Source: an uncultured Bacteroidales bacterium (GTDB lineage Bacteria > Bacteroidota > Bacteroidia > Bacteroidales > Paludibacteraceae). Taken from it: DNA of 64,000 nt. The stretch covers positions 1 to 64,000 of the forward strand of contig CAMHKW010000008.1 of the NCBI GenBank assembly GCA_946185835.1. The letters run 5' to 3'. A program made the position numbers and the translations under genes. Shown piece by piece: positions 1 to 64,000 of this stretch; position 1 is the stretch's first letter; every line of letters begins with the position of its first letter. The notes beneath the pieces are model-generated. The model had not been told where the DNA came from. It worked only from the letters and a program-made list of their open reading frames with translations, and did no database searches.

Positions 1-297
1 TGTTGATAGCACCGCCGGTTAATAACCGGCGAAAATTGACGTTGCCCTTCTTGCCGCCGGTTATAAACCGGCGTACCCGGCATCGACGTTCATTTGTCGG
101 TTACAAACCGGCGTACCCGCCTTGAATTTGGTGCAAGTGAAGTAGATTGAAAAGTCCTTTTTTCAAAGAATGAGGATATTATTTTGTGTAATGAGTATAT
201 TTTTGTACCTTTGCGCAGAATAATAATCCTCTCTTTTTTACGCTGTAATATTATTTATCCGCAGGCGGGACACCTGCGTCCCAAATATATTGATATT

Positions 298-648
298 ATG
301 CAACCCTTTGACATTAACCGAATAAAGCGGATGAACGAGTTGTATGACTCTGTTCTTTTCGAGCTTGAGCAGCAGCCTGAAGAAGGTGCTGATAGCAAAC
401 GACTTGAAGCCTTTGTTGAACATCTGCACTCGAAGGTGCTGATGCTTGAGAGTTACTATACCTCAGGCGATTGGCTTGCCGACTTCGAAGCCGATGAGGC
501 AGGACTGCTACCTAAAGACCTAAAGCGCGGAGTGTTGTCGGAAGACGGACTGCACGACCTGCTCGACGCGTTCAAAGAGTTCGAACAGCAATGGGAGAAT
601 CCACAACCCATAGAAGAGGTATACGGACCACCCGAGTGGTTTCGGTAG
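298..648 (+). CDS. DUF4298-like small cytoplasmic protein (ATG at 298 preferred over the track start at 184)
   Basis: Motif LESYYTSGDWLADFEADEAGLLPKDLKRGVLSEDGLHDLL matches my memory of the DUF4298 family. Confidence 0.75.
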   Translation: MQPFDINRIKRMNELYDSVLFELEQQPEEGADSKRLEAFVEHLHSKVLMLESYYTSGDWLADFEADEAGLLPKDLKRGVLSEDGLHDLLDAFKEFEQQWENPQPIEEVYGPPEWFR

Positions 649-654
649 GAGATA

Positions 655-775
655 CATCTAACAGGCGCAGACTATCTAACATCTGACAGGCGCAGTTGGT
701 CTAACATCTAACAGGCGCAGACTATCTAACATCTAACAGGCGCAGACGGTCTAACATCTGACAGGCGTAGTCGGT
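655..775. repeat. Degenerate tandem repeat, ~25-nt unit (catctaacaggcgcagactatctaa)
   Basis: At least four visible units of (t)ctaacatct(a/g)acaggcgcag. Confidence 0.8.
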
Positions 776-779
776 ATAT

Positions 780-810
780 TTTGTCATTTCAAAAAAATAT
801 TGTAATTTTG
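780..810 (+). promoter_or_regulatory. Bacteroidetes-type promoter (TTTG-N19-TAATTTTG)
   Basis: TTTG 780-783, 19-nt spacer, TAATTTTG 803-810; fits the -33/-7 consensus. Confidence 0.65.
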
Positions 811-969
811 CACGGGGTTATGTATGGGAGATGACGAAAACGAACGCTGAATATTATGATGTATATGCAAATAAGGTATACGCAAATAAGGTATATGCAA
901 ATAATGTACTCTGTGCTAAGTCTGACCGTCTCAGGAGAACGTGAAGTCTTGTGGTAATACTTCGAAGAT

Positions 970-1000
970 AAGTGACATGTGCTGTGTGCACGTGTCGCTT
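970..1000 (+). promoter_or_regulatory. Leader hairpin, possible attenuator/terminator, upstream of the RND operon
   Basis: 13-bp stem AAGTGACATGTGC/GTGCACGTGTCGCTT region with two G.U wobbles (973-997, 978-992), 5-nt loop, followed by T-rich GTTTGTATTTGTTTT. Confidence 0.55.
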
Positions 1001-1049
1001 GTTTGTATTTGTTTTGACAATGAATTACTAAACAGCAATAAGAAATAAT

Positions 1050-2153
1050 ATGAATGTACAATCCTTTGTAAAGTTCCTATTTGTAGGATATGTGTGCGGC
1101 TTGGTCTTGATGATGACCGGTTGTGTCAAGTACCCCGATGAGCAGCACACCAGTTATGAAACTCTTACTCTTGCCCGTGAGACGGTTACCGCTCCGATTA
1201 AGTGGAGTGCCGCTATTCGTGGCGCCGGTGATGTGTCTATCGTAGCACGCAGCACAGGCACGCTCAATGAGATAAGAGTGAAAGACGGTCAGCGTGTGAC
1301 CGCAGGTACCGTGCTCTTTGTTCTCGACAGCCGTAGTGCTGCTAATAGTCTTGAGCATGCTAAAGCCGACTTGCAAACCGCTATAGCCAATCGTGAAAAT
1401 GCACGGTTGGAAGCCGAGAGCAACAAAGAGCTTGCCCAGCAAGGAATCATTAGCGATTATCTGTTACATAAGAGTCAGAATACGTTGCTGTCGGCTGAGG
1501 CTCAGGTTGCTCAGGCACAAGCTGCGGTGAGAGATGCTCAACTCAGACTCGACTTCTGCACAATAAAAAGTCCGGTTGACGGGTTGGTTGGAGATATACC
1601 CATGCACGTTGGCGATGTGATAGCCGAAGGTACGATGCTCACGCGTGTGGCAGGTGTAAGTAAGATGAACGCTACGTTCTCGCTTACCGAAAGCCAAGTG
1701 CATGCTGTGGTCAACGAATTAGGTTCTTTGGACGAGGTGCTCAAGATAGCTCCGCCGCTGACTTTCCGTTTTAAGGATGGCAGCGAGTACTCGGAGAAAG
1801 GGCGTATCACCAGCTTCTCGGGTTTAGTAGACCAGCGCACAGGCTCTATCACTTGTACTGTCACATTCCCCAATCCGAAGGGAGAACTCTTCTCCGGCAT
1901 GCAAGGAACGGTGGTGATGCCTGTTGAATGGACTGATGTGATGCTCGTGCCACTCACCTCTATCGTGCGTATTCAGGATAAGGTGCTGGTATATAAGGTC
2001 GGAGCCGACAGCTTGGCTACCGGTGCTATTGTCGAGATAGAAGAACTCGGTGACGGCGAACGTGCCGTTATCCTCTCCGGGGCACAAGTGGGAGAAACGA
2101 TAGTGGCAAAAGGTGCTGCCAACGTTCACGAAAACGACCGCGTGATTTGGTAG
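1050..2153 (+). CDS. RND efflux periplasmic adaptor (membrane fusion) lipoprotein
   Basis: Lipobox LMMTGC; HlyD/AcrA-type hairpin and barrel-sandwich motifs (GTLNEIRVKDGQRVTAGTVLF, GLVGDIPMHVGDVI). Confidence 0.9.
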   Translation: MNVQSFVKFLFVGYVCGLVLMMTGCVKYPDEQHTSYETLTLARETVTAPIKWSAAIRGAGDVSIVARSTGTLNEIRVKDGQRVTAGTVLFVLDSRSAANSLEHAKADLQTAIANRENARLEAESNKELAQQGIISDYLLHKSQNTLLSAEAQVAQAQAAVRDAQLRLDFCTIKSPVDGLVGDIPMHVGDVIAEGTMLTRVAGVSKMNATFSLTESQVHAVVNELGSLDEVLKIAPPLTFRFKDGSEYSEKGRITSFSGLVDQRTGSITCTVTFPNPKGELFSGMQGTVVMPVEWTDVMLVPLTSIVRIQDKVLVYKVGADSLATGAIVEIEELGDGERAVILSGAQVGETIVAKGAANVHENDRVIW

Positions 2154-2213
2154 AAGTCAGACCACTTCACTGTTAGAAGTAAGAAATTAGAAATATAGAA
2201 GTACTTAGTCAAA

Positions 2214-5200
2214 ATGAGTAAAGGAAATATATTTGTAGACAGGAAGGTGATGGCAGTGTGTATCTCGCTGCTTATTGCCTTGGTTGGCTTTATATGCCTC
2301 AATACTCTGCCTATCGAGCAGTATCCTGATATAGCTCCGCCTACTGTGATGATTACCACCTCGTATAGCGGTGCCGATGCCAACACGGTGATGAAGTCGG
2401 TGGTGATGCCTATCGAGGAGGCTGTCAATGGTGTGGAGAATATGGCATATATGACCTCCGAAGCCTCTGCCACTGGTGAGGTGAGTATCAATGTCTTCTT
2501 CAAGCAAGGCACCGACCCCAACATGGCTGCTGTCAACGTGCAGAACCGCGTCTCAGCAGCATTGGGACTGTTGCCCCAAGAGGTGACGCGCGTGGGCGTG
2601 AAGGTGGAGAAACGGCAGAATAACATCTTGCAGATCACAGCCCTCGTAAGTCGTGATGGCAAGTTCGATAACGATTTCATAGCCAACTATATCGACATCA
2701 ATGTCAAGCCTCGTCTGTTGCGTGTTACGGGTGTGGGAGCTGTGCAGAACTTAGGTAACACCTATTCGCTACGAATCTGGATGAAGCCCGACGTGATGGC
2801 TCGATATGGTATCGACCCTCAGGATGTCTTCGCTGCTATAGGCAATCAGAACATGGTAGCTGCCACCGGTTCTCTTGGTGAGCAGAGCGGCAACACCTAC
2901 CAATATAACCTCGAGTACAAAGGTCGTCTGCAGTCGATAGAGGAGTTCGAAGACATTGTGTTGCGAACCTCCAACGGCAATGTGCTTCACCTGAGGGATG
3001 TGGCAGACGTAGAGCTTGGAGCACTCAGCTATAGCTTCTCGTCGCGTGTTGATGGTCAACCCGGCGTGGCTTTTATCATCAACCAAGCCCCGGGTGCTAA
3101 TGCCACCGAGGTCAACGCTGCTATTGGCGAGATTTACAGCGATCTCAAGAAGTCGATGCCTGCCGGGCTGGAATTTACCACATTGCAGACCTCCGATGAC
3201 TTCCTCTTTGCCGCTATACACAATGTGGTGGAGACGCTGATTATAGCCATCATCCTCGTCATCCTTGTGGTTTATTTCTTCCTTCAGAATTTCAAGGCGA
3301 CTCTTATCCCGTCGATTTCTATCATAGTATCGCTATTAGGTACTTTTGCTGTGGTTAAGGTGGCCGGCTTCTCGCTCAATATCTTAACCCTGTTTGCGTT
3401 AGTGCTTGCCATAGGAACTGTCGTTGACGATGCCATTGTGGTTGTTGAGGCGGTGATGGCGAAGATGGAGTCGGGCTACAAATCGGCTTATAAAGCCACC
3501 AAAGACGCCATGAGCGAAGTGACGGTTGCGGTTATCAGCTGTACGCTTGTCTTCATGGCGGTGTTTATACCTGTGACTTTCATGCCAGGCACCAGCGGCA
3601 CTTTCTTCACGCAGTTTGGTATCACCATTGCCAGCTCTGTTGGTCTGAGTTGTATCTCGGCGCTGACTCTCTGTCCGGCACTGACAGCTTTGCTGTTCAG
3701 ACCCAAAAACGAACAGAAAGAAGAACGCAAAGGTCTCAACTACTATGTTAAGACAGCTTACGAGACAGGCTATAATGCCATACTGGGCAAATATAAAAAC
3801 GGAGTGTCACGATTCTTGCAGAAACCGAATAGGGCATGGTTGTGGCTGATAGCGGCTGTCGTACTCATGGTGTTTGCGATGCGCGGTCTGCCCTCGGGCC
3901 TTGTGCCCCAAGAAGACCAAGGCGTTATCTTGGTTGACGTTACAGCACCTGCCGGCTCTCCACTTGTCGAGACCGACAAGATAATGGCTCAGGTAGAAGA
4001 ACATGTGCTCAGGTTAGAAGAGGTAGAGAGTTATGCCAAGATCTCCGGCTTCGGCCTGTTGTCGGGTACGGGCGTGAGCTATGGTACACTCGTCATACGT
4101 CTTAAACCATGGGAACAACGCAAAGGTTATGAACATTATATTGATTATGTAATGGGCAAACTTTATCTCTCATGTGAAGACATCAAAGATGCTCAGATTA
4201 TTCCTTTCCAGATGCCTCAGATTCCTGGTTACGGTAACAGCGACGGTATCGACCTGCAGATGGAAGACCTGCAAGGCGGTGACATGTCGCAGTTCAACAC
4301 CGTGGTCAACGATTTCCTTGCCGAGTTGCAGAAGCGTGAGGAGGTGCAGTTGGCGATGTCGCTCTATTCCGAGTCGTTCCCGAAATATAAAGTCGACGTC
4401 AATGCTACTCAGTGCGACCGTGCCGGTATCTCACCCGACGTGGTGCTGAATACCCTCGGTGCATACTGTGGTAGTGCATATATCAGCAACTTCAATCAGT
4501 ATGGTAAAGTCTACCGTGTGATGGCAGGAGCCGCACCTGAGTACCGTCTCGACCCAAACTCGCTTAATAACATCTTCGTGCGTGTCGGCGACCAGATGGC
4601 TCCGATAGCGCAGTTCGTCACCCTCACGCCTTCCGTGGGATCGGCTACCCAAAAGCGTTTTAACCTTTATCAGTCGATAGCTTGCTCTGTCAAACCCAAT
4701 AGCGGCTATAGCGATAGTGACGTACAGCGCGTCATCGCTGAGGTAGCAAAAGACCATCTGCCTGCCGGATACGGATACGAGTACGGAGGTATGAGCCGTG
4801 AGTTAGAGGCAAACAGCAAGTCGAATCTCACTCTGCTTATTTATCTGGTCTGCATACTGCTTATTTACATGATTCTGGCTTCGCTCTACGAGTCGTTCTT
4901 TATTCCGTTCGCAGTCCTCTTGTCGGTACCGTTCGGTCTGATGGGTTCGTTTGCCTTCTCATGGCTTTGCGGGCAACAGAATAACATATACTTGCAGACA
5001 GGTGTGATAATGCTTATCGGTCTGCTTGCCAAAACCGCTATCCTCATCACCGAGTTCGCGGTTGAGAAGCGTAAACAAGGTATGCCTATCCTTGAGGCTG
5101 CCTTGAAGGCATGCGAAGATCGACTCAGACCTATCTTGATGACCGTCATCACGATGATAGCAGGTATGATACCGCTTATCATCGAAGGCGGTGCCGGTGC

Positions 5201-6752
5201 CAATGGCAACCGCGCGCTGGCTATTGGCGTCACAGGCGGTATGGCAGTCGGCACTCTCGCTCTCGTGTTCGTGGTGCCTGCCTTCTATATCATCTTCCAG
5301 AAGCTGCACGAGCGTTTCCAAGGTGGCGAATCCGAAGCCGAGGCTGCTGTGCAGCCGGCGGAGTCGGAACCGCAACCCTCAGGCAAGAAGCCTGTGGCAG
5401 GGGTGATAGCTATAGCAGTGGTCGTAGGTTCGCTCTCGCTCTCGTCGTGCTCCATTTTTAAGCAATACCAACCCGCCGTGCAGCCGCAGCAAGACTCGGT
5501 GGTTACGGCGGTGAGCGAGGCTGATTGGAAGTCGTATATCGAAGACCCCGTGTTGCAAGGATATATAGAGAAAGCTCTGAACAGCAATGTCGACTACCGC
5601 TCTCGTCAGTTAGCTGTGCAGACAGCCGATGCCCGCCTTCGTGCTGCTAAACTCGGCTTTGTGCCAACACTCGCTCTTAGTCCGGCAAGTGTCGGGGTGT
5701 CGGGTACCGTCACTCCTGGTAGTGGTGCTTCCGGTGCTGTGCTGAGCTATCAGGTGCCCATTTCGCTCAACTGGGGTGGGGAAGGATTCGGAACCCTCAC
5801 CAACCGTAAGCGTCAGGCTGACGTGCTCCGAGCACAAGCCGAGGATAACCTCGCGGTGGCGCATGCCAACCTCGTGGCTACCATGGCAAGAGCTTATACT
5901 CAGCTCCAACTGCTCGACTACCAAGCACTCATACTCGACAGCACCGAGCTTATCTGGCAGCGCGTGCTTCAGGTGCAGCGCGTCTTAGTGAAGAACGGGC
6001 AAGCCTACTCGCCATCGGTCGGGCAGATGGAAGCCTCACTGATCAACGTGCAGATACAACGTCGGCAGCTGTTGGAACAGATCAACTCATTAGAGCTCAG
6101 TATGTGTATGCTGATGAACGAAGAACCTCATACCATAGCACGCTCGCCATGGCAGAGTTATGCCTTCGACGAATGGACTCTCGAGCCGGTGCCGGCTGCT
6201 CAGTTGAGCAACCGCGCCGACGTGCGCGCGGCAGAACGCAACGTGGCTGTGGCTTTCTATCAGACTAACATGGCGAAAGCTGCCTTCTGTCCTGCTCTGT
6301 CGCTGTCCGGACTCATCGGATGGACCAATAACGGGGGCGTGGTTGCCAACCCGGGACAACTGCTCATGAATGCCGTACTCGGGTTAGCACAGCCTATCTT
6401 CGCAGGCGGCAAACTGAAAGCCAACCTCACCGTGGCTAAGATAGAACAAGAGGAGGCTGCCAATCGCTATGTCGAGACCATGCTCCGTGCCGGTAGCGAG
6501 GTCAACGATGCTATGTTCCGCTGCCGCAATGCACAAGAGCAAGACGCACTCTATCAGCGACTGCTCACGACACAACGAGAAGCTTACAACGGGACATGCG
6601 AACTCATGCAAAAGGGCAAGGCCACTTATCTCGAAGTGCTTACTGCACAAGACGCTTATCTGAAAGCTCAACTTGCAGACGTCACCAACCGCTATAACGG
6701 ACTAATCAGCCTCATCGACCTCTATATCGCTCTCGGAGGAGGAACGAAATGA
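2214..6752 (+). CDS. RND (HAE1/AcrB-type) inner-membrane pump fused to a TolC/OprM-type outer-membrane factor
   Basis: AcrB-like residues about 1-1030 (IEQYPDIAPPTVMI, GTVVDDAIVVVEAV, GLLAKTAILITEFA), then acidic linker, hydrophobic segment with LSSC, then OMF-type coiled-coil/barrel repeats (ADVRAAERNVAVAFYQTN, PIFAGGKLKANLTVAKIEQ). Confidence 0.9.
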   Translation: MSKGNIFVDRKVMAVCISLLIALVGFICLNTLPIEQYPDIAPPTVMITTSYSGADANTVMKSVVMPIEEAVNGVENMAYMTSEASATGEVSINVFFKQGTDPNMAAVNVQNRVSAALGLLPQEVTRVGVKVEKRQNNILQITALVSRDGKFDNDFIANYIDINVKPRLLRVTGVGAVQNLGNTYSLRIWMKPDVMARYGIDPQDVFAAIGNQNMVAATGSLGEQSGNTYQYNLEYKGRLQSIEEFEDIVLRTSNGNVLHLRDVADVELGALSYSFSSRVDGQPGVAFIINQAPGANATEVNAAIGEIYSDLKKSMPAGLEFTTLQTSDDFLFAAIHNVVETLIIAIILVILVVYFFLQNFKATLIPSISIIVSLLGTFAVVKVAGFSLNILTLFALVLAIGTVVDDAIVVVEAVMAKMESGYKSAYKATKDAMSEVTVAVISCTLVFMAVFIPVTFMPGTSGTFFTQFGITIASSVGLSCISALTLCPALTALLFRPKNEQKEERKGLNYYVKTAYETGYNAILGKYKNGVSRFLQKPNRAWLWLIAAVVLMVFAMRGLPSGLVPQEDQGVILVDVTAPAGSPLVETDKIMAQVEEHVLRLEEVESYAKISGFGLLSGTGVSYGTLVIRLKPWEQRKGYEHYIDYVMGKLYLSCEDIKDAQIIPFQMPQIPGYGNSDGIDLQMEDLQGGDMSQFNTVVNDFLAELQKREEVQLAMSLYSESFPKYKVDVNATQCDRAGISPDVVLNTLGAYCGSAYISNFNQYGKVYRVMAGAAPEYRLDPNSLNNIFVRVGDQMAPIAQFVTLTPSVGSATQKRFNLYQSIACSVKPNSGYSDSDVQRVIAEVAKDHLPAGYGYEYGGMSRELEANSKSNLTLLIYLVCILLIYMILASLYESFFIPFAVLLSVPFGLMGSFAFSWLCGQQNNIYLQTGVIMLIGLLAKTAILITEFAVEKRKQGMPILEAALKACEDRLRPILMTVITMIAGMIPLIIEGGAGANGNRALAIGVTGGMAVGTLALVFVVPAFYIIFQKLHERFQGGESEAEAAVQPAESEPQPSGKKPVAGVIAIAVVVGSLSLSSCSIFKQYQPAVQPQQDSVVTAVSEADWKSYIEDPVLQGYIEKALNSNVDYRSRQLAVQTADARLRAAKLGFVPTLALSPASVGVSGTVTPGSGASGAVLSYQVPISLNWGGEGFGTLTNRKRQADVLRAQAEDNLAVAHANLVATMARAYTQLQLLDYQALILDSTELIWQRVLQVQRVLVKNGQAYSPSVGQMEASLINVQIQRRQLLEQINSLELSMCMLMNEEPHTIARSPWQSYAFDEWTLEPVPAAQLSNRADVRAAERNVAVAFYQTNMAKAAFCPALSLSGLIGWTNNGGVVANPGQLLMNAVLGLAQPIFAGGKLKANLTVAKIEQEEAANRYVETMLRAGSEVNDAMFRCRNAQEQDALYQRLLTTQREAYNGTCELMQKGKATYLEVLTAQDAYLKAQLADVTNRYNGLISLIDLYIALGGGTK

Positions 6753-6792
6753 TGATATTTCTAATTTCTAATTTCTAATTTCTATTTCTAAA

Positions 6793-7635
6793 ATGAAACG
6801 ATTTTATTGGTTTATAGCATTTGCATTACTTAACGCCACTTCAATTTTGGCACAACAAGACGACCATATCATCGATGGTTTGACTTCTGTTGCCGCTATC
6901 GCCGGTGAGACCAAGACCGCTGATTCACCGCAAGTAAGCGCATCGGTCGATTCGCTGAAAAAAATAGAGATCCCTGTGTGGAAGCAGAAGCTCTATTATG
7001 GCTACAAATTCGACATCTATTACCATCAGGACTCGCGTTCAGCTACCAAAGAGAATGGTTATTCTATTTCACTCACCCCCGAAATAGGATGGCGTGTGAA
7101 AGAGAAATTCTATGTCGGACTTCGCTTCGGTGGTACTTATCAAGACACTTATGCATCGTATAGCTATGAGGCATTAGACGGTACCATCCAGACCGAAGGC
7201 TTGCGCATACAGCAAGGCAGTTGGGAAGTAACCCCCTACGTGCGCTATCGGCTGAAGACTCTTTTCAACGACAAGGTGGGTGTATGGCTCGAAGCACACC
7301 TCTATGCCGGCATGGATTTTCCGCGCGTTACCGACGGCATAGTGAAAGGTACCGACTACGAAGGACTCAGACATAACATCACCTATGGTGCGCAGGTGTC
7401 GCCTGTGATAACATATCAGTTCAACAAGAAGAGCACCTTCCAGATATTCTTCTCTATCCTAAGCATAGGATATAGCGGAACTACATTCTGCTATACCGAC
7501 CCGAATACAGGCAAAAACTACAACGAGTTTACCAACGATGTGATAATCTTCTCGGGTAAACTGCGCAACCTGATAGCGAATCAGTTCACGCCCGGATTAT
7601 ATGGTCTGAGGTTAGGTGTGCAAAAAAGTTTCTAA
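6793..7635 (+). CDS. Outer-membrane beta-barrel protein
   Basis: Signal peptide, alternating aromatic/hydrophobic strands, C-terminal LRLGVQKSF. Confidence 0.7.
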   Translation: MKRFYWFIAFALLNATSILAQQDDHIIDGLTSVAAIAGETKTADSPQVSASVDSLKKIEIPVWKQKLYYGYKFDIYYHQDSRSATKENGYSISLTPEIGWRVKEKFYVGLRFGGTYQDTYASYSYEALDGTIQTEGLRIQQGSWEVTPYVRYRLKTLFNDKVGVWLEAHLYAGMDFPRVTDGIVKGTDYEGLRHNITYGAQVSPVITYQFNKKSTFQIFFSILSIGYSGTTFCYTDPNTGKNYNEFTNDVIIFSGKLRNLIANQFTPGLYGLRLGVQKSF

Positions 7636-10600
7636 ATGAAGTATAAGTCGCTGTTGTGGAAGGTCCCGCTCGCTTTGGCAGGCGTGGTGATGGGGTTAGC
7701 ATTGCTGTTGCTCGTAGCGGCTGCGGTAGTGTTGTATGTGCCTTCGGTGCGCACGGCAGTGTTGCACAAAGGCGTTGCTATAGCCAACGAGAAAACCGAC
7801 TTTGACATCGACTTAGGACGCATATACCTCTCGCCTTTCTATCACTCTCCCAAAGTCTTGTATAATGCCTACAAAGGTGTAGCAGACTTGCCCCTCAATG
7901 TCGAAATCGACAGTTTGTTTGTCGGACATCGCGGACAAGACACCTTGGCTTATGTGCATGCTCTTCGTCTGAAAGCTAAGATGCTCACTTCCGATGGCGC
8001 TACCGACATCTTATCCACGCCTATCGTTGTCGACTACTTGCATTTAGAGCAGACTACTTTCCATTCCGACAGTATGATAGCCGCTGTGGGTATTGATGCC
8101 GTGGTGGGTCGATTAGATGTGGCAAGCCCTAACCTGAATATCGCTAAAGGGCAGTTCCCGCTTTATGGTCTGAGCCTCGATGGTGCCGACGTAGGCATCG
8201 ACCTGCGCCCCACGCAGCCCGACACCACCGTCAAAGACACCACGCGCAAGCCGATGAGCTTCGACATACCCGATGGCAGCTTGAGCGACATACACTTCGC
8301 TCTCACTCCTACCGGACTCGATGTCAAGACACGGCAGCTCGCTGTCGACGCTCTGATAGATGTAGGCAACAACAGGTTTGATGTACACAAACTCGATATC
8401 GGCAATGCCTCGCTCGCAATAGGCAGTCTGTATCTGCCCTTCGACACCGTCTACGGCAATGCCTTGGTAGACCTTCGGCAGTCGCTCATCACCTCGCAAG
8501 GGTTACATGCGAGCTCCGATTCGTTGGGAGCGATAGCCGATGTCAAGGCTACCCGTCTCAACTTAGAGACGATGCATGTCGATGTTGTTGCCGATGCCGA
8601 TTTCCGCGGGAGCAAGGCGAGTGTGCGCGGCTTCTATGATATCGACGACGCAGCATACGACGCACAAGTCGACATCGAGCGTGTCGACCTCACTCCTTTC
8701 CTCAAAGACTCTACACCGGTAGTAGTGGCGGGCAAACTGAAAGCTAAAGGCAGGGGAATAGACCCACTCTCGTATGCAATGCAAAGCGAGGTGGCTCTGA
8801 ACCTTGACGATTGTGTGTATGGCGATATCGATGTATCCGGTATTGCTCTCGATGCCAAAGTGGCAGGCAAGACCGCCGATGGTACGTTGCATCTGCCGGT
8901 TAACCTCAAACGTGATGAATTGCGGGTGAAGGCACTCACTGACCATCAGTTCAGGGTGACGGACTTCTTGAAACCCGAGCAGATGGCGGTCGACTATCAT
9001 GCCAAGATGCGCCGAGTGCGAGCACATGTTGCAGGTGAAGACTTCAACGCCGAGACGTTGCAACTCAATTTTTTAACCGATAGCACCACCACGCTCGACC
9101 TCTCTACCGAAGGACTGAGTTTGGACCTCAAGAGTCCGATGCACGCCATGAGTCTTGTCAGCCGCCTTCAGCCTCTACTGAGCATGGTAGGCGACTCGTC
9201 GGTCATCAAGCCTATTACCACACTGCGTGACTTGACGCTGATAGATACGCTCCGGCATGCCATACCGCCCTTGCAAGCCAACATCAACCTTACCAAAGGC
9301 AGCCCCGTGCAGTTCCTTATCGAACGCGCAGGGCTTGACATCAACAAATTCGACTTGTCGCTTCTGTCCGACGAGCAAGAGACTCTGCTTGCTGCCGATG
9401 CCTCCATACCTGTCATCGAACACCCCGAAGACAGTACAGCCCTGCGGTTGCCTGCCGCCAAAGCAGCCATGACGGTGACGATGGCGGAGAGAAAGACAGA
9501 CGTCACGCTGAAGGCTGATAGCCGACTCACCGATGGCGCAATGACTATTCATAACCTCAATGCCGACGCCGACCTGTGTCTTGACTTAGAACGTGTCGAC
9601 AACGAAGTGAATGGCTCAGGATATCTCACCCTTAGCAATCTGCGATACGAGACTATGGACCTTGGCGACCGCAGTATGGATATCAAAATCACACCTTCAC
9701 AACGCTACCCACATTCCATACAAGCCGATGCGAGATTAGATGATGTCCCCCTCAAACTCTTAGATAACATTCTGCATCTGCCTGATATCGACCTGAAGGG
9801 AGCAGTCAGGGCACAAGCCGCTGTCGATGGTCTGCCATCGAAAGTCGACCTCTCAGCCCGTGTGTTGCCTCTTGCCGTATCAGCCGAATACAAGCCATAT
9901 CAGGTGCTGCTCTCTCTTGGCGAGACACCGATAGTGATGGAGCACAACCATCTGAACCTTAACGGGCTGCCTATCTATGGCGTTGATAGCACCTTCCTCG
10001 CTCTGACCGGTGGTCTGAACCTCGATAGTATGCGCTTGGATGTCGCACTCGAGGCTGATAGCTTCGCACCGGTCAAGTTAGTGAAAGGCGGACCGATACC
10101 GGTATATGGCGAGCTCGCCACCGATATCAGTGGTAAAGTAACCGGACCATTGGATAAGATAATGGCTGATGTCGATGTCACCATCTTACCCACCACCGAC
10201 ATCACCTATCCGATAGATAAGAAGAACCTCGCACAAGTAAAGCCGCACGGTACCGTCAATGTGAAATACGATGTAGCCGAAGGCGCACTCAACTTAGGGG
10301 GTAGGGTAAATGTCGACGATGGCGTCATACGCTATTCGCCTCGTATATACCCCGTGATGCCTTTCAGTGTCGACTCGGGTAGTCATGTCCTTTTCAACGG
10401 ACCATTAGGTCAGGCATTGGTTAATGTGTCGGCGTCGCAACACGTGAAAGCCGACGTCGAATCGGGTGGTGAGGAGACGCGACGGGTCGACTTCAACACC
10501 GGCGTCAGGGTAAACGGCGTAATCGACTCGTTAGGCCTCAATGCTATCGGTTTCTTCCTCGAAGCACCTCAAGAAGAGGCTGTCACACGCGAGCTAAGCT

Positions 10601-12444
10601 CGCTGGACGAAGAGACGCGCGAGGGCTTGGCTGCCACACTACTGGCTACGGGTATGTATGTGGGTGAGAGCAACGTGGCGGCACAGCGCGAAGGCTACGC
10701 CCTCTCGTCGATAATCAACAGCCGCATCAACGCTGCCATGGCTAACTCCAAAGTGGGGAAGTTTATGGATATCGACATCAGTAGCGGACAGACCAACCAT
10801 GCCTCAGGTAAGACCAACGACATGAACATCTCTATCAGTAAGTCGTTCTTCAAAGATAAACTGAGAGTCACTGTAGGCTCGTCGATATCTGATAATCCCG
10901 AGGTGAATAACAACAGCGGACTGTTTCGTAGTCTGACCGCCGATTATAAACTCACCAAAGACGGCAACGTGATGCTACGCTTGTTCTCGCAGCGCGACTA
11001 TAACAACATCCTTGAGGGCGAACTCTATAAGTCAGGACTCAGTGTGTTGGCAACCAAAGACTGGCAGCGGCGCGAACTGTTCCGTACGGATAGTCTTGTC
11101 AGGACATATTCACTGACAGCCGATGCGGGTGTGGCATATAGGTCTAACAACTCGCTCGGACCTAACCTCACCCTTAAGTCGTCAATCAAAAACCTGTTTG
11201 GCAACGGCGAGACCTTCTCGCTGAAAGGTAACGGAGCTTACTATTGGGCACTGCGCAACCGTCATCCCGGTGACCCTAAGAAGACCGACACCTATAAACT
11301 CGGACTCAATGCCTCACTCATCTTCCCGTTTTTGCATTGGGGTTCGATCGAAGATGGTGCCTCCAGACCCGAAGGTGATACGCGTTATATGCTTGGCTAT
11401 CAGTATGAGAATATAGCGGGAGGGTACGGAGTACATAAGTTCTCGGGTTCGTTTACATATTTCATCCGCTCGCCTTTCAGTCCGTATATCGTTCACTCGT
11501 TCACCCCCTTCTCGCTCTCTGTGGTGCGCATGAAAGCCGAGTCAGAAGACCTGCTCGATAAGGCTGCCGAATACCCGCAACTCATCAATGTCATCGCCGG
11601 TGACGAGTTCGTGCCGTCAATCGGTTACAACTTCAGCTACAACGACTACCGCGACAAACGCCCGGTCAACACTATGCTCGACCTGACCGTCAAAGAGTCG
11701 GGTAACCTAATCAATGCCCTCTATACAGCCTTCGGATATAAATGGGACGACAAGGACAAACCGCTTGGCAAGATTACCTTCAACCAGTTTGTCAAACTCT
11801 CTGCCGAGTTGCGTAATAAATTCAATCTGACAGAAAAGGTATGCATCGCCACGCGTGTGTTTGCAGGTGCTAATATGCCTTTGGGAAATTCGATGTTTGC
11901 GCCGCTATCAGAGGCTTTCTATGCCGGTGGCCCGAACTCACTGCGAGCATCAGCACCCTACGCCTATGGTCCCGGCAACTTCTATTCGGCTAAGTATAAC
12001 CAGAACTTCTTCCATGCCGGTGATTTCAAACTCGAAGCCAACTTCGAGCTGCGTTTCCCTATCGTGTGGAAACTCTATGGCGCCACCTTCCTCGATGCAG
12101 GTAATGTATGGAACTGGTATTCTACCACCGAGTTATACAAGGCTGCCGGATACGAAGACTATCTCACACGTTTTGAGATACCTACCGACTTGAACGATGG
12201 TGTCTTCGGCAACAAAGACTTCGCCCGCCAGATTGCACTCGGCACAGGTGCCGGACTCCGACTCGATATCGACGGACTCGTCGTCCGACTCGACCTCGGA
12301 ATCGGCATACATGCACCTTACCAGACATATAAATACGATAAAGACGGCAAAGTCGACTACACACAACCTATCAACACCTATTACAATATACCGTCAGTAC
12401 TCGATGCCCTGCGCGTCAACTTCGGCATAGGATACCCCTTCTAA
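7636..12444 (+). CDS. TamB-like translocation/assembly protein fused to a C-terminal TamA/TamL (Omp85-type) barrel
   Basis: N-terminal TM anchor and long beta-rich AsmA/TamB region with C-terminal DUF490-like segment (to ~11070); then barrel with AFYAGGPNSLRASAPYAYGPG, GDFKLEANFELRFPIVWKLYGATFLDAGNVW and terminal VNFGIGYPF. Confidence 0.85.
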   Translation: MKYKSLLWKVPLALAGVVMGLALLLLVAAAVVLYVPSVRTAVLHKGVAIANEKTDFDIDLGRIYLSPFYHSPKVLYNAYKGVADLPLNVEIDSLFVGHRGQDTLAYVHALRLKAKMLTSDGATDILSTPIVVDYLHLEQTTFHSDSMIAAVGIDAVVGRLDVASPNLNIAKGQFPLYGLSLDGADVGIDLRPTQPDTTVKDTTRKPMSFDIPDGSLSDIHFALTPTGLDVKTRQLAVDALIDVGNNRFDVHKLDIGNASLAIGSLYLPFDTVYGNALVDLRQSLITSQGLHASSDSLGAIADVKATRLNLETMHVDVVADADFRGSKASVRGFYDIDDAAYDAQVDIERVDLTPFLKDSTPVVVAGKLKAKGRGIDPLSYAMQSEVALNLDDCVYGDIDVSGIALDAKVAGKTADGTLHLPVNLKRDELRVKALTDHQFRVTDFLKPEQMAVDYHAKMRRVRAHVAGEDFNAETLQLNFLTDSTTTLDLSTEGLSLDLKSPMHAMSLVSRLQPLLSMVGDSSVIKPITTLRDLTLIDTLRHAIPPLQANINLTKGSPVQFLIERAGLDINKFDLSLLSDEQETLLAADASIPVIEHPEDSTALRLPAAKAAMTVTMAERKTDVTLKADSRLTDGAMTIHNLNADADLCLDLERVDNEVNGSGYLTLSNLRYETMDLGDRSMDIKITPSQRYPHSIQADARLDDVPLKLLDNILHLPDIDLKGAVRAQAAVDGLPSKVDLSARVLPLAVSAEYKPYQVLLSLGETPIVMEHNHLNLNGLPIYGVDSTFLALTGGLNLDSMRLDVALEADSFAPVKLVKGGPIPVYGELATDISGKVTGPLDKIMADVDVTILPTTDITYPIDKKNLAQVKPHGTVNVKYDVAEGALNLGGRVNVDDGVIRYSPRIYPVMPFSVDSGSHVLFNGPLGQALVNVSASQHVKADVESGGEETRRVDFNTGVRVNGVIDSLGLNAIGFFLEAPQEEAVTRELSSLDEETREGLAATLLATGMYVGESNVAAQREGYALSSIINSRINAAMANSKVGKFMDIDISSGQTNHASGKTNDMNISISKSFFKDKLRVTVGSSISDNPEVNNNSGLFRSLTADYKLTKDGNVMLRLFSQRDYNNILEGELYKSGLSVLATKDWQRRELFRTDSLVRTYSLTADAGVAYRSNNSLGPNLTLKSSIKNLFGNGETFSLKGNGAYYWALRNRHPGDPKKTDTYKLGLNASLIFPFLHWGSIEDGASRPEGDTRYMLGYQYENIAGGYGVHKFSGSFTYFIRSPFSPYIVHSFTPFSLSVVRMKAESEDLLDKAAEYPQLINVIAGDEFVPSIGYNFSYNDYRDKRPVNTMLDLTVKESGNLINALYTAFGYKWDDKDKPLGKITFNQFVKLSAELRNKFNLTEKVCIATRVFAGANMPLGNSMFAPLSEAFYAGGPNSLRASAPYAYGPGNFYSAKYNQNFFHAGDFKLEANFELRFPIVWKLYGATFLDAGNVWNWYSTTELYKAAGYEDYLTRFEIPTDLNDGVFGNKDFARQIALGTGAGLRLDIDGLVVRLDLGIGIHAPYQTYKYDKDGKVDYTQPINTYYNIPSVLDALRVNFGIGYPF

Positions 12445-12499
12445 ACAGATTTACATAAGTATATAACTTACGACAATACGAACACATAAAAAAGTCAAT

Positions 12500-12964
12500 A
12501 TGAAAACGCGTGTATTTTCAATCGCTGTTTGCGCCTTACTGCTTATGATGGCAGGTTGCGGCGAGCAAAACAAAGAACCTCAGTCTATCATTGGTAGTAC
12601 CGACAAACCCGTCTGGTCGGCACCGACAGACTACGACATGACCTCTTCGATGACCGCTGTCGTAAAGGTCGACTTGTCAAAAACATTTACTGCAGATCAA
12701 CTCGCAGCTGCCAACTATCAGCTCACCGACGATGACCTTGTAGCTGCCTTCGCCGGCGAAGAGTGCCTCGGAGTGACAACGCCCAAAGACGGGTTATTCT
12801 TCCTTTATATCTGCGCTCCTGCTACAAGCACAGATATAACGCTCCGACATTATTCCAACGCGCTTAAGACTATCCTGACCTCAGAGCCTTTCACCTTTGT
12901 GGGCGATGGACATTTAGGCACTGTCAGTGAGCCGTATACGCCTGCGTTTGTAGCGGAGAAATAG
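12500..12964 (+). CDS. Small lipoprotein of unknown function
   Basis: Signal peptide with lipobox LMMAGC. Confidence 0.7.
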   Translation: MKTRVFSIAVCALLLMMAGCGEQNKEPQSIIGSTDKPVWSAPTDYDMTSSMTAVVKVDLSKTFTADQLAAANYQLTDDDLVAAFAGEECLGVTTPKDGLFFLYICAPATSTDITLRHYSNALKTILTSEPFTFVGDGHLGTVSEPYTPAFVAEK

Positions 12965-13075
12965 GAGTTAGACCGCTTTGCTGTTAGACCGCTTCGCTGT
13001 TAGAGGTTAGACCGCTTCGCTGTTAGAGGTTAGACCGCTTCGCTGTTAGACCGCTTCGCTGTTAGATGCTACGAA
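12965..13075. repeat. Tandem repeat of gttagaccgcttcgct units
   Basis: Five or more copies of TTAGACCGCTTCGCTG, GCTTCGC core. Confidence 0.85.
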
Positions 13076-13127
13076 CGGTAGTAGCTTGGTAATCGGCGGC
13101 AGAAAGAAATATAAGAACTACAACATT

Positions 13128-15761
13128 ATGAAAGCCAGACTATTCTTTTGCTCGGTAGTATTGTCACTCGCATCGTTGTATGTCGGTGCGGCTCCTTCGG
13201 GGCGCTCGCTCAATAACACCCTTCATGAGCTTAGAGCCGAGTTGCAAGCTTCGTACGTTCAGCGTAGCGAAGCACAAAAAGCGTTAGATGTCGATTACGA
13301 ACGACAGCACCAGCGTATGCTCGGTGTGATAAAATCGGTCAATGAGCTGTCGCTACTGCTATACACGCAAGAGCAGAAGCGTACACTCGATATGTCGTAC
13401 GCCTTGCATAAGGTTACCGAGGGCTATCGCGACTTCAACAAAGACAAACGTCCGTACGACCAGATTATCTTCGGTCTGGAATACGAAATCGACCGTTATG
13501 CGCGTTTGATAGAAGCTCTACGTCGTCTCCCGCCCGAACTTGTCGACATCGACAATGAACTGGTGCCCGATAGTCTGCTCTACCATAACGACACTTTGGA
13601 GACGTATCTTGCCGGTACGATGTCGTCGCTCGAGAAAGAGATAATCGAAATAGCAGGCAGCGACACAGCTTCGTCGCTTTATATCTTGGACGATGCCGGC
13701 AACATCTATCGTGACAGCTGTATTCTATATGCAGCCGAACTGCTCAGGATGTATGCCTCAAACCGTGTCGTCGTTATTGCCGATAGCACCTACTATCAGG
13801 AGGCATACCTTAGAGTGAAAGAAGCATACGATTATGCAGAGGCTCGATATACCGACTTAGACAATTATATATATCAAGACGGACAAACACCTTACATCAA
13901 TATACTTTCCGACTTCGGTTACTATTGGTCGAAGATGAAAAGAGCATTGAGCGACCAATATGATATGATAGGGATGATAAATGCGAGCAGCGAAGATGAT
14001 AACTATAATAAGTTATCGGGTCGTACGGAGAAAGCTTTTTTAGTACTACTCAGTATAGCCCAATTATTGGTGATAGCTGTAATTTGGCTCCCTATATTAT
14101 TGTTGCTGTGGTTGCTCAAACGCTTTACCCGCTGCCGGAAATATCTGTCGGACAAACCACTTGTATTGCTCTCGGTACTGATAGGCACCATCGTCTATTT
14201 TTTGCTGGTAGGCAACTACGGACAAGCAAGCGATTATATGAGAGTGGGTGTTCGGAATCTGCATATCTTCCTATGGCTGCTATTTGCTATAGCCGGCTCG
14301 TTGCTGCTACGTATCGACTCCGAACAACTGCATAAAGGAGGGCGTATCTATGTGCCTACGCTTCTCACCTCGTTTGTGATTATCATGTTGCGCAACATCT
14401 TCGTTCCGGATATCGTCCTCAATATCTTTCTTCCGTTCATTCTGTTGATTGCCGTATTGTGGCAGTTGACAATATGCCTAAGAGTAAGAGGTCATGTCGC
14501 TCGGATAGATAGTATACTCGGCTGGGTGGCGCTGTCGGTTTATGTCGTGACGCTGTTGATTTCTTTCTTCGGGTACTGCTTTGCTGCATTGCAATACTTA
14601 GCGTTTTGGTATTTCTTGTTAGCAGCCCTGCTCACTATCTTCTGTATCTCGGCTTTGCTCGACCGTTTCAAAGACAAGTATCTCAACAAGCGCATCGACG
14701 ACATGCGCAAGCGTATCACCTATGCCCCCGGCAACGACGGCGAGACGCTTCTGTTTGGTGCTACATGGTTCTACGACCTAATCAAAGAAGTGATAATACC
14801 CGTAATAGCGGTACTCGCATTGCCGTGGAGTGTGATGATGTCGCTTAATATGTTCGATTTCACCGACCTCTATGCCCGCTACTTCTACGACCCGTTTGTC
14901 TCTATTCCCGACGTCACAACGGGCAAAGCCGCGTTCAGCATCTCGGCTATAAGCATAGTAGCGTTGGTAATACTGTTCTTTGTGATACGCTATCTGAACC
15001 GAGCTGTGCATGCCATCTATCACTATGCTGTTTTTACCAACTTCATGCACAAGCATAAGCGAACAAGCATACGCGACAACGAAATCAATCTCTCGTTGGG
15101 CAATAGCCTGATTAGTGTGGTGGTTTGGGCAATATATGCCATAGTGATTATCAACGTGTGGAACATACCCACCGGCTCGTTAGGACTTATCGCCGGAGGT
15201 CTGTCGGCAGGTATCGGTATCGCTATGAAAGATACTATCAACAACTTCATCTATGGCATTCAGCTGATGGGAGGGCGTCTGAGGGTAGGCGACTGGATAG
15301 AGTGCGATGGCGTGAGAGGAAAAGTAACAGCCATCAACTACCAATGTGTGCAAGTCGAGACACTCGACAACACCGAGATGTCGTTCCTCAACGAGTCGCT
15401 CTTTGGCAAGAACTTCAACAACCTCACACGCAACAACTCTTACGAGCTGACCAAGATAGTGGCGAGTGTAGCTTATGGCACCGATGTGCAGAAAGCGCGC
15501 GAAGTGATAGTCAATGCTATGCAAGTGCTCCGGACGAAAGACCGCTACGGCAGAGAAATAGTGCATCCCGACAAAGGTATATATGTGGTGATGGGGGATA
15601 TGAGCGAGAGCTCAGTCGACTTGGTCGTCAGACAGAAAGTATTGGTGGCAGAGCAAATACCATACGTCTACAAAGCCAAAGAGATAATATACAACGCACT
15701 CAACGAGGCAGGTATCTCTATCCCGTTCCCGCAATGCGATGTGCATATCGTCAATGGTTAG
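13128..15761 (+). CDS. MscS-family mechanosensitive ion channel with large N-terminal region
   Basis: GLSAGIGIAMKDTINNFIYGIQLMGGRLRVGDWIECDGVRGKVTAINYQCVQVETLDN; ATG at 13128 begins a signal peptide. Confidence 0.9.
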   Translation: MKARLFFCSVVLSLASLYVGAAPSGRSLNNTLHELRAELQASYVQRSEAQKALDVDYERQHQRMLGVIKSVNELSLLLYTQEQKRTLDMSYALHKVTEGYRDFNKDKRPYDQIIFGLEYEIDRYARLIEALRRLPPELVDIDNELVPDSLLYHNDTLETYLAGTMSSLEKEIIEIAGSDTASSLYILDDAGNIYRDSCILYAAELLRMYASNRVVVIADSTYYQEAYLRVKEAYDYAEARYTDLDNYIYQDGQTPYINILSDFGYYWSKMKRALSDQYDMIGMINASSEDDNYNKLSGRTEKAFLVLLSIAQLLVIAVIWLPILLLLWLLKRFTRCRKYLSDKPLVLLSVLIGTIVYFLLVGNYGQASDYMRVGVRNLHIFLWLLFAIAGSLLLRIDSEQLHKGGRIYVPTLLTSFVIIMLRNIFVPDIVLNIFLPFILLIAVLWQLTICLRVRGHVARIDSILGWVALSVYVVTLLISFFGYCFAALQYLAFWYFLLAALLTIFCISALLDRFKDKYLNKRIDDMRKRITYAPGNDGETLLFGATWFYDLIKEVIIPVIAVLALPWSVMMSLNMFDFTDLYARYFYDPFVSIPDVTTGKAAFSISAISIVALVILFFVIRYLNRAVHAIYHYAVFTNFMHKHKRTSIRDNEINLSLGNSLISVVVWAIYAIVIINVWNIPTGSLGLIAGGLSAGIGIAMKDTINNFIYGIQLMGGRLRVGDWIECDGVRGKVTAINYQCVQVETLDNTEMSFLNESLFGKNFNNLTRNNSYELTKIVASVAYGTDVQKAREVIVNAMQVLRTKDRYGREIVHPDKGIYVVMGDMSESSVDLVVRQKVLVAEQIPYVYKAKEIIYNALNEAGISIPFPQCDVHIVNG

Positions 15762-15885
15762 ACCGCTTCGCTGTTAGACCGCTTCGCTGTTAGAGGTTAG
15801 ACCGGCTTCGCCTGTTAGAGGTTAGACCGGCTTCGCCTGTTAGAAGTTAGACCGGCTTCGCCTGTTAGACTGCTGCGCTGTGGAT
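15760..15885. repeat. Tandem repeat of gttagaccg(g)cttcgc(c)tgttaga units
   Basis: Both GCTTCGC and GGCTTCGCC versions present. Confidence 0.85.
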
Positions 15886-15924
15886 ATGCCTGTTCATAAC
15901 TGATTTTTAGTAAACTCATTGTCT

Positions 15925-17109
15925 ATGAAGAAAAATAATTTCCTTGGTTCGCTTGGTGCGTATCTTAGCGACCTTGTCAACCTCTCAGAGCATATCGACG
16001 TGATGTCGGCAATGGTTAATATCCGCAGCAACATCCCGTTTCGCGGTCCGAATGTGTTCATCCTTTTCTTCGCGATACTGATAGCATCGTTAGGACTGAA
16101 TGTCAACTCCATTCCCGTCATCATCGGTGCCATGCTCATCAGTCCGCTGATGGGTCCTATCATAGGCTTCGGCTTGGGATTAGGTACTCACGATACCGAC
16201 CTCATCGTAGAGGCGTTGAAGAATTTGTTTGTCATGGTGGTGATTTCCATCTTGGCATCTACTCTCTATTTCCTTCTCACCCCTCTGTCGTTGGAGCACC
16301 CGACCGAACTCTTGGCACGCACAAATCCTACTATCTACGATGTGCTTATAGCTTTGTTTGGCGGACTGGCAGGTATTGTCGAGACCTCCCGTAAAGACAA
16401 AGGTACGGTGATGTCGGGCGTAGCTATCGCCACAGCCCTGATGCCTCCTCTCTGCACCGTCGGCTACGGCATAGCACAGCTCAACTGGCAATATGCGTTA
16501 GGTGCCTTGTATCTGTTCTTTATCAACAGCGTCTTCATCTCGCTTGCCACCTTCGTGATGGTTAAGTACTTCAAATACCCATCGGTGCAGCTGCAAGACA
16601 AAAGCAAAGAACGCAAGCGCAAGCTCTTAATTTACTTTATTTTGGTGATTGTGCTTATTCCCGGTACGTTCTCCACTATCAATATCGTTCGCGACAATAA
16701 CATCCGCCGTGCGGCGTCACGTTTCGTTGCCGAAAACAAGACCAAGGGCAAGAGTTTTATCTACGACTACAACGTTGACAATAGCGCCGACAAGCCTGTT
16801 CTCAACCTCTTTGTGGCAGGTGAGAGTCTGAGCGACGAGAATAAAGACGAATTATACGAAGCAGCCCTCCGAGAGGGGTTTGCACGCGAACAGGTATGTT
16901 TCCACGAAGAAGCTGCCACCGTGCGGTTCAACCAAAACGAGATGGTCAAGGACCTGCTCGAACATCACGAACGGCAACTCGATGAGCGCGATGCTCTGAT
17001 TGAGTCGCTCAGAGAAGAACTGCGGCAACGTGACACACAAATAGACTCGCTACAGCAGCAACTTCAACTTCTGATGCAGCCAACAGCAGAGCCGTCCGAC
17101 AACGAATAA
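15925..17109 (+). CDS. DUF389 family membrane protein with C-terminal coiled coil
   Basis: Motif NVNSIPVIIGAMLISPLMGPIIGFGLGLG. Confidence 0.85.
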   Translation: MKKNNFLGSLGAYLSDLVNLSEHIDVMSAMVNIRSNIPFRGPNVFILFFAILIASLGLNVNSIPVIIGAMLISPLMGPIIGFGLGLGTHDTDLIVEALKNLFVMVVISILASTLYFLLTPLSLEHPTELLARTNPTIYDVLIALFGGLAGIVETSRKDKGTVMSGVAIATALMPPLCTVGYGIAQLNWQYALGALYLFFINSVFISLATFVMVKYFKYPSVQLQDKSKERKRKLLIYFILVIVLIPGTFSTINIVRDNNIRRAASRFVAENKTKGKSFIYDYNVDNSADKPVLNLFVAGESLSDENKDELYEAALREGFAREQVCFHEEAATVRFNQNEMVKDLLEHHERQLDERDALIESLREELRQRDTQIDSLQQQLQLLMQPTAEPSDNE

Positions 17110-17113
17110 ATAT

Positions 17114-18016
17114 ATGCAGAATAAGAAAAGAGTAATACTGATAGGTTTGGGAACGATAGCTCGCTATCATGCGCAGGCGTTATTGTCGTCCGATGCTTTC
17201 AGCTTATGTGGAGTCTGTGACATTAGGCGTGAGCAGCAGCTCGACCCCTTATATGTCGGTCTGCCTTTCGCTACCGACTATACCGAACTCATCGAGCAGT
17301 TGCACCCCGATGCCGCTGTCATCGCCACGCCCCCTGCCACACATAGGCTCATAGCACAAGAGTGTATCCGTAGAGGAGTAGAAGTGTTCATCGAGAAACC
17401 ATTAGCTACCACAACCTCTGACTTCAGCTATCTCTTCTCCGACCGGGCTTGGGGACGCTATCATGCTATATGCCATAACATCTACGGCGAGGAGGTGTTG
17501 TGGTTCGAAGACCACATCCGCCTTGCCCGCATAAGCAGGGTGAGTCTGAGTCTTGTCGACCCGTACCTCGACGCTTCGGGCGCTATCCTTGCCGACCGTC
17601 TGCCGCTTGCCGGCTGCTGGGCTGACAGCGGAACCAATGCCTTAGCCCTGCTTTCGCGATTCGTCAGATTAGAACAACTCAACAATGTCGTCGTTGCTCA
17701 TCAAAGAGACAAGAAAAGCGGGTTACCCATCGAAAGCCGACTGACGGCAGCAACGGAAACAACCAGCGTCGAGATAGACATACGGTGGAGTAAGACGCAG
17801 AACGCAAAGCAATGTGTCGTCGAGGCTGACGGACATCAGTATCGACTCGACAATAGCGAGCAGACAGTATGGTGCGATGGTAAGCAGCTGTTTGCCTACG
17901 TAGGTGAACCACGACTGATGCGGCACTATAAAAACTATTATAGGCTGTTCGAACAGCACCAGCCTGACAAACAGACATTAGAAGCATTATACAGTATAAT
18001 CATTCAGAACCTCTAA
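17114..18016 (+). CDS. Gfo/Idh/MocA family oxidoreductase
   Basis: N-terminal Rossmann GLGTIARYHAQAL and VFIEKPLATT (EKP motif). Confidence 0.85.
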   Translation: MQNKKRVILIGLGTIARYHAQALLSSDAFSLCGVCDIRREQQLDPLYVGLPFATDYTELIEQLHPDAAVIATPPATHRLIAQECIRRGVEVFIEKPLATTTSDFSYLFSDRAWGRYHAICHNIYGEEVLWFEDHIRLARISRVSLSLVDPYLDASGAILADRLPLAGCWADSGTNALALLSRFVRLEQLNNVVVAHQRDKKSGLPIESRLTAATETTSVEIDIRWSKTQNAKQCVVEADGHQYRLDNSEQTVWCDGKQLFAYVGEPRLMRHYKNYYRLFEQHQPDKQTLEALYSIIIQNL

Positions 18017-18020
18017 AACC

Positions 18021-19436
18021 ATGGAAGACTCATTGTTCAGGTACTTTTCGAACCTTAGGCAACAGCACCCTTTGATATATCGCTTCGTGCGTATCTTTAA
18101 CTTGCTGTTAGTGATTCTGCTGTTGATTCTAACAGTAAAATATATAATCGATTACGAAGTATATGCTGATATTATAAACAACGTGCTGGCTTCTTTCGTT
18201 GGTATTGCTGCCGGCTACCTGTTCTTAAAACTGACTATCGCTTTGCAGCGTCGGCACGAAGACAGCCACAAGGTGAGCTATCATAACTCGGACATGTGGA
18301 AGCAGTATGGCACTAACTACCTGCACCGCTTCAGCATGAACGACAGCGTCTTTATGGTTTACTTCGAACCTCTGTTTCAAAACGATGGGAAATCGAAAAT
18401 AGAAGTCGTTGATGCACCGGAACAGACCTTCGAACTCGACCCGTTCATCAAACAGCAGTACTTCAATCTGGTAGAAGCACACTCTAAGAGCAAGAGCATA
18501 CATAGTCAGACCGTCCGACTCAGAGACTTCACCGCACCAACCGAAGAAAACGGGAATAAGGCTGTGATATACACCATGCGTAGCAACTACCTATCTCACC
18601 TGCTTACCAACCGCGCCCTCGACTATCATATCAAGCCCGAAGTCACTATCCGACGTATATTCGAAAACACGTCGAGACTCACACCTCTACGCCGTTCGAA
18701 ACTATCGAATCATATAGGTATCAACGCTTTGGTGTTTTTAAAGCGCGGCAACGACCGTTGCGGATATCTGCTGATGCCGGTACGCGGCGACGATGCTACA
18801 GTGGCGAAAAACGGAGTGACGGCAAGCATAGCCACGCGACTGCAGATGGACACCGGAGCATTCGAACATAACTACGACGACCATCTCACGGCTGACTACC
18901 TCACGAAAGGGTGTATCTTAGACGGTATGGCTGCCGGACTCATGCTCAGCGATGATTTCGTCAGACGTTGCAGGCAAGAAGATAGTAACCTGGTAACGAT
19001 AGAGTGGCTCGGCATCAGTCGTGATATCTACGAGGGCGGGAAACCTACGTTCTTCTACGCTGTCTATCTGAATATCAGTGTGGAAGAGTTTTGGCAAGAG
19101 AACGACAAGTACCTCGAAGCCGAGCGCAAGCGCGATGACGACGAACGTTCGCTTCGCGCACGTAACCTGCTACCGCTCAGCCGCGACATCATCGACCGCG
19201 TAAGGACGGTGCTGATAGCCGACTGGAAGAGCGTCAGGATGGAGAAGTTATCAGGTAAGACCGACCGTGAAGACGTCTATGATGCCGACAACGACCTGAG
19301 AAACCTATGCTTCGAAGCACTCTGTCGACAGTCCAAAAACAAAAAAAAGCGCACCTCTATGCAGAGGTACGCCATGCGTTTCGAACAGAATATGATAGCT
19401 AACATCTGGTTCTTCTTGCAGCGATCTAACGTCTGA
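18021..19436 (+). CDS. Unknown protein: two N-terminal TM helices plus large soluble domain
   Basis: Hydrophobic segments FNLLLVILLLILTVKYII and VLASFVGIAAGYLFLKLTIAL; no family recognised; 4-nt gap after upstream gene. Confidence 0.7.
   Translation: MEDSLFRYFSNLRQQHPLIYRFVRIFNLLLVILLLILTVKYIIDYEVYADIINNVLASFVGIAAGYLFLKLTIALQRRHEDSHKVSYHNSDMWKQYGTNYLHRFSMNDSVFMVYFEPLFQNDGKSKIEVVDAPEQTFELDPFIKQQYFNLVEAHSKSKSIHSQTVRLRDFTAPTEENGNKAVIYTMRSNYLSHLLTNRALDYHIKPEVTIRRIFENTSRLTPLRRSKLSNHIGINALVFLKRGNDRCGYLLMPVRGDDATVAKNGVTASIATRLQMDTGAFEHNYDDHLTADYLTKGCILDGMAAGLMLSDDFVRRCRQEDSNLVTIEWLGISRDIYEGGKPTFFYAVYLNISVEEFWQENDKYLEAERKRDDDERSLRARNLLPLSRDIIDRVRTVLIADWKSVRMEKLSGKTDREDVYDADNDLRNLCFEALCRQSKNKKKRTSMQRYAMRFEQNMIANIWFFLQRSNV
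19342..19372 (-). terminator. Intrinsic terminator for the - strand GH53 transcript, inside the 3' end of the opposing CDS
   Basis: - strand reads GCGTACCTCT-GCAT-AGAGGTGCGC followed by T8. Confidence 0.65.
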
Positions 19437-19460
19437 TAGCATAGCCGGTCTAAATAGTGC

Positions 19461-19668
19461 CGCCAATTACAAATTGGCGTACCTTGTTGTGCCGGGTTGA
19501 CATGAGACGAGTCGCAGCCTCGTCTCTACGTGTCGTGGGTGGCGGGTGGTGTGCCGCCAATTACAAATTGGCGTACCCTGTTGTGCCGGGTTGACATGAG
19601 ACGAGTCGCAGCCTCGTCTCTACGTGTCGTGGTTGGCGGGGTGGTGTGCCGCCAATTACAAATTGGCG
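19461..19668. repeat. Composite palindromic intergenic element, 94-nt period, two full copies plus a partial copy
   Basis: CGCCAATT-ACA-AATTGGCG (19461, 19555, 19650) plus GAGACGAGTCGCAGCCTCGTCTC (19504, 19598). Confidence 0.9.
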
Positions 19669-19733
19669 TATCCGGCGGCGCTGCGGTCTAACATCTAACA
19701 GCGTAGCGGTCTATCATCTAACAGCGTAGCGGT

Positions 19734-20795
19734 CTATCTGAGCATTGCCTTTAGAGCCGGTGCGGGGCGACCGTCTTCGGTGAAGGCTCCCATCAGGTAT
19801 GGTCCCCAGCCCAGAGCATCGTATTCTTTTGGTTTCCAACCGCCATAGCACTCAGGTTCCCAATAGAAGATACCCACGCACGAGTCGATAGGTGCGATGC
19901 GGTCGAGGAAGTCTTGCATCACAGCAGCCGCAAGAGAGTCGTTGCCTTGCGAGGTTCCTACCTCAGCAACCATAACGGGCACATGGAAGGTGCTGATGAG
20001 TCTTTGTATGTTGGCTTCGGCTCGCATGTTCATCTCTTGCCACGGCATGCCACCATTCCACTCGAGCATCATGGGGTAGTGCGACAGACCTATCATGTCG
20101 AACTGTGTGCCGCGCTCTATCAGATTCTCGAAGAACCAACCGCGATAGACGTAGGCATTGTCGATATGCACTATCACTTTGGTCTTTGGGAACACCTCTT
20201 TGCACGCTTTGTATCCGGCTTGTGTGAGTCCGGCATAGCGGTCCCAACATCCGTCTACATTATTTTGCTTGTCGAGTAGTTTACCGCATGGCCATAGCAT
20301 GCCGTTGGTGGTCTCGTTGCCAACCTGCACCCATTCCACATCCACTCCGTTTTCTTTGAGGGTCTGCAATACGTCGAGTGTGTGCTCGAAGACGCACTCG
20401 CATAGTTGCTCGTAGCTGTAGCCTTGCCATGCTGCGGGTATGTTCTGCTGCTGTGGGTCGGCGAAGTTGTCGGAGTAATGGAAGTCAATCATTATGCGCT
20501 GCCCCTTCTTGGCAGATACGCGTGCTTTGCTTACTACCTCGTCTTTGTTACACCAGCCGGTAGTGTGGTTCACCCACACACGATAGCGGACGGCGTTCAT
20601 GCCAAGCGAACGAAGCAGGTCTTGGCAGTCGGTGGCTTCACCATTGTCGTTATAGAACTTCACACCGTCGGACTCCATCTCGGTGAGCCAACTAAGGTCG
20701 GCACCACGAGCAAAAGAGTCGCGGGGAGAATCGGTGCGTTGATAGCAGCTTGTCAGAGCAATGCTGATGGCAAACAGAAAAAATATTCGCTTCAT
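19734..20795 (-). CDS. GH53 arabinogalactan endo-beta-1,4-galactanase, lipoprotein
   Basis: RGADLSWLTEMESDG, DFHYSDNFADPQQQNIPAAW, VQVGNETTNGMLWPCG; lipobox LTSC. Confidence 0.9.
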   Translation of the reverse strand: MKRIFFLFAISIALTSCYQRTDSPRDSFARGADLSWLTEMESDGVKFYNDNGEATDCQDLLRSLGMNAVRYRVWVNHTTGWCNKDEVVSKARVSAKKGQRIMIDFHYSDNFADPQQQNIPAAWQGYSYEQLCECVFEHTLDVLQTLKENGVDVEWVQVGNETTNGMLWPCGKLLDKQNNVDGCWDRYAGLTQAGYKACKEVFPKTKVIVHIDNAYVYRGWFFENLIERGTQFDMIGLSHYPMMLEWNGGMPWQEMNMRAEANIQRLISTFHVPVMVAEVGTSQGNDSLAAAVMQDFLDRIAPIDSCVGIFYWEPECYGGWKPKEYDALGWGPYLMGAFTEDGRPAPALKAMLR

Positions 20796-20838
20796 GGGAA
20801 TAGCGTTTTTTAGAGGATTTAGAGGCTTTAGATTTTTA

Positions 20839-22572
20839 TTATTTTATTCTCCTTCCGGTGCTATCGAAGATGCTACCGTCAGGCAGCAGGATATACATAC
20901 GTCCTTCGTGCGTCACTTTGCGACTCAGCCTTTCCTGTATTTCGATATTCTCTACGGGTGTGGTATTTGTGAGGCTGATGCCTACGATGTACGGGTCGTG
21001 GTCGGAGTAGCGGTAGTTATAGTTGTAGTAGCTGTCCGAGCCGCATGAGGTAGAGATATGGAACACCCCGGCACCGCTAATCTGACTTGCCATCGAGGCG
21101 TTGGCATACACGTGGTCGATAAGCTGTTCGCCACCATAGCAGTGGCTGTAGGCATTAGCGTCGAAACGTAGCAGCTGCTCTTGGTAGCCGGCATTCTCGA
21201 GTTTGACGAGTGGCGACTCGCCCACTTCGCAGTTTAGGTCGCCCATAATCAAGATGTCGGGGTCGGCAGCTTTGCTTTTCAGTGCCGAAATCAGGTCGGT
21301 GGCGTTTCTCTCGCGTTTGCCATTTCCCTCGTCACTCGTCGAGTCTTTGGCTTTGAAGTGGTTCATACTCAGTGTGAACCACTCACCCGTCTCTATCTCT
21401 TGGAAAGCTTGTATACGCATCGTATTGCAGTAGTACGATTGCGACGAGGCGGGCAGGTTGCTGTTGATTGGTCGCACCGCGCTTGCTCGATATATAAAAC
21501 CTGACTTGACGTTATTACCCGATGAGTTAGGTTCTGAGATGCCATCGCTGATATAAGCAAATGTATACGGACCTGCTATGGCATTCATCGAGTCGGCAAG
21601 CTGACGGAGCACTATCTCTTGTGCTTCTACTTCGCAGAAGGCGTAGATGTCGGCATTGACCATCAGTGCGGCATTCACTATCTTGTGCGTCTTGTCGGCA
21701 AAGCCTTCCGGTGTGCTGTAAGACGGACGGTTAGAAGTAGAGTAGTTATAGTAGTAGTTTTGCAGATTCTGAGCGTATACCAAAAGACGTGCTTCTCCGA
21801 CGTATGGCACTTCTACAGGTGCATTGACAAGTCCGGCGCGGCGGTATAATGCCGTGATGGTGAGGTCACGTGTCACGTAGCCGTTCTCGCTGCTGTCCCA
21901 ACCAATGAACTCATACCCGGGACGTGAGGGGTTCGTCATCGGAGGGTATGTGTAGCCGCCTTTGCGCACCTCTTCTTGCTTCAGGATGGTGCCGTCCCAG
22001 TCGACGAAAGTGACGGTGAAGGTCTCGGTGTTGTTGCAGTAGGTCTTGATATCCAGATTTTTGATTTCCCATGTCGGATATGACGAGCCGCCACTCAGGT
22101 ACCTGAAGCCGATAACGGTGTTGGCACCAATCTGCTCGCTCGGCACCTTGCATGTGACAGCGCAATACTTCCAGTTGCCACTGTATTGCGGGATGGTAAT
22201 CTGTGTCCATGTGCTGGTCGTAACATCACCGGTGAAGTTGGGCGTCACCCACATCGTCATCTCGGTCTCGGGCGAATCGCCAAACTTATAGGTGTGGTCG
22301 AACAGCACATATATCTCGCTCAGCTCCGAACCGTCAATAGCAGGGGTGAGCAGCCAGTCCTCGTTATTGGGTGAGCCTATCGTAGCTCCATACTGACTGT
22401 TGTATTGCCAAGTGGCGCTGCCCGACACACTCTGTTCGGTAACGGGTGACAGACCCTCTCCCAACGTGGTGAGATAAGTGTAAATGGCGTCGTCGCATTG
22501 AGTCTCAGCTCTGACGGTGCTGCATATCATACTAATCAGCATCGCAATAGCAAAAAAAGTAGGTTTATTCAT
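20839..22572 (-). CDS. Secreted endonuclease/exonuclease/phosphatase-family protein with one InlB-type repeat and a PDG-type C-terminal tail
   Basis: ILIMGDLNCEVGESPLV, YSDHDPYIVGI; FTVTFVDWDGTILKQEEV...FIGWD; tail GRMYILLPDGSIFDSTGRRIK. Confidence 0.85.
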   Translation of the reverse strand: MNKPTFFAIAMLISMICSTVRAETQCDDAIYTYLTTLGEGLSPVTEQSVSGSATWQYNSQYGATIGSPNNEDWLLTPAIDGSELSEIYVLFDHTYKFGDSPETEMTMWVTPNFTGDVTTSTWTQITIPQYSGNWKYCAVTCKVPSEQIGANTVIGFRYLSGGSSYPTWEIKNLDIKTYCNNTETFTVTFVDWDGTILKQEEVRKGGYTYPPMTNPSRPGYEFIGWDSSENGYVTRDLTITALYRRAGLVNAPVEVPYVGEARLLVYAQNLQNYYYNYSTSNRPSYSTPEGFADKTHKIVNAALMVNADIYAFCEVEAQEIVLRQLADSMNAIAGPYTFAYISDGISEPNSSGNNVKSGFIYRASAVRPINSNLPASSQSYYCNTMRIQAFQEIETGEWFTLSMNHFKAKDSTSDEGNGKRERNATDLISALKSKAADPDILIMGDLNCEVGESPLVKLENAGYQEQLLRFDANAYSHCYGGEQLIDHVYANASMASQISGAGVFHISTSCGSDSYYNYNYRYSDHDPYIVGISLTNTTPVENIEIQERLSRKVTHEGRMYILLPDGSIFDSTGRRIK

Positions 22573-22812
22573 GTCTATAGATTTTAGTGTTGTTTCAATA
22601 ATATGTGTAGCTGTGTTTTGAATTAACCTTGCAAAGGTATAAAAAAATTACGATACGCCCAAATGTAGCTTGCAAAGCAGGCAAAATGACAAGTGGCTTG
22701 TTTAGAGTTTAGAGTTTAGAGGGGGAGTATAGAGTTTAGGGGGGGGAGCGCCGGTTTGTAACCGTCGGCTGTTTCGCGTTGTAGGGACAGACCTCGTGTT
22801 TTTTAGCAGTTG

Positions 22813-22846
22813 AAAAAAGAGAGACGGCATGCTTCCGTCTCTCTTT
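22813..22846. terminator. Intrinsic (possibly bidirectional) terminator
   Basis: GAGAGACGG-catgctt-CCGTCTCTC flanked by A6 and a short T run. Confidence 0.65.
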
Positions 22847-22861
22847 CATTGATTTATAGTT

Positions 22862-22990
22862 CTTTTATTTCAGCTCTTCGGAAACTTAATTACAGTAGTT
22901 GAGAACTTTATTTCCGTTGTATGGAACTTTATTTGAGTTGTTAGGGAATTTTATTTGAGTTGTTAGGGAATTTTATTTGAGTTCTTCGGG
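22862..22990 (-). repeat. Six degenerate ~22-nt tandem units spanning the 3' end of the PfkB kinase gene
   Basis: - strand: CCCGAAGAACTCAAATAAAATT / CCCTAACAACTCAAATAAAATT / CCCTAACAACTCAAATAAAGTT / CCATACAACGGAAATAAAGTT / CTCAACTACTGTAATTAAGTT / TCCGAAGAGCTGAAATAAAAGA. Confidence 0.8.
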
Positions 22991-23875
22991 TATGGTGGGC
23001 ATGGCTCCGTGTTGTGTGCATACGTAAGCTGAAACCCTGACAGCCGTCTCGTGTGCCTCGCGTATGGTCTTGCCTTTAAGAAGCTGAGCCACAAAAGAGC
23101 CGGTAAAACTGTCGCCGGCGCCTACCGTATCGGCTACTTTCACTATTGGGGTCTTGACATAGCTCTCGTCGTCGGCAGTGAAGACATACGAACCGATAGG
23201 ACCGCAGGTGAGGATGAGCATCTTGAGGTTGTAGCGGCTGATGAGCTCACGGCATATCACACGCGTCTTGATGGCATCTTCAGCGATGAGGTGACCGGGG
23301 ATAGTGGACTCACCAAGTAGCATGGTGGCTACTACATCGAGTTCTTCGTCGTTGATCTTAAGGATATCAGCTCGGTGTAGTGACTCGGCAATCACGTCGG
23401 CGGTATACCAATTCTGTCGCAGGTTGATATCGAATACTTTCAGGGTGTCGTTGGGTGTGGCATCCAAAAAGGCTTGAATGGTAGCGCGGCTGACCTCTGA
23501 GCGTTGTGCCAACGATCCGAAGCAAACGGCTTTGGCACTGCGAGCGACAGCTAACATCTCGTCGGTTAGCGGGATGTTGTCCCAAGCTACGCCAAGGCAT
23601 ATCTCATATTGTGGAATACCTTTCTCGTCGAGCGTGACCTTGACAGTGCCTGTGGGCTGCTCCACTACCGGTAGGATATGATTGAGACCGACTTTTTTGA
23701 AAGTCTGAACTATCTCTTCGCCTAATTCGTCGTCGCCGATAGCCGAGATAGCACAGCTGTCGAGACCGAATTGTGACACATGATATGCGAAGTTAGCGGG
23801 TGCACCGCCTAATTTGCGACCATCCGGCAGGCAATCGAACAATGCCTCGCCCAAACCGATTACATAGTTTTTCAT
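22973..23875 (-). CDS. PfkB-family sugar kinase, probable fructokinase
   Basis: GGAPANFAYHVSQFG and VADTVGAGDSFTGSF; PUL context. Confidence 0.9.
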   Translation of the reverse strand: MKNYVIGLGEALFDCLPDGRKLGGAPANFAYHVSQFGLDSCAISAIGDDELGEEIVQTFKKVGLNHILPVVEQPTGTVKVTLDEKGIPQYEICLGVAWDNIPLTDEMLAVARSAKAVCFGSLAQRSEVSRATIQAFLDATPNDTLKVFDINLRQNWYTADVIAESLHRADILKINDEELDVVATMLLGESTIPGHLIAEDAIKTRVICRELISRYNLKMLILTCGPIGSYVFTADDESYVKTPIVKVADTVGAGDSFTGSFVAQLLKGKTIREAHETAVRVSAYVCTQHGAMPTIPEELK

Positions 23876-25035
23876 GCTTTTTTGATTTTAAGAGTGAAAC
23901 ATGCTAAATAAACAGCACCTACAGCCATGACAAGCACTGCACCAAGCGAACCCATTACGTCGCTGAGAAGTCCCATGGCAAGCGGGAAGATAGTGCCGCC
24001 GAACAGACCCATGATCATCAGACCTGAGATCTCGTTTTTGTGACTCGGGTCGTGGTTTAATGCCTGTGCAAAGCAGATAGAGAAGATATTGCTGTTGCCG
24101 AATCCGACAAGAGCGATGCCGGTATAGAGCACCCATTGGCTCGTGCCGACAGCCATCAGTATCATCGCTGCAACAATCATGCAGACAGAGATGGCAAAGA
24201 AGGTCTTCTCGGGGATGAGGCGCAGGATAGCCGAGCCCGACAGACATCCTATCGTACGGAAGATGAAATAAAGTGAGGTGGCAAAACCTGCAGCCTCGAG
24301 ATTCATACCAAGGCGTTCCATCAGTATCTTAGGCGCTGTGGTATTGGTACCTACGTCTATTCCCACGTGGCACATGATGCCAAGGAAGCAGAGTAGGATG
24401 AACGGGTTGCCCAGTAGCTTGAAGCAGTCAACGAAGCCCGAGCTTTTCTCTACGGGCTCTTCGTGGATAGTGGTGAGCGAAAGAGCTACAATAGCGATAA
24501 TGCCGATGATGGCATAGATGGGGAATAGCACTTTCCAACCCAGTCCTAACGAAGGAATAGCAGCGGTGGCACCCCACATGGCTATGTATGGAGCCAAGAA
24601 CGAAGCGATGGCTTTCACAAACTGTCCAAAGGTGAGAGTAGACGAGAGATTGCCCGTAACGATGTTAGAAACCAACGGGTTGAGACTTGTCTGCATCAAG
24701 GCGTTGCCGATGCCAAGCAGCGAGAAGGCGACAAGCATCAGAGCATACGTCTCACCACACAAAGGCAGGAGAAGCGACAATACGGTGACGATAATACTCA
24801 GCAGCACCGTTTTCTTGCGACCTATTTTGTTCATTAACATTCCTGTCGGAACGCTGAACAAAAGGAACCAAAAGAAGACCAGCGAGGGCATGATGTTCGC
24901 CTGAGAATCAGCCAAACCAAGGTCTTTCTGTACGTAGTTGCTGGCGATGCCGACCAAGTCGACAAATCCCATGGTGAAGAAACATAGCATCACCGGAATA
25001 AAGACTGCCAGCGAGGTGTTTTTCTTTTCTGACAT
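23872..25035 (-). CDS. MFS sugar permease (FucP/fructose-importer type)
   Basis: 12-TM pattern, SVPTGMLMNKIGRKKTV; overlaps kinase start by 4 nt. Confidence 0.85.
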   Translation of the reverse strand: MSEKKNTSLAVFIPVMLCFFTMGFVDLVGIASNYVQKDLGLADSQANIMPSLVFFWFLLFSVPTGMLMNKIGRKKTVLLSIIVTVLSLLLPLCGETYALMLVAFSLLGIGNALMQTSLNPLVSNIVTGNLSSTLTFGQFVKAIASFLAPYIAMWGATAAIPSLGLGWKVLFPIYAIIGIIAIVALSLTTIHEEPVEKSSGFVDCFKLLGNPFILLCFLGIMCHVGIDVGTNTTAPKILMERLGMNLEAAGFATSLYFIFRTIGCLSGSAILRLIPEKTFFAISVCMIVAAMILMAVGTSQWVLYTGIALVGFGNSNIFSICFAQALNHDPSHKNEISGLMIMGLFGGTIFPLAMGLLSDVMGSLGAVLVMAVGAVYLACFTLKIKKA

Positions 25036-25159
25036 ATACTTTAGTGTTTTAGTGTTTTAGTGTGCGTGGGAGCGCCGGTTACCAACCGGCGGAATCTTAA
25101 CAATGTAGAAATTAGAAACATTCTATCTAACTTCTAACAGCGCGGCGGTTAGATGACGC

Positions 25160-25345
25160 CGCCAATTACAAACTGTGGTGTACCCTGTTGTGCCGGGTTG
25201 ACATGAGACGAGTCGCAGCCTCGTCTCTACGTGTCGTGGGTAGCGGGTGGTGCGCCGCCAATTACAAGTTGGCGTACCCTGTTGTGCCGTGTTGACATTA
25301 GACGAGTCGCAGCCTCGTCTCTACGTGTCGTGGGTGGCGGCACAC
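25160..25345. repeat. Two copies of the composite palindromic element
   Basis: gccgccaattacaa..., GAGACGAGTCGCAGCCTCGTCTC(TACGTGTCG) as at 19.5 kb. Confidence 0.85.
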
Positions 25346-25380
25346 CCCATCTAACCTCTAACAGCCGCAGCGGTCTAATC

Positions 25381-27132
25381 TCATTTTATTTCAAAGATTT
25401 GGCAGGTGCCGTTGGTTACCGAGATATGGTTGTAAGGCTCGTTGGGGAAGACGAGGTTGGTCATTGCCCATGCTCCCTCGCCGTCGAAAGCTTCAACCGA
25501 GCAGTGGTCGATGAACAGTGTCAGACGATAGGTGTCTTTCGCTTTGAACAGCGGCACGACAGTGGCTGCTGCGAACTGTTTTGAGAACGCTGTCTTGCCC
25601 GACTTGGTGCGGTCCATGGTGAACGTGCGTTTCTTGAAGTTATACGTCATGGTCACTTTCTCGCCGCGGTCGTTGCTGAGCGTGATGACGGCATTCTTCT
25701 TTGCTGCCGGCATCTCTATCTCTACTATCGAAGCGGCGCTGAGGGTGTTAGTCTTCGCGCCTTTCGCTGCCATCGTCTCTTTCGAGGGGCGAACAGCTAC
25801 TCGGTACTCGCCTTTGTCGTCGACATAGAGGCTGAGGTCGCGGGCTATGGTGTTTTGCGAGCGGAACTGCTTGGTGGGTAGCTCGTTGGCATACTGCCAG
25901 TTAGACATCCACCCTAAGGCTACCACTCTGCCTTCGGGGGCGTTATGCCAGCTGACAGTAGCGTAGTGGTCTTTGCCGTAGTCGAGCCACTTCTGCTCTT
26001 TCTTGTCGTCGAGGCAGGTGAAGGTAGTACCGTCGAAGTCACCCACGAAATATTGTGTTGCTGAGCCTCCGAAAGGTCCGCCGGGGTTGATATTGCAAAG
26101 CAGCACCCATTTGTTTTGGTTGGTACCCTCTACTTTGAGTTCGAAGAGGTCGGGGCACTCCCACACGCCCGAATGGTTGCCGTAGCCTTCGCCGAAGCGG
26201 CTGTCGTATCGCCATGTCTTCAGGTCTTGCGACGAGTAGAAACGAATCTCTTGTTGGCATGCCAGCACCATCGTCCAGCAGCCACGTTTGCTATTCCATA
26301 TCACTTTGGGGTCGCGGAAGTCGGGTGTGGTGTCGCACAACACGGGGTTGCCGCTGTATGTGTTAAACGTCATGCCGCCGTCGACGCTATATGCCATCGA
26401 CTGTTTCTGACTCTGGTCGGCACCGGTATAGAAGGCTACCAAAGCGTTCTTTCCGAAGCCTGCATCGCCGCGCTTGTCGATTACGCATGAACCGGAGAAG
26501 ATAGTGCCAAGGGCATCGGGAGCTATGGCAACGGGCTGTGCCGTCCAGTGAATAAGGTCAGTAGAGGTGCTGTGTCCCCAGTGCATGTTACCCCATCGTG
26601 AACCGTAAGGGTTGAACTGATAATATAGGTGCCAAACGCCATTGAGGGCATCGTAGTACATGCCGTTGGGGTCGTTCATCCATCCATATTGCGGCGAATG
26701 ATGGTAGGCAGGGCGCCATGCCTCGCGATTGCTGCGGTCGTAGCTGTCGGAAGCAACCATGAAATCCCAGCAGACGAACTTGCGACGGTCGGGACGAATC
26801 TTAAAATGGTAGAGAGGAAAATGTATGTCCCATATCACCTGCTTGCCCAGATACGGCTGCATGTCGAACGGCACTACGTAGTCGATGTTGTCGGCTGCCA
26901 GACGAATAGTGAACGTGGCGACCTGAGCACCATCGATGATGACGCGCACCGATGCCTCGGGGGCTGAGTCTTCTACCGGCAGAAGCAGATAACGCTCGGT
27001 GGGAGTAAGAGTAAGCAGAGTGTTGAATTCACCGCTATGACTAAGACTAAAGCTCTTAGCAGCGGCGGTAGCGCTAAGGCTGAAGATAGTCAGAACGACT
27101 ATTAAGAAGGTCTTTGATAGGTAATGTTTCAT
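25381..27132 (-). CDS. GH32 fructan hydrolase (levanase/inulinase type), Sec-secreted
   Basis: YGWMNDPNGMYY, DFRDPKVIW, WECPDLFEL; ATG at 27132 begins the signal peptide MKHYLSKTFLIVV. Confidence 0.92.
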   Translation of the reverse strand: MKHYLSKTFLIVVLTIFSLSATAAAKSFSLSHSGEFNTLLTLTPTERYLLLPVEDSAPEASVRVIIDGAQVATFTIRLAADNIDYVVPFDMQPYLGKQVIWDIHFPLYHFKIRPDRRKFVCWDFMVASDSYDRSNREAWRPAYHHSPQYGWMNDPNGMYYDALNGVWHLYYQFNPYGSRWGNMHWGHSTSTDLIHWTAQPVAIAPDALGTIFSGSCVIDKRGDAGFGKNALVAFYTGADQSQKQSMAYSVDGGMTFNTYSGNPVLCDTTPDFRDPKVIWNSKRGCWTMVLACQQEIRFYSSQDLKTWRYDSRFGEGYGNHSGVWECPDLFELKVEGTNQNKWVLLCNINPGGPFGGSATQYFVGDFDGTTFTCLDDKKEQKWLDYGKDHYATVSWHNAPEGRVVALGWMSNWQYANELPTKQFRSQNTIARDLSLYVDDKGEYRVAVRPSKETMAAKGAKTNTLSAASIVEIEMPAAKKNAVITLSNDRGEKVTMTYNFKKRTFTMDRTKSGKTAFSKQFAAATVVPLFKAKDTYRLTLFIDHCSVEAFDGEGAWAMTNLVFPNEPYNHISVTNGTCQIFEIK

Positions 27133-27156
27133 GGTGTAGAGTTTTTTTATCGGTTG

Positions 27157-27224
27157 CAAAAGTACGCTTTTTTTGCTATATGGCAAAAGACGTTTGTTGC
27201 AAACGATAGCAATTTTGTTGCAAA
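27157..27224 (-). promoter_or_regulatory. Promoter with direct-repeat operator: TTGTTGCAAA at 27194 and 27215, -7 TACTTTTG 27164-27157
   Basis: 21-nt repeat phase; 29 nt between proximal repeat and -7; a TTTG is also present at 27187-27184. Confidence 0.7.
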
Positions 27225-27275
27225 TAGAGGTATGGCAGCGACGGCACTGCCGCCGCTGCCGTTGCCTATTGCCCA

Positions 27276-28868
27276 TTAGTATGTCGTCAGAGTCAGGTTG
27301 GTAAGTGTGATGTTACCATTGTAGCTATTGACCGACCAACAGTTATGTTGTATGCCATAGATACGGTTGGTGTATGCCAACACATCGTTGATATACATTA
27401 CCAATACCGAGTTGTCGGTGTAGATATCTATGTTATAGATATTGTCGGCGGGTGTGTTGAACGTATAGCTGTCGATGGCAGCCACAAATCCCATGCCTTC
27501 TTCACCTTCCTCTTCGAAGTTGATTTTGCGACGGGTGTCACCTTCGGGATTCACCACGAGGGTGTAGTATTTCTTACTGTCGGTGCCGCGCACCAGCGAG
27601 ATACCGAACTTGTCGGCTGCCGTTTGGGTGGTGACAGTCATTGAGATGTGGTTGTGATACTCGAGTCGGTTGAACAGAGCATACGAGTTAGGCTCGAACG
27701 AGTAAGTGTTACCTGCCACACTCACGCCAGTCTGAGACTGTGCCATCAGCTTCACTTCTTTGTTGTTGGCATATTTGTCTTCTATGCCTTTTACTTCTCC
27801 GAGGGTGAGGGTTCCATCTTCATGTTGTATGAGTCGGTGAGCCACCAGCGAGCCTGCCCATTGCGGTTCGCCCGTGGGGTTGGTCTTGGTGTTGTCGTTA
27901 CCCTCACGTGTCGGGCACCAGCCCCATATATATCGGTTAGTGCCGTCGGAAGCGGTCTTACCGGCATAGAAAGCGCGGGAGTCGAGGAAGCCCTCGTGGT
28001 CGTCGGGCCAGATGCCGGCATCGGCGGCGGTGCACGCTTTCAGCTCGTCGAGAGTGCGACCTTTGAAATACTGCACTCGGCGTATCGCTTGGTGCATCTC
28101 GCTGTATACCAAATACCACCAGTCGCCCATCTTGAAGATGTCGGGACACTCGTAGAAACGGTCCCACATCATCGACATAAACACACCTTTGTGTTCCCAA
28201 TTTCGTAGGTCTTGCGAGGTGAACTCGGCGAGGTTGCCCTTGCCTCCTACTTTGGTGCTGACCACCATGTGCCATAGTCCGTCTTCTTCGCTGTTCCAGA
28301 CGAAGGGGTCGCGGAAGTCGGTGCTGCTGTAGGCATAACTTACGCCGCGCAGGCGGAAGAGTTGGTTCTTGGTCCATGTCTTGAAGTCAGGTGAGGTGGC
28401 GTACATCACCACTTGTGCATCTTCGCCTGCCTTTGGCTGGTCGCGGTTGGCAGTGTAGAAGATATAGTAGAGTTGGTCTTGTTCGTTGTATACCACACAT
28501 CCTGTTCCCAATGCCGCATCTTGTTCGGCGCGTGCACCGGTGGGCAGTACCTCTCCCAGCGGGGTGTAGTTGGCAACATCTTTGGTCTTCACTCCCCAGA
28601 ACGGGTGGTAGGTGCCGGGCATGTTCGGGCGGAACTCCTGCAGATACAGTATCTTGAACGTTTTGGTCTGTGGGTCGAAGAACGGCATGGGGTCGCCTAC
28701 GAAACCGGCGTATGGCTTGTAGTAGGTGTCGCTCGACTTCTCATCTACCGATGCGTATTGGTTGGTGGTGCCGTCCCAGTCTTTCTGTTCGGGTTGGATC
28801 GTAGGCTCGCAAGCATTGAACATCATTATGCTCGTTGCCGCAATGGCAAATATATTTATTGCTTTCAT
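27276..28868 (-). CDS. GH32 lipoprotein, candidate surface endo-acting fructanase (BT1760-like)
   Basis: Lipobox FNAC; AGFVGDPMPFFDP, DFRDPFVW, YECPDIFKM. Confidence 0.88.
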   Translation of the reverse strand: MKAINIFAIAATSIMMFNACEPTIQPEQKDWDGTTNQYASVDEKSSDTYYKPYAGFVGDPMPFFDPQTKTFKILYLQEFRPNMPGTYHPFWGVKTKDVANYTPLGEVLPTGARAEQDAALGTGCVVYNEQDQLYYIFYTANRDQPKAGEDAQVVMYATSPDFKTWTKNQLFRLRGVSYAYSSTDFRDPFVWNSEEDGLWHMVVSTKVGGKGNLAEFTSQDLRNWEHKGVFMSMMWDRFYECPDIFKMGDWWYLVYSEMHQAIRRVQYFKGRTLDELKACTAADAGIWPDDHEGFLDSRAFYAGKTASDGTNRYIWGWCPTREGNDNTKTNPTGEPQWAGSLVAHRLIQHEDGTLTLGEVKGIEDKYANNKEVKLMAQSQTGVSVAGNTYSFEPNSYALFNRLEYHNHISMTVTTQTAADKFGISLVRGTDSKKYYTLVVNPEGDTRRKINFEEEGEEGMGFVAAIDSYTFNTPADNIYNIDIYTDNSVLVMYINDVLAYTNRIYGIQHNCWSVNSYNGNITLTNLTLTTY

Positions 28869-28873
28869 AACTA

Positions 28874-30268
28874 TTATTGCATTAAGTAGTTGATGGCATT
28901 CTCTGTTATCTTAGCCACGTTGTCGTGGTAGTATGAGGCGACATCGGTAGCTACAGTATACCAGTCGTAGCATCCTGAGCCGATGCATACTATGGCGCCG
29001 TGTTCGTTAGTGGGCAGGTACTCCCAAGCTACGATAGCCTTGTCGCCGTAAGCGATGTCGACAGCACCTGTCTTCTGCCGCCATGTCTCGTTGTCGTCGT
29101 AGCCTCCCCAGTCGGTGCCGATATGGTATTGAGCAGTAGAGTTGGTGATGCGGTAGCCTGCATCGCATGTGAATACGCTTTCGAGTTCGTCGGGCTTCAT
29201 CACGAGGTTTTGCCACAGAGCGTGGTCGGTCTTGCCTGCTATGTTGAAACTCCACGGATTGCTTACCGTCTCGGCGTCGGCTTCGTTTTGTCCCCAGCAG
29301 TTGTTGGGTACGCAGTCGGCTTCGCCAATGTAAGCGGGCAGGTAGGTAGCATAACGTGTGAGCAGTAAGTTGCCGCCAGCCTGGTAGTAAGCTTTCAGTT
29401 GGTCTACGGCAGCGAGAGCTTCGGCAGCGTTAGCCTCGAACTGTCCTTTGCCGTCGATGCCACCGTCTTTGTGCAGGTGCCACCATATAACCTTACATTC
29501 GCTCAGGTCGACAGAGCCGTTGGCGAGGTCGGTGAACGAGGCGTATGCGGCTTTTTCGATGTTGCTCAGCAGCCATGCGCAAGCGGCAGCCTCTTCTTGT
29601 CCAAGCTGTTGTTGTGTGGCAGCGATGCCCACGTATAAGGCATGCGGACTTGCCATCTCGCTAACCGTCACCTTATATACATACGAGGCTGTGTTGCACG
29701 TCACGGTGAAGTCTACGGGGTTGGTGAAGTCGCATGGCACGCCGCTTGCCGGACTGACGGTAGCACCCTCGGTAGTGGTGATGGTGGGTGTCAGAGAGGC
29801 GAGGTTGGTGCCTACCGGTACCTGAACGGAGATGGTATGTGCCGACTCGTTGATCACGCCAGTATACTGACCGTTGATGACGAAAGCGAGTATGCGTGCC
29901 TCATCGTGTTTGACAGATAAGGTGTATTCTTGGAACACGTTGCCATTGGTGACACGTATCTGACGTGGTGCCACGAGGTTAAGATGCTCACCTTGCTGCA
30001 AGGTGGCAGAGGCTCCTTCTGACAGAGTAAGTGTGGTGAGCACCATGTCTTGTTCGTCGTAGGTCTCGGGAATAGACACTACGATGGTTCGACGTGTCTG
30101 GTCGATAAGCCCCGGATATTGCTCGTCGAGAGTGAGTGCTTCTATTCGGCAGTCACCATCGAGCACGAACTGACTACTCGGCTTATTGCAACCGACGAGG
30201 AGCGTTGCGCAGATTGCAAAGAGCAGCAAGCCGAAAACAGTAGAACGTGATTTATTGTTGGTCTTCAT
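28874..30268 (-). CDS. DUF4960-like surface lipoprotein (BT1761-like position)
   Basis: Lipobox LVGC; tandem N-terminal beta domains then KVIWWHLHKDG...GGNLLLTRYATY domain. Confidence 0.75.
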   Translation of the reverse strand: MKTNNKSRSTVFGLLLFAICATLLVGCNKPSSQFVLDGDCRIEALTLDEQYPGLIDQTRRTIVVSIPETYDEQDMVLTTLTLSEGASATLQQGEHLNLVAPRQIRVTNGNVFQEYTLSVKHDEARILAFVINGQYTGVINESAHTISVQVPVGTNLASLTPTITTTEGATVSPASGVPCDFTNPVDFTVTCNTASYVYKVTVSEMASPHALYVGIAATQQQLGQEEAAACAWLLSNIEKAAYASFTDLANGSVDLSECKVIWWHLHKDGGIDGKGQFEANAAEALAAVDQLKAYYQAGGNLLLTRYATYLPAYIGEADCVPNNCWGQNEADAETVSNPWSFNIAGKTDHALWQNLVMKPDELESVFTCDAGYRITNSTAQYHIGTDWGGYDDNETWRQKTGAVDIAYGDKAIVAWEYLPTNEHGAIVCIGSGCYDWYTVATDVASYYHDNVAKITENAINYLMQ

Positions 30269-30362
30269 ATTGCTTTAGTGATTTGTTGTTTTAGACTTTC
30301 TATATTCCTTAGATTTTCTATGTTCTCTATACTCTATAGATTTTTAGATATCCTTGTTATTA

Positions 30363-32099
30363 TTACCATCCTCCTATGTTCTGCTGATAGTGTCCGTTGG
30401 AAGCCGCTATCTGTTCGTATGGTATTGGCAGGTACTCGTTTTTGTTGGCGGTGAAGTGGGCTGCGGTGTAGATGGCGCAGTTGTCGGCTTCTTCGGCGTA
30501 GTATCGGTTGATGACTGTTTCTGCTTCCCCCCAGCGTACGAGGTCGAAGAAACGTTCGCTTTCCAGGGCGAGTTCTATACGGCGTTCACGTTTCACTCTT
30601 TCCAAAGCGTTGTTGCTGTCGGTATAGGGTTTGACGCGCATCTTAGCTCCGTAGTTGACGTCGTATCCTGTGAGCATAGCGGTGCTGGCAGCGGCGCGTA
30701 CTCGCAGTTGGTTGACAAGGGCAATAGCCTCGTCGCCGCGCCCCATTTGTGCTAAGGCTTCGGCACGCATCAGCAGCACGTCGGCATAGCGTAAGACGAT
30801 ACGGTTCATAGGGCTGCCCCACCATGCACCTTTGATAAGGTATTCGGTGTCGGGGTCGACGTTATGTTTGAGTGTGACGTTATATCCGTATAGTCCGTTC
30901 GAGCGGCTCCATGTCTGCGTCTTAGCCATTATGTAGTTGGGGTTAAACATATAGGGGAAGCCCGGTATGCCGATGGTGAGCCACAGACGCGGGTCGGCAT
31001 TGTCGGTCTGTGCATTGAAGTCCTTTTGGTTGAAGTCTTCGACAGGCAGTCCGGCATCGTCGGTATGGAAGGCGTTGACCAGGTTCTGCGACGGTTTGTA
31101 GAAGTCGCAACCTCCATCTGTCACTCCTGGTATGTTAGGAACGATAAGTCCGTACGACCAGTTGAGGTTACCGTTCTTGGTACCATCGTTCATCGAATAC
31201 TGCATTGCCCAGATACTCTCCACTCCGTTCTCGTATTGTGGTTCGGGGCGGAAGTTATTATGGAAGTCAGGCTCCAAAGCGTAGTTGCCGGCGCTGTAGA
31301 TGGCGGGGTCGGTAAATTCGATTACCTTCTCGAGGTCAGCTCGGTTGATTTCTGTCACAGCGTGTGAAGCGGGGTCGTCTTGGCGGTATGCCTTGTAGAG
31401 ATATGTCTTTGCCATGAGTGCTGCCGCTGCTGCCTTGGTCGGCCGACCTTTGTCGGCTTGCGTCTCGGGCAGGTGTTGGTAGGCATATTCGAGGTCGGTG
31501 ATGATGACCTTCCATCCCTCGTCGTTGGTGTAGGTGGTGTTGCTCAGGTTGTTGTAGTCTTGCTGAGTCATGTCAGCCTTGGTGACGAAAGGTATATTCT
31601 TGTATAACCTCTTGAGTAGGAAATGTCCATACGAGCGCAGGAAATACATCTCTGCTAAGCGTTGCTCTTTGAGAGTATAGCTTTGGTCGGTCTTCTCGAG
31701 TGCGTTGATGGCAGCGTTGACGCGGCTGAGGCTGTTGTACAGGCGCACCCACATGTCGTTGATGTTCCAGTTGGTGGTCAGTATACCTTGCGAAATCTCG
31801 AGTTGGTGGAATACGTCACCGTCGCTCGTTCCGTTGCCGCCTTTGTAGGCATCGTCAGAACGGACGTCGAAGTTCCACATCGAGAACGACGAGTTGATGT
31901 CTTCCGACGAGATAAACACGGCGTAGGCTGAGATGACAAGTTGGTCGATATATTCGGGGTCGCTCACCTGGTCTTCACTGAGTATGCCTTGCGGGATGTC
32001 TTGATTGAGGAAGCTGTCGCACGAGGTGAAGAGCATGGTAGCGCTTACGAGCAACACCGACGCAAGGGTTATGATATTATTTCTATTGAAAGTCTTCAT
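30363..32099 (-). CDS. SusD/RagB-family lipoprotein
   Basis: Lipobox FTSC; LAEMYFLRSYGHFLL, RYADVLLMRAEALAQMG, SERFFDLVRWG. Confidence 0.95.
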   Translation of the reverse strand: MKTFNRNNIITLASVLLVSATMLFTSCDSFLNQDIPQGILSEDQVSDPEYIDQLVISAYAVFISSEDINSSFSMWNFDVRSDDAYKGGNGTSDGDVFHQLEISQGILTTNWNINDMWVRLYNSLSRVNAAINALEKTDQSYTLKEQRLAEMYFLRSYGHFLLKRLYKNIPFVTKADMTQQDYNNLSNTTYTNDEGWKVIITDLEYAYQHLPETQADKGRPTKAAAAALMAKTYLYKAYRQDDPASHAVTEINRADLEKVIEFTDPAIYSAGNYALEPDFHNNFRPEPQYENGVESIWAMQYSMNDGTKNGNLNWSYGLIVPNIPGVTDGGCDFYKPSQNLVNAFHTDDAGLPVEDFNQKDFNAQTDNADPRLWLTIGIPGFPYMFNPNYIMAKTQTWSRSNGLYGYNVTLKHNVDPDTEYLIKGAWWGSPMNRIVLRYADVLLMRAEALAQMGRGDEAIALVNQLRVRAAASTAMLTGYDVNYGAKMRVKPYTDSNNALERVKRERRIELALESERFFDLVRWGEAETVINRYYAEEADNCAIYTAAHFTANKNEYLPIPYEQIAASNGHYQQNIGGW

Positions 32100-32111
32100 A
32101 GTAGTAGAGTG

Positions 32112-35100
32112 TTAGAAGGTTACTTTTGTTCCTAATGTTACTGTCAGCGGAATAGGGTATCCGAAGTTCGGATTCTCGGGGTCAACGCCCGTGAAGTTGC
32201 GGGCATGAATGGTGAACACGTTTTGTGCTGATACGAACCATCGCCAGTTTTGCATCTTCATCTTCTCGCAGGCAGCCTTGGGCAGGTTATATCCTAACTG
32301 CAGGTTTCTGAGTTTGAGGAACGAACCGTTTTCAACCCAATATGTGCTCACACGTTTCTCGTTGTTGTTGTCGGAGAGCGAGAGTGCCGGGATGTTGCTG
32401 TTTGGGTTGGTCGGGCTCCATGCGTCGAGCAGACGGGTACCTTTATTCAGGAATCCGATATTCAGACCTGCCCAGATGTCGGTTTCGCGTTTGAGGTCGG
32501 TGATGACATCGACTCCTGCTACACCTTGGAAGAAGACTGTCAGGTCGAAGCCCTTGTATTCGAAGTAGAAGTTAGCGCCATACGACAGTGCCGGAACGGG
32601 CGAATAAATCCAGTCTTGGTCGGCTTCGGTGATGAAGCCGTCGCCGTTGAGGTCGCGATAGCGTATACGTCCGACGGCTGCTCCTTCTTGGATGGCGTGG
32701 TTGTCAACTTCTTGCTGACTCTGGAAGATACCGTCGGCGATATATCCTACTTGCGAGCCCATGGCATGACCCACTACCGACTTCACGCCATTGCCGCCGA
32801 AGGTGCCTTTGGCTGCTATTGTCTCCGGCAGTTTGGTTACGGTATTGGTATACGACGAGAGGTTGGCAGAGATGTCGTATTTGAAGCCTCCGGCAGTCTG
32901 GTTGCGGTAGCCTAAGGTCAGTTCCTCTCCGAGGTTGTCCATGGCTCCGGCATTAACCCATTGTACCGAGCCTTCGCCCATGGCTCCGATGCCGTCCATC
33001 AGCACGAGTATGTCTTTGGTCTGTTTGTAAAACCAGTCGAACGAGCCATAGAAGGTCTGTTTGAACAGCGAGAAGTCGAGACCTACGTTAGTCTGTGTCG
33101 TCGTCTCCCATTTGATGTCGTCGTTGCCTATCTGGTTGCGTTTGAAGCCCGACTGCAGCGTATGTCCGCCGTTGGTACCTTCTATATCGTATGAGGTACC
33201 ATACGACTGTCCGCCCGACTCGTTGACGCCGTAGTTACTTACGTAGATGGTGTATCGTGCTGTCGACGAGATGTCTTGGTTACCGGTCTGTCCCCACGAA
33301 GCGCGCAGCTTGAGGTCGTCTAACCACGAGCTTGCCAGCTGCATGAATTTCTCTTGGCTCAGGCGCCAACCTGCCGATACCGAGGGGAAGGTGGCAAAGC
33401 GGTTGTGGCGACCGAAGCGGCTCGAACCGTCGTGGCGGAGTGTCAGCGACACGAGGTAGCGGTTGTCGTAGGTGTAGTTGGCTTTGCCGAAGAAAGAGAT
33501 GAGCGAGTAGCTGCCTGCCGAGCCGTAAGACTGCGCAGTGCCGACACCCGCGTCGGGCCACATATAAGTGGGTTTGAGGATGATGAAGTCCTCTTTATAA
33601 CCGGAGAACCACTCGTCGATCTGTCGGTTGAGCTCCGTTCCGAGTAGGAAGTCGGCGCGGTGTTTGCCAATCTCCATGTTATAGGTGGCGATGGCGTTCC
33701 ACATCCATTTGAGCCAGTGCTCTTGCTTTGCTTCTACGCCGTTCTTGTCGTTGGCAACGGTGCCTTCGGTGATGGGGTAGGTGAAGATACGCTGTTTCTT
33801 CTGAGCGTAGTCGATACCTGCAGTGGTGCGGATGTTAAGTCCTTTATACGGAGCTATGTTGATGAACGCATTACCGAAGATACGCCAGTAGGTGTATCGG
33901 TTGTCTTTGTTGCGCTCTAAACGTGCCACGGGGTTTTCGCGGTCGGGGTATCCTCCCACCGGACCTGCAAAGTCGCCATTGGTGGTGTAGATGGGCAGCG
34001 AGGGGTTGAACTGAAGCACGTTCTCGAGGAAGCCGCCCGGGGCTGCTACCTCGGAGGTGCGGTTGAGGGTGAAGTTCTCGCCGATGGTGACGTAGTCGCC
34101 TATGATCTTATAGTCGGTGTTGATACGTGCCGAGAAACGGTCGAAGTCGGAGGTCTTGATAACGCCATTGTTCTTGTAGTATCCAAGCGAGAAGAAGCTA
34201 CTACCTTTCTGACTGCCGTTCGATACCGAAACATTGTAGTTTTGTATCATACCCGGACGTGTGGTGGCGCTGTACCAGTCGGTGTCGGCTGCGGGAACGG
34301 TGCCGGCATCGTCTAAGTATTTGTTCATCGTAATGCCGTTTAGCACGGGTTGCCCTTGTGCGTTGTATCCCCAGTCGTAGTGGTAGCCCAAAGCGTTGGT
34401 GTTGGGGTTCATGTTGTCGTTGACGTATGCCTGCCACATCACCTGCCCATATTGCTGAGCATTGAGCACATGCATGCGGTTGACGTACGACTGCACTGCT
34501 ACCGAAGCGTCGAGGTCGACGCGTATCTTACCTTCGGTACCTTTCTTGGTGGTGATGATGATAACGCCATTAGCGGCACGCGAACCGTAGATACTTGCCG
34601 AGGCTGCGTCTTTGAGTACTTGTATCGACTCGATGTCGTTGGGGTTAAGCTCGTGCATGCCCGATTTGGTGGGCACGCCGTCGATGATATACAAGGGGTC
34701 GTTGTCGTTGAGTGTGCCGACACCGCGGATACGCACTATGGCGCTTCCCGATGGTGAGCCGTCGGCAGAGATGTTCATACCCGGCACCTTGCCTTGCAGT
34801 GCTTTCATCGGGTTGTTCTCTTGTTGCTTCTCGAGGTCTTTGGCACTCACAGCGCTCACCGCACCGGTGAGGTCGGCCTTGCGCTGAGTGGTATAACCCG
34901 TCACCACCACTTCTTCTAACACTTCGTTGTCTTCCGACAGTACGATGTGCATGCCGGTGGCGGCAGCAACACTTTGCGACTTGTAGCCCACATAGGAGAT
35001 GTTCAGTTTGGCTCCGGTGGCTACTGTTAGCTGGAAGTTACCATCAAAGTCGGTGATGGTACCGTTCGTCGTGCCTTCTTCCACTACCGAAGCTCCTATG

Positions 35101-35219
35101 ATAGGCTCTTCGGTGCCCGCCTCAACGACTGTACCGGTGGCAGTGACCTGCGCCCTAAGACAGCCCAATGAGAGCAAACAGAGGAAAAAGACTACAAACA
35201 AAAGTCTTTTCTGTTCCAT
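32112..35219 (-). CDS. SusC/RagA TonB-dependent transporter
   Basis: GTVVEAGTEEPIIGASV carboxypeptidase-like domain; VTGYTTQRKADLTGAVS; YGSRAANGVIIITTKKG. Confidence 0.96.
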   Translation of the reverse strand: MEQKRLLFVVFFLCLLSLGCLRAQVTATGTVVEAGTEEPIIGASVVEEGTTNGTITDFDGNFQLTVATGAKLNISYVGYKSQSVAAATGMHIVLSEDNEVLEEVVVTGYTTQRKADLTGAVSAVSAKDLEKQQENNPMKALQGKVPGMNISADGSPSGSAIVRIRGVGTLNDNDPLYIIDGVPTKSGMHELNPNDIESIQVLKDAASASIYGSRAANGVIIITTKKGTEGKIRVDLDASVAVQSYVNRMHVLNAQQYGQVMWQAYVNDNMNPNTNALGYHYDWGYNAQGQPVLNGITMNKYLDDAGTVPAADTDWYSATTRPGMIQNYNVSVSNGSQKGSSFFSLGYYKNNGVIKTSDFDRFSARINTDYKIIGDYVTIGENFTLNRTSEVAAPGGFLENVLQFNPSLPIYTTNGDFAGPVGGYPDRENPVARLERNKDNRYTYWRIFGNAFINIAPYKGLNIRTTAGIDYAQKKQRIFTYPITEGTVANDKNGVEAKQEHWLKWMWNAIATYNMEIGKHRADFLLGTELNRQIDEWFSGYKEDFIILKPTYMWPDAGVGTAQSYGSAGSYSLISFFGKANYTYDNRYLVSLTLRHDGSSRFGRHNRFATFPSVSAGWRLSQEKFMQLASSWLDDLKLRASWGQTGNQDISSTARYTIYVSNYGVNESGGQSYGTSYDIEGTNGGHTLQSGFKRNQIGNDDIKWETTTQTNVGLDFSLFKQTFYGSFDWFYKQTKDILVLMDGIGAMGEGSVQWVNAGAMDNLGEELTLGYRNQTAGGFKYDISANLSSYTNTVTKLPETIAAKGTFGGNGVKSVVGHAMGSQVGYIADGIFQSQQEVDNHAIQEGAAVGRIRYRDLNGDGFITEADQDWIYSPVPALSYGANFYFEYKGFDLTVFFQGVAGVDVITDLKRETDIWAGLNIGFLNKGTRLLDAWSPTNPNSNIPALSLSDNNNEKRVSTYWVENGSFLKLRNLQLGYNLPKAACEKMKMQNWRWFVSAQNVFTIHARNFTGVDPENPNFGYPIPLTVTLGTKVTF

Positions 35220-35320
35220 GATTTTCAGGATAATGTTAATATTGAGGTTAATTTGGAGTTTAGTGTTTGGAGTGCGTTAGGGCGCCGGTTACCAACCGGC
35301 GGAAAAAACAATGTGCCCCG

Positions 35321-35503
35321 TGCTCTGTAGTAAACGTGCGCAAAAGTGCTCTGTAGTAAAAGTGCGCAAAAGTGCTCTGTAGTAAAAGTACGCAAAAGTG
35401 CTCTGTAGTAAACGTGCGCAAAAGTGCTCTGTAGTAAAACGTGCGCAAAAGTGCTCTGTAGTAAACGTGCGCAAAAGTGCTCTGTAGAAAACGTGCGCAA
35501 AAG
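35321..35503. repeat. 26-27-nt tandem repeat, 7 units, in the 5' leader of the first susC operon
   Basis: tgctctgtagtaaacgtgcgcaaaag starts at 35321, 35347, 35373, 35399, 35425, 35452, 35478. Confidence 0.95.
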
Positions 35504-35565
35504 TACAGCATTCGCGCGTAATGGGGTGTAATATTTGTTTCATTTATTAGCAATATTGTTGCGCG
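35498..35565 (-). promoter_or_regulatory. Promoter with degenerate direct-repeat operator: TTGTTTCATT 35535, TTGTTGCGCG 35556, -7 TACTTTTG 35505-35498
   Basis: Same 21-nt phase and 29-nt spacing as the promoters at 27.2 and 46.1 kb. Confidence 0.55.
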
Positions 35566-35568
35566 CAC

Positions 35569-35600
35569 AAAAAACAGAGGTGCCAATCGGCACCTCTGCG
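35569..35600 (-). terminator. Intrinsic terminator after the T9SS-tailed DUF4960-like gene
   Basis: - strand CAGAGGTGCC-GATT-GGCACCTCTG followed by TTTTTT. Confidence 0.8.
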
Positions 35601-35656
35601 GGGTATTGATTATGTAAATAACAGCGCTTAGCAACAAGCTGCTTTAGCAGTAGCGC

Positions 35657-37450
35657 TTAGGGGATAAGCACTTTCTTGTCGCCTACGATGAAGATACCAC
35701 CGTGAGCATTCTCTTTGCTGACGCGGATACCGAGAACGTTGTAGATGGCAACGTCGGCAGGCAGTGTGTTGAGGTCAACGATGTATTCGAGTCCTTCAGG
35801 ATTGCCCGGCTCTTCGTCTTCCTTCTCAACCAATACGATGTCGGTAGCGTTGAACGCTTCGCCTTCACCCTTGTCGAACTGAACCATGAGTTTTCCTGAA
35901 GCAGCCAGTTTCTGACGCATATCGTCGGTGAGTGCGAGTTCGGCATAGCCTTCGCCGTCGGTCATAGCGCCTTTGTCAGCTATATGGCCGTCATCTTCCC
36001 AAGTGCTCTTCACATTGATAGTGTAGTTAGTGCGGTTAGCCTCTGTGTAGATGCGAACCGACTCAATCTTGCTCCAGTCAACATAGCTGTAGCCTTCTTT
36101 GTAGAGTTCGAGGGTTGTCCATGAGTCAGCCCAGAAGTAACCTGTCCAGATGGTGATGCCTTCTTTGAGCTCTTTGCCTTCGAGAAGCTCTACTTGTGTG
36201 AGGTCGAAGTTGGCACCAACGATCTCGAGTCCGTATTGTTTGAGGCTGTCAACGGCAGCTACGGTGAGGAACTGCTCGAATGTGCCGTCACCATTGATCC
36301 ATGCAGCTTCGCGCGAACCGGCAAGGTGAGCGTAGTTCTCGTTCATCACTTTGAACTCGATACCGTCAGAAGCGTTAGCATAGTGAACAACCAGCTTGTC
36401 GCCTGCCTGAGCGTTAGCGAACTTGTCAGCGTCGAGTTTCAGACTCGTCTCCCATGATATATGTTGCGAGCCTTTCCACAGGTCGGTCTCTACTGTTACT
36501 TGGTCGGGATCGTAGCCAAGCAGGTAGTTGAGAGAGTTCTTGGTGAGCAGTTGAACATTGCCGATAAAGTCGTTGCTTGTTCCCCACTGATAAGCGGCGA
36601 AGCCGTTGGTGAGGATGGTGCCTTGTCCTTCGGCTTGAGGCTTGAACTCGATGATACCCGAACCGCAGTAGTCGAGCACATGTCCCCAAACGGCAAGAAC
36701 GGAGCAGTTCCAGTCAGCTTCGAACTCTTTCAAGCGCAGAGGATTAACATTGTCATAGTGAGTCTGTTCGCCTTCTGCCAAAGGCTCTTTGCGGAACATG
36801 TCAACCCACATGTTGTTGTTGTCGGTACGAGCAACGGCACCTACCATAGGATAAGTCTCGAAGAACACGGTCTGGTCCTCATAAGTGTACGAGCGGCTGG
36901 TGTTGTCCACTGTCAGACCTGCGAAGATAGGATGTGAGCGGCGGTCGAACTTCTCGGTGATACTTGGCGCAAGACCGAGCTGAGCGTTGATAGTCCAGAT
37001 GTCGCCACCTACAACATAACCGCCATTGCCCCAACCGGGAGCATAACCTATACGACCCATGTTGTAAGCAATCATGTTGGCTTGTTTGGTGAGCAGCAAC
37101 TGACCACCCTTCTCTACGAAAGTCTTAACGGCAGCAACAGCGTCGTCGTCGATACCGGCGGCTGCAAGGTTCTCAAGACCTACACGGTCGATGTTGATCC
37201 AGAGGACCTTAACGTCGTCTGACAGACCGGCTTTGAGGTCGGCTACGCTGACGAACGAACCATGGTTTTTGTCGATGTAAGTTGCCTTGAACCAGTTAGC
37301 GGCGTTGCGCTCGGGTTGTTGGTCAACTTCGTTAAACGTTTCTGCCGGGAAGTCATCAACAGATGCTACGGTCAGCAGATAAGCTACTTGTGCGTTAGCT
37401 GTGAAAGCAGCAAACACAAGAGCCAGCGAAAAAAGGAAAAACTTTTTCAT
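35657..37450 (-). CDS. Secreted DUF4960-like protein with C-terminal beta/CBM-like regions and T9SS-like tail
   Basis: Signal peptide MKKFFLFSLALVFAAFTANAQ; NWFKATYIDKNHGSFVSVADLKAG; tail AIYNVLGIRVSKENAHGGIFIVGDKKVLIP. Confidence 0.75.
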   Translation of the reverse strand: MKKFFLFSLALVFAAFTANAQVAYLLTVASVDDFPAETFNEVDQQPERNAANWFKATYIDKNHGSFVSVADLKAGLSDDVKVLWINIDRVGLENLAAAGIDDDAVAAVKTFVEKGGQLLLTKQANMIAYNMGRIGYAPGWGNGGYVVGGDIWTINAQLGLAPSITEKFDRRSHPIFAGLTVDNTSRSYTYEDQTVFFETYPMVGAVARTDNNNMWVDMFRKEPLAEGEQTHYDNVNPLRLKEFEADWNCSVLAVWGHVLDYCGSGIIEFKPQAEGQGTILTNGFAAYQWGTSNDFIGNVQLLTKNSLNYLLGYDPDQVTVETDLWKGSQHISWETSLKLDADKFANAQAGDKLVVHYANASDGIEFKVMNENYAHLAGSREAAWINGDGTFEQFLTVAAVDSLKQYGLEIVGANFDLTQVELLEGKELKEGITIWTGYFWADSWTTLELYKEGYSYVDWSKIESVRIYTEANRTNYTINVKSTWEDDGHIADKGAMTDGEGYAELALTDDMRQKLAASGKLMVQFDKGEGEAFNATDIVLVEKEDEEPGNPEGLEYIVDLNTLPADVAIYNVLGIRVSKENAHGGIFIVGDKKVLIP

Positions 37451-37486
37451 GTGACTGATTTTTTTGGTGAATATTAAGTTGTTTGG

Positions 37487-39805
37487 TTATTTGATATATG
37501 TCTTTTTACCATTCTGAATGAATATACCGCCGTGAGCATCGGCAGGCGATACTTTCATTCCTAAAACGTTGTAGATAGCATCGGTTGTTTGTTCGCCGTT
37601 GCCTGTCAGTTGCTCGAGTGCGCTACCGGTGTTGTCGGCTTCGGGTGTGACGAGGTTATAGCTCTTAGCTTGAACTGTGGTCTCGAGGTTATAAACGTCA
37701 GCGGTGGCTACTTTTGTTTTTGCAGTGGCATAGAGTTCTACACCCTTTTGCACGTTGGCTGCGGGGAAGACACGTATGCTGCTTGCCCATTTGTTGTCGA
37801 CAAAGAGGTCTAACACCGAGTGGTCGAAATAGAGGTGCAGAGAGATGGTGTCGCCGATATTATGTTTGTCGGGCAGCACTGAGGCATAGAGTCCGTCGAA
37901 CACGCCTTTGTCGTTCTCGCGTCGGCTGACATCGCGCATGTCGACAATCACGCGGTTGCCGGCAGGCTCGTAGTATATCTTCATAGCTTTATTGCCATCG
38001 GAGAGCAGACGTATACCTGCGTTGCCGCCACCCACTACGAATCTGACATCGACTTCCACTTGCATGCCGTCGGTCACGTTGTCGACAGCTTGTGTGCCCT
38101 GAAGTTCGATGTCGGTGGCGGTGTAGCATTGGCTTGTTCGGAGTGCTGTTAGTCCTTCGTATGGTTTTTGCAGCAATGTGCCGTCTTCGGTGAGTGACCA
38201 TTCCCGCGGCAGCGAGTAGTTATGTGCCCAGCCCATGTCGTAGTTGGCGGCAGAGGAGAGTTTGTCGGGCACGATACCCAAGGCTATCGTCTTGCCGTCG
38301 ACTTGGCAAATCGAGGGCGAGAGCATTCCGTATCCTTCGCGTGCCATGCCCGAGAGCTCGACGGTGCGTGGGGTAGCGTTGTCGGGCACGAACTGTCCGC
38401 TCGGATTGATAGTGCCTACCCAATAGATGGTGCGCACACCGCTGTTAGAGCCGAGGGGTGTTACGGTGAACAGCCATTTGTCGCCTATCTTAGTGAGGTT
38501 AGGCATCTCGAAGAAAGTGCCTGAGTTAGCAGCATCGGTGCCGCTGTAGAACAGTGTGCCGTCGTTAGTGAGCGAGCCGTTGGCATTGAAAGCATGCAGT
38601 GTAGCTACGCCCACGCCGTTTTTGCTCGAACCTACTATCATGTAAGCTTTGTCGCCATTGCGGAAGAAATAGGGGTCGCGGAAGTCGTCGGTAAGTCCTG
38701 CGGGACGGCCATTGATGCGTGGGTTGTTGTCGGCCTTTGTCCATTCCACAAGGTCGTCGTCAGGCATGGCGAAGTCGATGGTGGCGCGTGCGTTATCCAC
38801 GCCGGTGTAGGTTATCCAAGGCTTGCCGCCGGTGAGTTGTTCGTCACGGAAGACGCACCCCGACCAGCAACCTTTAATGTCGTAACTCTCTGACGGAGCG
38901 ACAGCGATAGGTAACTCGTCCCAACCGCAGAGGTCTTCTGAGACGAGGTGTCCCCAATGAAGACGTGCCATATAAGGTCCGTTAGGGTTCTTTTGGAAGA
39001 AGAGGTGGTACTTGCCATCGGCATATACGAGTCCGTGAGTCTCGTTGGTCCAACCCATCATGGGCATGCCGTGGAAATGCGGGTGCAGGTTGTTCTTGTA
39101 GAAGGCATCTTGCGGGAAGATGAGGTCGGCCGGGTTGTCGGCAGTGTTGTCGGCAATCCGGTCGGCTGACCATATATGGTTGTCGATGCGTATGTCGTCG
39201 ATAAGTCCGTTGAACAGGTTGATGATAAACGACGAGAAGGTGAGTGTCTTCTGCTCTTTGCCTATGAGCATGGTGCCGTTGCCGGCAGAGAGGGAGTTCA
39301 TCGTTTTGCCTTCGGCGATAAGCTCACCGTTGTTGTACATTTTTATCTGGCGAGCAGTGACATCGAGTGTGACGACGATATGGTTCCATTGGTATTTGGG
39401 CAGCAGCCGGTCGGCATCGAGCGACTGTTTCCATCCGTCGGAGTAACATTCGAATCGGAGGTTACCTTGCGATGAGAGTCGGATGGCGAATCCGGTATGG
39501 TCGGTCTCGTTGATGGTCTCGATGATCGACGAGTATGCATTCTCTGCCTCCATGGCGTTCATCATGGGGTAGGTCTCGACAGCGCACCATAGTGATATGG
39601 TCTGCTGCGTGGTGCTTACCGATTCGGCATCGTAGTTCTTCTTCAGATACGAGGTGTAGCCATTAAGGCGCAGTGCGTTGCCGCGTGCACCCGGCATCAC
39701 GATAGCACCGGTGACACCTGTAGCCTCGTCTAAGGGGAAATGGATGTCGGCACTTGCCAGTTGGCAAATGGCTGCTAATAGCAATAGTGTGAGAGTTTTT
39801 TTCAT
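37487..39805 (-). CDS. LamG-like domain plus divergent GH32, with T9SS-like tail
   Basis: Concanavalin-like N-terminus (ARGNALRLNGYTSYL); GWTNETHGLVY, DFRDPYFF, FEMPNL; tail AIYNVLGMKVSPADAHGGIFIQNGKKTYIK. Confidence 0.85.
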   Translation of the reverse strand: MKKTLTLLLLAAICQLASADIHFPLDEATGVTGAIVMPGARGNALRLNGYTSYLKKNYDAESVSTTQQTISLWCAVETYPMMNAMEAENAYSSIIETINETDHTGFAIRLSSQGNLRFECYSDGWKQSLDADRLLPKYQWNHIVVTLDVTARQIKMYNNGELIAEGKTMNSLSAGNGTMLIGKEQKTLTFSSFIINLFNGLIDDIRIDNHIWSADRIADNTADNPADLIFPQDAFYKNNLHPHFHGMPMMGWTNETHGLVYADGKYHLFFQKNPNGPYMARLHWGHLVSEDLCGWDELPIAVAPSESYDIKGCWSGCVFRDEQLTGGKPWITYTGVDNARATIDFAMPDDDLVEWTKADNNPRINGRPAGLTDDFRDPYFFRNGDKAYMIVGSSKNGVGVATLHAFNANGSLTNDGTLFYSGTDAANSGTFFEMPNLTKIGDKWLFTVTPLGSNSGVRTIYWVGTINPSGQFVPDNATPRTVELSGMAREGYGMLSPSICQVDGKTIALGIVPDKLSSAANYDMGWAHNYSLPREWSLTEDGTLLQKPYEGLTALRTSQCYTATDIELQGTQAVDNVTDGMQVEVDVRFVVGGGNAGIRLLSDGNKAMKIYYEPAGNRVIVDMRDVSRRENDKGVFDGLYASVLPDKHNIGDTISLHLYFDHSVLDLFVDNKWASSIRVFPAANVQKGVELYATAKTKVATADVYNLETTVQAKSYNLVTPEADNTGSALEQLTGNGEQTTDAIYNVLGMKVSPADAHGGIFIQNGKKTYIK

Positions 39806-39892
39806 GACTATGTTGTGATAGTTGAATACATAAGACGAGTCGGAGCCTCGTTTGTCAGTTGAATTCGAAGTCTCGTTTGTCAGTTGAATTCA

Positions 39893-39966
39893 TGAGACGA
39901 GTCGGAGCCTCGTCTCTACGGGGGGGCAGTTGAATTCATGAGACGAGTCGAAGCCTCGTCTCTACG
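39893..39966. repeat. Isolated copies of palindrome GAGACGAGTCG(G/A)AGCCTCGTCTC
   Basis: Two full copies, plus a degenerate copy just upstream near 39833. Confidence 0.85.
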
Positions 39967-40017
39967 GGGTGGGGGAACAATACGAGGGTGGGGAAACAAT
40001 ATGTAAGTAGAACGTTG

Positions 40018-40091
40018 GCGGTCAGCTGTAAGCTTGCGGTCAGCTGTAAGCCTTGCGCTCACATGTAAGCCTTGCGCTTACAGCTGACCGC
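40018..40091. repeat. 15-bp perfect inverted repeat with internal direct repeats
   Basis: GCGGTCAGCTGTAAG at 40018 and 40036; inverse CTTACAGCTGACCGC at 40077-40091. Confidence 0.9.
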
Positions 40092-40100
40092 TGATATTGT

Positions 40101-41294
40101 TTAGTCGTGCAGTTTGTGCAAGTAGTTGATAGTGTTTTCGGTCAGGAGCTCTATATTTCTCTGATACATGTTGTCTTGGTTGTTCTGGTGGAACTCGTAA
40201 GCCGACAGACCATTAGCGATGATAGTACCTTTGTATTCGCTTGTCGGACCAAATTCTACGATACCTGCGCAGCAGTAGTCAACTACCTGTCCCCAAGTAC
40301 CGAGGACGGTTGAAGTAGTGGCGTCTTCGAAGTTCTTTATCACGTTCGGGTCGCCGGGGAAGCCGTACGCGTTGCAGTCCCACATGCAGTTGTGGTCTTC
40401 GCGGTGTCCACCCACACCTAAGAGCGGATAGCTCTCGTGGGTGTAGAAAGTAGTGTTGGCCTCCAAGAGTTGGTAGATGGGGTGTGAGCGGTGGTCGTAG
40501 GTACCGATACCGATGTTGGCATTGACGCACCATGTGTCGTCGCCTACGCCTCCTTCGCCATCGCCAAAGAGCCCGGGTGCATACTTCTCGTCGATACGTC
40601 CGATGGCGTTAACAAGCTGTGTTGCCATCTTGGCAAAGAAGAAGTTACCACCTTCAGCCAAGTACTTGAGCATACCCTGTCGGTTTTCTTCGAGTACGAT
40701 GTCGATAGGCAGGTTCTGCCAGCCGGCACCTATACCTACGCGGTCGACGATGATGAAGACGACGCTGTAGTCGTTGACAGAGAGCGAGCGCAGGTCGGAA
40801 GCCGAGATAAAGGCACCATTGTTTTTGTCGACATAGTTTTGTTTGAACCAATTGGCAGCTGCCACTTCGTCGTCGTCGGGCAGAGCCTCGGGGTCGGCAG
40901 CGAGCAGGAGCATAGCCGGTACGGGTTGCGACTCGGGTTCGATATAGAAACTGACGGTAACACCTTGTGAGATACCTTTGTCGGTGATGACGCGGATGAG
41001 GTAGGTGATAGTCTCAGCCACCGGAGCTCGGGCTATGAGATAGCTCGTTGTGGGCCCGTCGGTCTCGGTGAAGGTGCCATCGTTTTGGCAAACGACTTGC
41101 AGAGCAAGCACGTTTTCGTTCTCGGGCAGTTGCCATGTCAGAGTCACGGCACGCTCTACCGCACTCCACGAGAGGTTAGTCACGTCAGCGATGTCGCTGC
41201 TCGGACCGGTGGGTTGCACGGTGTTGTTGCCGCAAGACATGAACAGAGAGATAGTGGCGGCAACGGCAAGTATTATTGAAAATAACTTTTTCAT
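40101..41294 (-). CDS. DUF4960-like lipoprotein
   Basis: Lipobox FMSC; NWFKQNYVDKNNGAFISASDLRSL, paralogous to 35657..37450. Confidence 0.75.
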   Translation of the reverse strand: MKKLFSIILAVAATISLFMSCGNNTVQPTGPSSDIADVTNLSWSAVERAVTLTWQLPENENVLALQVVCQNDGTFTETDGPTTSYLIARAPVAETITYLIRVITDKGISQGVTVSFYIEPESQPVPAMLLLAADPEALPDDDEVAAANWFKQNYVDKNNGAFISASDLRSLSVNDYSVVFIIVDRVGIGAGWQNLPIDIVLEENRQGMLKYLAEGGNFFFAKMATQLVNAIGRIDEKYAPGLFGDGEGGVGDDTWCVNANIGIGTYDHRSHPIYQLLEANTTFYTHESYPLLGVGGHREDHNCMWDCNAYGFPGDPNVIKNFEDATTSTVLGTWGQVVDYCCAGIVEFGPTSEYKGTIIANGLSAYEFHQNNQDNMYQRNIELLTENTINYLHKLHD

Positions 41295-41327
41295 ATTACA
41301 AGAAAGTTAGGAGTTTGACATATTATG

Positions 41328-42977
41328 TTACTCAGCGATGTCGCCATACAGTCCGTTGGCATTTCTCACTTCGTCGATAGGCAGAGGCAAGAATATCTTG
41401 TCTTGGGTCATAGTAGCGCCGGCGAGGTAAGCTCTGATTGAAGCCTCCGACTGATAGTATTCGTTCATCACTTCTACCACGTTGCCCCAACGGCAGAGGT
41501 CGAACCAGCGGTTGCCTTCCATGGCGAGTTCGAGTCGGCGCTCCATGCGTACGGCTTTGCGGGCATAGTCTTGCGTCCAACCGGCTGCTGGATATCCGGC
41601 TACGTAGTAGTTAGCCTTGGTGGGGTCGAGGTCTTGCGGAGTATAAGTAGCACTAACCGAGCGTGATGCTTTCTGACGAACCTCGTTGATGAGAGTACGA
41701 GCACCTTCGAGGTCGCTGCCGGTCTCGATGAGTGCCTCAGCCTTCAGCAGAAGGATGTCGGCATAACGGATAAGGCAGAAGTTGAGTCCGCTGGCACCCC
41801 AAGGGAAGCCTTGCACCATGTCGGGCGAAGAGGGGTCGATAAGTCCTTTCTTGCCCGAGAACTCGCCGTATACATCGTAGGCACGGCACCAACCGAGGGT
41901 GTAGGTGTGTCCGCGGAAAGGCATGCCGATACGGCCTACGGTAAGGTCCAGACGCGGGTCTACGTTGCCCGTGTAGCTGCCGTCAACCTTCACGGAGTTG
42001 AAGTCGTCAAGGAAAGGCAGGCCGTTGGCATCGGTGCGGAAAGCATTGACAAGGTTCTGACTGCCAAGGAAGAAGTCGTCGCCATTGCCGAAGAGGTTGC
42101 CGTCAGAATAGGTGGTGTTAAGCAGGTTCGACCAGTTGATATGTGCGTTGTTGTTGGCAGTAGAGAACTGAATAGCCATGATCGACTCCTTCTGATTATT
42201 GAATTCGATCTTCGACATGTCGGCGAAGTTCTGATACAGCTCGTACTTACCCGAACCGATAACATAGTCGGCATATTCGATTACGTCAGCCCAGGTAGAG
42301 GTGTAGGCGCTCACCTTAGCCATCAGAGCGGCAGCCACATACTTGTTGAAGCGTCCGGCTTGTGCTTGAGTGGCAGGCAGGTCGTTGTAAGCCTGTCGCA
42401 GGTCTTGCTTGATGAAGTCGAAAATCTGGTCGCGTGTGTATTGGTCGTAGCGTGCGGCGTTGGGGTCGTCGTCTTGTGTGAAATAGGGTATGCGTTCGAA
42501 GATACGTATAAGGTCGAAGTAATACCACGCACGCAGTATTCGCAGTTCGCCGAGCAGTGCATCTTTGTTGTCGATATTGGCATTCTGAATGCCGCGCCAT
42601 GCCTGATGAACACGCGAGATGGCGAAGTAGTTGTTTTGCCATTTGTTGAGGCAGCTTACGTTGTCGCTCAGCAGGTTCGAGACCTCGAGTTGGTGAATGT
42701 TGGCTTCCATTGTTACGCCGCCCCCACCTTTGTAAGCATCATCGGAACGGACGTCGAAAATCCAGTTGGTCGACGGACCGGCAAACGCCTCGTTGTTGCC
42801 AAAGTAATGTGCCTCGAGTCCGGCGTATGCCGATGCCAAAAGCCCTTCTATCGACTCTTCGCTGAGCTGTGCTGAGGTGAACTCGCCATAAGGCTCGGTG
42901 TTGAGGAAGTCGTCGCACGAGCTTAGCAGCACCACGGCGGCACAGAGGATACTGAGAATATAATGATTGCTTTTCAT
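41328..42977 (-). CDS. SusD/RagB-family lipoprotein
   Basis: Lipobox LSSC; RILRAWYYFDLIRIFERIPYF, NRWFDLCRWG. Confidence 0.95.
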   Translation of the reverse strand: MKSNHYILSILCAAVVLLSSCDDFLNTEPYGEFTSAQLSEESIEGLLASAYAGLEAHYFGNNEAFAGPSTNWIFDVRSDDAYKGGGGVTMEANIHQLEVSNLLSDNVSCLNKWQNNYFAISRVHQAWRGIQNANIDNKDALLGELRILRAWYYFDLIRIFERIPYFTQDDDPNAARYDQYTRDQIFDFIKQDLRQAYNDLPATQAQAGRFNKYVAAALMAKVSAYTSTWADVIEYADYVIGSGKYELYQNFADMSKIEFNNQKESIMAIQFSTANNNAHINWSNLLNTTYSDGNLFGNGDDFFLGSQNLVNAFRTDANGLPFLDDFNSVKVDGSYTGNVDPRLDLTVGRIGMPFRGHTYTLGWCRAYDVYGEFSGKKGLIDPSSPDMVQGFPWGASGLNFCLIRYADILLLKAEALIETGSDLEGARTLINEVRQKASRSVSATYTPQDLDPTKANYYVAGYPAAGWTQDYARKAVRMERRLELAMEGNRWFDLCRWGNVVEVMNEYYQSEASIRAYLAGATMTQDKIFLPLPIDEVRNANGLYGDIAE

Positions 42978-42991
42978 AATTGTAGTAGTTT

Positions 42992-45900
42992 TTAGAAGTT
43001 AAGATTCAGTCCGAGTGAGAAGCTGCGCGAACGCGGGTATGGTCCGTTGTCGATACGTGCTCCGTAGCCGCCGAGAGGCAGTTCGGGGTCGAGTCCGCTA
43101 TAGCCTGTGAGGGTGAATACGTTTTCTACTTGACAGAAGACGCCGATGTTCTGTGCGTGCAGTGCGTCGACAGCTTTCTTCGGCAGGTCGTAGTTGAGTT
43201 TCAGATATTTCATCTTCAGATACGAGCCGTTTTCGATGTAGTAAGTCGACATGCGCATCTCGTTGTTGTTGTCGACAGCGGTGAGAGCGGGCACGGTGGC
43301 AGAGGTGTTAGTAGGAGTCCAAGCGTCAAGCACTGAGATGCCGCGGTTGGTCGATACACCACCATAACTCATGAAGTCTAACTGACGTTTGGTAGTGTTG
43401 TAGATGTCGAAGCCGAGTTCTGAGTTGAAGAACATCGACAGTGTCAGTCCTTTCCATTTGAAGTCGAGGTTCAGACCCATTGTCACAGCGGGGTTGGGGT
43501 CGCCTATTATCTGCTGGTCTTTCTCGTCGATGACGCCATCGGCTACTATATCTTTGTACATCAGTCGTCCGGGTGCAGCGCCTGTCTGTGTGGCGTGCGA
43601 GGCTACCTGTGCTGCATCTTGGAAGATGCCTTCTACTACATAACCGTAGTACACACCCATCGGTTGTCCTTCGATGAGGCGGTAGTCGCCCCCGAGTTGA
43701 GTGACGAAGTCGTTGAGGCGAACGACGGTGTTCTTATAGTGTGCGATGTTGAACGAAGCGTTCCACGAGAAGTCGTTGTATTTTGGGCTGTTGTAGTTGA
43801 GAATGAACTCCACACCCATGTTTCGCATGTCGCCGGTGTTGCGCCAAACGGCAGCGTTCTCGCCTGCTACCGAGAGTGTAGGAGGCACGGTGAGCATGTC
43901 TTTGGTGTCTTTCAGATACCAGTCGAGTGATGCGGTGATGTCGCCGCGCAGGAAGGTCATGTCGAGTCCGACGTTGGTCTGCATGGTGGTCTCCCATTTG
44001 AGGTCTTGGTTGCCGCTCTTGGCTACTACCACACCTGCTGCTGTTGCCGAGTTGGTGCCGTTGAAGTCGTAAGCTGCATTGCCTTGCGAGTAGGCGTATG
44101 TCGACCAAGTGGCGTAGTTGTCGGAGATGGCAGCGTTACCGTTCTCGCCCCAGCCGATACGCAGCTTAGCGTCGGAAAGGACGTCGTTGCGGGGGTAGAA
44201 GTCTTCCTCGGTGAAGCGCCATGCAGCCGAGAAAGCGGGGAACCAGCCGTGGTTCTTGGCGCCATACAGACGCGAAGTGGCATCACGACGAACAGTGGCT
44301 GAGATAAGGTAGCGGTCGGCATAGTTGTAGTCAACCTTGCCGAAGACGGAGAAGAGACGCCATTCAGCTATGCCGCCACCGTTGGTCTGTGTACCTTCGC
44401 CGGCGTTAAGAATCATGTAGTTGGCATCTTCGAAGGCATATTGGTTGCGCCATGCGCTTACGTCTTGGAACTTATAACCTATGGTCTCGGTACCGAGCAA
44501 TGCATTGAAGCGGTGTTTGCCCCATTGGTTGGCGTAGGCAGCGGTGTTCGACCATGTCCATGTGTCGCCCTGACCGTATGCGCGACTGAGTGCCGACACG
44601 TCGCTGGGCTCTACCTTGCGTGTGTGCACGTTGTTGAAGTACTGAAGGTGCTCGATACCGATGTTCGACTTGATGGTCAGACCTTTTACCGGGTAGATTT
44701 CGATGTATGCATTACCGAAGATACGCCAGCTGTCGTTTTTGTTGTCTCGACCGTTATAGAGCTGGTGTACGGGGTTGGCGATGTCCGACGAAGCGAGTTG
44801 CATAGGGCTGGTGTAGTTGCCGTTGCTGTCGAAGACGGGAATGGCGGGGTGTTGACGCATGGCGGTGTAAGGTATACCGCGGTCTTCGCCGGTGGAGTAG
44901 CCGTTGTCGCTCCACTGAGCTACCATAAGGTTCTCGCCCACGCCTACGTATTTGCCTATCTTATAGTTGCTGTTCAGACGAACGTTAAATCGGCGATAGT
45001 AAGTGTCGGTTATCAGACCGTCTTGGTTGATGTAGTTACCCGAGAAGAAGACATTACCTTTCTCGCTTGCGTGCGACACGCTTGCCGAGACGTTGTGTGT
45101 CCATGCCTGGCGGTAGACGGCGTCTTGCCAGTCGGTGTCGGCAGAGCGGACGGTACCTTCTGAATTCAGATAATAGAGTAGTTTCGGAGTGGCGCCATTG
45201 CCGTAGAAAGGATGCGAAGGAGTGAGACCTGCGTTGAGGTTAGCAGCCCAATAGGCTTCGCCCCATTGCTGTGCGTTGAGCGTCTGATAACGCTTGGCGA
45301 TAGTCTGAAGGGTGGCAGCGTAGTTGAGGCTGACGTTGAGGCGGTCGCCTTTGGCTTTCTTGGTGGTGATGATGATGACGCCGTTGGCGGCACGTGAACC
45401 ATAGATAGAAGCCGACGAGGCATCTTTCAGTACTTGTATCGACTCGATGTCTGCTTGGTTGAGCGATGCGATGTTCTCTGTGGTAGGCACTCCGTCGATG
45501 ACGTATAGCGGGTCGGTGCCGTTGATAGAACTCATACCGCGGATACGTATGCTACCCGCACCACCCGGAGCTGCATCGGTGGTAATCTGCACACCTGGCA
45601 GACGACCTTGCATCGAGGCAAGAACCGAAGCGTCAGCTTCGCTGGTAGCGCCCGACATGTCCATAACAGCTACGGCGCCCGTGAGGTCTGCTTTACGCTG
45701 AGTGGTATAACCGGTAACGACGACTTCTTCGAGAACCTCGGTGTCTTCGCGAAGAACGATGTTCATCGTTGCCGAAGCGGGAAGTGTTTGCGACTTGTAG
45801 CCGATATACGACACCGTGATGTTGGCACCTGCGGCTACGGTGAGTTGGAAGTTACCATCAAAGTCGGTGATGGTGCCGTTGGTCGTGCCTTCTTCGAGAA

Positions 45901-46033
45901 CCGAGGCACCGATGATGGGTTCGCTTGCTGCGCCATCGGTGACTGTTCCGCTAATGTTGATGGTCTGCGCATTGGCAAATGCTACAGAGGCAAACATCAG
46001 AAGACACCACGTCAGAATTCGTACATTTTTCAT
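42992..46033 (-). CDS. SusC/RagA TonB-dependent transporter (ATG at 46033; track start 46258 is upstream of the signal peptide)
   Basis: MKNVRILTWCLLMFASVAFANAQ; EEVVVTGYTTQRKADLTGAV; YGSRAANGVIIITTKK. Confidence 0.95.
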   Translation of the reverse strand: MKNVRILTWCLLMFASVAFANAQTINISGTVTDGAASEPIIGASVLEEGTTNGTITDFDGNFQLTVAAGANITVSYIGYKSQTLPASATMNIVLREDTEVLEEVVVTGYTTQRKADLTGAVAVMDMSGATSEADASVLASMQGRLPGVQITTDAAPGGAGSIRIRGMSSINGTDPLYVIDGVPTTENIASLNQADIESIQVLKDASSASIYGSRAANGVIIITTKKAKGDRLNVSLNYAATLQTIAKRYQTLNAQQWGEAYWAANLNAGLTPSHPFYGNGATPKLLYYLNSEGTVRSADTDWQDAVYRQAWTHNVSASVSHASEKGNVFFSGNYINQDGLITDTYYRRFNVRLNSNYKIGKYVGVGENLMVAQWSDNGYSTGEDRGIPYTAMRQHPAIPVFDSNGNYTSPMQLASSDIANPVHQLYNGRDNKNDSWRIFGNAYIEIYPVKGLTIKSNIGIEHLQYFNNVHTRKVEPSDVSALSRAYGQGDTWTWSNTAAYANQWGKHRFNALLGTETIGYKFQDVSAWRNQYAFEDANYMILNAGEGTQTNGGGIAEWRLFSVFGKVDYNYADRYLISATVRRDATSRLYGAKNHGWFPAFSAAWRFTEEDFYPRNDVLSDAKLRIGWGENGNAAISDNYATWSTYAYSQGNAAYDFNGTNSATAAGVVVAKSGNQDLKWETTMQTNVGLDMTFLRGDITASLDWYLKDTKDMLTVPPTLSVAGENAAVWRNTGDMRNMGVEFILNYNSPKYNDFSWNASFNIAHYKNTVVRLNDFVTQLGGDYRLIEGQPMGVYYGYVVEGIFQDAAQVASHATQTGAAPGRLMYKDIVADGVIDEKDQQIIGDPNPAVTMGLNLDFKWKGLTLSMFFNSELGFDIYNTTKRQLDFMSYGGVSTNRGISVLDAWTPTNTSATVPALTAVDNNNEMRMSTYYIENGSYLKMKYLKLNYDLPKKAVDALHAQNIGVFCQVENVFTLTGYSGLDPELPLGGYGARIDNGPYPRSRSFSLGLNLNF

Positions 46034-46099
46034 GTTGTGGAATTTAAAGTTGTTATTTGCTTGCTTTTTAACGACGGTGATTCCCGTACAAAAACGCTG

Positions 46100-46167
46100 C
46101 AAAGGTAGCAACTTTGCATGCGCGCGGGTGTAACAGATGTTGCAAACAATATAACAATTGTTGCAAC
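46100..46167 (-). promoter_or_regulatory. Promoter with direct-repeat operator: ATGTTGCAAA 46137, TTGTTGCAAC 46158, -7 TACCTTTG 46107-46100
   Basis: 21-nt phase, 29 nt to -7, no good -33 box. Confidence 0.7.
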
Positions 46168-46264
46168 CTCGATTTTTATTGTGAGAATTGCAACAAAGAT
46201 TAAAGTACGAATAATTGTATGGAGATGTCTGCCGCCGGTTACAAACCGGCGCTCCCACTAAACA

Positions 46265-49102
46265 CTACACCTGTGTCGGATTATGTCCGAAATAGTCGCT
46301 GTAGCATTTGGTGAAATACGAGGGCGACGAGAAACCGGTGCTATATGCTACTTCGGCAACCGTCAGTCCGCCTTTCATGAGCATCAACTGAGCCTGCTCT
46401 AATCGAAGCTTACGTACCAGTTCGTTGGGTGAGAAATTGGTAATCTGTTTTATTTTACGGTAGAGTTGTGTGCGACTCATAGCCATCTCTTGGGCTATGG
46501 TCTCTACACTCAGGTTCTCGTTGCTCAGGTTCTGACTTACTATGTTACCAAACTGCTGTAGGAACTTCTCTTCGGCTGTGAGAGAGGTTCGTGTCCGGCG
46601 CGCAGCAGGCCGGTTGGCTTCCATGGTTGTCGTAACCTGTGTCGGTGTATTCTGACCTGAATACTTCTCCACGTCGCCGGACAGAGAGCGGTGTTCTTTT
46701 TCTGCCGGGTTGTGCGTAGTAATATGTACTTGCTGACTGAGCGAGTCGCGTACACGTCGACGGTTGTCTATTAGTGTCTTCACTTGTGCCTTAAGTACTA
46801 ACGCGTTGAATGGCTTTACCATATACGCATCGGCACCGATGTCAAGCCCTTCGGCTTTCTTCTCGTCGAGCGAATGTGCGGTTAGCAGCAGGATGGGTAT
46901 ATGCGAGGTGGCGGTAGACGTCTTCAGACGTTGAGTGACCTGCAGTCCGTCGAGGTCAGGCATCGAGATGTCGCAGATGATGATGTCGGGTATGGCAGAG
47001 GCGGCTTTGCGCAGACCCTCTTCTCCGTTGCGTGCGGTGATGACGGTGAAGTCTTTCTTAAACAGGTGACGTATATAGTGACGTATGTCGGGGTTGTCGT
47101 CGATGCAAAGTAAGACAGAGTCGTTGATAGACAGTATGTCGGTGGAGGTTAGCGAGAAATCATCAGGTGAACTGCTGATTTCGTCTAACTCGGCAAGGAT
47201 GAGCTCCGGCGTGAAGTTGATAAAGCCGCCATCGAAGGTGAAGGGTATGTCTTCGGTATTGTTGACGGGCAAAGTTACAGTGAAGCATGTCCCGGTCGGC
47301 ACGTTGTCGCGAAGCGTGATGCTGCCGCCTTGCAGGTTGACGAAACTGCGCACCAGCGTGAGTCCGATACCCGAACCCTGACGGTTGGTGGTATCAACCT
47401 GATAGAAGCTATCGAAGATATAACGCTTGTGCTCTGCCGGAATGCCGCAACCGGTGTCGCAGACGCAGAACACGATATCGTCGTTCACCCGTTTGAGGTT
47501 GACTTTGATTTCTCCGTTCTGCGGCGTAAACTTAAAGGCGTTGGCTATCAGGTTGTATACGATTCGTTCGGTTTTTTCGACATCCAATGCTGTGACGAAC
47601 GATGTCTGCACGTCTCGTTCGATGTTGAGCATCAGATGTATATGCCGCTTTTGGGCTAATGGCTGAAAAGCCTCTATCCATTCTGCCAAAGCCTCACTGA
47701 GGTCTATCCGGCTGAGATTGAGGCGCAGCATGCCGCTTTCGAACTTTCTGAGGTCGAGCGTCTGGTTGATGAGTCTGAGAAGCACCATAGCATTTTTCTG
47801 CGCTAAGCGTGCTAAGGTGTGCTGTTCTTTGCTGAGTGTCTTGTCTTCTGCGAGCTGTGTGATGGGGTCGGCGATAAGGGTGAGTGGTGTACGGAAGTCG
47901 TGCGACACATTAGTAAAGAAAGTGAGCTTCGAGAGGGTGGCTCGCTCGAGGTCTTCCTTAGCTACCATCAGCTGCTCCGATAGGCGCTTGCGCTGGCGGT
48001 ATTGGTGCAGATAATATATAAAAAAGAAGATGGCGAGCAGAGTGATGAGTCCTACGAGGGCGAAGATTGTTCGCTCTTGGCGAAGCTCTTTGGAATATAG
48101 GTCGATATGGTGGTGTAGTAGTGTGATGGTCTGCACGTCGTTGTCGATTTCATGGCTAAGCGCCATCATAGGCTCTGCCGCATCTTTGTCGACCAGCATG
48201 GCAGGAATGACGGTGTCGCGCTGAAAAGGTTCGCCTGCAAGGATTTGCACTGCTCTACGCACTATCAGGTCTCCGGCGGTAGCGTAGCTTACAGAGGCAT
48301 CGAGTTTGCCGCTTACTATGGCTTCCACACCTCCTCCATCGCCATGAAGGGCGTCGACACCTATTATGATAGGTATGTCTGTTTCTCTACCTTCCTCCGA
48401 CTGTCGCCTGCGCCATTCGTCGCATGCTTCCCATGCACCAATAGCCATGGGGTCGTTGAAGGCGAGGATGAGGGTGGGAGTATGGGTGAGCAGATATTGA
48501 GCCATCAACTGCTTGGCATTGCTCTTGAACCGGTCGGGGTGAAGTTCGTCGGCGATGGTGATGTTGTCGGGCAGGTGGTCGGTGAGTCCGGCATATCGGT
48601 ATACGTCGGGTGTAGAACCTTCCAAGCCTCGCAGTAAGACAAACGTTCCGCCTGACGGCAGGTTTTCTTCGATATGTTCGGCAAGCAACTTACCTACTTG
48701 GTAGTTGTCGCCCCCGATGAAGGCGGTGTACTTGTCGCCATGCACCCTTCGGTCGGCAACGATAACAGGTATGCCTGCATCGTATGCCCGCGACACGGCG
48801 TCGGTCAGACCATCAGCCTCGTTGGGTGAGACGATGAGCAGGTCGACTCGCTCTTGAATGAAACTGTCGATTTGCAGGCTCTGCAAGGCGCTGTTGTCGC
48901 CGGCAGAACGTATAGAAAGCTGCATCTGAGGATGAAAAAGTAACTCGCGACGTATCTCCTCGTCCATCTTCTGTCGCCATGCGTCATCTGAACATTGAGA
49001 GACACCTATATGATATGTAGGGGTAGGCGACTGCCTACACGAGATACAAAATATGACTGTAAGAACTATATATACAAGTCGTAGAAGATAGCGACAAGAC
49101 AT
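46265..49102 (-). CDS. Hybrid two-component system regulator: periplasmic LacI/sugar-binding-type sensor, histidine kinase, receiver, AraC DNA-binding domain (BT1754-like)
   Basis: HIGVSQCSDDAWRQKMDEEIRREL...IGVDALHGDGGGVEAIVSGKLDASVSY; FFTNVSHDFRTPLTL; DIIICDISMPDLDGL; VAYSTGFSSPSYFTKCYSDYFG. Confidence 0.93.
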   Translation of the reverse strand: MSCRYLLRLVYIVLTVIFCISCRQSPTPTYHIGVSQCSDDAWRQKMDEEIRRELLFHPQMQLSIRSAGDNSALQSLQIDSFIQERVDLLIVSPNEADGLTDAVSRAYDAGIPVIVADRRVHGDKYTAFIGGDNYQVGKLLAEHIEENLPSGGTFVLLRGLEGSTPDVYRYAGLTDHLPDNITIADELHPDRFKSNAKQLMAQYLLTHTPTLILAFNDPMAIGAWEACDEWRRRQSEEGRETDIPIIIGVDALHGDGGGVEAIVSGKLDASVSYATAGDLIVRRAVQILAGEPFQRDTVIPAMLVDKDAAEPMMALSHEIDNDVQTITLLHHHIDLYSKELRQERTIFALVGLITLLAIFFFIYYLHQYRQRKRLSEQLMVAKEDLERATLSKLTFFTNVSHDFRTPLTLIADPITQLAEDKTLSKEQHTLARLAQKNAMVLLRLINQTLDLRKFESGMLRLNLSRIDLSEALAEWIEAFQPLAQKRHIHLMLNIERDVQTSFVTALDVEKTERIVYNLIANAFKFTPQNGEIKVNLKRVNDDIVFCVCDTGCGIPAEHKRYIFDSFYQVDTTNRQGSGIGLTLVRSFVNLQGGSITLRDNVPTGTCFTVTLPVNNTEDIPFTFDGGFINFTPELILAELDEISSSPDDFSLTSTDILSINDSVLLCIDDNPDIRHYIRHLFKKDFTVITARNGEEGLRKAASAIPDIIICDISMPDLDGLQVTQRLKTSTATSHIPILLLTAHSLDEKKAEGLDIGADAYMVKPFNALVLKAQVKTLIDNRRRVRDSLSQQVHITTHNPAEKEHRSLSGDVEKYSGQNTPTQVTTTMEANRPAARRTRTSLTAEEKFLQQFGNIVSQNLSNENLSVETIAQEMAMSRTQLYRKIKQITNFSPNELVRKLRLEQAQLMLMKGGLTVAEVAYSTGFSSPSYFTKCYSDYFGHNPTQV

Positions 49103-49140
49103 GGGGTGATGGTGTGTTAGTGGTATTGAGTTTTAGGCGG

Positions 49141-49171
49141 CAAATGTACGAAAAAATATCGAAATGTGCAA
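49141..49171 (-). promoter_or_regulatory. Promoter of the hybrid regulator (TTGC-N19-TACATTTG)
   Basis: - strand TTGC 49171-49168, TACATTTG 49148-49141. Confidence 0.55.
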
Positions 49172-49277
49172 ATGCGCTTTCTGTCAGTCATCTGATTGTG
49201 AACGAATCGGAGACTCTTAATAGTCGCAGAAAGCGGCACTATCACTAAAATCGTACAAGCAGAAAAGGTGAAAATAT

Positions 49278-49309
49278 TTTGCGCAAAAAAAATAAATGTG
49301 CTAATTTTG
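49278..49309 (+). promoter_or_regulatory. Promoter of the aquaporin gene (TTTG-N20-TAATTTTG)
   Basis: TTTG 49278-49281, TAATTTTG 49302-49309. Confidence 0.6.
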
Positions 49310-49397
49310 TAGCGCCTAAAAAATGATTGGAACATACCAACGAGTATAGTCAGATATATGTAACTTCAATTAACAATATAAGTTTAACTAAAATCAA

Positions 49398-50117
49398 ATG
49401 TTTATGAAACTCTCAAACAAACTTGGAGCTGAGTTCTTAGGAACGTTCTGGCTCGTGCTGGGTGGTTGTGGAACCGCCATCTTTGGTCACGTAGGCTTTC
49501 TTGGCGTATCTCTCGCCTTTGGTCTTACTGTCTTGACAATGGCATACGCCATAGGTCATATCTCGGGTGCTCATCTCAACCCTGCCGTGTCGCTTGGCGT
49601 CTTTGTCAACGGTCGTATGAGTTGGAAAGAGATGCTTTGCTACTGGTGCGCTCAGATCTTAGGCGGCATAGCAGCAGCTGCCGTGCTGTTTGGTGTAGCT
49701 AAGGCCGCCAACATGGAGATTGGCACTTTTGCTGCTAACGGATATGGCGACTTCTTCGGTGCTGCAGACCTTGCCGCCGGCTATCAGCAGATCTCATGTG
49801 GTGGTGCTTTCGTGGTAGAGTGCTTGCTCACCTTCGTCTTCCTGATGGTGATACTGGGTGCTACCGACGAGAAAAACGGTAATGGTAAGTTCGCCGGTGT
49901 GGCTATAGGCTTGTGCCTGACGCTGATTCACCTCATCAGCATACCTCTGACCAACACCTCTGTTAACCCCGCACGCTCTATCGCACAGGCTATCTTCTCG
50001 GAGAATGCTCTTGCTCTGCCGCAACTATGGCTCTTCATCGTAGCTCCGTTAGTTGGTGCAGCTCTCGCAGGCTTAGCCTATAAGTGCCTTAGCTGCACGG
50101 GTGAGTGCAAGAAATAA
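49398..50117 (+). CDS. aqpZ: MIP-family aquaporin (AqpZ type)
   Basis: NPA motifs SGAHLNPAVSLG and TSVNPARSIAQA. Confidence 0.93.
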   Translation: MFMKLSNKLGAEFLGTFWLVLGGCGTAIFGHVGFLGVSLAFGLTVLTMAYAIGHISGAHLNPAVSLGVFVNGRMSWKEMLCYWCAQILGGIAAAAVLFGVAKAANMEIGTFAANGYGDFFGAADLAAGYQQISCGGAFVVECLLTFVFLMVILGATDEKNGNGKFAGVAIGLCLTLIHLISIPLTNTSVNPARSIAQAIFSENALALPQLWLFIVAPLVGAALAGLAYKCLSCTGECKK

Positions 50118-50134
50118 AAAACGACGGCAACAAC

Positions 50135-50169
50135 AAAAAAGATGGCATCTGTAGGTGCCATCTTTTTTT
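50135..50169 (+). terminator. Intrinsic terminator of aqpZ
   Basis: GATGGCA-tctgtagg-TGCCATC followed by T7, preceded by A6. Confidence 0.85.
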
Positions 50170-50239
50170 ATTGCTGAATCGTTAGATATGGTGCGATTGG
50201 CGAATGGTGCAGACGGAATCTATGTCCGTTAGAAGAGTC

Positions 50240-53200
50240 TTATCTGACTTGCTTTCCGGTGGTGTCGAACTCTCTGCCATCGGGCATGATGACGATGACG
50301 TGTCCGTTGCGCAGCTCTTTGCGTGAGCTATTGACGCCTTCGCTGTCGATATTCTCAAGACCTGATGCCACTACATATTGAGCAACGACGGTGATGTCGG
50401 CGGTGATGTTGGTCAGGGGTTTCGACCAGCCGATGAAGGTGTAGCCGTCGCGTGTGGGCTCTTCAGCCGGACCTTGTGCATCCTTGCCTTCTTCTACTGT
50501 CTCAACGAACAGCTCGGTGCCGTCCCAGTCGAGGAAGGTGACGGTGTAGTAAACCTTTTCTACTTCGTACTGAGCGATAACGGTGAGGTCAGAGGTGATG
50601 TTGGTCAGGGGTTTCGACCAGCCGATGAACTTCCAGCCGTCGCGTGTGGGCTCTTCAGCCGGACCGTGTGCATCCTTGCCTTCTTCTACTGTCTCAACGA
50701 ACAGCTCGGTGCCGTCCCAGTCGAGGAAAGTGACGGTGTAGTAAACCTTTTCTACTTCGTACTGGGCGATAACGGTGAGGTCAGAGGTGATATTGGTCAG
50801 GGGTTTCGACCAGCCGATGAAGGTGTAGCCGTTGCGTGTGGGCTCCTCGGCGGGACCTTGTGCATCCTTGCCTTCTTCTACTGTCTCAACGAACAGCTCG
50901 GTGCCGTCCCAATCGAGGAAGGTGACGGTGTAGTAGATGGTCTTCACTACAGCGTTGAACTGTGCGGTGTAGTCGGCGGCTTCGCTGACAGCCACTATCT
51001 CTTTATCCCAACCCTTGAACTCGTAGGTATAGGTCTCGTCCTCAGTGTGCTGAGGCGTCGAGCCGCTATAGACGGGTGTCGTTCCGTACTCCCATTCTGA
51101 CGATTGGAGTTCGGAACCATCGTAATTGAGGAAGCGGATAGTATATTTACGCAATGTCTCGGTGTAGGTAGCCATGTATGTGGCATCGCCCGAAACAGCT
51201 ACGACCTCAGGACTCCAGCCTTTGAAGATGTAGTCGTACTGCTCGGTGCTCTCGCGTACAGGGGCTTGAGGCGGAGTAGGCATGGTGCCGTAGTCGAGCG
51301 TTGCCGACGACAGTTCCTTGCCCTCGTGGTCAACGAAGGTTACCTTATATTGGCGCAATGTCTCGGTGTAGGTGGCGGTATAAGTAGCATCGCCCTCAAC
51401 TGCCACGAGTTCAGGACTCCAACCCTTGAAGGTGTAGTCGTACTGCTCTGTGCTCTCGCGTACAGGGGCTTGAGGCGGAGTAGGCATGGTGCCGTAGTCG
51501 AGCGTTGCCGACGACAGTTCCTTGCCCTCGTGGTCAACAAAGGTTACTGTGTACTGGTTGATGGTGTATTGCGCTTTGACTATGAGGTCAGATGTTACGT
51601 TCTTGTAGTCAGGATCCCAACCTGTGAAGGTATAGCCTTTGCGAATGGGGTCGGCAGGCGGAATAGCATCGCTACCATATTCCACCACTTGTGCTGCACG
51701 CAGTACGGCATCGTCGTAATCGACAAACGTGACGGAATAGGTATTGATGGTGTACTGCGCTTTCACTGTGAGGTCGGAGGTTATAAAACTGAAGTCCTTG
51801 TCCCAGCCGGTGAAGGTATAGCCGGTGCGTTCGGGTGTAGGTGTCTCGGCTTCCGAACCATACTCTACTATTTGCTCTGAGAGAGTTATGTCGTTCCAAT
51901 CAACGAACTTGACGGTGAACTTGCGCAGCGAAGCCTCAAAAACAGCTTCTTGCACAATATTCTCGGTAACATAACTTACCTCGGGTGTCCAGCCGACAAA
52001 GGTATAGTCGTAAACATCGTCGGATTCTTTCTGAGGAATGAGAGGGTAGTTAGTTGGCTTGTAGTAGATTTGGCTTGCATCGAAGCCATAGATGGTCTGA
52101 ATCTGGAAAGTGGTAACACCTTCTACGCGGTAGACGACATCGAAGAGTATCTCTCCGCTGAACTCGGCTTTGACGGTCATGTCGGAGGTGATGTTCTTGA
52201 GGTCCACATACTCGAAATTCTTGGTGTTGTACCACTGTCCGAAGATCCATCCCTCGCGTGTAGCCACCATGCCCTTTGCGTCCTCGCCGTTAACAACCTG
52301 CTCAGTGCCGATAAGCGAGTTGTCATAGTTCAGATAAGTAACGGTCCAAACCTTTAGGGCATACTGCGCGGTAACGTCCATGTTTTGGGTAACGATGTCA
52401 AACTCCTTGTCCCAACCGGTGAAGGTATAGCCTGTGCGTACAGGTTCGGCAGGTGCCTCTGCCGACTGACCATGTTCTACTTCTTGTGAGTCAAGAGAGG
52501 TGCCGTCGTAGTCGAGGAAAGTAACGACATACTTATTTTTCTCGTATTGTGCCGTTACTGTAAGGTTTGCTTGGATGTTACTGAAATCCTTATCCCAGCC
52601 GATGAAGGTATAACCCTCGCGTTCAGGCTCCCAAGGTTCTGTGGCGGCTTTGCCTACTTCGATGATCTGGGTATCTAACTCCTTGCCTTCGTGGTCAACA
52701 AAGGTGACGGTGTAGGTCTTGGGAGCCATTTCAAGAATAGGAAACTCTTTCCACGAATTCGACTCGGTATATGCCGACTTGCTGCCTTTAGGTACGTAGA
52801 GTGAGCAGCCCGTTTTCTTCAGATCAACAAAACTCGTTATCTCCGACAGGTCGAAAGGCTTTTTAGCGTAGTTGTAGATAGAGCTAAGAGCAGGGCAGGA
52901 ACTTACAAAAGAATTAGCAATGTTCGACAACGAGGAAGGCAAAGAAATGGTCTTCAAGTTACTCATTTCTGCTATGGCACCATTACATATTGTCGTCAGT
53001 CCTTCCGGTAAGGTGAGCGAAGTAATGCCGTCTTGCCCTTTGAACGCCTCAGAAACAAGTAGCCAGGTCCCTTCTTTAACAATGTATTCGCTTGGCAGCT
53101 GTTTGGTGAGGGCAAGCAGACAGCCGTCGTAATACACGGCACCGTTGGCATCTGTGTTATTGCTGTAGAGTTTGGTGCCAACGAAAGCATCGTTAGCAAG

Positions 53201-55198
53201 CGCTGTTAGTGTGGCAGGTATGTTGATTTCTGCGAGGTTGGTACAGCCGCTGAATGCCTTAGCTCCTATCTCTTCCAAATTATTCGGCAGGTTCACTTTA
53301 GTAATACCCGTTGCATAGCGGAAGGCTTCCGCACCAATGTCAGTTACAATATAGTTGACGCCCTGATAGTTGAGCTCCTTCTCCACTGTTACCTCACCTT
53401 TGATGTCGGAGTAGTTGCCTGCCTCGTTCTTCTCGTAGGTTACATACGCAGTCTTGTCCTCTTGGAGTTGGTAATAGAGCTGTCCGTATTTGATTTTTTC
53501 AGTTAAACCTTTATCATAAATCAGATAGAATCTTTCCCATCCCTTTGCTTTGCGGTATTTTTCTATGCATCCATTAGGAACTGTGAGTGATATCTGATAT
53601 TCAAGAACAGTTAAACCACCTGTAAATCCTGCATTATAGAAAGTACTGTCTTCGGCTAAAGGTGGATTCTCGACATTGACTATCACTTGAAAACCTTTTA
53701 CACTGTTATTTAAAAACGCAAAATTTCCAACATACTCTACACTTTCCGGGAATTCGAATACTTTTTGCCTACACCAAGCAAATGCGTAATCCCCTATTGT
53801 TTTCAACTGTTTTGGAAGGACAATAGTTTCCATAAAAGTTTGACTAAAACAACTGGAAGGTATCACTTCTACCGATGTCTTTGACAAATCTACTGAATGT
53901 ATTGATGAGCAATGCTCGAAACAACCCTTGCCTATTGTACTTAACGAAGATGGGAAATTGATGGACTCCAATTGTTTACAGTTATAAAATACAAAATTGG
54001 CCAATGTTGTAATAGTGTTGGGTAGTTCTACTGCCGTTATTTTACAGTCTTGAAACGCAAAGTATGCAATGCTTGTTACAGTGTAGGTATAACCTTTATA
54101 TTCTACATTCTGCGGAATAACCAATTTGCCGTTTAAATTGTCCTTATAGCTTGCGTCTTGCACAACCTCTGCGGTGAGATCTTTCGAGAGTTTGTAATAG
54201 AGATTGCCAATTTTAGCCATTCCCGAATAAATGGCAGTCACATCTTCTTCTGTGGTAAGACCTACAGGTTGTTCTCCCGGCTCAAGAATGTTTCCGAACT
54301 TCTTCCAAACATTGGCAGCCTTGTAAGCGGCTTTAGTGCCTTTGGGTACGTAGAGGATACATTTCGACAAGTCAACTCCTGAGAATACATTAGCATTGAT
54401 GTTTTGCGGAGTAGTGCTGTTGTTGGTGAGCACCTTGAGTCCTGAGTAGGCGAAAGCATAGTCTTTTATGGTTACTACGGTTGCAGGAAGAGTGAGTGTC
54501 TCCAACTTCTTGCAGTAGTAAAAAGCGCTCGCTCCGATATAGGTGAGTTTGTCGGGCGCAAAATAGATGTTTTGCAGGCTTTGGCAGTTGTAAAAAGCCT
54601 CAGCCCCGATGGACGTTGCTATTAACCTACGACGCGGGGTGCTTGCACCAACAGTGACCAGAGCTGTGCTACCCTCAAAGGCGGCTGCGCCGATTTGGGT
54701 TACACTGGCAATGTTGATTGAGGGAAGCTTCTTGCAGTTGGCAAAAGTATATGGTTGCAGCACTTTGATGTTTGACGACATACTCACCGACGTAAGCTGT
54801 GTACAGCCGTCGAAAGCATGTTCTCCTACAGTCGTTACACTGGAAGTAAGCGTGATACTTTGCAGACCTACAGCCTTATAGAAAGAGTAGCTCGAGACGG
54901 TCGTCATCTTGCCGCCGACGGTAAAGCTTGCCTTTGCCTGCATTTCAGAGAAAGCGTATTCGCGGATAGTGGTTACGTACTTGTCGTACAAAGCGTACTG
55001 AAACGTTACTTCTCCACTCAGGTTTTTGTAGTTGGCTGTACCGTCAGCCTGTCTGACTACTGAGTAATACGGTAGTTCTTTACCATCGATTTCGGCACTA
55101 TAGCGTATGCCGTTTTTTGTAACGTCGGCATGGGCCATACTCACCGGCAGCATTGCCAAGAGTACAGCGGTTAAGAAAAATAGTAGTTTTTGCTTCAT
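50240..55198 (-). CDS. Large surface protein: BspA-type LRRs plus many InlB B-repeats and a PDG-type tail
   Basis: LRR units (IGAEAFYNCQSLQNIYFAPDKLTYIGASAFYYCKKLETLTLP); repeated TVTFLDWDGTEL...TFIGW units; tail NGHVIVIMPDGREFDTTGKQVR. Confidence 0.93.
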   Translation of the reverse strand: MKQKLLFFLTAVLLAMLPVSMAHADVTKNGIRYSAEIDGKELPYYSVVRQADGTANYKNLSGEVTFQYALYDKYVTTIREYAFSEMQAKASFTVGGKMTTVSSYSFYKAVGLQSITLTSSVTTVGEHAFDGCTQLTSVSMSSNIKVLQPYTFANCKKLPSINIASVTQIGAAAFEGSTALVTVGASTPRRRLIATSIGAEAFYNCQSLQNIYFAPDKLTYIGASAFYYCKKLETLTLPATVVTIKDYAFAYSGLKVLTNNSTTPQNINANVFSGVDLSKCILYVPKGTKAAYKAANVWKKFGNILEPGEQPVGLTTEEDVTAIYSGMAKIGNLYYKLSKDLTAEVVQDASYKDNLNGKLVIPQNVEYKGYTYTVTSIAYFAFQDCKITAVELPNTITTLANFVFYNCKQLESINFPSSLSTIGKGCFEHCSSIHSVDLSKTSVEVIPSSCFSQTFMETIVLPKQLKTIGDYAFAWCRQKVFEFPESVEYVGNFAFLNNSVKGFQVIVNVENPPLAEDSTFYNAGFTGGLTVLEYQISLTVPNGCIEKYRKAKGWERFYLIYDKGLTEKIKYGQLYYQLQEDKTAYVTYEKNEAGNYSDIKGEVTVEKELNYQGVNYIVTDIGAEAFRYATGITKVNLPNNLEEIGAKAFSGCTNLAEINIPATLTALANDAFVGTKLYSNNTDANGAVYYDGCLLALTKQLPSEYIVKEGTWLLVSEAFKGQDGITSLTLPEGLTTICNGAIAEMSNLKTISLPSSLSNIANSFVSSCPALSSIYNYAKKPFDLSEITSFVDLKKTGCSLYVPKGSKSAYTESNSWKEFPILEMAPKTYTVTFVDHEGKELDTQIIEVGKAATEPWEPEREGYTFIGWDKDFSNIQANLTVTAQYEKNKYVVTFLDYDGTSLDSQEVEHGQSAEAPAEPVRTGYTFTGWDKEFDIVTQNMDVTAQYALKVWTVTYLNYDNSLIGTEQVVNGEDAKGMVATREGWIFGQWYNTKNFEYVDLKNITSDMTVKAEFSGEILFDVVYRVEGVTTFQIQTIYGFDASQIYYKPTNYPLIPQKESDDVYDYTFVGWTPEVSYVTENIVQEAVFEASLRKFTVKFVDWNDITLSEQIVEYGSEAETPTPERTGYTFTGWDKDFSFITSDLTVKAQYTINTYSVTFVDYDDAVLRAAQVVEYGSDAIPPADPIRKGYTFTGWDPDYKNVTSDLIVKAQYTINQYTVTFVDHEGKELSSATLDYGTMPTPPQAPVRESTEQYDYTFKGWSPELVAVEGDATYTATYTETLRQYKVTFVDHEGKELSSATLDYGTMPTPPQAPVRESTEQYDYIFKGWSPEVVAVSGDATYMATYTETLRKYTIRFLNYDGSELQSSEWEYGTTPVYSGSTPQHTEDETYTYEFKGWDKEIVAVSEAADYTAQFNAVVKTIYYTVTFLDWDGTELFVETVEEGKDAQGPAEEPTRNGYTFIGWSKPLTNITSDLTVIAQYEVEKVYYTVTFLDWDGTELFVETVEEGKDAHGPAEEPTRDGWKFIGWSKPLTNITSDLTVIAQYEVEKVYYTVTFLDWDGTELFVETVEEGKDAQGPAEEPTRDGYTFIGWSKPLTNITADITVVAQYVVASGLENIDSEGVNSSRKELRNGHVIVIMPDGREFDTTGKQVR

Positions 55199-55314
55199 AC
55201 TGTTGGTTGCCGGTTATTGCCCATCGGCTCATCGGGTCTGAATTGATTATGAGGTTTTTTTGTTTTGTGTTTAGTGGACGGCACTATGTGCCTACTGTTT
55301 AGTGTGTGAGGGTA

Positions 55315-55369
55315 CGCCGGTTTCTTATCTACGCTTCGCTCCGAACGAGCGTAATCGTGCTAACCGGCG
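55315..55369. repeat. CGCCGGTT...AACCGGCG palindrome with a 39-nt insertion holding its own inverted repeat
   Basis: Outer arms 55315-55322 and 55362-55369; inner TACGCT/AGCGTA at 55330-55335/55348-55353. Confidence 0.75.
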
Positions 55370-55414
55370 ACGAGAAAAGCGAAACTGACCGCTCGTTGTG
55401 CAAGAACACACAAA

Positions 55415-55446
55415 ACAGCGGTAGTCCGCTATTGGATTACCGCTGT
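55415..55446 (-). terminator. Intrinsic terminator of the 55831..59172 gene
   Basis: Inverted repeat AACAGCGGTA(G/A)TCC with - strand T-rich flank. Confidence 0.5.
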
Positions 55447-55830
55447 TGAAATATGTGTTATTGGTTGTCGATTAGAATAAATCGCCGTTCCAAAGCATTT
55501 TGAGAAAATCGAAGATATACATTACCTCTTACGGATATTTTATGAAAATCGGAAGTGGTACTTCGGATATTTCGTAAAAATACGCAGCAAAGGTAATGAT
55601 ATTTACGACATATGCAAGTAAAAGATAAGGCAGAGTAAAATTTGCCTTAAATAAAATTCAGTATATTACGTTACGGTAATCCAATATGTCAAATATCACT
55701 TAATGTCGCAGGCAAGTAGCCCGCTTTTTTTGTAACTCGGCGGCGAGCCAACGCCGCCGAGCATGTAGTAGTTTTCGATTTCTTAATGGTGGATGCCATC
55801 ATTTAGCGAAGCGTCACCATTTAGAATTAA

Positions 55831-58800
55831 TCATTTCATCATAGCACCGGCAGCGTTGTATTCGCGTCCGTCAGGCATGATGATATAGATATGTCCGTCG
55901 CGCAGCACTTTGTGTGCACCATTTTCGCCATTAGCTTCACCATTGATAATTTCAATTCCTTCGCCAATCTTATGGAACTCGGCGGTGAGCTCTATATCTT
56001 CGGTAACGGTCAGGGTCAGCGGATTGTCGGTCGAGCCGTTGCTCCACTGCACGAACTCGTAGCCTTCGGCAGGAGTGGCTGTGAGCGTTATCTCGGTGCC
56101 CTCAAGGAACTCGCCACCACCGCTGACGGTGCCGCCTTGGGCATCGTTAACGGCAACGGTAACGGTGAACATCTGTCCCTTCTCGAAAATGGCATTGACA
56201 TTGAGCTCGCAGATGATGTTGTCGAAGTCTTTGTCCCAACCGGCGAAATGGTAGCCTTCGGGTGCGGGTATTTTCTTGTCCTCGATAATCCATGCAGCCG
56301 ACTTACCATACTGAACCGAACCGAAAGCGAACCACTCGTCGTCGCCTACGATGAAGCGGACGATGAACTCACGAGGCTCCTCGTTGTATTGAGCGGTATA
56401 GACAGCATCGGCAGCGGCATCAACCACCTCGGGCGACCAGCCGGCGAACTTATACTGCTTGTCTTGTGTGGGCTCGCGTGTCGGGTCGGCGGGTTTAGTA
56501 GGCGTCATGCCGATGATGACATCGTCTTCCGACAGCTTGGTGCCGTCCCAATCAACGAAGGTGATGTGGAAGGTGGTTACCTTGTATTGCGCGAGGACTG
56601 ACATGTCGCTTTGTACATTGCTCAGGTCTTGGCTCCAACCTGTGAAGGTCATGTTCTCCATTGTGGGTGCTTCGACATTCTGAGCGGCAGGGCAGCCGTC
56701 TTTCACTTGTTCGGTGCCGATAACCACTTCCTCGTATTGGTCGTTGATATACTTATATGTGACTGTCCAATAGACATCGTTCTTGCTGTACTGAGCGGTG
56801 ATTGAGATGTCGGAGGTGATGACTGAGTAGTCGTTGTCCCAACCAGTGAAGGTGTAGCCGTCAACAGCAGGTGCTGCAGGAGGAGTGGCTGCCTTGCCTT
56901 CTTCTACGGTTTCTTTCGCTATTTCCTTGCCGTCCTTGTCGAGCCATGTAACGGTGTAGTCGGGTATGAGTTTCTGCCACTTGGCATTGAACTGCATGGG
57001 GAAGCCGTCGTTGTCGGAAACGACCTCTTTGTAAGCGTCGGAAGCATAGCTTGTCTCATCGTCAGACTCCCAGCCCATGAAGGCAAAACCTTCGACAGCA
57101 GGTACCTCGGGTTCAACGGCAGCCGTACCGCAAGCCACAGCTTGCTTGTCGGTGAGCATAGCCTGATGTGTGGTGGGGTTGACAGCCTTGAAGATGACAT
57201 CGTAAGTGCGCGGAGCCACAGTCATCTGGTCGGTCTGACCTGATGGGATATACCAGGTGCCGTCCTCATCGGTGCCTTGGTTGTTGGAGTTGAGGTCTTG
57301 GTCGGTGCCGCTGAGGGTGAGAGCACAGTCGGCCGTCACTTCGTTGTCGCGTATATACACTTTCTCGCCGGCGCGAACAGGGATGACACCCTCCTTGCCT
57401 ACTGTGAAGAACTCTTCGTTCTTCACATACAGCTCGTGCTCAGACTTGAAGGTGAGAGGATAATAGACGTCGAAGACGATGGGGTTAGAATAAACGGTGG
57501 TGCCGCCTGAGGTAACCTTAACGCGATATGCCTCTTTGACGATGAACCATTTCTCGTTCGACTTCGGGCACTCGCCGTTAGCGCAGCCCCATGTGGTGTG
57601 AGCCACAGGCATAGTCCATTCAAGCAGTTTGCCCGATTTGGCTTCTTCTGCGCTGATAGCTTTCTGATAGCCGCCGTCGTTCCACTCTATCTCCTCCTTA
57701 CCTGTGGTCAGTGTGCCGGTGCATATCCATGCGTTGGCAGCAGCATTGGAACGGATGGTGATGTTGAGCGCAAGCGAGTCGTTACTCATGGCGCGGGTGG
57801 CTGACTTCTGGAAATAGTCGTGCGAGAGCGAGGTGAAGGTCCAGCCGTCGTTTTGATAGGTCTTGTGCTCTTTGAGTTTGAGCTCTAATGCTTCGCCTGA
57901 GATGGCATAGATGGCTTTTAGTTTGAGCGCTGAACGCACATTGGTGTAGTCGCCGCTCCAGCGAACGAACTCCAGACCTTCGATGGTGGGAGGGGTGGGA
58001 GGAGTAGCATCGTTGCCGCATTCTACAAGCTCGCTCTTGAGCTCCTGACCTTCGTTACCAAAGAACTCAACCCAGTATTTGGCTGTTACCTCTTTGATCG
58101 TGAGCTCGCAAGGCATCATCTCGAAGCTGATATACGACTTGTTGGAGTAGTCGATTTTCGGAACGAACCGGCCGTTGATGATATAGTCGGTGCAGACAGT
58201 GCCCTTGCCATATATAACCTCATCGCCGGCTTTGAAGTATTGTACGATGCCGTTGGGGAAGTTCACGGGATAGCGGAAGTTGACGGTGAACACGCAGGTG
58301 TCTTTGTCACCGGTGGAAGGTACATAGGTGAGCAAACGGTAGTTGCACGGTCTCATCGAGTTCTTGTTGAAGGTGCCGTCGTACGAGAGTGTCAGTCCGG
58401 CTTTTACCCAATCCGAAGCCAAGGTCTCGTGACTGAGATCATACCAATCGTTAGCACCTATGCTCTTGTTTTTTTGCCAAATAAACTGCATCTCGCCCAG
58501 ACCGAATACCTTGGCATCGAGTTTGAACGATTTGCCGAAGTCAACAGTCAGTTTCTCGTTGTCGGCTGTGCAGCTGATAGTTGGCAGGTCAACATCGTAG
58601 AAGTTGGCATACCACTTGTTGGCAAGCGGACTGGTGAGGTCTTCGGTGGCGTAGTACGATGTTGTCTTTATCGAGTTGTCGCGAATGACAGGCTCTACCA
58701 CAATACGCACCTTGCTGAAGCCGGCAGCAGCGCACTGTGCTATGAGGTTGCGCATGTAAACAGCCGGCACCTCTACCTTACCGCCGTCGGTGGTCTGGTT

Positions 58801-59172
58801 GGTGGTGTTCAGATTGCCGCCCGACACTCTCTTGGTCTGGTTGTAGAAAGCATAGTATTTGGCATCGCCATAGAGGTAGGCGTCTGCTATATACTTCTGC
58901 TGCGGGATGTTCCACTGACCACCTACATAGAAGCCGTTGCCATCGATACGCTGGATGGCGTAGATGTAGTAGTCGCGAATACTATGCGTTCCTTGCTTGT
59001 AGGTGTCGGTGAAGGTGAGCACATGTGTGGAGCGGTTGAAGTAGAAACCGGTCAGATAACGCTGATACGGAAAAGCGTTGTCTGCCACTTTCTCGCCAAT
59101 TGCAGGGTCGGCTGCAAAAAGCGAACTTGCACAAAGCAAGGCTGTTGCAAACAATAAGTAGATTCTTTTCAT
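55831..59172 (-). CDS. Large surface protein with InlB B-repeats and PDG-type tail
   Basis: YTVTWLDKDGKEIAKETVEEG...TFTGWDNDYS repeats; tail RDGHIYIIMPDGREYNAAGAMMK. Confidence 0.9.
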   Translation of the reverse strand: MKRIYLLFATALLCASSLFAADPAIGEKVADNAFPYQRYLTGFYFNRSTHVLTFTDTYKQGTHSIRDYYIYAIQRIDGNGFYVGGQWNIPQQKYIADAYLYGDAKYYAFYNQTKRVSGGNLNTTNQTTDGGKVEVPAVYMRNLIAQCAAAGFSKVRIVVEPVIRDNSIKTTSYYATEDLTSPLANKWYANFYDVDLPTISCTADNEKLTVDFGKSFKLDAKVFGLGEMQFIWQKNKSIGANDWYDLSHETLASDWVKAGLTLSYDGTFNKNSMRPCNYRLLTYVPSTGDKDTCVFTVNFRYPVNFPNGIVQYFKAGDEVIYGKGTVCTDYIINGRFVPKIDYSNKSYISFEMMPCELTIKEVTAKYWVEFFGNEGQELKSELVECGNDATPPTPPTIEGLEFVRWSGDYTNVRSALKLKAIYAISGEALELKLKEHKTYQNDGWTFTSLSHDYFQKSATRAMSNDSLALNITIRSNAAANAWICTGTLTTGKEEIEWNDGGYQKAISAEEAKSGKLLEWTMPVAHTTWGCANGECPKSNEKWFIVKEAYRVKVTSGGTTVYSNPIVFDVYYPLTFKSEHELYVKNEEFFTVGKEGVIPVRAGEKVYIRDNEVTADCALTLSGTDQDLNSNNQGTDEDGTWYIPSGQTDQMTVAPRTYDVIFKAVNPTTHQAMLTDKQAVACGTAAVEPEVPAVEGFAFMGWESDDETSYASDAYKEVVSDNDGFPMQFNAKWQKLIPDYTVTWLDKDGKEIAKETVEEGKAATPPAAPAVDGYTFTGWDNDYSVITSDISITAQYSKNDVYWTVTYKYINDQYEEVVIGTEQVKDGCPAAQNVEAPTMENMTFTGWSQDLSNVQSDMSVLAQYKVTTFHITFVDWDGTKLSEDDVIIGMTPTKPADPTREPTQDKQYKFAGWSPEVVDAAADAVYTAQYNEEPREFIVRFIVGDDEWFAFGSVQYGKSAAWIIEDKKIPAPEGYHFAGWDKDFDNIICELNVNAIFEKGQMFTVTVAVNDAQGGTVSGGGEFLEGTEITLTATPAEGYEFVQWSNGSTDNPLTLTVTEDIELTAEFHKIGEGIEIINGEANGENGAHKVLRDGHIYIIMPDGREYNAAGAMMK

Positions 59173-59362
59173 GTGTTGTCTTGCCCGTTATATCCCGTCG
59201 GCTCTTCGGGTCTAAAAAGAACGTTTATAATCGTGTATATTAGTTTGTTGCAAGATATGTAATATTTTTCATATTTCAGCACTGCAAAAGTATTGAAAAT
59301 TATGTTTGTCAGCTGTTTATTATCGGTCAATATTTAGTGAACAATTCAACATTTTCGGTCAT

Positions 59363-59393
59363 AAAAAAACGGATGCCATTGGCATCCGCTGTT
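59363..59393 (-). terminator. Intrinsic terminator of the TPR-AraC gene
   Basis: - strand GCGGATGCCAATGGCATCCG followed by TTTTTTT. Confidence 0.75.
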
Positions 59394-59516
59394 ATGGGCA
59401 TTCTATTATTACCACCGGTTATAAACCGACGTACCCCAACAAATATGCACACACACTAAACTCTAAACAGTAGGCAGGCAGTGCCGTCCACTAAACTCAA
59501 AACTCTAAACCCTAAA

Positions 59517-61250
59517 CTATTTCTCCCGATATTGTGAGGGTGTCACTCCGTAGAAGCGTCGGAAGGTGCGTGTGAAGGATCCGGCATCGCTGAAGCCGCA
59601 CTGCATGGCTATGTCGGCAATCTGCATCTCAGGATTCTTGGTCAGCAGTTCGGTGGCTCGTTCCATCTGTATGGCGAGAATGAAGTTCTTGGGTGAGTCG
59701 CCGGTGGCAGCGAGCATGCGTCGGCGGAAGGTGCTCACGCTCATGTTCAAAGCTCCGGCGATGTGCTCGATGCTGAATTCGCCTCGTGGCAGACCGCTGC
59801 TTACGAGTTCTATCACTCGAGCAAGCATCAGCCTGCTGTCGGCATTGGTGCCGGCTTCGTCGGTGTCGGTAGTCACGTTGTCAGTGTCTGTCGATGGCTC
59901 TTCTGTGATGTTTTTCTTAGCCTCTTCTACGTTTTTGCGAGCGCGCGACTGACTACGTAGTTTCTCAACTTCGACAAGCAAGTTGTTGAAGTGCTGCTGT
60001 TGTTTCTTTTGTTGACTTTGATAAATAAGCCATGTGGCAAGCGACATAAGACAGAAGAGTGCTATCACAAGCACGATGAGCCAGATATAGCGCACCTTCT
60101 GTCGGTGGTTGATTTGCTGTAGGAAGTCGTTGTCGTACTGGGCGGCATAGTGCGAGAGGTTACGGTTGGTCTCTTGGTCGTAGATAGAGTCGCGCAGGTG
60201 TTCGAAGCGGTCGCCATGAAGCAGAGCCTCTTCGGGGTTGATGCCGCGCAGTGTCTCTCTCAGCCCTTTGCGAGTGTGGCTCTCGTTGTAGATGTCGTGC
60301 ATCCTGACGAAGATGTCTAATGCCTTATAATAGGCATCGGCACCTTCTTGGTTCCTGCCGGTTACGTAATAGAGGTCGCCGAGGTGGTTGTAGGCGATGC
60401 CGAGCGAGTGGTAGTTGCCGCTTGCCTCGATGACGGGTATGGCCTCTAAGAGGGCTTTCTCCGACTCGTCGTAGCGTTCTAAGACGGTGAGAGCGGCGGC
60501 GCGTTGGGTCTGGCGGATAGCAGCTTTGTCGTCGCGACCTAACTGCTTCTCTATCTCCCATGCGCGTGTGGCGTAGTCGAGTGTCTTCTCCACGAGTTTT
60601 CGGTCGTAGCTGTTTCGTAGCCTCTCGGAGTCACCGAACTTATGCTGATACACCTCCGATGCCATGCCGTAGATGACGGCTTTGCGAGGTAGGTTGTCGG
60701 TACGCTCAACGTGTTCGATGGCTTTCAAGATGTATCGCTCGGCTTCATCGGGTTGCCGCATCGACATATAGATGCCTGCCAGTGTGTTGTACGATGAGGC
60801 TATGTTGTTGTCGTCGCCGCTCTCGATATCGAGCTGATTACACTGCTTGGCATAGACGGCAGCTTTGTCGAACTCGCCTAATCGCACATAGATAAGTCCT
60901 AGCAGCGAGGCGCAGTCAGCCTCCATCGTCTTGTCGCCCACAGCCTTACACAGAGGTAATGCTTGCAAACCATAGCGTTCGGCAGCACGGAAGTCCTGGG
61001 TGTCGTAGTAATACTCCGAAGCCCAATACCACACGGTGGCACAGAGCGAGTCGCGAGAGGCAGTGGCAGAGAGGTCTATCTTCTCGTCAAGGAACTCGTC
61101 TTCTATCAGACAATCGAAGAAAGCTTCAGCATTCTGCATGCATGGGTTGTTGTCGAAGTCGGTGAGCGATGATGCTACACTCTTTGCACTCAAAACAGAG
61201 AACTGCAGTAAGAGCAGCAGAGTCGATATGCAACGCAAATACATATTCAT
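59517..61250 (-). CDS. TPR-containing membrane regulator with C-terminal AraC DNA-binding domain
   Basis: TPR-like repeats, TM IWLIVLVIALFCLMSLATWLIY, C-terminal IADIAMQCGFSDAGSFTRTFRRFYGVTPSQYREK. Confidence 0.9.
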   Translation of the reverse strand: MNMYLRCISTLLLLLQFSVLSAKSVASSLTDFDNNPCMQNAEAFFDCLIEDEFLDEKIDLSATASRDSLCATVWYWASEYYYDTQDFRAAERYGLQALPLCKAVGDKTMEADCASLLGLIYVRLGEFDKAAVYAKQCNQLDIESGDDNNIASSYNTLAGIYMSMRQPDEAERYILKAIEHVERTDNLPRKAVIYGMASEVYQHKFGDSERLRNSYDRKLVEKTLDYATRAWEIEKQLGRDDKAAIRQTQRAAALTVLERYDESEKALLEAIPVIEASGNYHSLGIAYNHLGDLYYVTGRNQEGADAYYKALDIFVRMHDIYNESHTRKGLRETLRGINPEEALLHGDRFEHLRDSIYDQETNRNLSHYAAQYDNDFLQQINHRQKVRYIWLIVLVIALFCLMSLATWLIYQSQQKKQQQHFNNLLVEVEKLRSQSRARKNVEEAKKNITEEPSTDTDNVTTDTDEAGTNADSRLMLARVIELVSSGLPRGEFSIEHIAGALNMSVSTFRRRMLAATGDSPKNFILAIQMERATELLTKNPEMQIADIAMQCGFSDAGSFTRTFRRFYGVTPSQYREK

Positions 61251-61433
61251 GACCGAAAATGTTGCTTAAGGTTTTTCTTTTTGTTGTATGGCAAGCAAGA
61301 GTTCCTCTTGAATTGCGCTGCAAAGGTAGCGCTTTATTTTCAAAAGACATGTACATTTTCGGTCAGAATATGTGTTTGACTCAACATTTTCGTTTGCAAA
61401 CAAGTTTAGACCGCTTCGCTGTAAGAGTAAATA

Positions 61434-61474
61434 CCACTGACCACCGATAGCTTTCGGCTATCAGTGGTCAGTGG
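61434..61474. repeat. 18-nt inverted repeat (one mismatch) with 5-nt loop, 3' of the next gene
   Basis: CCACTGACCACCGATAGC-tttcg-GCTATCAGTGGTCAGTGG. Confidence 0.85.
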
Positions 61475-61496
61475 TCAGTAGTCAGTTGCCGGCTGA

Positions 61497-64000
61497 TTAT
61501 TTTGTTCTTCGCCCAACTGCATCGTAGCGTTTGCCATCGGGCAAGATGATATATACATGTCCGTCTTCTATCACCTTGCGAGGGCTCCATTGTTTCTGAA
61601 CTTCTACCTCGTCAATATCGGTAACCACGATGGTATAGGTGGCTGTTGCCCAATCGGAAACCTCCGGTAGGGTGGTGCGCACCTTCCACTCGACGGAGTA
61701 GTTGCCGGGCTGCTGACTTGAGAAATCGAGTTCGGCACCATTGTGGTCGATAGCGGCAGAGTAGATAATATTCTCGCCTTGTGTGAGTACGAACTCATAC
61801 TCCGTTGCGCCTTGTACTGCATCCCATAGGAAATAGACGAAGTTGCCATCCTGTTCAGTTCTGAGGTTCTTCGGGGTGTAATCCACCGGCGTGCCGTTCT
61901 TGTGATACTGAGCTGTTACGCTGAGGTCTGACTGCACATTGGTGAACGCCTTGTCCCAACCGACGAAGGTGTAGCCGTCGCGCTGAGGAGCCTGAGGTGC
62001 GGTGGCAGACTTGCCTTGTTCGACCGTTTGGGTTGTGATTACGGTGCCGTCCCAAGAGTAGAAGGTAACGGTGAAATATGTGGGTTCCACAGGTGTGTTA
62101 TCTTTGATAGCCGCAATGCGTATCTGTCGGGTAGCGGTAACGCCCGAGCCGTCCACAGCGGTGGCTTTGACGGTGATAGTGCCGCCGTCGTTAGGTGTGC
62201 GGGCGGTGATGAGCCCTGACGATTGGTCGATGGTTGCTAATGTTGCCCCTTCGGTTATTTCCCAAACAACCTGTTTGTATGTGGTGTTGGACGGCATCAC
62301 CTCGGCATAGAGCAGGAGCATCAGGTTGTCGGCTGTGGTCTCGTACTTGCCGTTGGCAGAGAGTATGGTGAGCGTCTGTGCGTAGGTCATGGTTTTGGCC
62401 GCTACGCGATTGACGATATTCGAGCGCCCTTGTAGAGACGAGGCTGCGACTCGTCTCATGTCTGACGGGTTCTCATTGTCTGATGTGAGACGAGTCGAAG
62501 CCTCGTCTCTACGTGTCGGGTTCTCATCGTCTGATGTGAGACGAGTCGAAGCCTCGTCTCTACGTGTCGGGTTCTCATCGTCTGGTGTGAGACGAGTCGA
62601 AGCCTCGTCTCTACGTGTCGGGTTCTCATCGTCTGGTGTGAGACGAGTCGGAGCCTCGTCTCTACGACTGTCGGCGAGCACATACTCTATGGCGTAATAC
62701 GGTTGTGCGTCTTGCGGTGCGTAGTCGGTGTAGGATGTGTTGTACGACGAGACACTGGCAATCTGCGTAAATTCGATACTGGTGTTGTTGGTGTTGTTAT
62801 TGTCGGTTTTTTGTCCGCGCAAGATATTGTAGGAAACTACATCGGCTCCTACATATTGGTTCCAGATGAGGTTCCATTGGTTGTCGGTAGCGCCGCGGTT
62901 GATGGTGGTATGCACGGTTTGGTGAACAGGGCTTGCAGGAGTGCGTGTGCCGCCATTCATGATGCCGCGGATAGCGTAGCGCTCGGCGCGTTGCGAGGCG
63001 TCGGACGAGAGGTCGGTGAATCGACCATCTATGGTCGATACCACTCCGAGTTCGACGAATTGGTCGCGTATGTTGGTTTCTTTGAGCACTTGTATTTGTG
63101 GGAAGAGGTCGGCATCGGCATTCCAACTGATGATATTATGTCCGTCAGCGTCGGAGGTGACGAGCGCTATCTGAGGTAAGTTGTCCAAACTGATTATCTC
63201 TACGCTCTTTCTCAACTCGCCTGCACAGCCGTTTGCGTTGGTGAGGGTGAGGATAAGTTCGAGAGAGGAGAAGTTGGTCAGCGCATTTTCTTTGCTCCAT
63301 GCGCGGCGCGTGTCGAGTTGGAGTGTGTGACCGCTGAAGGTGAGTTGCGGGTCGCGTCCGTCGATACCTTTTTCTGTAACACTCTGCACAGTGCCGTTGA
63401 TGCTTATCTCAAGTTCTCCGTAGAGGTTGTCTGACCAACTGACATCAACAGAGCCGCCGTCGAAGAGAGCCGCGGGCAGGTCAGCGGAGCCGCTCACTTG
63501 GTCGGCATAGAGCATGCGGGTGTAGGTCTTGTCGCCGATAGTGAGTGTGATGGTCTTTGTTCCCTCATCTTCCCACGATACACGGTATGGTCCGAAGCCT
63601 GTGCCGGATATGATGGTGCCGCCGTCGAAGTCCCATACAGGTGTGCCGGTGCGGTCTTCCGACATGTAGGTAACTGTCACTTCGTCGTAGGTGCAGACGG
63701 TGGTAGGTGCATCAATAATCTGACGATCGATATTTACCGTAACCACATCAGAGAAGTCGGACATGAGGTTGCGCTGGTCGATAGCCTGCACTTGCACTTC
63801 GTAGTCGCCGGCGGTGAGCTCGGACAGCGGAACGAGGAAGCGTGTTGCCGACAGATACTTATGTGCGGGCAGATATGCCGTCTTACTGTTGAGTCCGTTC
63901 TGCGGCGAGATGACGAAGCTGCCTGAGCCTGAGCGTCCTGCATGTTTAACTGACAAGTTATAGCGCATCTGCACAGCGGGTGTGTGGTCGTCCTCAGCGG
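61497..64000 (-). CDS. Large secreted protein, N-terminus outside the window: beta/Ig-like domains, one InlB repeat, PDG-type tail
   Basis: ORF stays open to the window edge (AEDDHTPAVQMRYNLSV...); YFTVTFYSWDGTVITTQTVEQGK...TFVGWDKAF; tail DGHVYIILPDGKRYDAVGRRTK. Confidence 0.85.
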   Translation of the reverse strand, partial: AEDDHTPAVQMRYNLSVKHAGRSGSGSFVISPQNGLNSKTAYLPAHKYLSATRFLVPLSELTAGDYEVQVQAIDQRNLMSDFSDVVTVNIDRQIIDAPTTVCTYDEVTVTYMSEDRTGTPVWDFDGGTIISGTGFGPYRVSWEDEGTKTITLTIGDKTYTRMLYADQVSGSADLPAALFDGGSVDVSWSDNLYGELEISINGTVQSVTEKGIDGRDPQLTFSGHTLQLDTRRAWSKENALTNFSSLELILTLTNANGCAGELRKSVEIISLDNLPQIALVTSDADGHNIISWNADADLFPQIQVLKETNIRDQFVELGVVSTIDGRFTDLSSDASQRAERYAIRGIMNGGTRTPASPVHQTVHTTINRGATDNQWNLIWNQYVGADVVSYNILRGQKTDNNNTNNTSIEFTQIASVSSYNTSYTDYAPQDAQPYYAIEYVLADSRRDEAPTRLTPDDENPTRRDEASTRLTPDDENPTRRDEASTRLTSDDENPTRRDEASTRLTSDNENPSDMRRVAASSLQGRSNIVNRVAAKTMTYAQTLTILSANGKYETTADNLMLLLYAEVMPSNTTYKQVVWEITEGATLATIDQSSGLITARTPNDGGTITVKATAVDGSGVTATRQIRIAAIKDNTPVEPTYFTVTFYSWDGTVITTQTVEQGKSATAPQAPQRDGYTFVGWDKAFTNVQSDLSVTAQYHKNGTPVDYTPKNLRTEQDGNFVYFLWDAVQGATEYEFVLTQGENIIYSAAIDHNGAELDFSSQQPGNYSVEWKVRTTLPEVSDWATATYTIVVTDIDEVEVQKQWSPRKVIEDGHVYIILPDGKRYDAVGRRTK
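62435..62662. repeat. Palindromic element inside the CDS: four direct copies with 51-nt period plus one inverted copy
   Basis: GAGACGAGTCG(A/G)AGCCTCGTCTC at 62487, 62538, 62589, 62640; inverted copy 62435-62457. Confidence 0.95.

Follow-up and report, generated by a model that had tools for sequence, protein, structure and literature searches.

A single open reading frame (ORF) in a contig from an uncultured Bacteroidales bacterium of the Paludibacteraceae raises the question of how a channel destined for the outer membrane can be synthesised attached to the end of an inner-membrane pump. The ORF lies near the start of the 64,000-nucleotide stretch of DNA that was analysed here (the window), and a preliminary description had read it as a fusion of an RND pump with an outer-membrane factor (OMF), in which a 13th helix crosses outward and signal peptidase II (SPII) cuts at an internal lipobox to release a lipidated OMF. 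Public genome data already display the fused domain architecture; what is new is the signal inside it, together with the processing that this signal implies. The proposal fits all of the comparisons reported below and is supported by them, with cleavage as a predicted step, and we consider it probable that the ORF encodes a processed polyprotein whose signal is cut internally to free a lipidated OMF.

Pump and channel in one reading frame

The ORF is uninterrupted over 1512 aa, from an ATG at 2214 to a stop codon at 6750-6752, and its translation runs from an HAE1-type RND pump (AcrB/MexB/CmeB family) into a complete OprM/CusC-type OMF, which confirms the fusion that had been claimed. The main features of the locus are as follows.

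1050 to 2153, forward strand: RND periplasmic adaptor (membrane fusion protein); TIGR01730, 202.9 bits against a cut-off of 94.9
2214 to 6752, forward strand: fused HAE1 RND pump and OMF, 1512 aa; ORF translation, Pfam and TIGR profiles
2214 to 5297, forward strand: AcrB-type pump domain, residues 1-1028; PF00873 (E 8e-283) and TIGR00915
5448 to 6749, forward strand: predicted mature OMF, Cys1079-Lys1512, 434 aa, with an OprM/CusC fold; OEP, AlphaFold2 (AF2) and Foldseek

The adaptor, which is the upstream neighbour of the fused ORF in the same operon, is itself an N-terminal lipoprotein (LMMTGC, with the signal visible in the translation). In the pump domain, the ACR_tran match (PF00873) spans residues 5-1028 and ends at nt ~5297, in agreement with the position of ~5305 that had been given for the end of the AcrB-like part; the HAE1 RND permease profile TIGR00915 scores 975.3 bits over residues 5-1039, above its curated cut-off of 940.35. 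The pump relay residues VDD, GLLAK, and RLRP were found by eye, drug/proton antiport being the predicted function. CmeB, MexB, and AcrB are the closest PDB pumps to this domain, and none of the 60 PDB pump chains listed is a fusion chain.

A TolC/OprM-type OMF at the C-terminus had also been recognised correctly. OEP (PF02321) matches there twice, with 114.5 bits against a gathering cut-off of 22, which places this part among the OMFs; the NodT-type OMF profile TIGR01845 aligns over residues 1083-1510 with 158.6 bits, below its curated cut-off of 210.05, so the C-terminal part is classified only as an OMF with an OprM/CusC fold. An AF2 model of residues 992-1512 (mean pLDDT, 82.6) contains, in this order, helix 12 of the pump, a disordered linker, a helical segment covering a hydrophobic run (model residues 71-86), Cys1079, and a complete OMF. 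When the OMF model was searched with Foldseek, the best PDB matches were CusC (3pik, E 1e-20), OprN, OprM, and palmitoylated OprM (4y1k, E 2e-18). The lipoprotein OMFs OprM and CusC thus have the same fold as the C-terminal part of the fused ORF and are lipid-anchored at their N-terminal cysteine, but, unlike that part, they are encoded by separate genes with an N-terminal signal.

Recurrence of the fusion and its split relatives

As the genome assembly is fragmented into 105 contigs, the long frame might be attributed to an assembly or sequencing error, or to a decaying gene. This explanation is refuted by the comparative data and is hardly credible: the identical fused architecture recurs in dozens of separate Paludibacteraceae rumen assemblies at 83-92% identity, more distant fused relatives are found at ~57-60% identity to the window ORF, and within the window's clade both domains are under strong purifying selection and free of internal stops. 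Two more fused HAE1 groups, C and D, come from a second family (f4), with group C ~35% identical to the window ORF and group D ~43% identical to group C. In the pump tree, groups A/B (Paludibacteraceae), C, and D are set apart by split lineages on well-supported branches, and groups C and D are each nested among split lineages on starred branches. Fused and split states alternate along the tree with nine changes, eight of which are forced by well-supported (starred) branches; the number is approximate, the tree being a quick LG+G4 reconstruction flagged for long branches, from which a spurious wrong-frame ORF (L054_0) was excluded. Several database rows with an "open frame" of 1540-1640 aa, which had been candidate fusions, proved to be split genes once fetched, and only fetched loci were therefore counted as fused. 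A megablast search of plasmids gave no match.

In split HAE1 RND operons (Prevotella and Paludibacteraceae), pump and OMF follow each other in the same order as in the fused ORF, and the OMF gene starts as an ordinary N-terminal lipoprotein (LTGC/LSSC-type boxes), i.e., with a lipobox signal of the kind seen at the fused junction; unlike in the fused ORF, a stop codon parts the pump from the OMF. In 26 of the 63 split pairs examined, pump and OMF share a frame and their open frames are separated by only one stop codon, whose loss could join them. The split sister of the window's clade (L068) has a pump that is 85% identical and an overlapping ATGA between the genes. Another split locus (L067) is placed within the window's clade and has a different OMF; its pump is 89% identical to the fused clade and the adjacent separate OMF is dissimilar (44%), a pattern which suggests that the OMF part was replaced in this locus. 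As a separate observation, 50 of the 63 split pump-OMF pairs (L067-L142, L187-L193) share a reading frame, against a chance expectation of one third; relatedness may explain this excess.

The internal signal at the junction

The preliminary description had placed an acidic linker, KK, a hydrophobic run, and LSSC between the two domains. All of these elements were found, the linker being GGESEAEAAVQPAESEPQPSG, and the position given for the codon of the lipobox cysteine (5448-5450) is exact, the codon being TGC. The parts of the junction are the following.

5322 to 5390, forward strand: cytoplasmic linker GGESEAEAAVQPAESEPQPSGKK, residues 1037-1059; comparison of relatives, model pLDDT <50
5394 to 5447, forward strand: hydrophobic region (residues 1061-1078) within the internal signal, predicted to form helix 13; AF2 and clade comparison
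5439 to 5450, forward strand: lipobox LSSC, predicted Lgt/LspA site with the cut before Cys1079; conservation of Cys and Ser(-1)

The junction has the n-region, hydrophobic region, and lipobox cysteine of an SPII substrate, from which lipidation and cleavage are predicted; in the window copy the n-region is weakly basic, with KK after the acidic linker and a net charge of 0 over 12 residues. A match to the PROSITE pattern PS51257 was rejected as evidence for the lipobox when taken alone, since the pattern is unspecific: two of the 17 cysteines of the fused protein (P0001) match it, and the second of these, Cys480, lies inside a pump transmembrane segment.

Strong evidence for the putative lipobox is its conservation across independent fusions. 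A lipobox-type cysteine closes the hydrophobic stretch in each of the 71 fused HAE1 ORFs measured across the four groups, with synonymous changes in its codon (TGC in 49 and TGT in 22), and PS51257 matches at this place in 68 of them, the remaining three deviating only at -2 (P or N); in one ORF (L173) the automatic pick was an earlier VVGC and the true box is SSGC, which does not affect the count. The loci had been recruited via motifs that lie outside the junction, and the conservation is therefore not a selection effect. A cysteine that is not conserved and a stop between the domains had both been named in advance as findings that would speak against an internal lipoprotein signal; the cysteine is kept throughout and no stop interrupts the ORF.

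The sequence around the cysteine behaves very differently. Among relatives, the linker is hypervariable in both sequence and length (~13 to 63 residues). Across the 37 members of the window's clade, in which fourfold-degenerate sites differ at ~0.6, the hydrophobic region has a pairwise identity of 22.6%, yet it is always hydrophobic, Ser(-1) and Cys(0) never vary (37/37), and the pump helix 12 next to the junction is 98.8% identical. Because an identity of 23% in this stretch goes together with an invariant Ser-Cys and ~99% identity in the adjoining pump helix, the stretch evolves like a signal peptide rather than a structural helix.

The OMF might also, or only, be translated from an in-frame start codon directly ahead of the signal and thus be made as an ordinary lipoprotein, given that the OMF of the split relatives does start there. 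The in-frame GTG which the preliminary description had offered as such a start exists, indeed twice (5394-5396 and 5403-5405), but both codons already belong to the first part of the hydrophobic run rather than preceding it; initiation at either would lose KK, and leaving out both lysines makes them poor signal-peptide starts. Other members of the set look more favourable, with an ATG at this place in 30 of the 71 fused ORFs and MKSLNK/MVKKNI-like starts in two loci (L129/L130). Against expectations calculated from the same ORFs, however, neither ATG (36.0 expected) nor in-frame ATG/GTG/TTG codons taken together (54 ORFs versus 60.7 expected) are enriched before the run, and 17 of the 71 ORFs have no such start. 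Internal initiation, from GTG or otherwise, is therefore at most a local feature and not a shared mechanism; it also leaves unexplained the fusing of split genes without a restored stop, and we regard it as very improbable.

A parallel to the predicted internal signal is provided by pump-OMF fusions of the CusA/CzcA (HME) metal-pump subfamily, which are common in Bacteroidota (~1450 aa) and arose independently of the HAE1 fusions. Like the window ORF, they encode an RND pump and then an OMF in one ORF, joined through a helix that resembles a signal peptide, but in place of the lipobox of the window ORF their junction bears a type I signal, mostly with A|Q. At the junction, all 20 fetched fusions of this kind (L143-L162; many Bacteroidota families) show a stretch of basic residues, a hydrophobic run, and a cleavage site resembling type I, with A|Q at this site in 18 of the 20. 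These junctions agree with the Bacteroidetes Q-rule, according to which Gln is usual after the signal peptidase I (SPI) site and the exposed Gln is cyclised following cleavage (PMC5837995). The two subfamilies thus keep different signal peptides at one and the same fusion position.

Predicted maturation of the polyprotein

That the ORF encodes a processed polyprotein builds on what is observed in these genomes: two intact domains are fused, the signal between them is conserved, split relatives have its counterpart at an N-terminus, and the enzymes are present, the genome encoding LspA and two Lgt; every step after translation, including topology, lipidation, cleavage, and the stoichiometric benefit, we infer. 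Ribosomes would produce a single pump-OMF chain, of which the AcrB-type part would insert by 12 helices, with the C-terminus on the cytoplasmic side. The OMF signal peptide, retained in the fusion, would insert as helix 13, with the n-region in the cytoplasm, and would lead the OMF into the periplasm via Sec. Lgt would then add diacylglycerol to Cys1079 and LspA would cleave before this residue, after which the free lipidated OMF would reach the outer membrane and trimerise, with the pump keeping a short tail and helix 13. In a tripartite pump, both the pump and the OMF are trimers, so that one ORF would supply the two subunits 1:1.

The closest precedent may be FbcH of Bradyrhizobium japonicum, a cytochrome b/c1 polyprotein in which a polytopic inner-membrane protein is followed by an internal signal peptide; SPI cleaves this signal, and the two products are subunits of the same complex. 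The window ORF likewise encodes two complete subunits with a signal peptide lying between them. FbcH differs in that its product is not a lipoprotein and remains in the inner membrane, in contrast to the fate predicted for the OMF of the fused ORF. A published LspA cut at an internal signal behind a polytopic protein was not found in the literature searched, and the processing of RND-OMF fusions is undescribed in the open literature searched, a scope outside which most subscription journals fall.

With both pump subfamilies considered, it seems likely that Bacteroidota repeatedly make tripartite efflux pumps as polyproteins, with SPII (drug-type) or SPI (metal-type) acting as the maturation protease that cuts the internal signal and yields equal amounts of pump and channel. 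If this is true, lipoprotein signal peptidase would gain an unrecognised role in polyprotein processing, members of a whole phylum would use LspA (and SPI) to obtain trans-envelope pumps from one message, and it would become clear how an outer-membrane channel can be made as the C-terminal end of a pump of the inner membrane. LspA inhibitors, e.g., globomycin, should then disable such pumps via blocked maturation, and annotations of these ORFs as single transporters would give the wrong subunit count.

Alternatively, the chain could stay whole, with helix 13 serving as an inner-membrane anchor for the OMF, and the cysteine could be either lipidated and uncleaved or incidental; that the fusion is old and widespread would suit such a tether. 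The 15-32 residues between the cysteine and the first OMF helices reach ~55-115 Å at most. Given a periplasmic part of the pump that is 70 Å high and an equatorial belt halfway along the 100 Å barrel of the OMF (dimensions from a Chem Rev review), at least ~120 Å would be needed, with the adaptor gap uncounted; as these are E. coli/Pseudomonas dimensions, the short segment is suggestive rather than decisive evidence against a tether. An uncleaved anchor would also have no need of an invariant Ser-Cys beside a fast-changing helix, and the metal-pump fusions retain SPI sites with A|Q. A neighbouring TamB-TamL fusion is conserved and probably does remain whole, which lends the tether some plausibility; no internal lipobox was found in that fusion, as expected of a chain that stays whole. 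We consequently judge an uncleaved tether to be unlikely and retain the processed polyprotein as our reading of the fused ORF.

The TamB-TamL fusion is a 1602-aa ORF (7636-12444, forward strand) with a TamB domain (PF04357, 27.6 bits, over the cut-off) and a TamL/Omp85 barrel, which are fused alike in at least 11 relatives; it is possibly a single-chain bridge between both membranes and can probably span the periplasm alone. Between the pump and this fusion lies a 280-aa ORF (6793-7635, forward strand) with a signal peptide and a weak match to an outer-membrane barrel (E 0.038).

Follow-up and report, generated by a model that had tools for sequence, protein, structure and literature searches.

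A POTRA-free fusion of TamB2 and a TamL2-type Omp85 barrel in Paludibacteraceae, and its reading as a single-chain second TAM

Can a TamB protein and an Omp85 barrel be one and the same polypeptide, with no POTRA domains between them, and what state of the barrel would such a chain adopt? The question is raised by a gene in the window, i.e., the stretch of 64,000 nucleotides from an uncultured Bacteroidales bacterium of the Paludibacteraceae that we analysed, where a first-pass annotation had proposed that an uninterrupted open reading frame holds TamB fused directly to the barrel. The open frame was confirmed: the gene (7636..12444, + strand, as for all parts of the chain described here) encodes 1602 amino acids in one frame. 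At its N-terminus lies a membrane anchor (residues 17-35, 7684..7740; Kyte-Doolittle 2.9), the sole TM-like segment of the chain, and a TM-like N-terminus is shared by 85 of the 87 full-length fusion homologues. The proposed single-chain topology from inner to outer membrane thus holds, and relatives have it too. The TamB beta-groove, or beta-taco, spans residues 36-976 (7741..10563) and falls ~400 aa short of its counterpart in unfused TamB2; BLAST aligned residues 33-223 and 759-1141 with the TamB2 protein L038, the part from residue 36 to 699 was assigned by homology, and strands run from residue 718 to 976 in an AlphaFold model that covers residues 700-1602. Next come helices (residues 981-1036, 10576..10743; DSSP on the model, partly at low pLDDT) and six C-terminal TamB strands (residues 1044-1146, 10765..11073; DSSP and alignment of TamB2 C-termini), the last of which includes ...ILEGELYKSGLSVLATKDW... 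A junction loop of 8 residues (1147-1154, 11074..11097) then leads into a TamL2-type Omp85 barrel with 16 predicted strands (residues 1155-1602, 11098..12441), an assignment based on Pfam, NCBIfam, BLAST, AlphaFold and Foldseek. Within it, the loop-6 (L6) motif GGPNSLRASAPYAYGPG (11926..11976) aligns with those of TamL and TamL2, and its Arg is invariant in 25 fusions; the FLDAGNVW motif is kept (12088..12111), and the chain ends in GIGYPF (12424..12441), a BAM-type beta-signal whose terminal F occurs in 98 of 98 unique fusions. The model, computed with 138 sequences, has a mean pLDDT of 79.4 and a pTM of 0.56, with low confidence in some loops and in the helix region (1019-1061). Its boundaries, residue 1146 (nucleotide 11073) for the end of TamB and 1155 (nucleotide 11098) for the start of the barrel, agree with the first-pass placement of the TamB end at about 11070 and of the barrel within about ten residues.

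The identity of both halves was established by homology. For the barrel, Pfam PF01103 (Omp85) matched residues 1383-1601, and the NCBIfam TamL model NF052279 matched residues 1036-1602, below its cut-off and from profile position 214 of 747, which implies that the chain lacks the N-terminal part of TamL. For the TamB half, PF04357 gave no direct match to the chain, and the identification instead runs through TamB2: a TamB2 homologue matched PF04357 with 116 bits, residues 700-1143 aligned with 18 TamB2 sequences, the last TamB strand included (hhalign probability 100, E 2e-52), a TamB2 C-terminal profile scored the chain at 198 bits, and stretches of the fusion from residue 33 up to 1150 aligned with TamB2 of other Bacteroidales as far as the TamB2 C-terminus. 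From residue 1158, the alignment continues with TamL2, starting at TamL2 residue 345-364. Unfused TamL2 carries a POTRA at 293-355 (Pfam), directly before its barrel, so that the fusion resumes just past this domain; what the junction lacks is a stretch of ~350 aa with the lipoprotein signal and POTRAs of TamL2. Pfam and the AlphaFold model (residues 700-1602) revealed no POTRA in the fusion, as had been claimed, and neither a lipobox Cys nor a lipoprotein signal precedes the barrel, which TamB joins directly. The start of the NF052279 match at residue 1036 could have suggested a POTRA remnant, which was rejected, as Pfam on residues 860-1190 and the model show none. The linker, counted from ATKDW to SLTADAG, is 15 residues long in the window and in 83 of 99 aligned rows, with a range of 4-24 (the 4 residues occurring in one sequence), and is thus too short for a POTRA throughout.

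Set against the features by which such proteins are recognised, the chain has the membrane anchor, beta-groove and C-terminal domain with helices and six strands of TamB/TamB2, and the Omp85-type 16-strand barrel of TamL with L6 and FxDxG motifs; it has neither the lipobox of a TamL barrel protein nor the three POTRA domains before the barrel. In PMC11116518, the Omp85 superfamily is defined by a 16-strand barrel plus at least one POTRA. The fused barrel is homologous to Omp85 and yet, with its POTRA missing, breaks this usual definition as worded there (PMC11116518). Searching the PDB sequences with the full-length chain gave no match, and a promoter and terminator scan found sites no more numerous than in shuffles.

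As to its origin, sequence comparison allows the parents of the fusion to be identified as the TamB2-TamL2 gene pair of Bacteroidota. In unfused relatives, tamB2 is followed by an adjoining tamL2, the two mostly overlapping or within tens of bases of each other; in F. johnsoniae, the tamL2 start precedes the tamB2 stop, both genes can be deleted and are non-essential, and the two proteins have no known function (PMC12045153). Other genera of the family do have an unfused TamB2: a sample of 120 family genomes contained 8 (three genera) with a clear unfused TamB2 (E < 1e-80), 6 with the fusion, and none with both. In a tree, the fused barrels group together as a single clade (100/100), nested within the TamL2 radiation and set off by a long stem. 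A look for separate tamL or tamA genes had been suggested, and the genome of the window does encode, at other loci, a TamL of the ordinary kind (contigs C2 and C26), which carries a lipobox and POTRAs, as well as an ordinary TamB (contig C6), so the fusion is additional and has not replaced the main TAM. This canonical TamL shares 26.7% identity with the fused barrel. The canonical TamB is disfavoured as a parent, since its profile matches the fused TamB weakly (prob 7, E 0.005), which points to TamB2 instead. The canonical tamL locus is present on both C2 and C26 (L044, L045), oppositely oriented but with matching genes and lengths, either a recent duplication or assembly redundancy.

The fusion recurs widely within the family. 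Among 37 genomes of the same genus, 25 (counting that of the window) hold a one-frame homologue, with 59-91% identity across residues 700-1602, and in the family as a whole such homologues were found in 84 of 300 genomes and 4 of 33 genera. The 80 named loci are all labelled Paludibacteraceae or Bacteroidales and are mostly ruminant-derived. Outside the Paludibacteraceae, the fusion was found in three order-level genomes (G254 of family f2, and G137 and G322 of family f101), while a 396-genome sample of the phylum yielded no further genomes with the fusion at E <= 1e-60; two other matches in that sample were separate TamL2-like proteins of ~800 aa. The f2 and f101 members nest inside the Paludibacteraceae diversity in the tree, consistent with a single origin and later horizontal transfer, with long branches leaving their exact placement uncertain. 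Three genomes (G678, G688 and G696) gave two fusion matches each, one of those in G688 being a 482-aa open fragment.

The position of the join, between the last strand of TamB and barrel strand 1, is what suggests a state for the barrel. In cryo-EM structures of E. coli TamAB, a 1:1 complex, the last TamB strand pairs with strand 1 of TamA in a hybrid-barrel state, a non-hybrid state is about equally common, and both are found in vivo; deletion of POTRA2 in TamA is lethal (PMC12800296). A 22-strand TamL-TamB hybrid barrel has been predicted for F. johnsoniae (PMC12045153), and for Borrelia, AlphaFold3 predicts a BamA that is completed at its strand 1 by six strands of TamB (PMC13382580). The fusion bridges the same strand pair as the E. 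coli hybrid by a short turn. In the AlphaFold model, DSSP assigned strand to residues 441-447 (model numbering), which strand 5 does not reach; this would be expected if barrel strand 1 were their pairing partner. A covariation analysis of 109 fused sequences (Neff 88.5) placed the antiparallel diagonal between the last TamB strand and barrel strand 1 at rank 16 (MI) and 40 (mean-field DCA) of 3759, at an index sum of 901 versus 903 from the DSSP turn. These ranks fall within the range of accepted hairpins in the same chain, with the caveat that some strand pairs that are not neighbours reach scores equal to those of true hairpins. Together, the DSSP pattern and the covariation provide supporting evidence, not proof, for a predicted hairpin between the last TamB strand and barrel strand 1.

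On this basis, we think it fairly probable that the gene encodes a single-chain, POTRA-free second TAM that is locked in the hybrid-barrel state and delivers cargo to the barrel seam. An ancestral tamB2-tamL2 pair, adjacent and often overlapping, would have fused with loss of the TamL2 lipoprotein signal and POTRAs. The N-terminal helix would anchor the chain in the inner membrane while the hydrophobic TamB groove spans the periplasm, BAM would recognise the C-terminal GIGYPF and insert the barrel, and the last six TamB strands and 16 TamL strands would form one sheet by way of the predicted hairpin. Because a short turn links the two strands of the hybrid barrel covalently, the lateral gate would stay open, filled by strands of TamB itself. 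In E. coli, the POTRAs contact TamB near the barrel and hold it close to TamA; once the gate is covalently occupied, they may become dispensable. The POTRA handoff would then be functionally removed, as first proposed, and the chain presumably stays whole in the cell. Phospholipid transport has been proposed for TamB, and the groove may hand its cargo, phospholipid and/or nascent OMP, straight to the barrel seam. The strongest form of this reading, in which a permanent 22-strand TamB-TamL hybrid spans both membranes with no POTRA and no cycling between states and has its own small outer-membrane barrel partner, we advance tentatively, at somewhat less than an even chance.

The best candidate for such a client or partner is the product of the gene directly upstream, OMP280 (6793..7635, + strand), a small outer-membrane beta-barrel protein of 280 aa with a signal peptide and a C-terminal F, whose stop abuts the ATG of the fusion (TAA|ATG). 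AlphaFold modelled it with moderate confidence as a beta-barrel of approximately ten strands, and Foldseek found weak similarity to OmpA/OmpW/OprG-like small barrels. Of 84 fused loci, 57 have a gene of this type as their immediate upstream neighbour on the same strand, and within the genus it was present in 23 of 25 fusion-positive versus 0 of 12 fusion-negative genomes (Fisher p 5e-8, uncorrected for relatedness), including where the two genes lie on different contigs (G007, G021 and G619). These associations could also mean that the fusion is a dedicated assembly factor that folds or inserts OMP280, with lipid movement not its main job. OMP280 was, however, not found in the fused genomes of genera g212 and g213, of G590 in the same genus, or of families f2 and f101, and it may serve as a partner instead of a client; we regard an assembly-factor role of the fusion as possible but doubtful, and it is compatible with the single-chain TAM explanation.

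Other neighbours (RND pump, antiporter-like protein, MscS channel, amidohydrolase and others) were considered as parts of the system and rejected, as they vary between loci. Two genes upstream in the window (2214-6752, + strand) lies another fusion that links inner and outer membrane components, of an AcrB-type RND permease (PF00873) to an OprM/NodT-type outer membrane factor, which are also fused in L188 (1510 aa) and are two separate genes in L192; its join carries a lipobox-like stretch, VVVGSLSLSSC, at which signal peptidase II might cut the chain. A large MscS-type mechanosensitive channel (13086-15761) is one gene away from the fusion in the window, and an MscS-type channel with 38% identity sits directly beside the fusion, in convergent orientation, in L183 and L184, from two genomes of family f101. 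A gene for a cation/proton antiporter-like membrane protein follows on the same strand at 14 of 95 fusion loci (e.g., L018), at 26-72 bases in the examples inspected, and in L189 a Na+/H+ exchanger gene (PF00999) overlaps the 5′ end of the fusion from upstream.

The covalent join could alternatively act as a tether only, with a self-closed 16-strand barrel (strand 1 paired with strand 16) and TamB strands that stay in the lumen or periplasm and engage reversibly. Such behavior would resemble E. coli TamAB, which occurs in both states at about 1:1 (PMC12800296), and linkers of up to 24 residues would give some slack; the best matches of the model among solved structures in Foldseek are, moreover, TamA crystal structures, though the TamA barrel is matched loosely (rmsd 6.6, TMt 0.68). 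Against it, the commonest linker is a short turn, shrinking to 4 residues in one sequence, and covariation points to the hairpin between TamB and barrel strand 1 with no signal between strands 1 and 16 (ranks 378 in MI and 995 in DCA), a pair for which the nearly invariant strand 16 gives little power. The first of the six TamB strands ranked 97 (MI) and 347 (DCA) with the same nearly invariant strand 16, so covariation does not settle which strand closes the barrel. Overall, we judge a mere tether unlikely, and we retain the locked hybrid barrel as the preferred reading.

A post-translational cut, which would yield two separate products, one TamB-like and the other a barrel devoid of POTRAs, is considerably less likely still. 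The junction loop is indeed the least conserved stretch of the join, as cleavage might predict, but by inspection the linker contains no lipobox or signal-peptidase-like site, and it is always short. Moreover, dN/dS across the junction is 0.02-0.08 in pairs with unsaturated dS, i.e., purifying selection acts across the junction and on both of its flanks, and a fusion that gains nothing from the covalent link would leave the loss of the POTRAs unexplained. An assembly or sequencing artefact, for which it speaks that the fusion sequences of named origin derive from metagenome assemblies, has a negligible chance of being correct: it is already refuted by the recurrence of the fusion in relatives, with 98 unique one-frame sequences after duplicate removal from many independent rumen metagenome assemblies, and by the purifying selection at the junction.

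Compared with known systems, the parts of the fusion are familiar, their arrangement is not. The fusion shares with F. johnsoniae TamB2-TamL2 (Fjoh_1899/Fjoh_1900) a homologous TamB C-terminus and barrel, the tamB2-tamL2 order seen in unfused relatives, and coexistence with an ordinary TamB and TamL, whereas the latter are two proteins, with TamL2 a predicted lipoprotein with POTRAs and TamB2 ~400 aa longer than the fused TamB part (PMC12045153). With E. coli TAM it shares a groove from the inner membrane to an Omp85 barrel, a 1:1 ratio, and the predicted pairing of the last TamB strand with barrel strand 1, but E. coli TAM has two chains and three POTRAs, and its hybrid alternates with a non-hybrid state (PMC12800296). 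The modelled Borrelia BamA-TamB likewise has six TamB strands completing an Omp85 barrel at strand 1, but in two chains and with POTRAs on BamA (PMC13382580). The canonical TamL and TamB of the window's own genome belong to the same superfamilies as the fusion but lie at separate loci, with lipobox and POTRAs on TamL. A fixed 1:1 stoichiometry, which the first-pass annotation had put forward as a consequence of the fusion, is not new, being already known from E. coli TamAB (PMC12800296). The new element is where the join falls, namely between the two strands that pair in the hybrid barrel, and our literature search of open-licence papers found no description of a TamB-Omp85 fusion, in line with the original impression of novelty.

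The hybrid barrel of TamA or BamA with TamB could be either transient or a form that does the work: one study suggests a regulated intermediate (PMC13382580), another finds both states in vivo (PMC12800296). A natural fusion at the hybrid strand pair, selected across many species after loss of the POTRAs, is evolutionary evidence that the joined state can function. The fusion also presents an Omp85 barrel without any POTRA and offers a one-chain target for structural and lipid-transport work, and OMP280 may provide a first lead on the role of TamB2 and TamL2.
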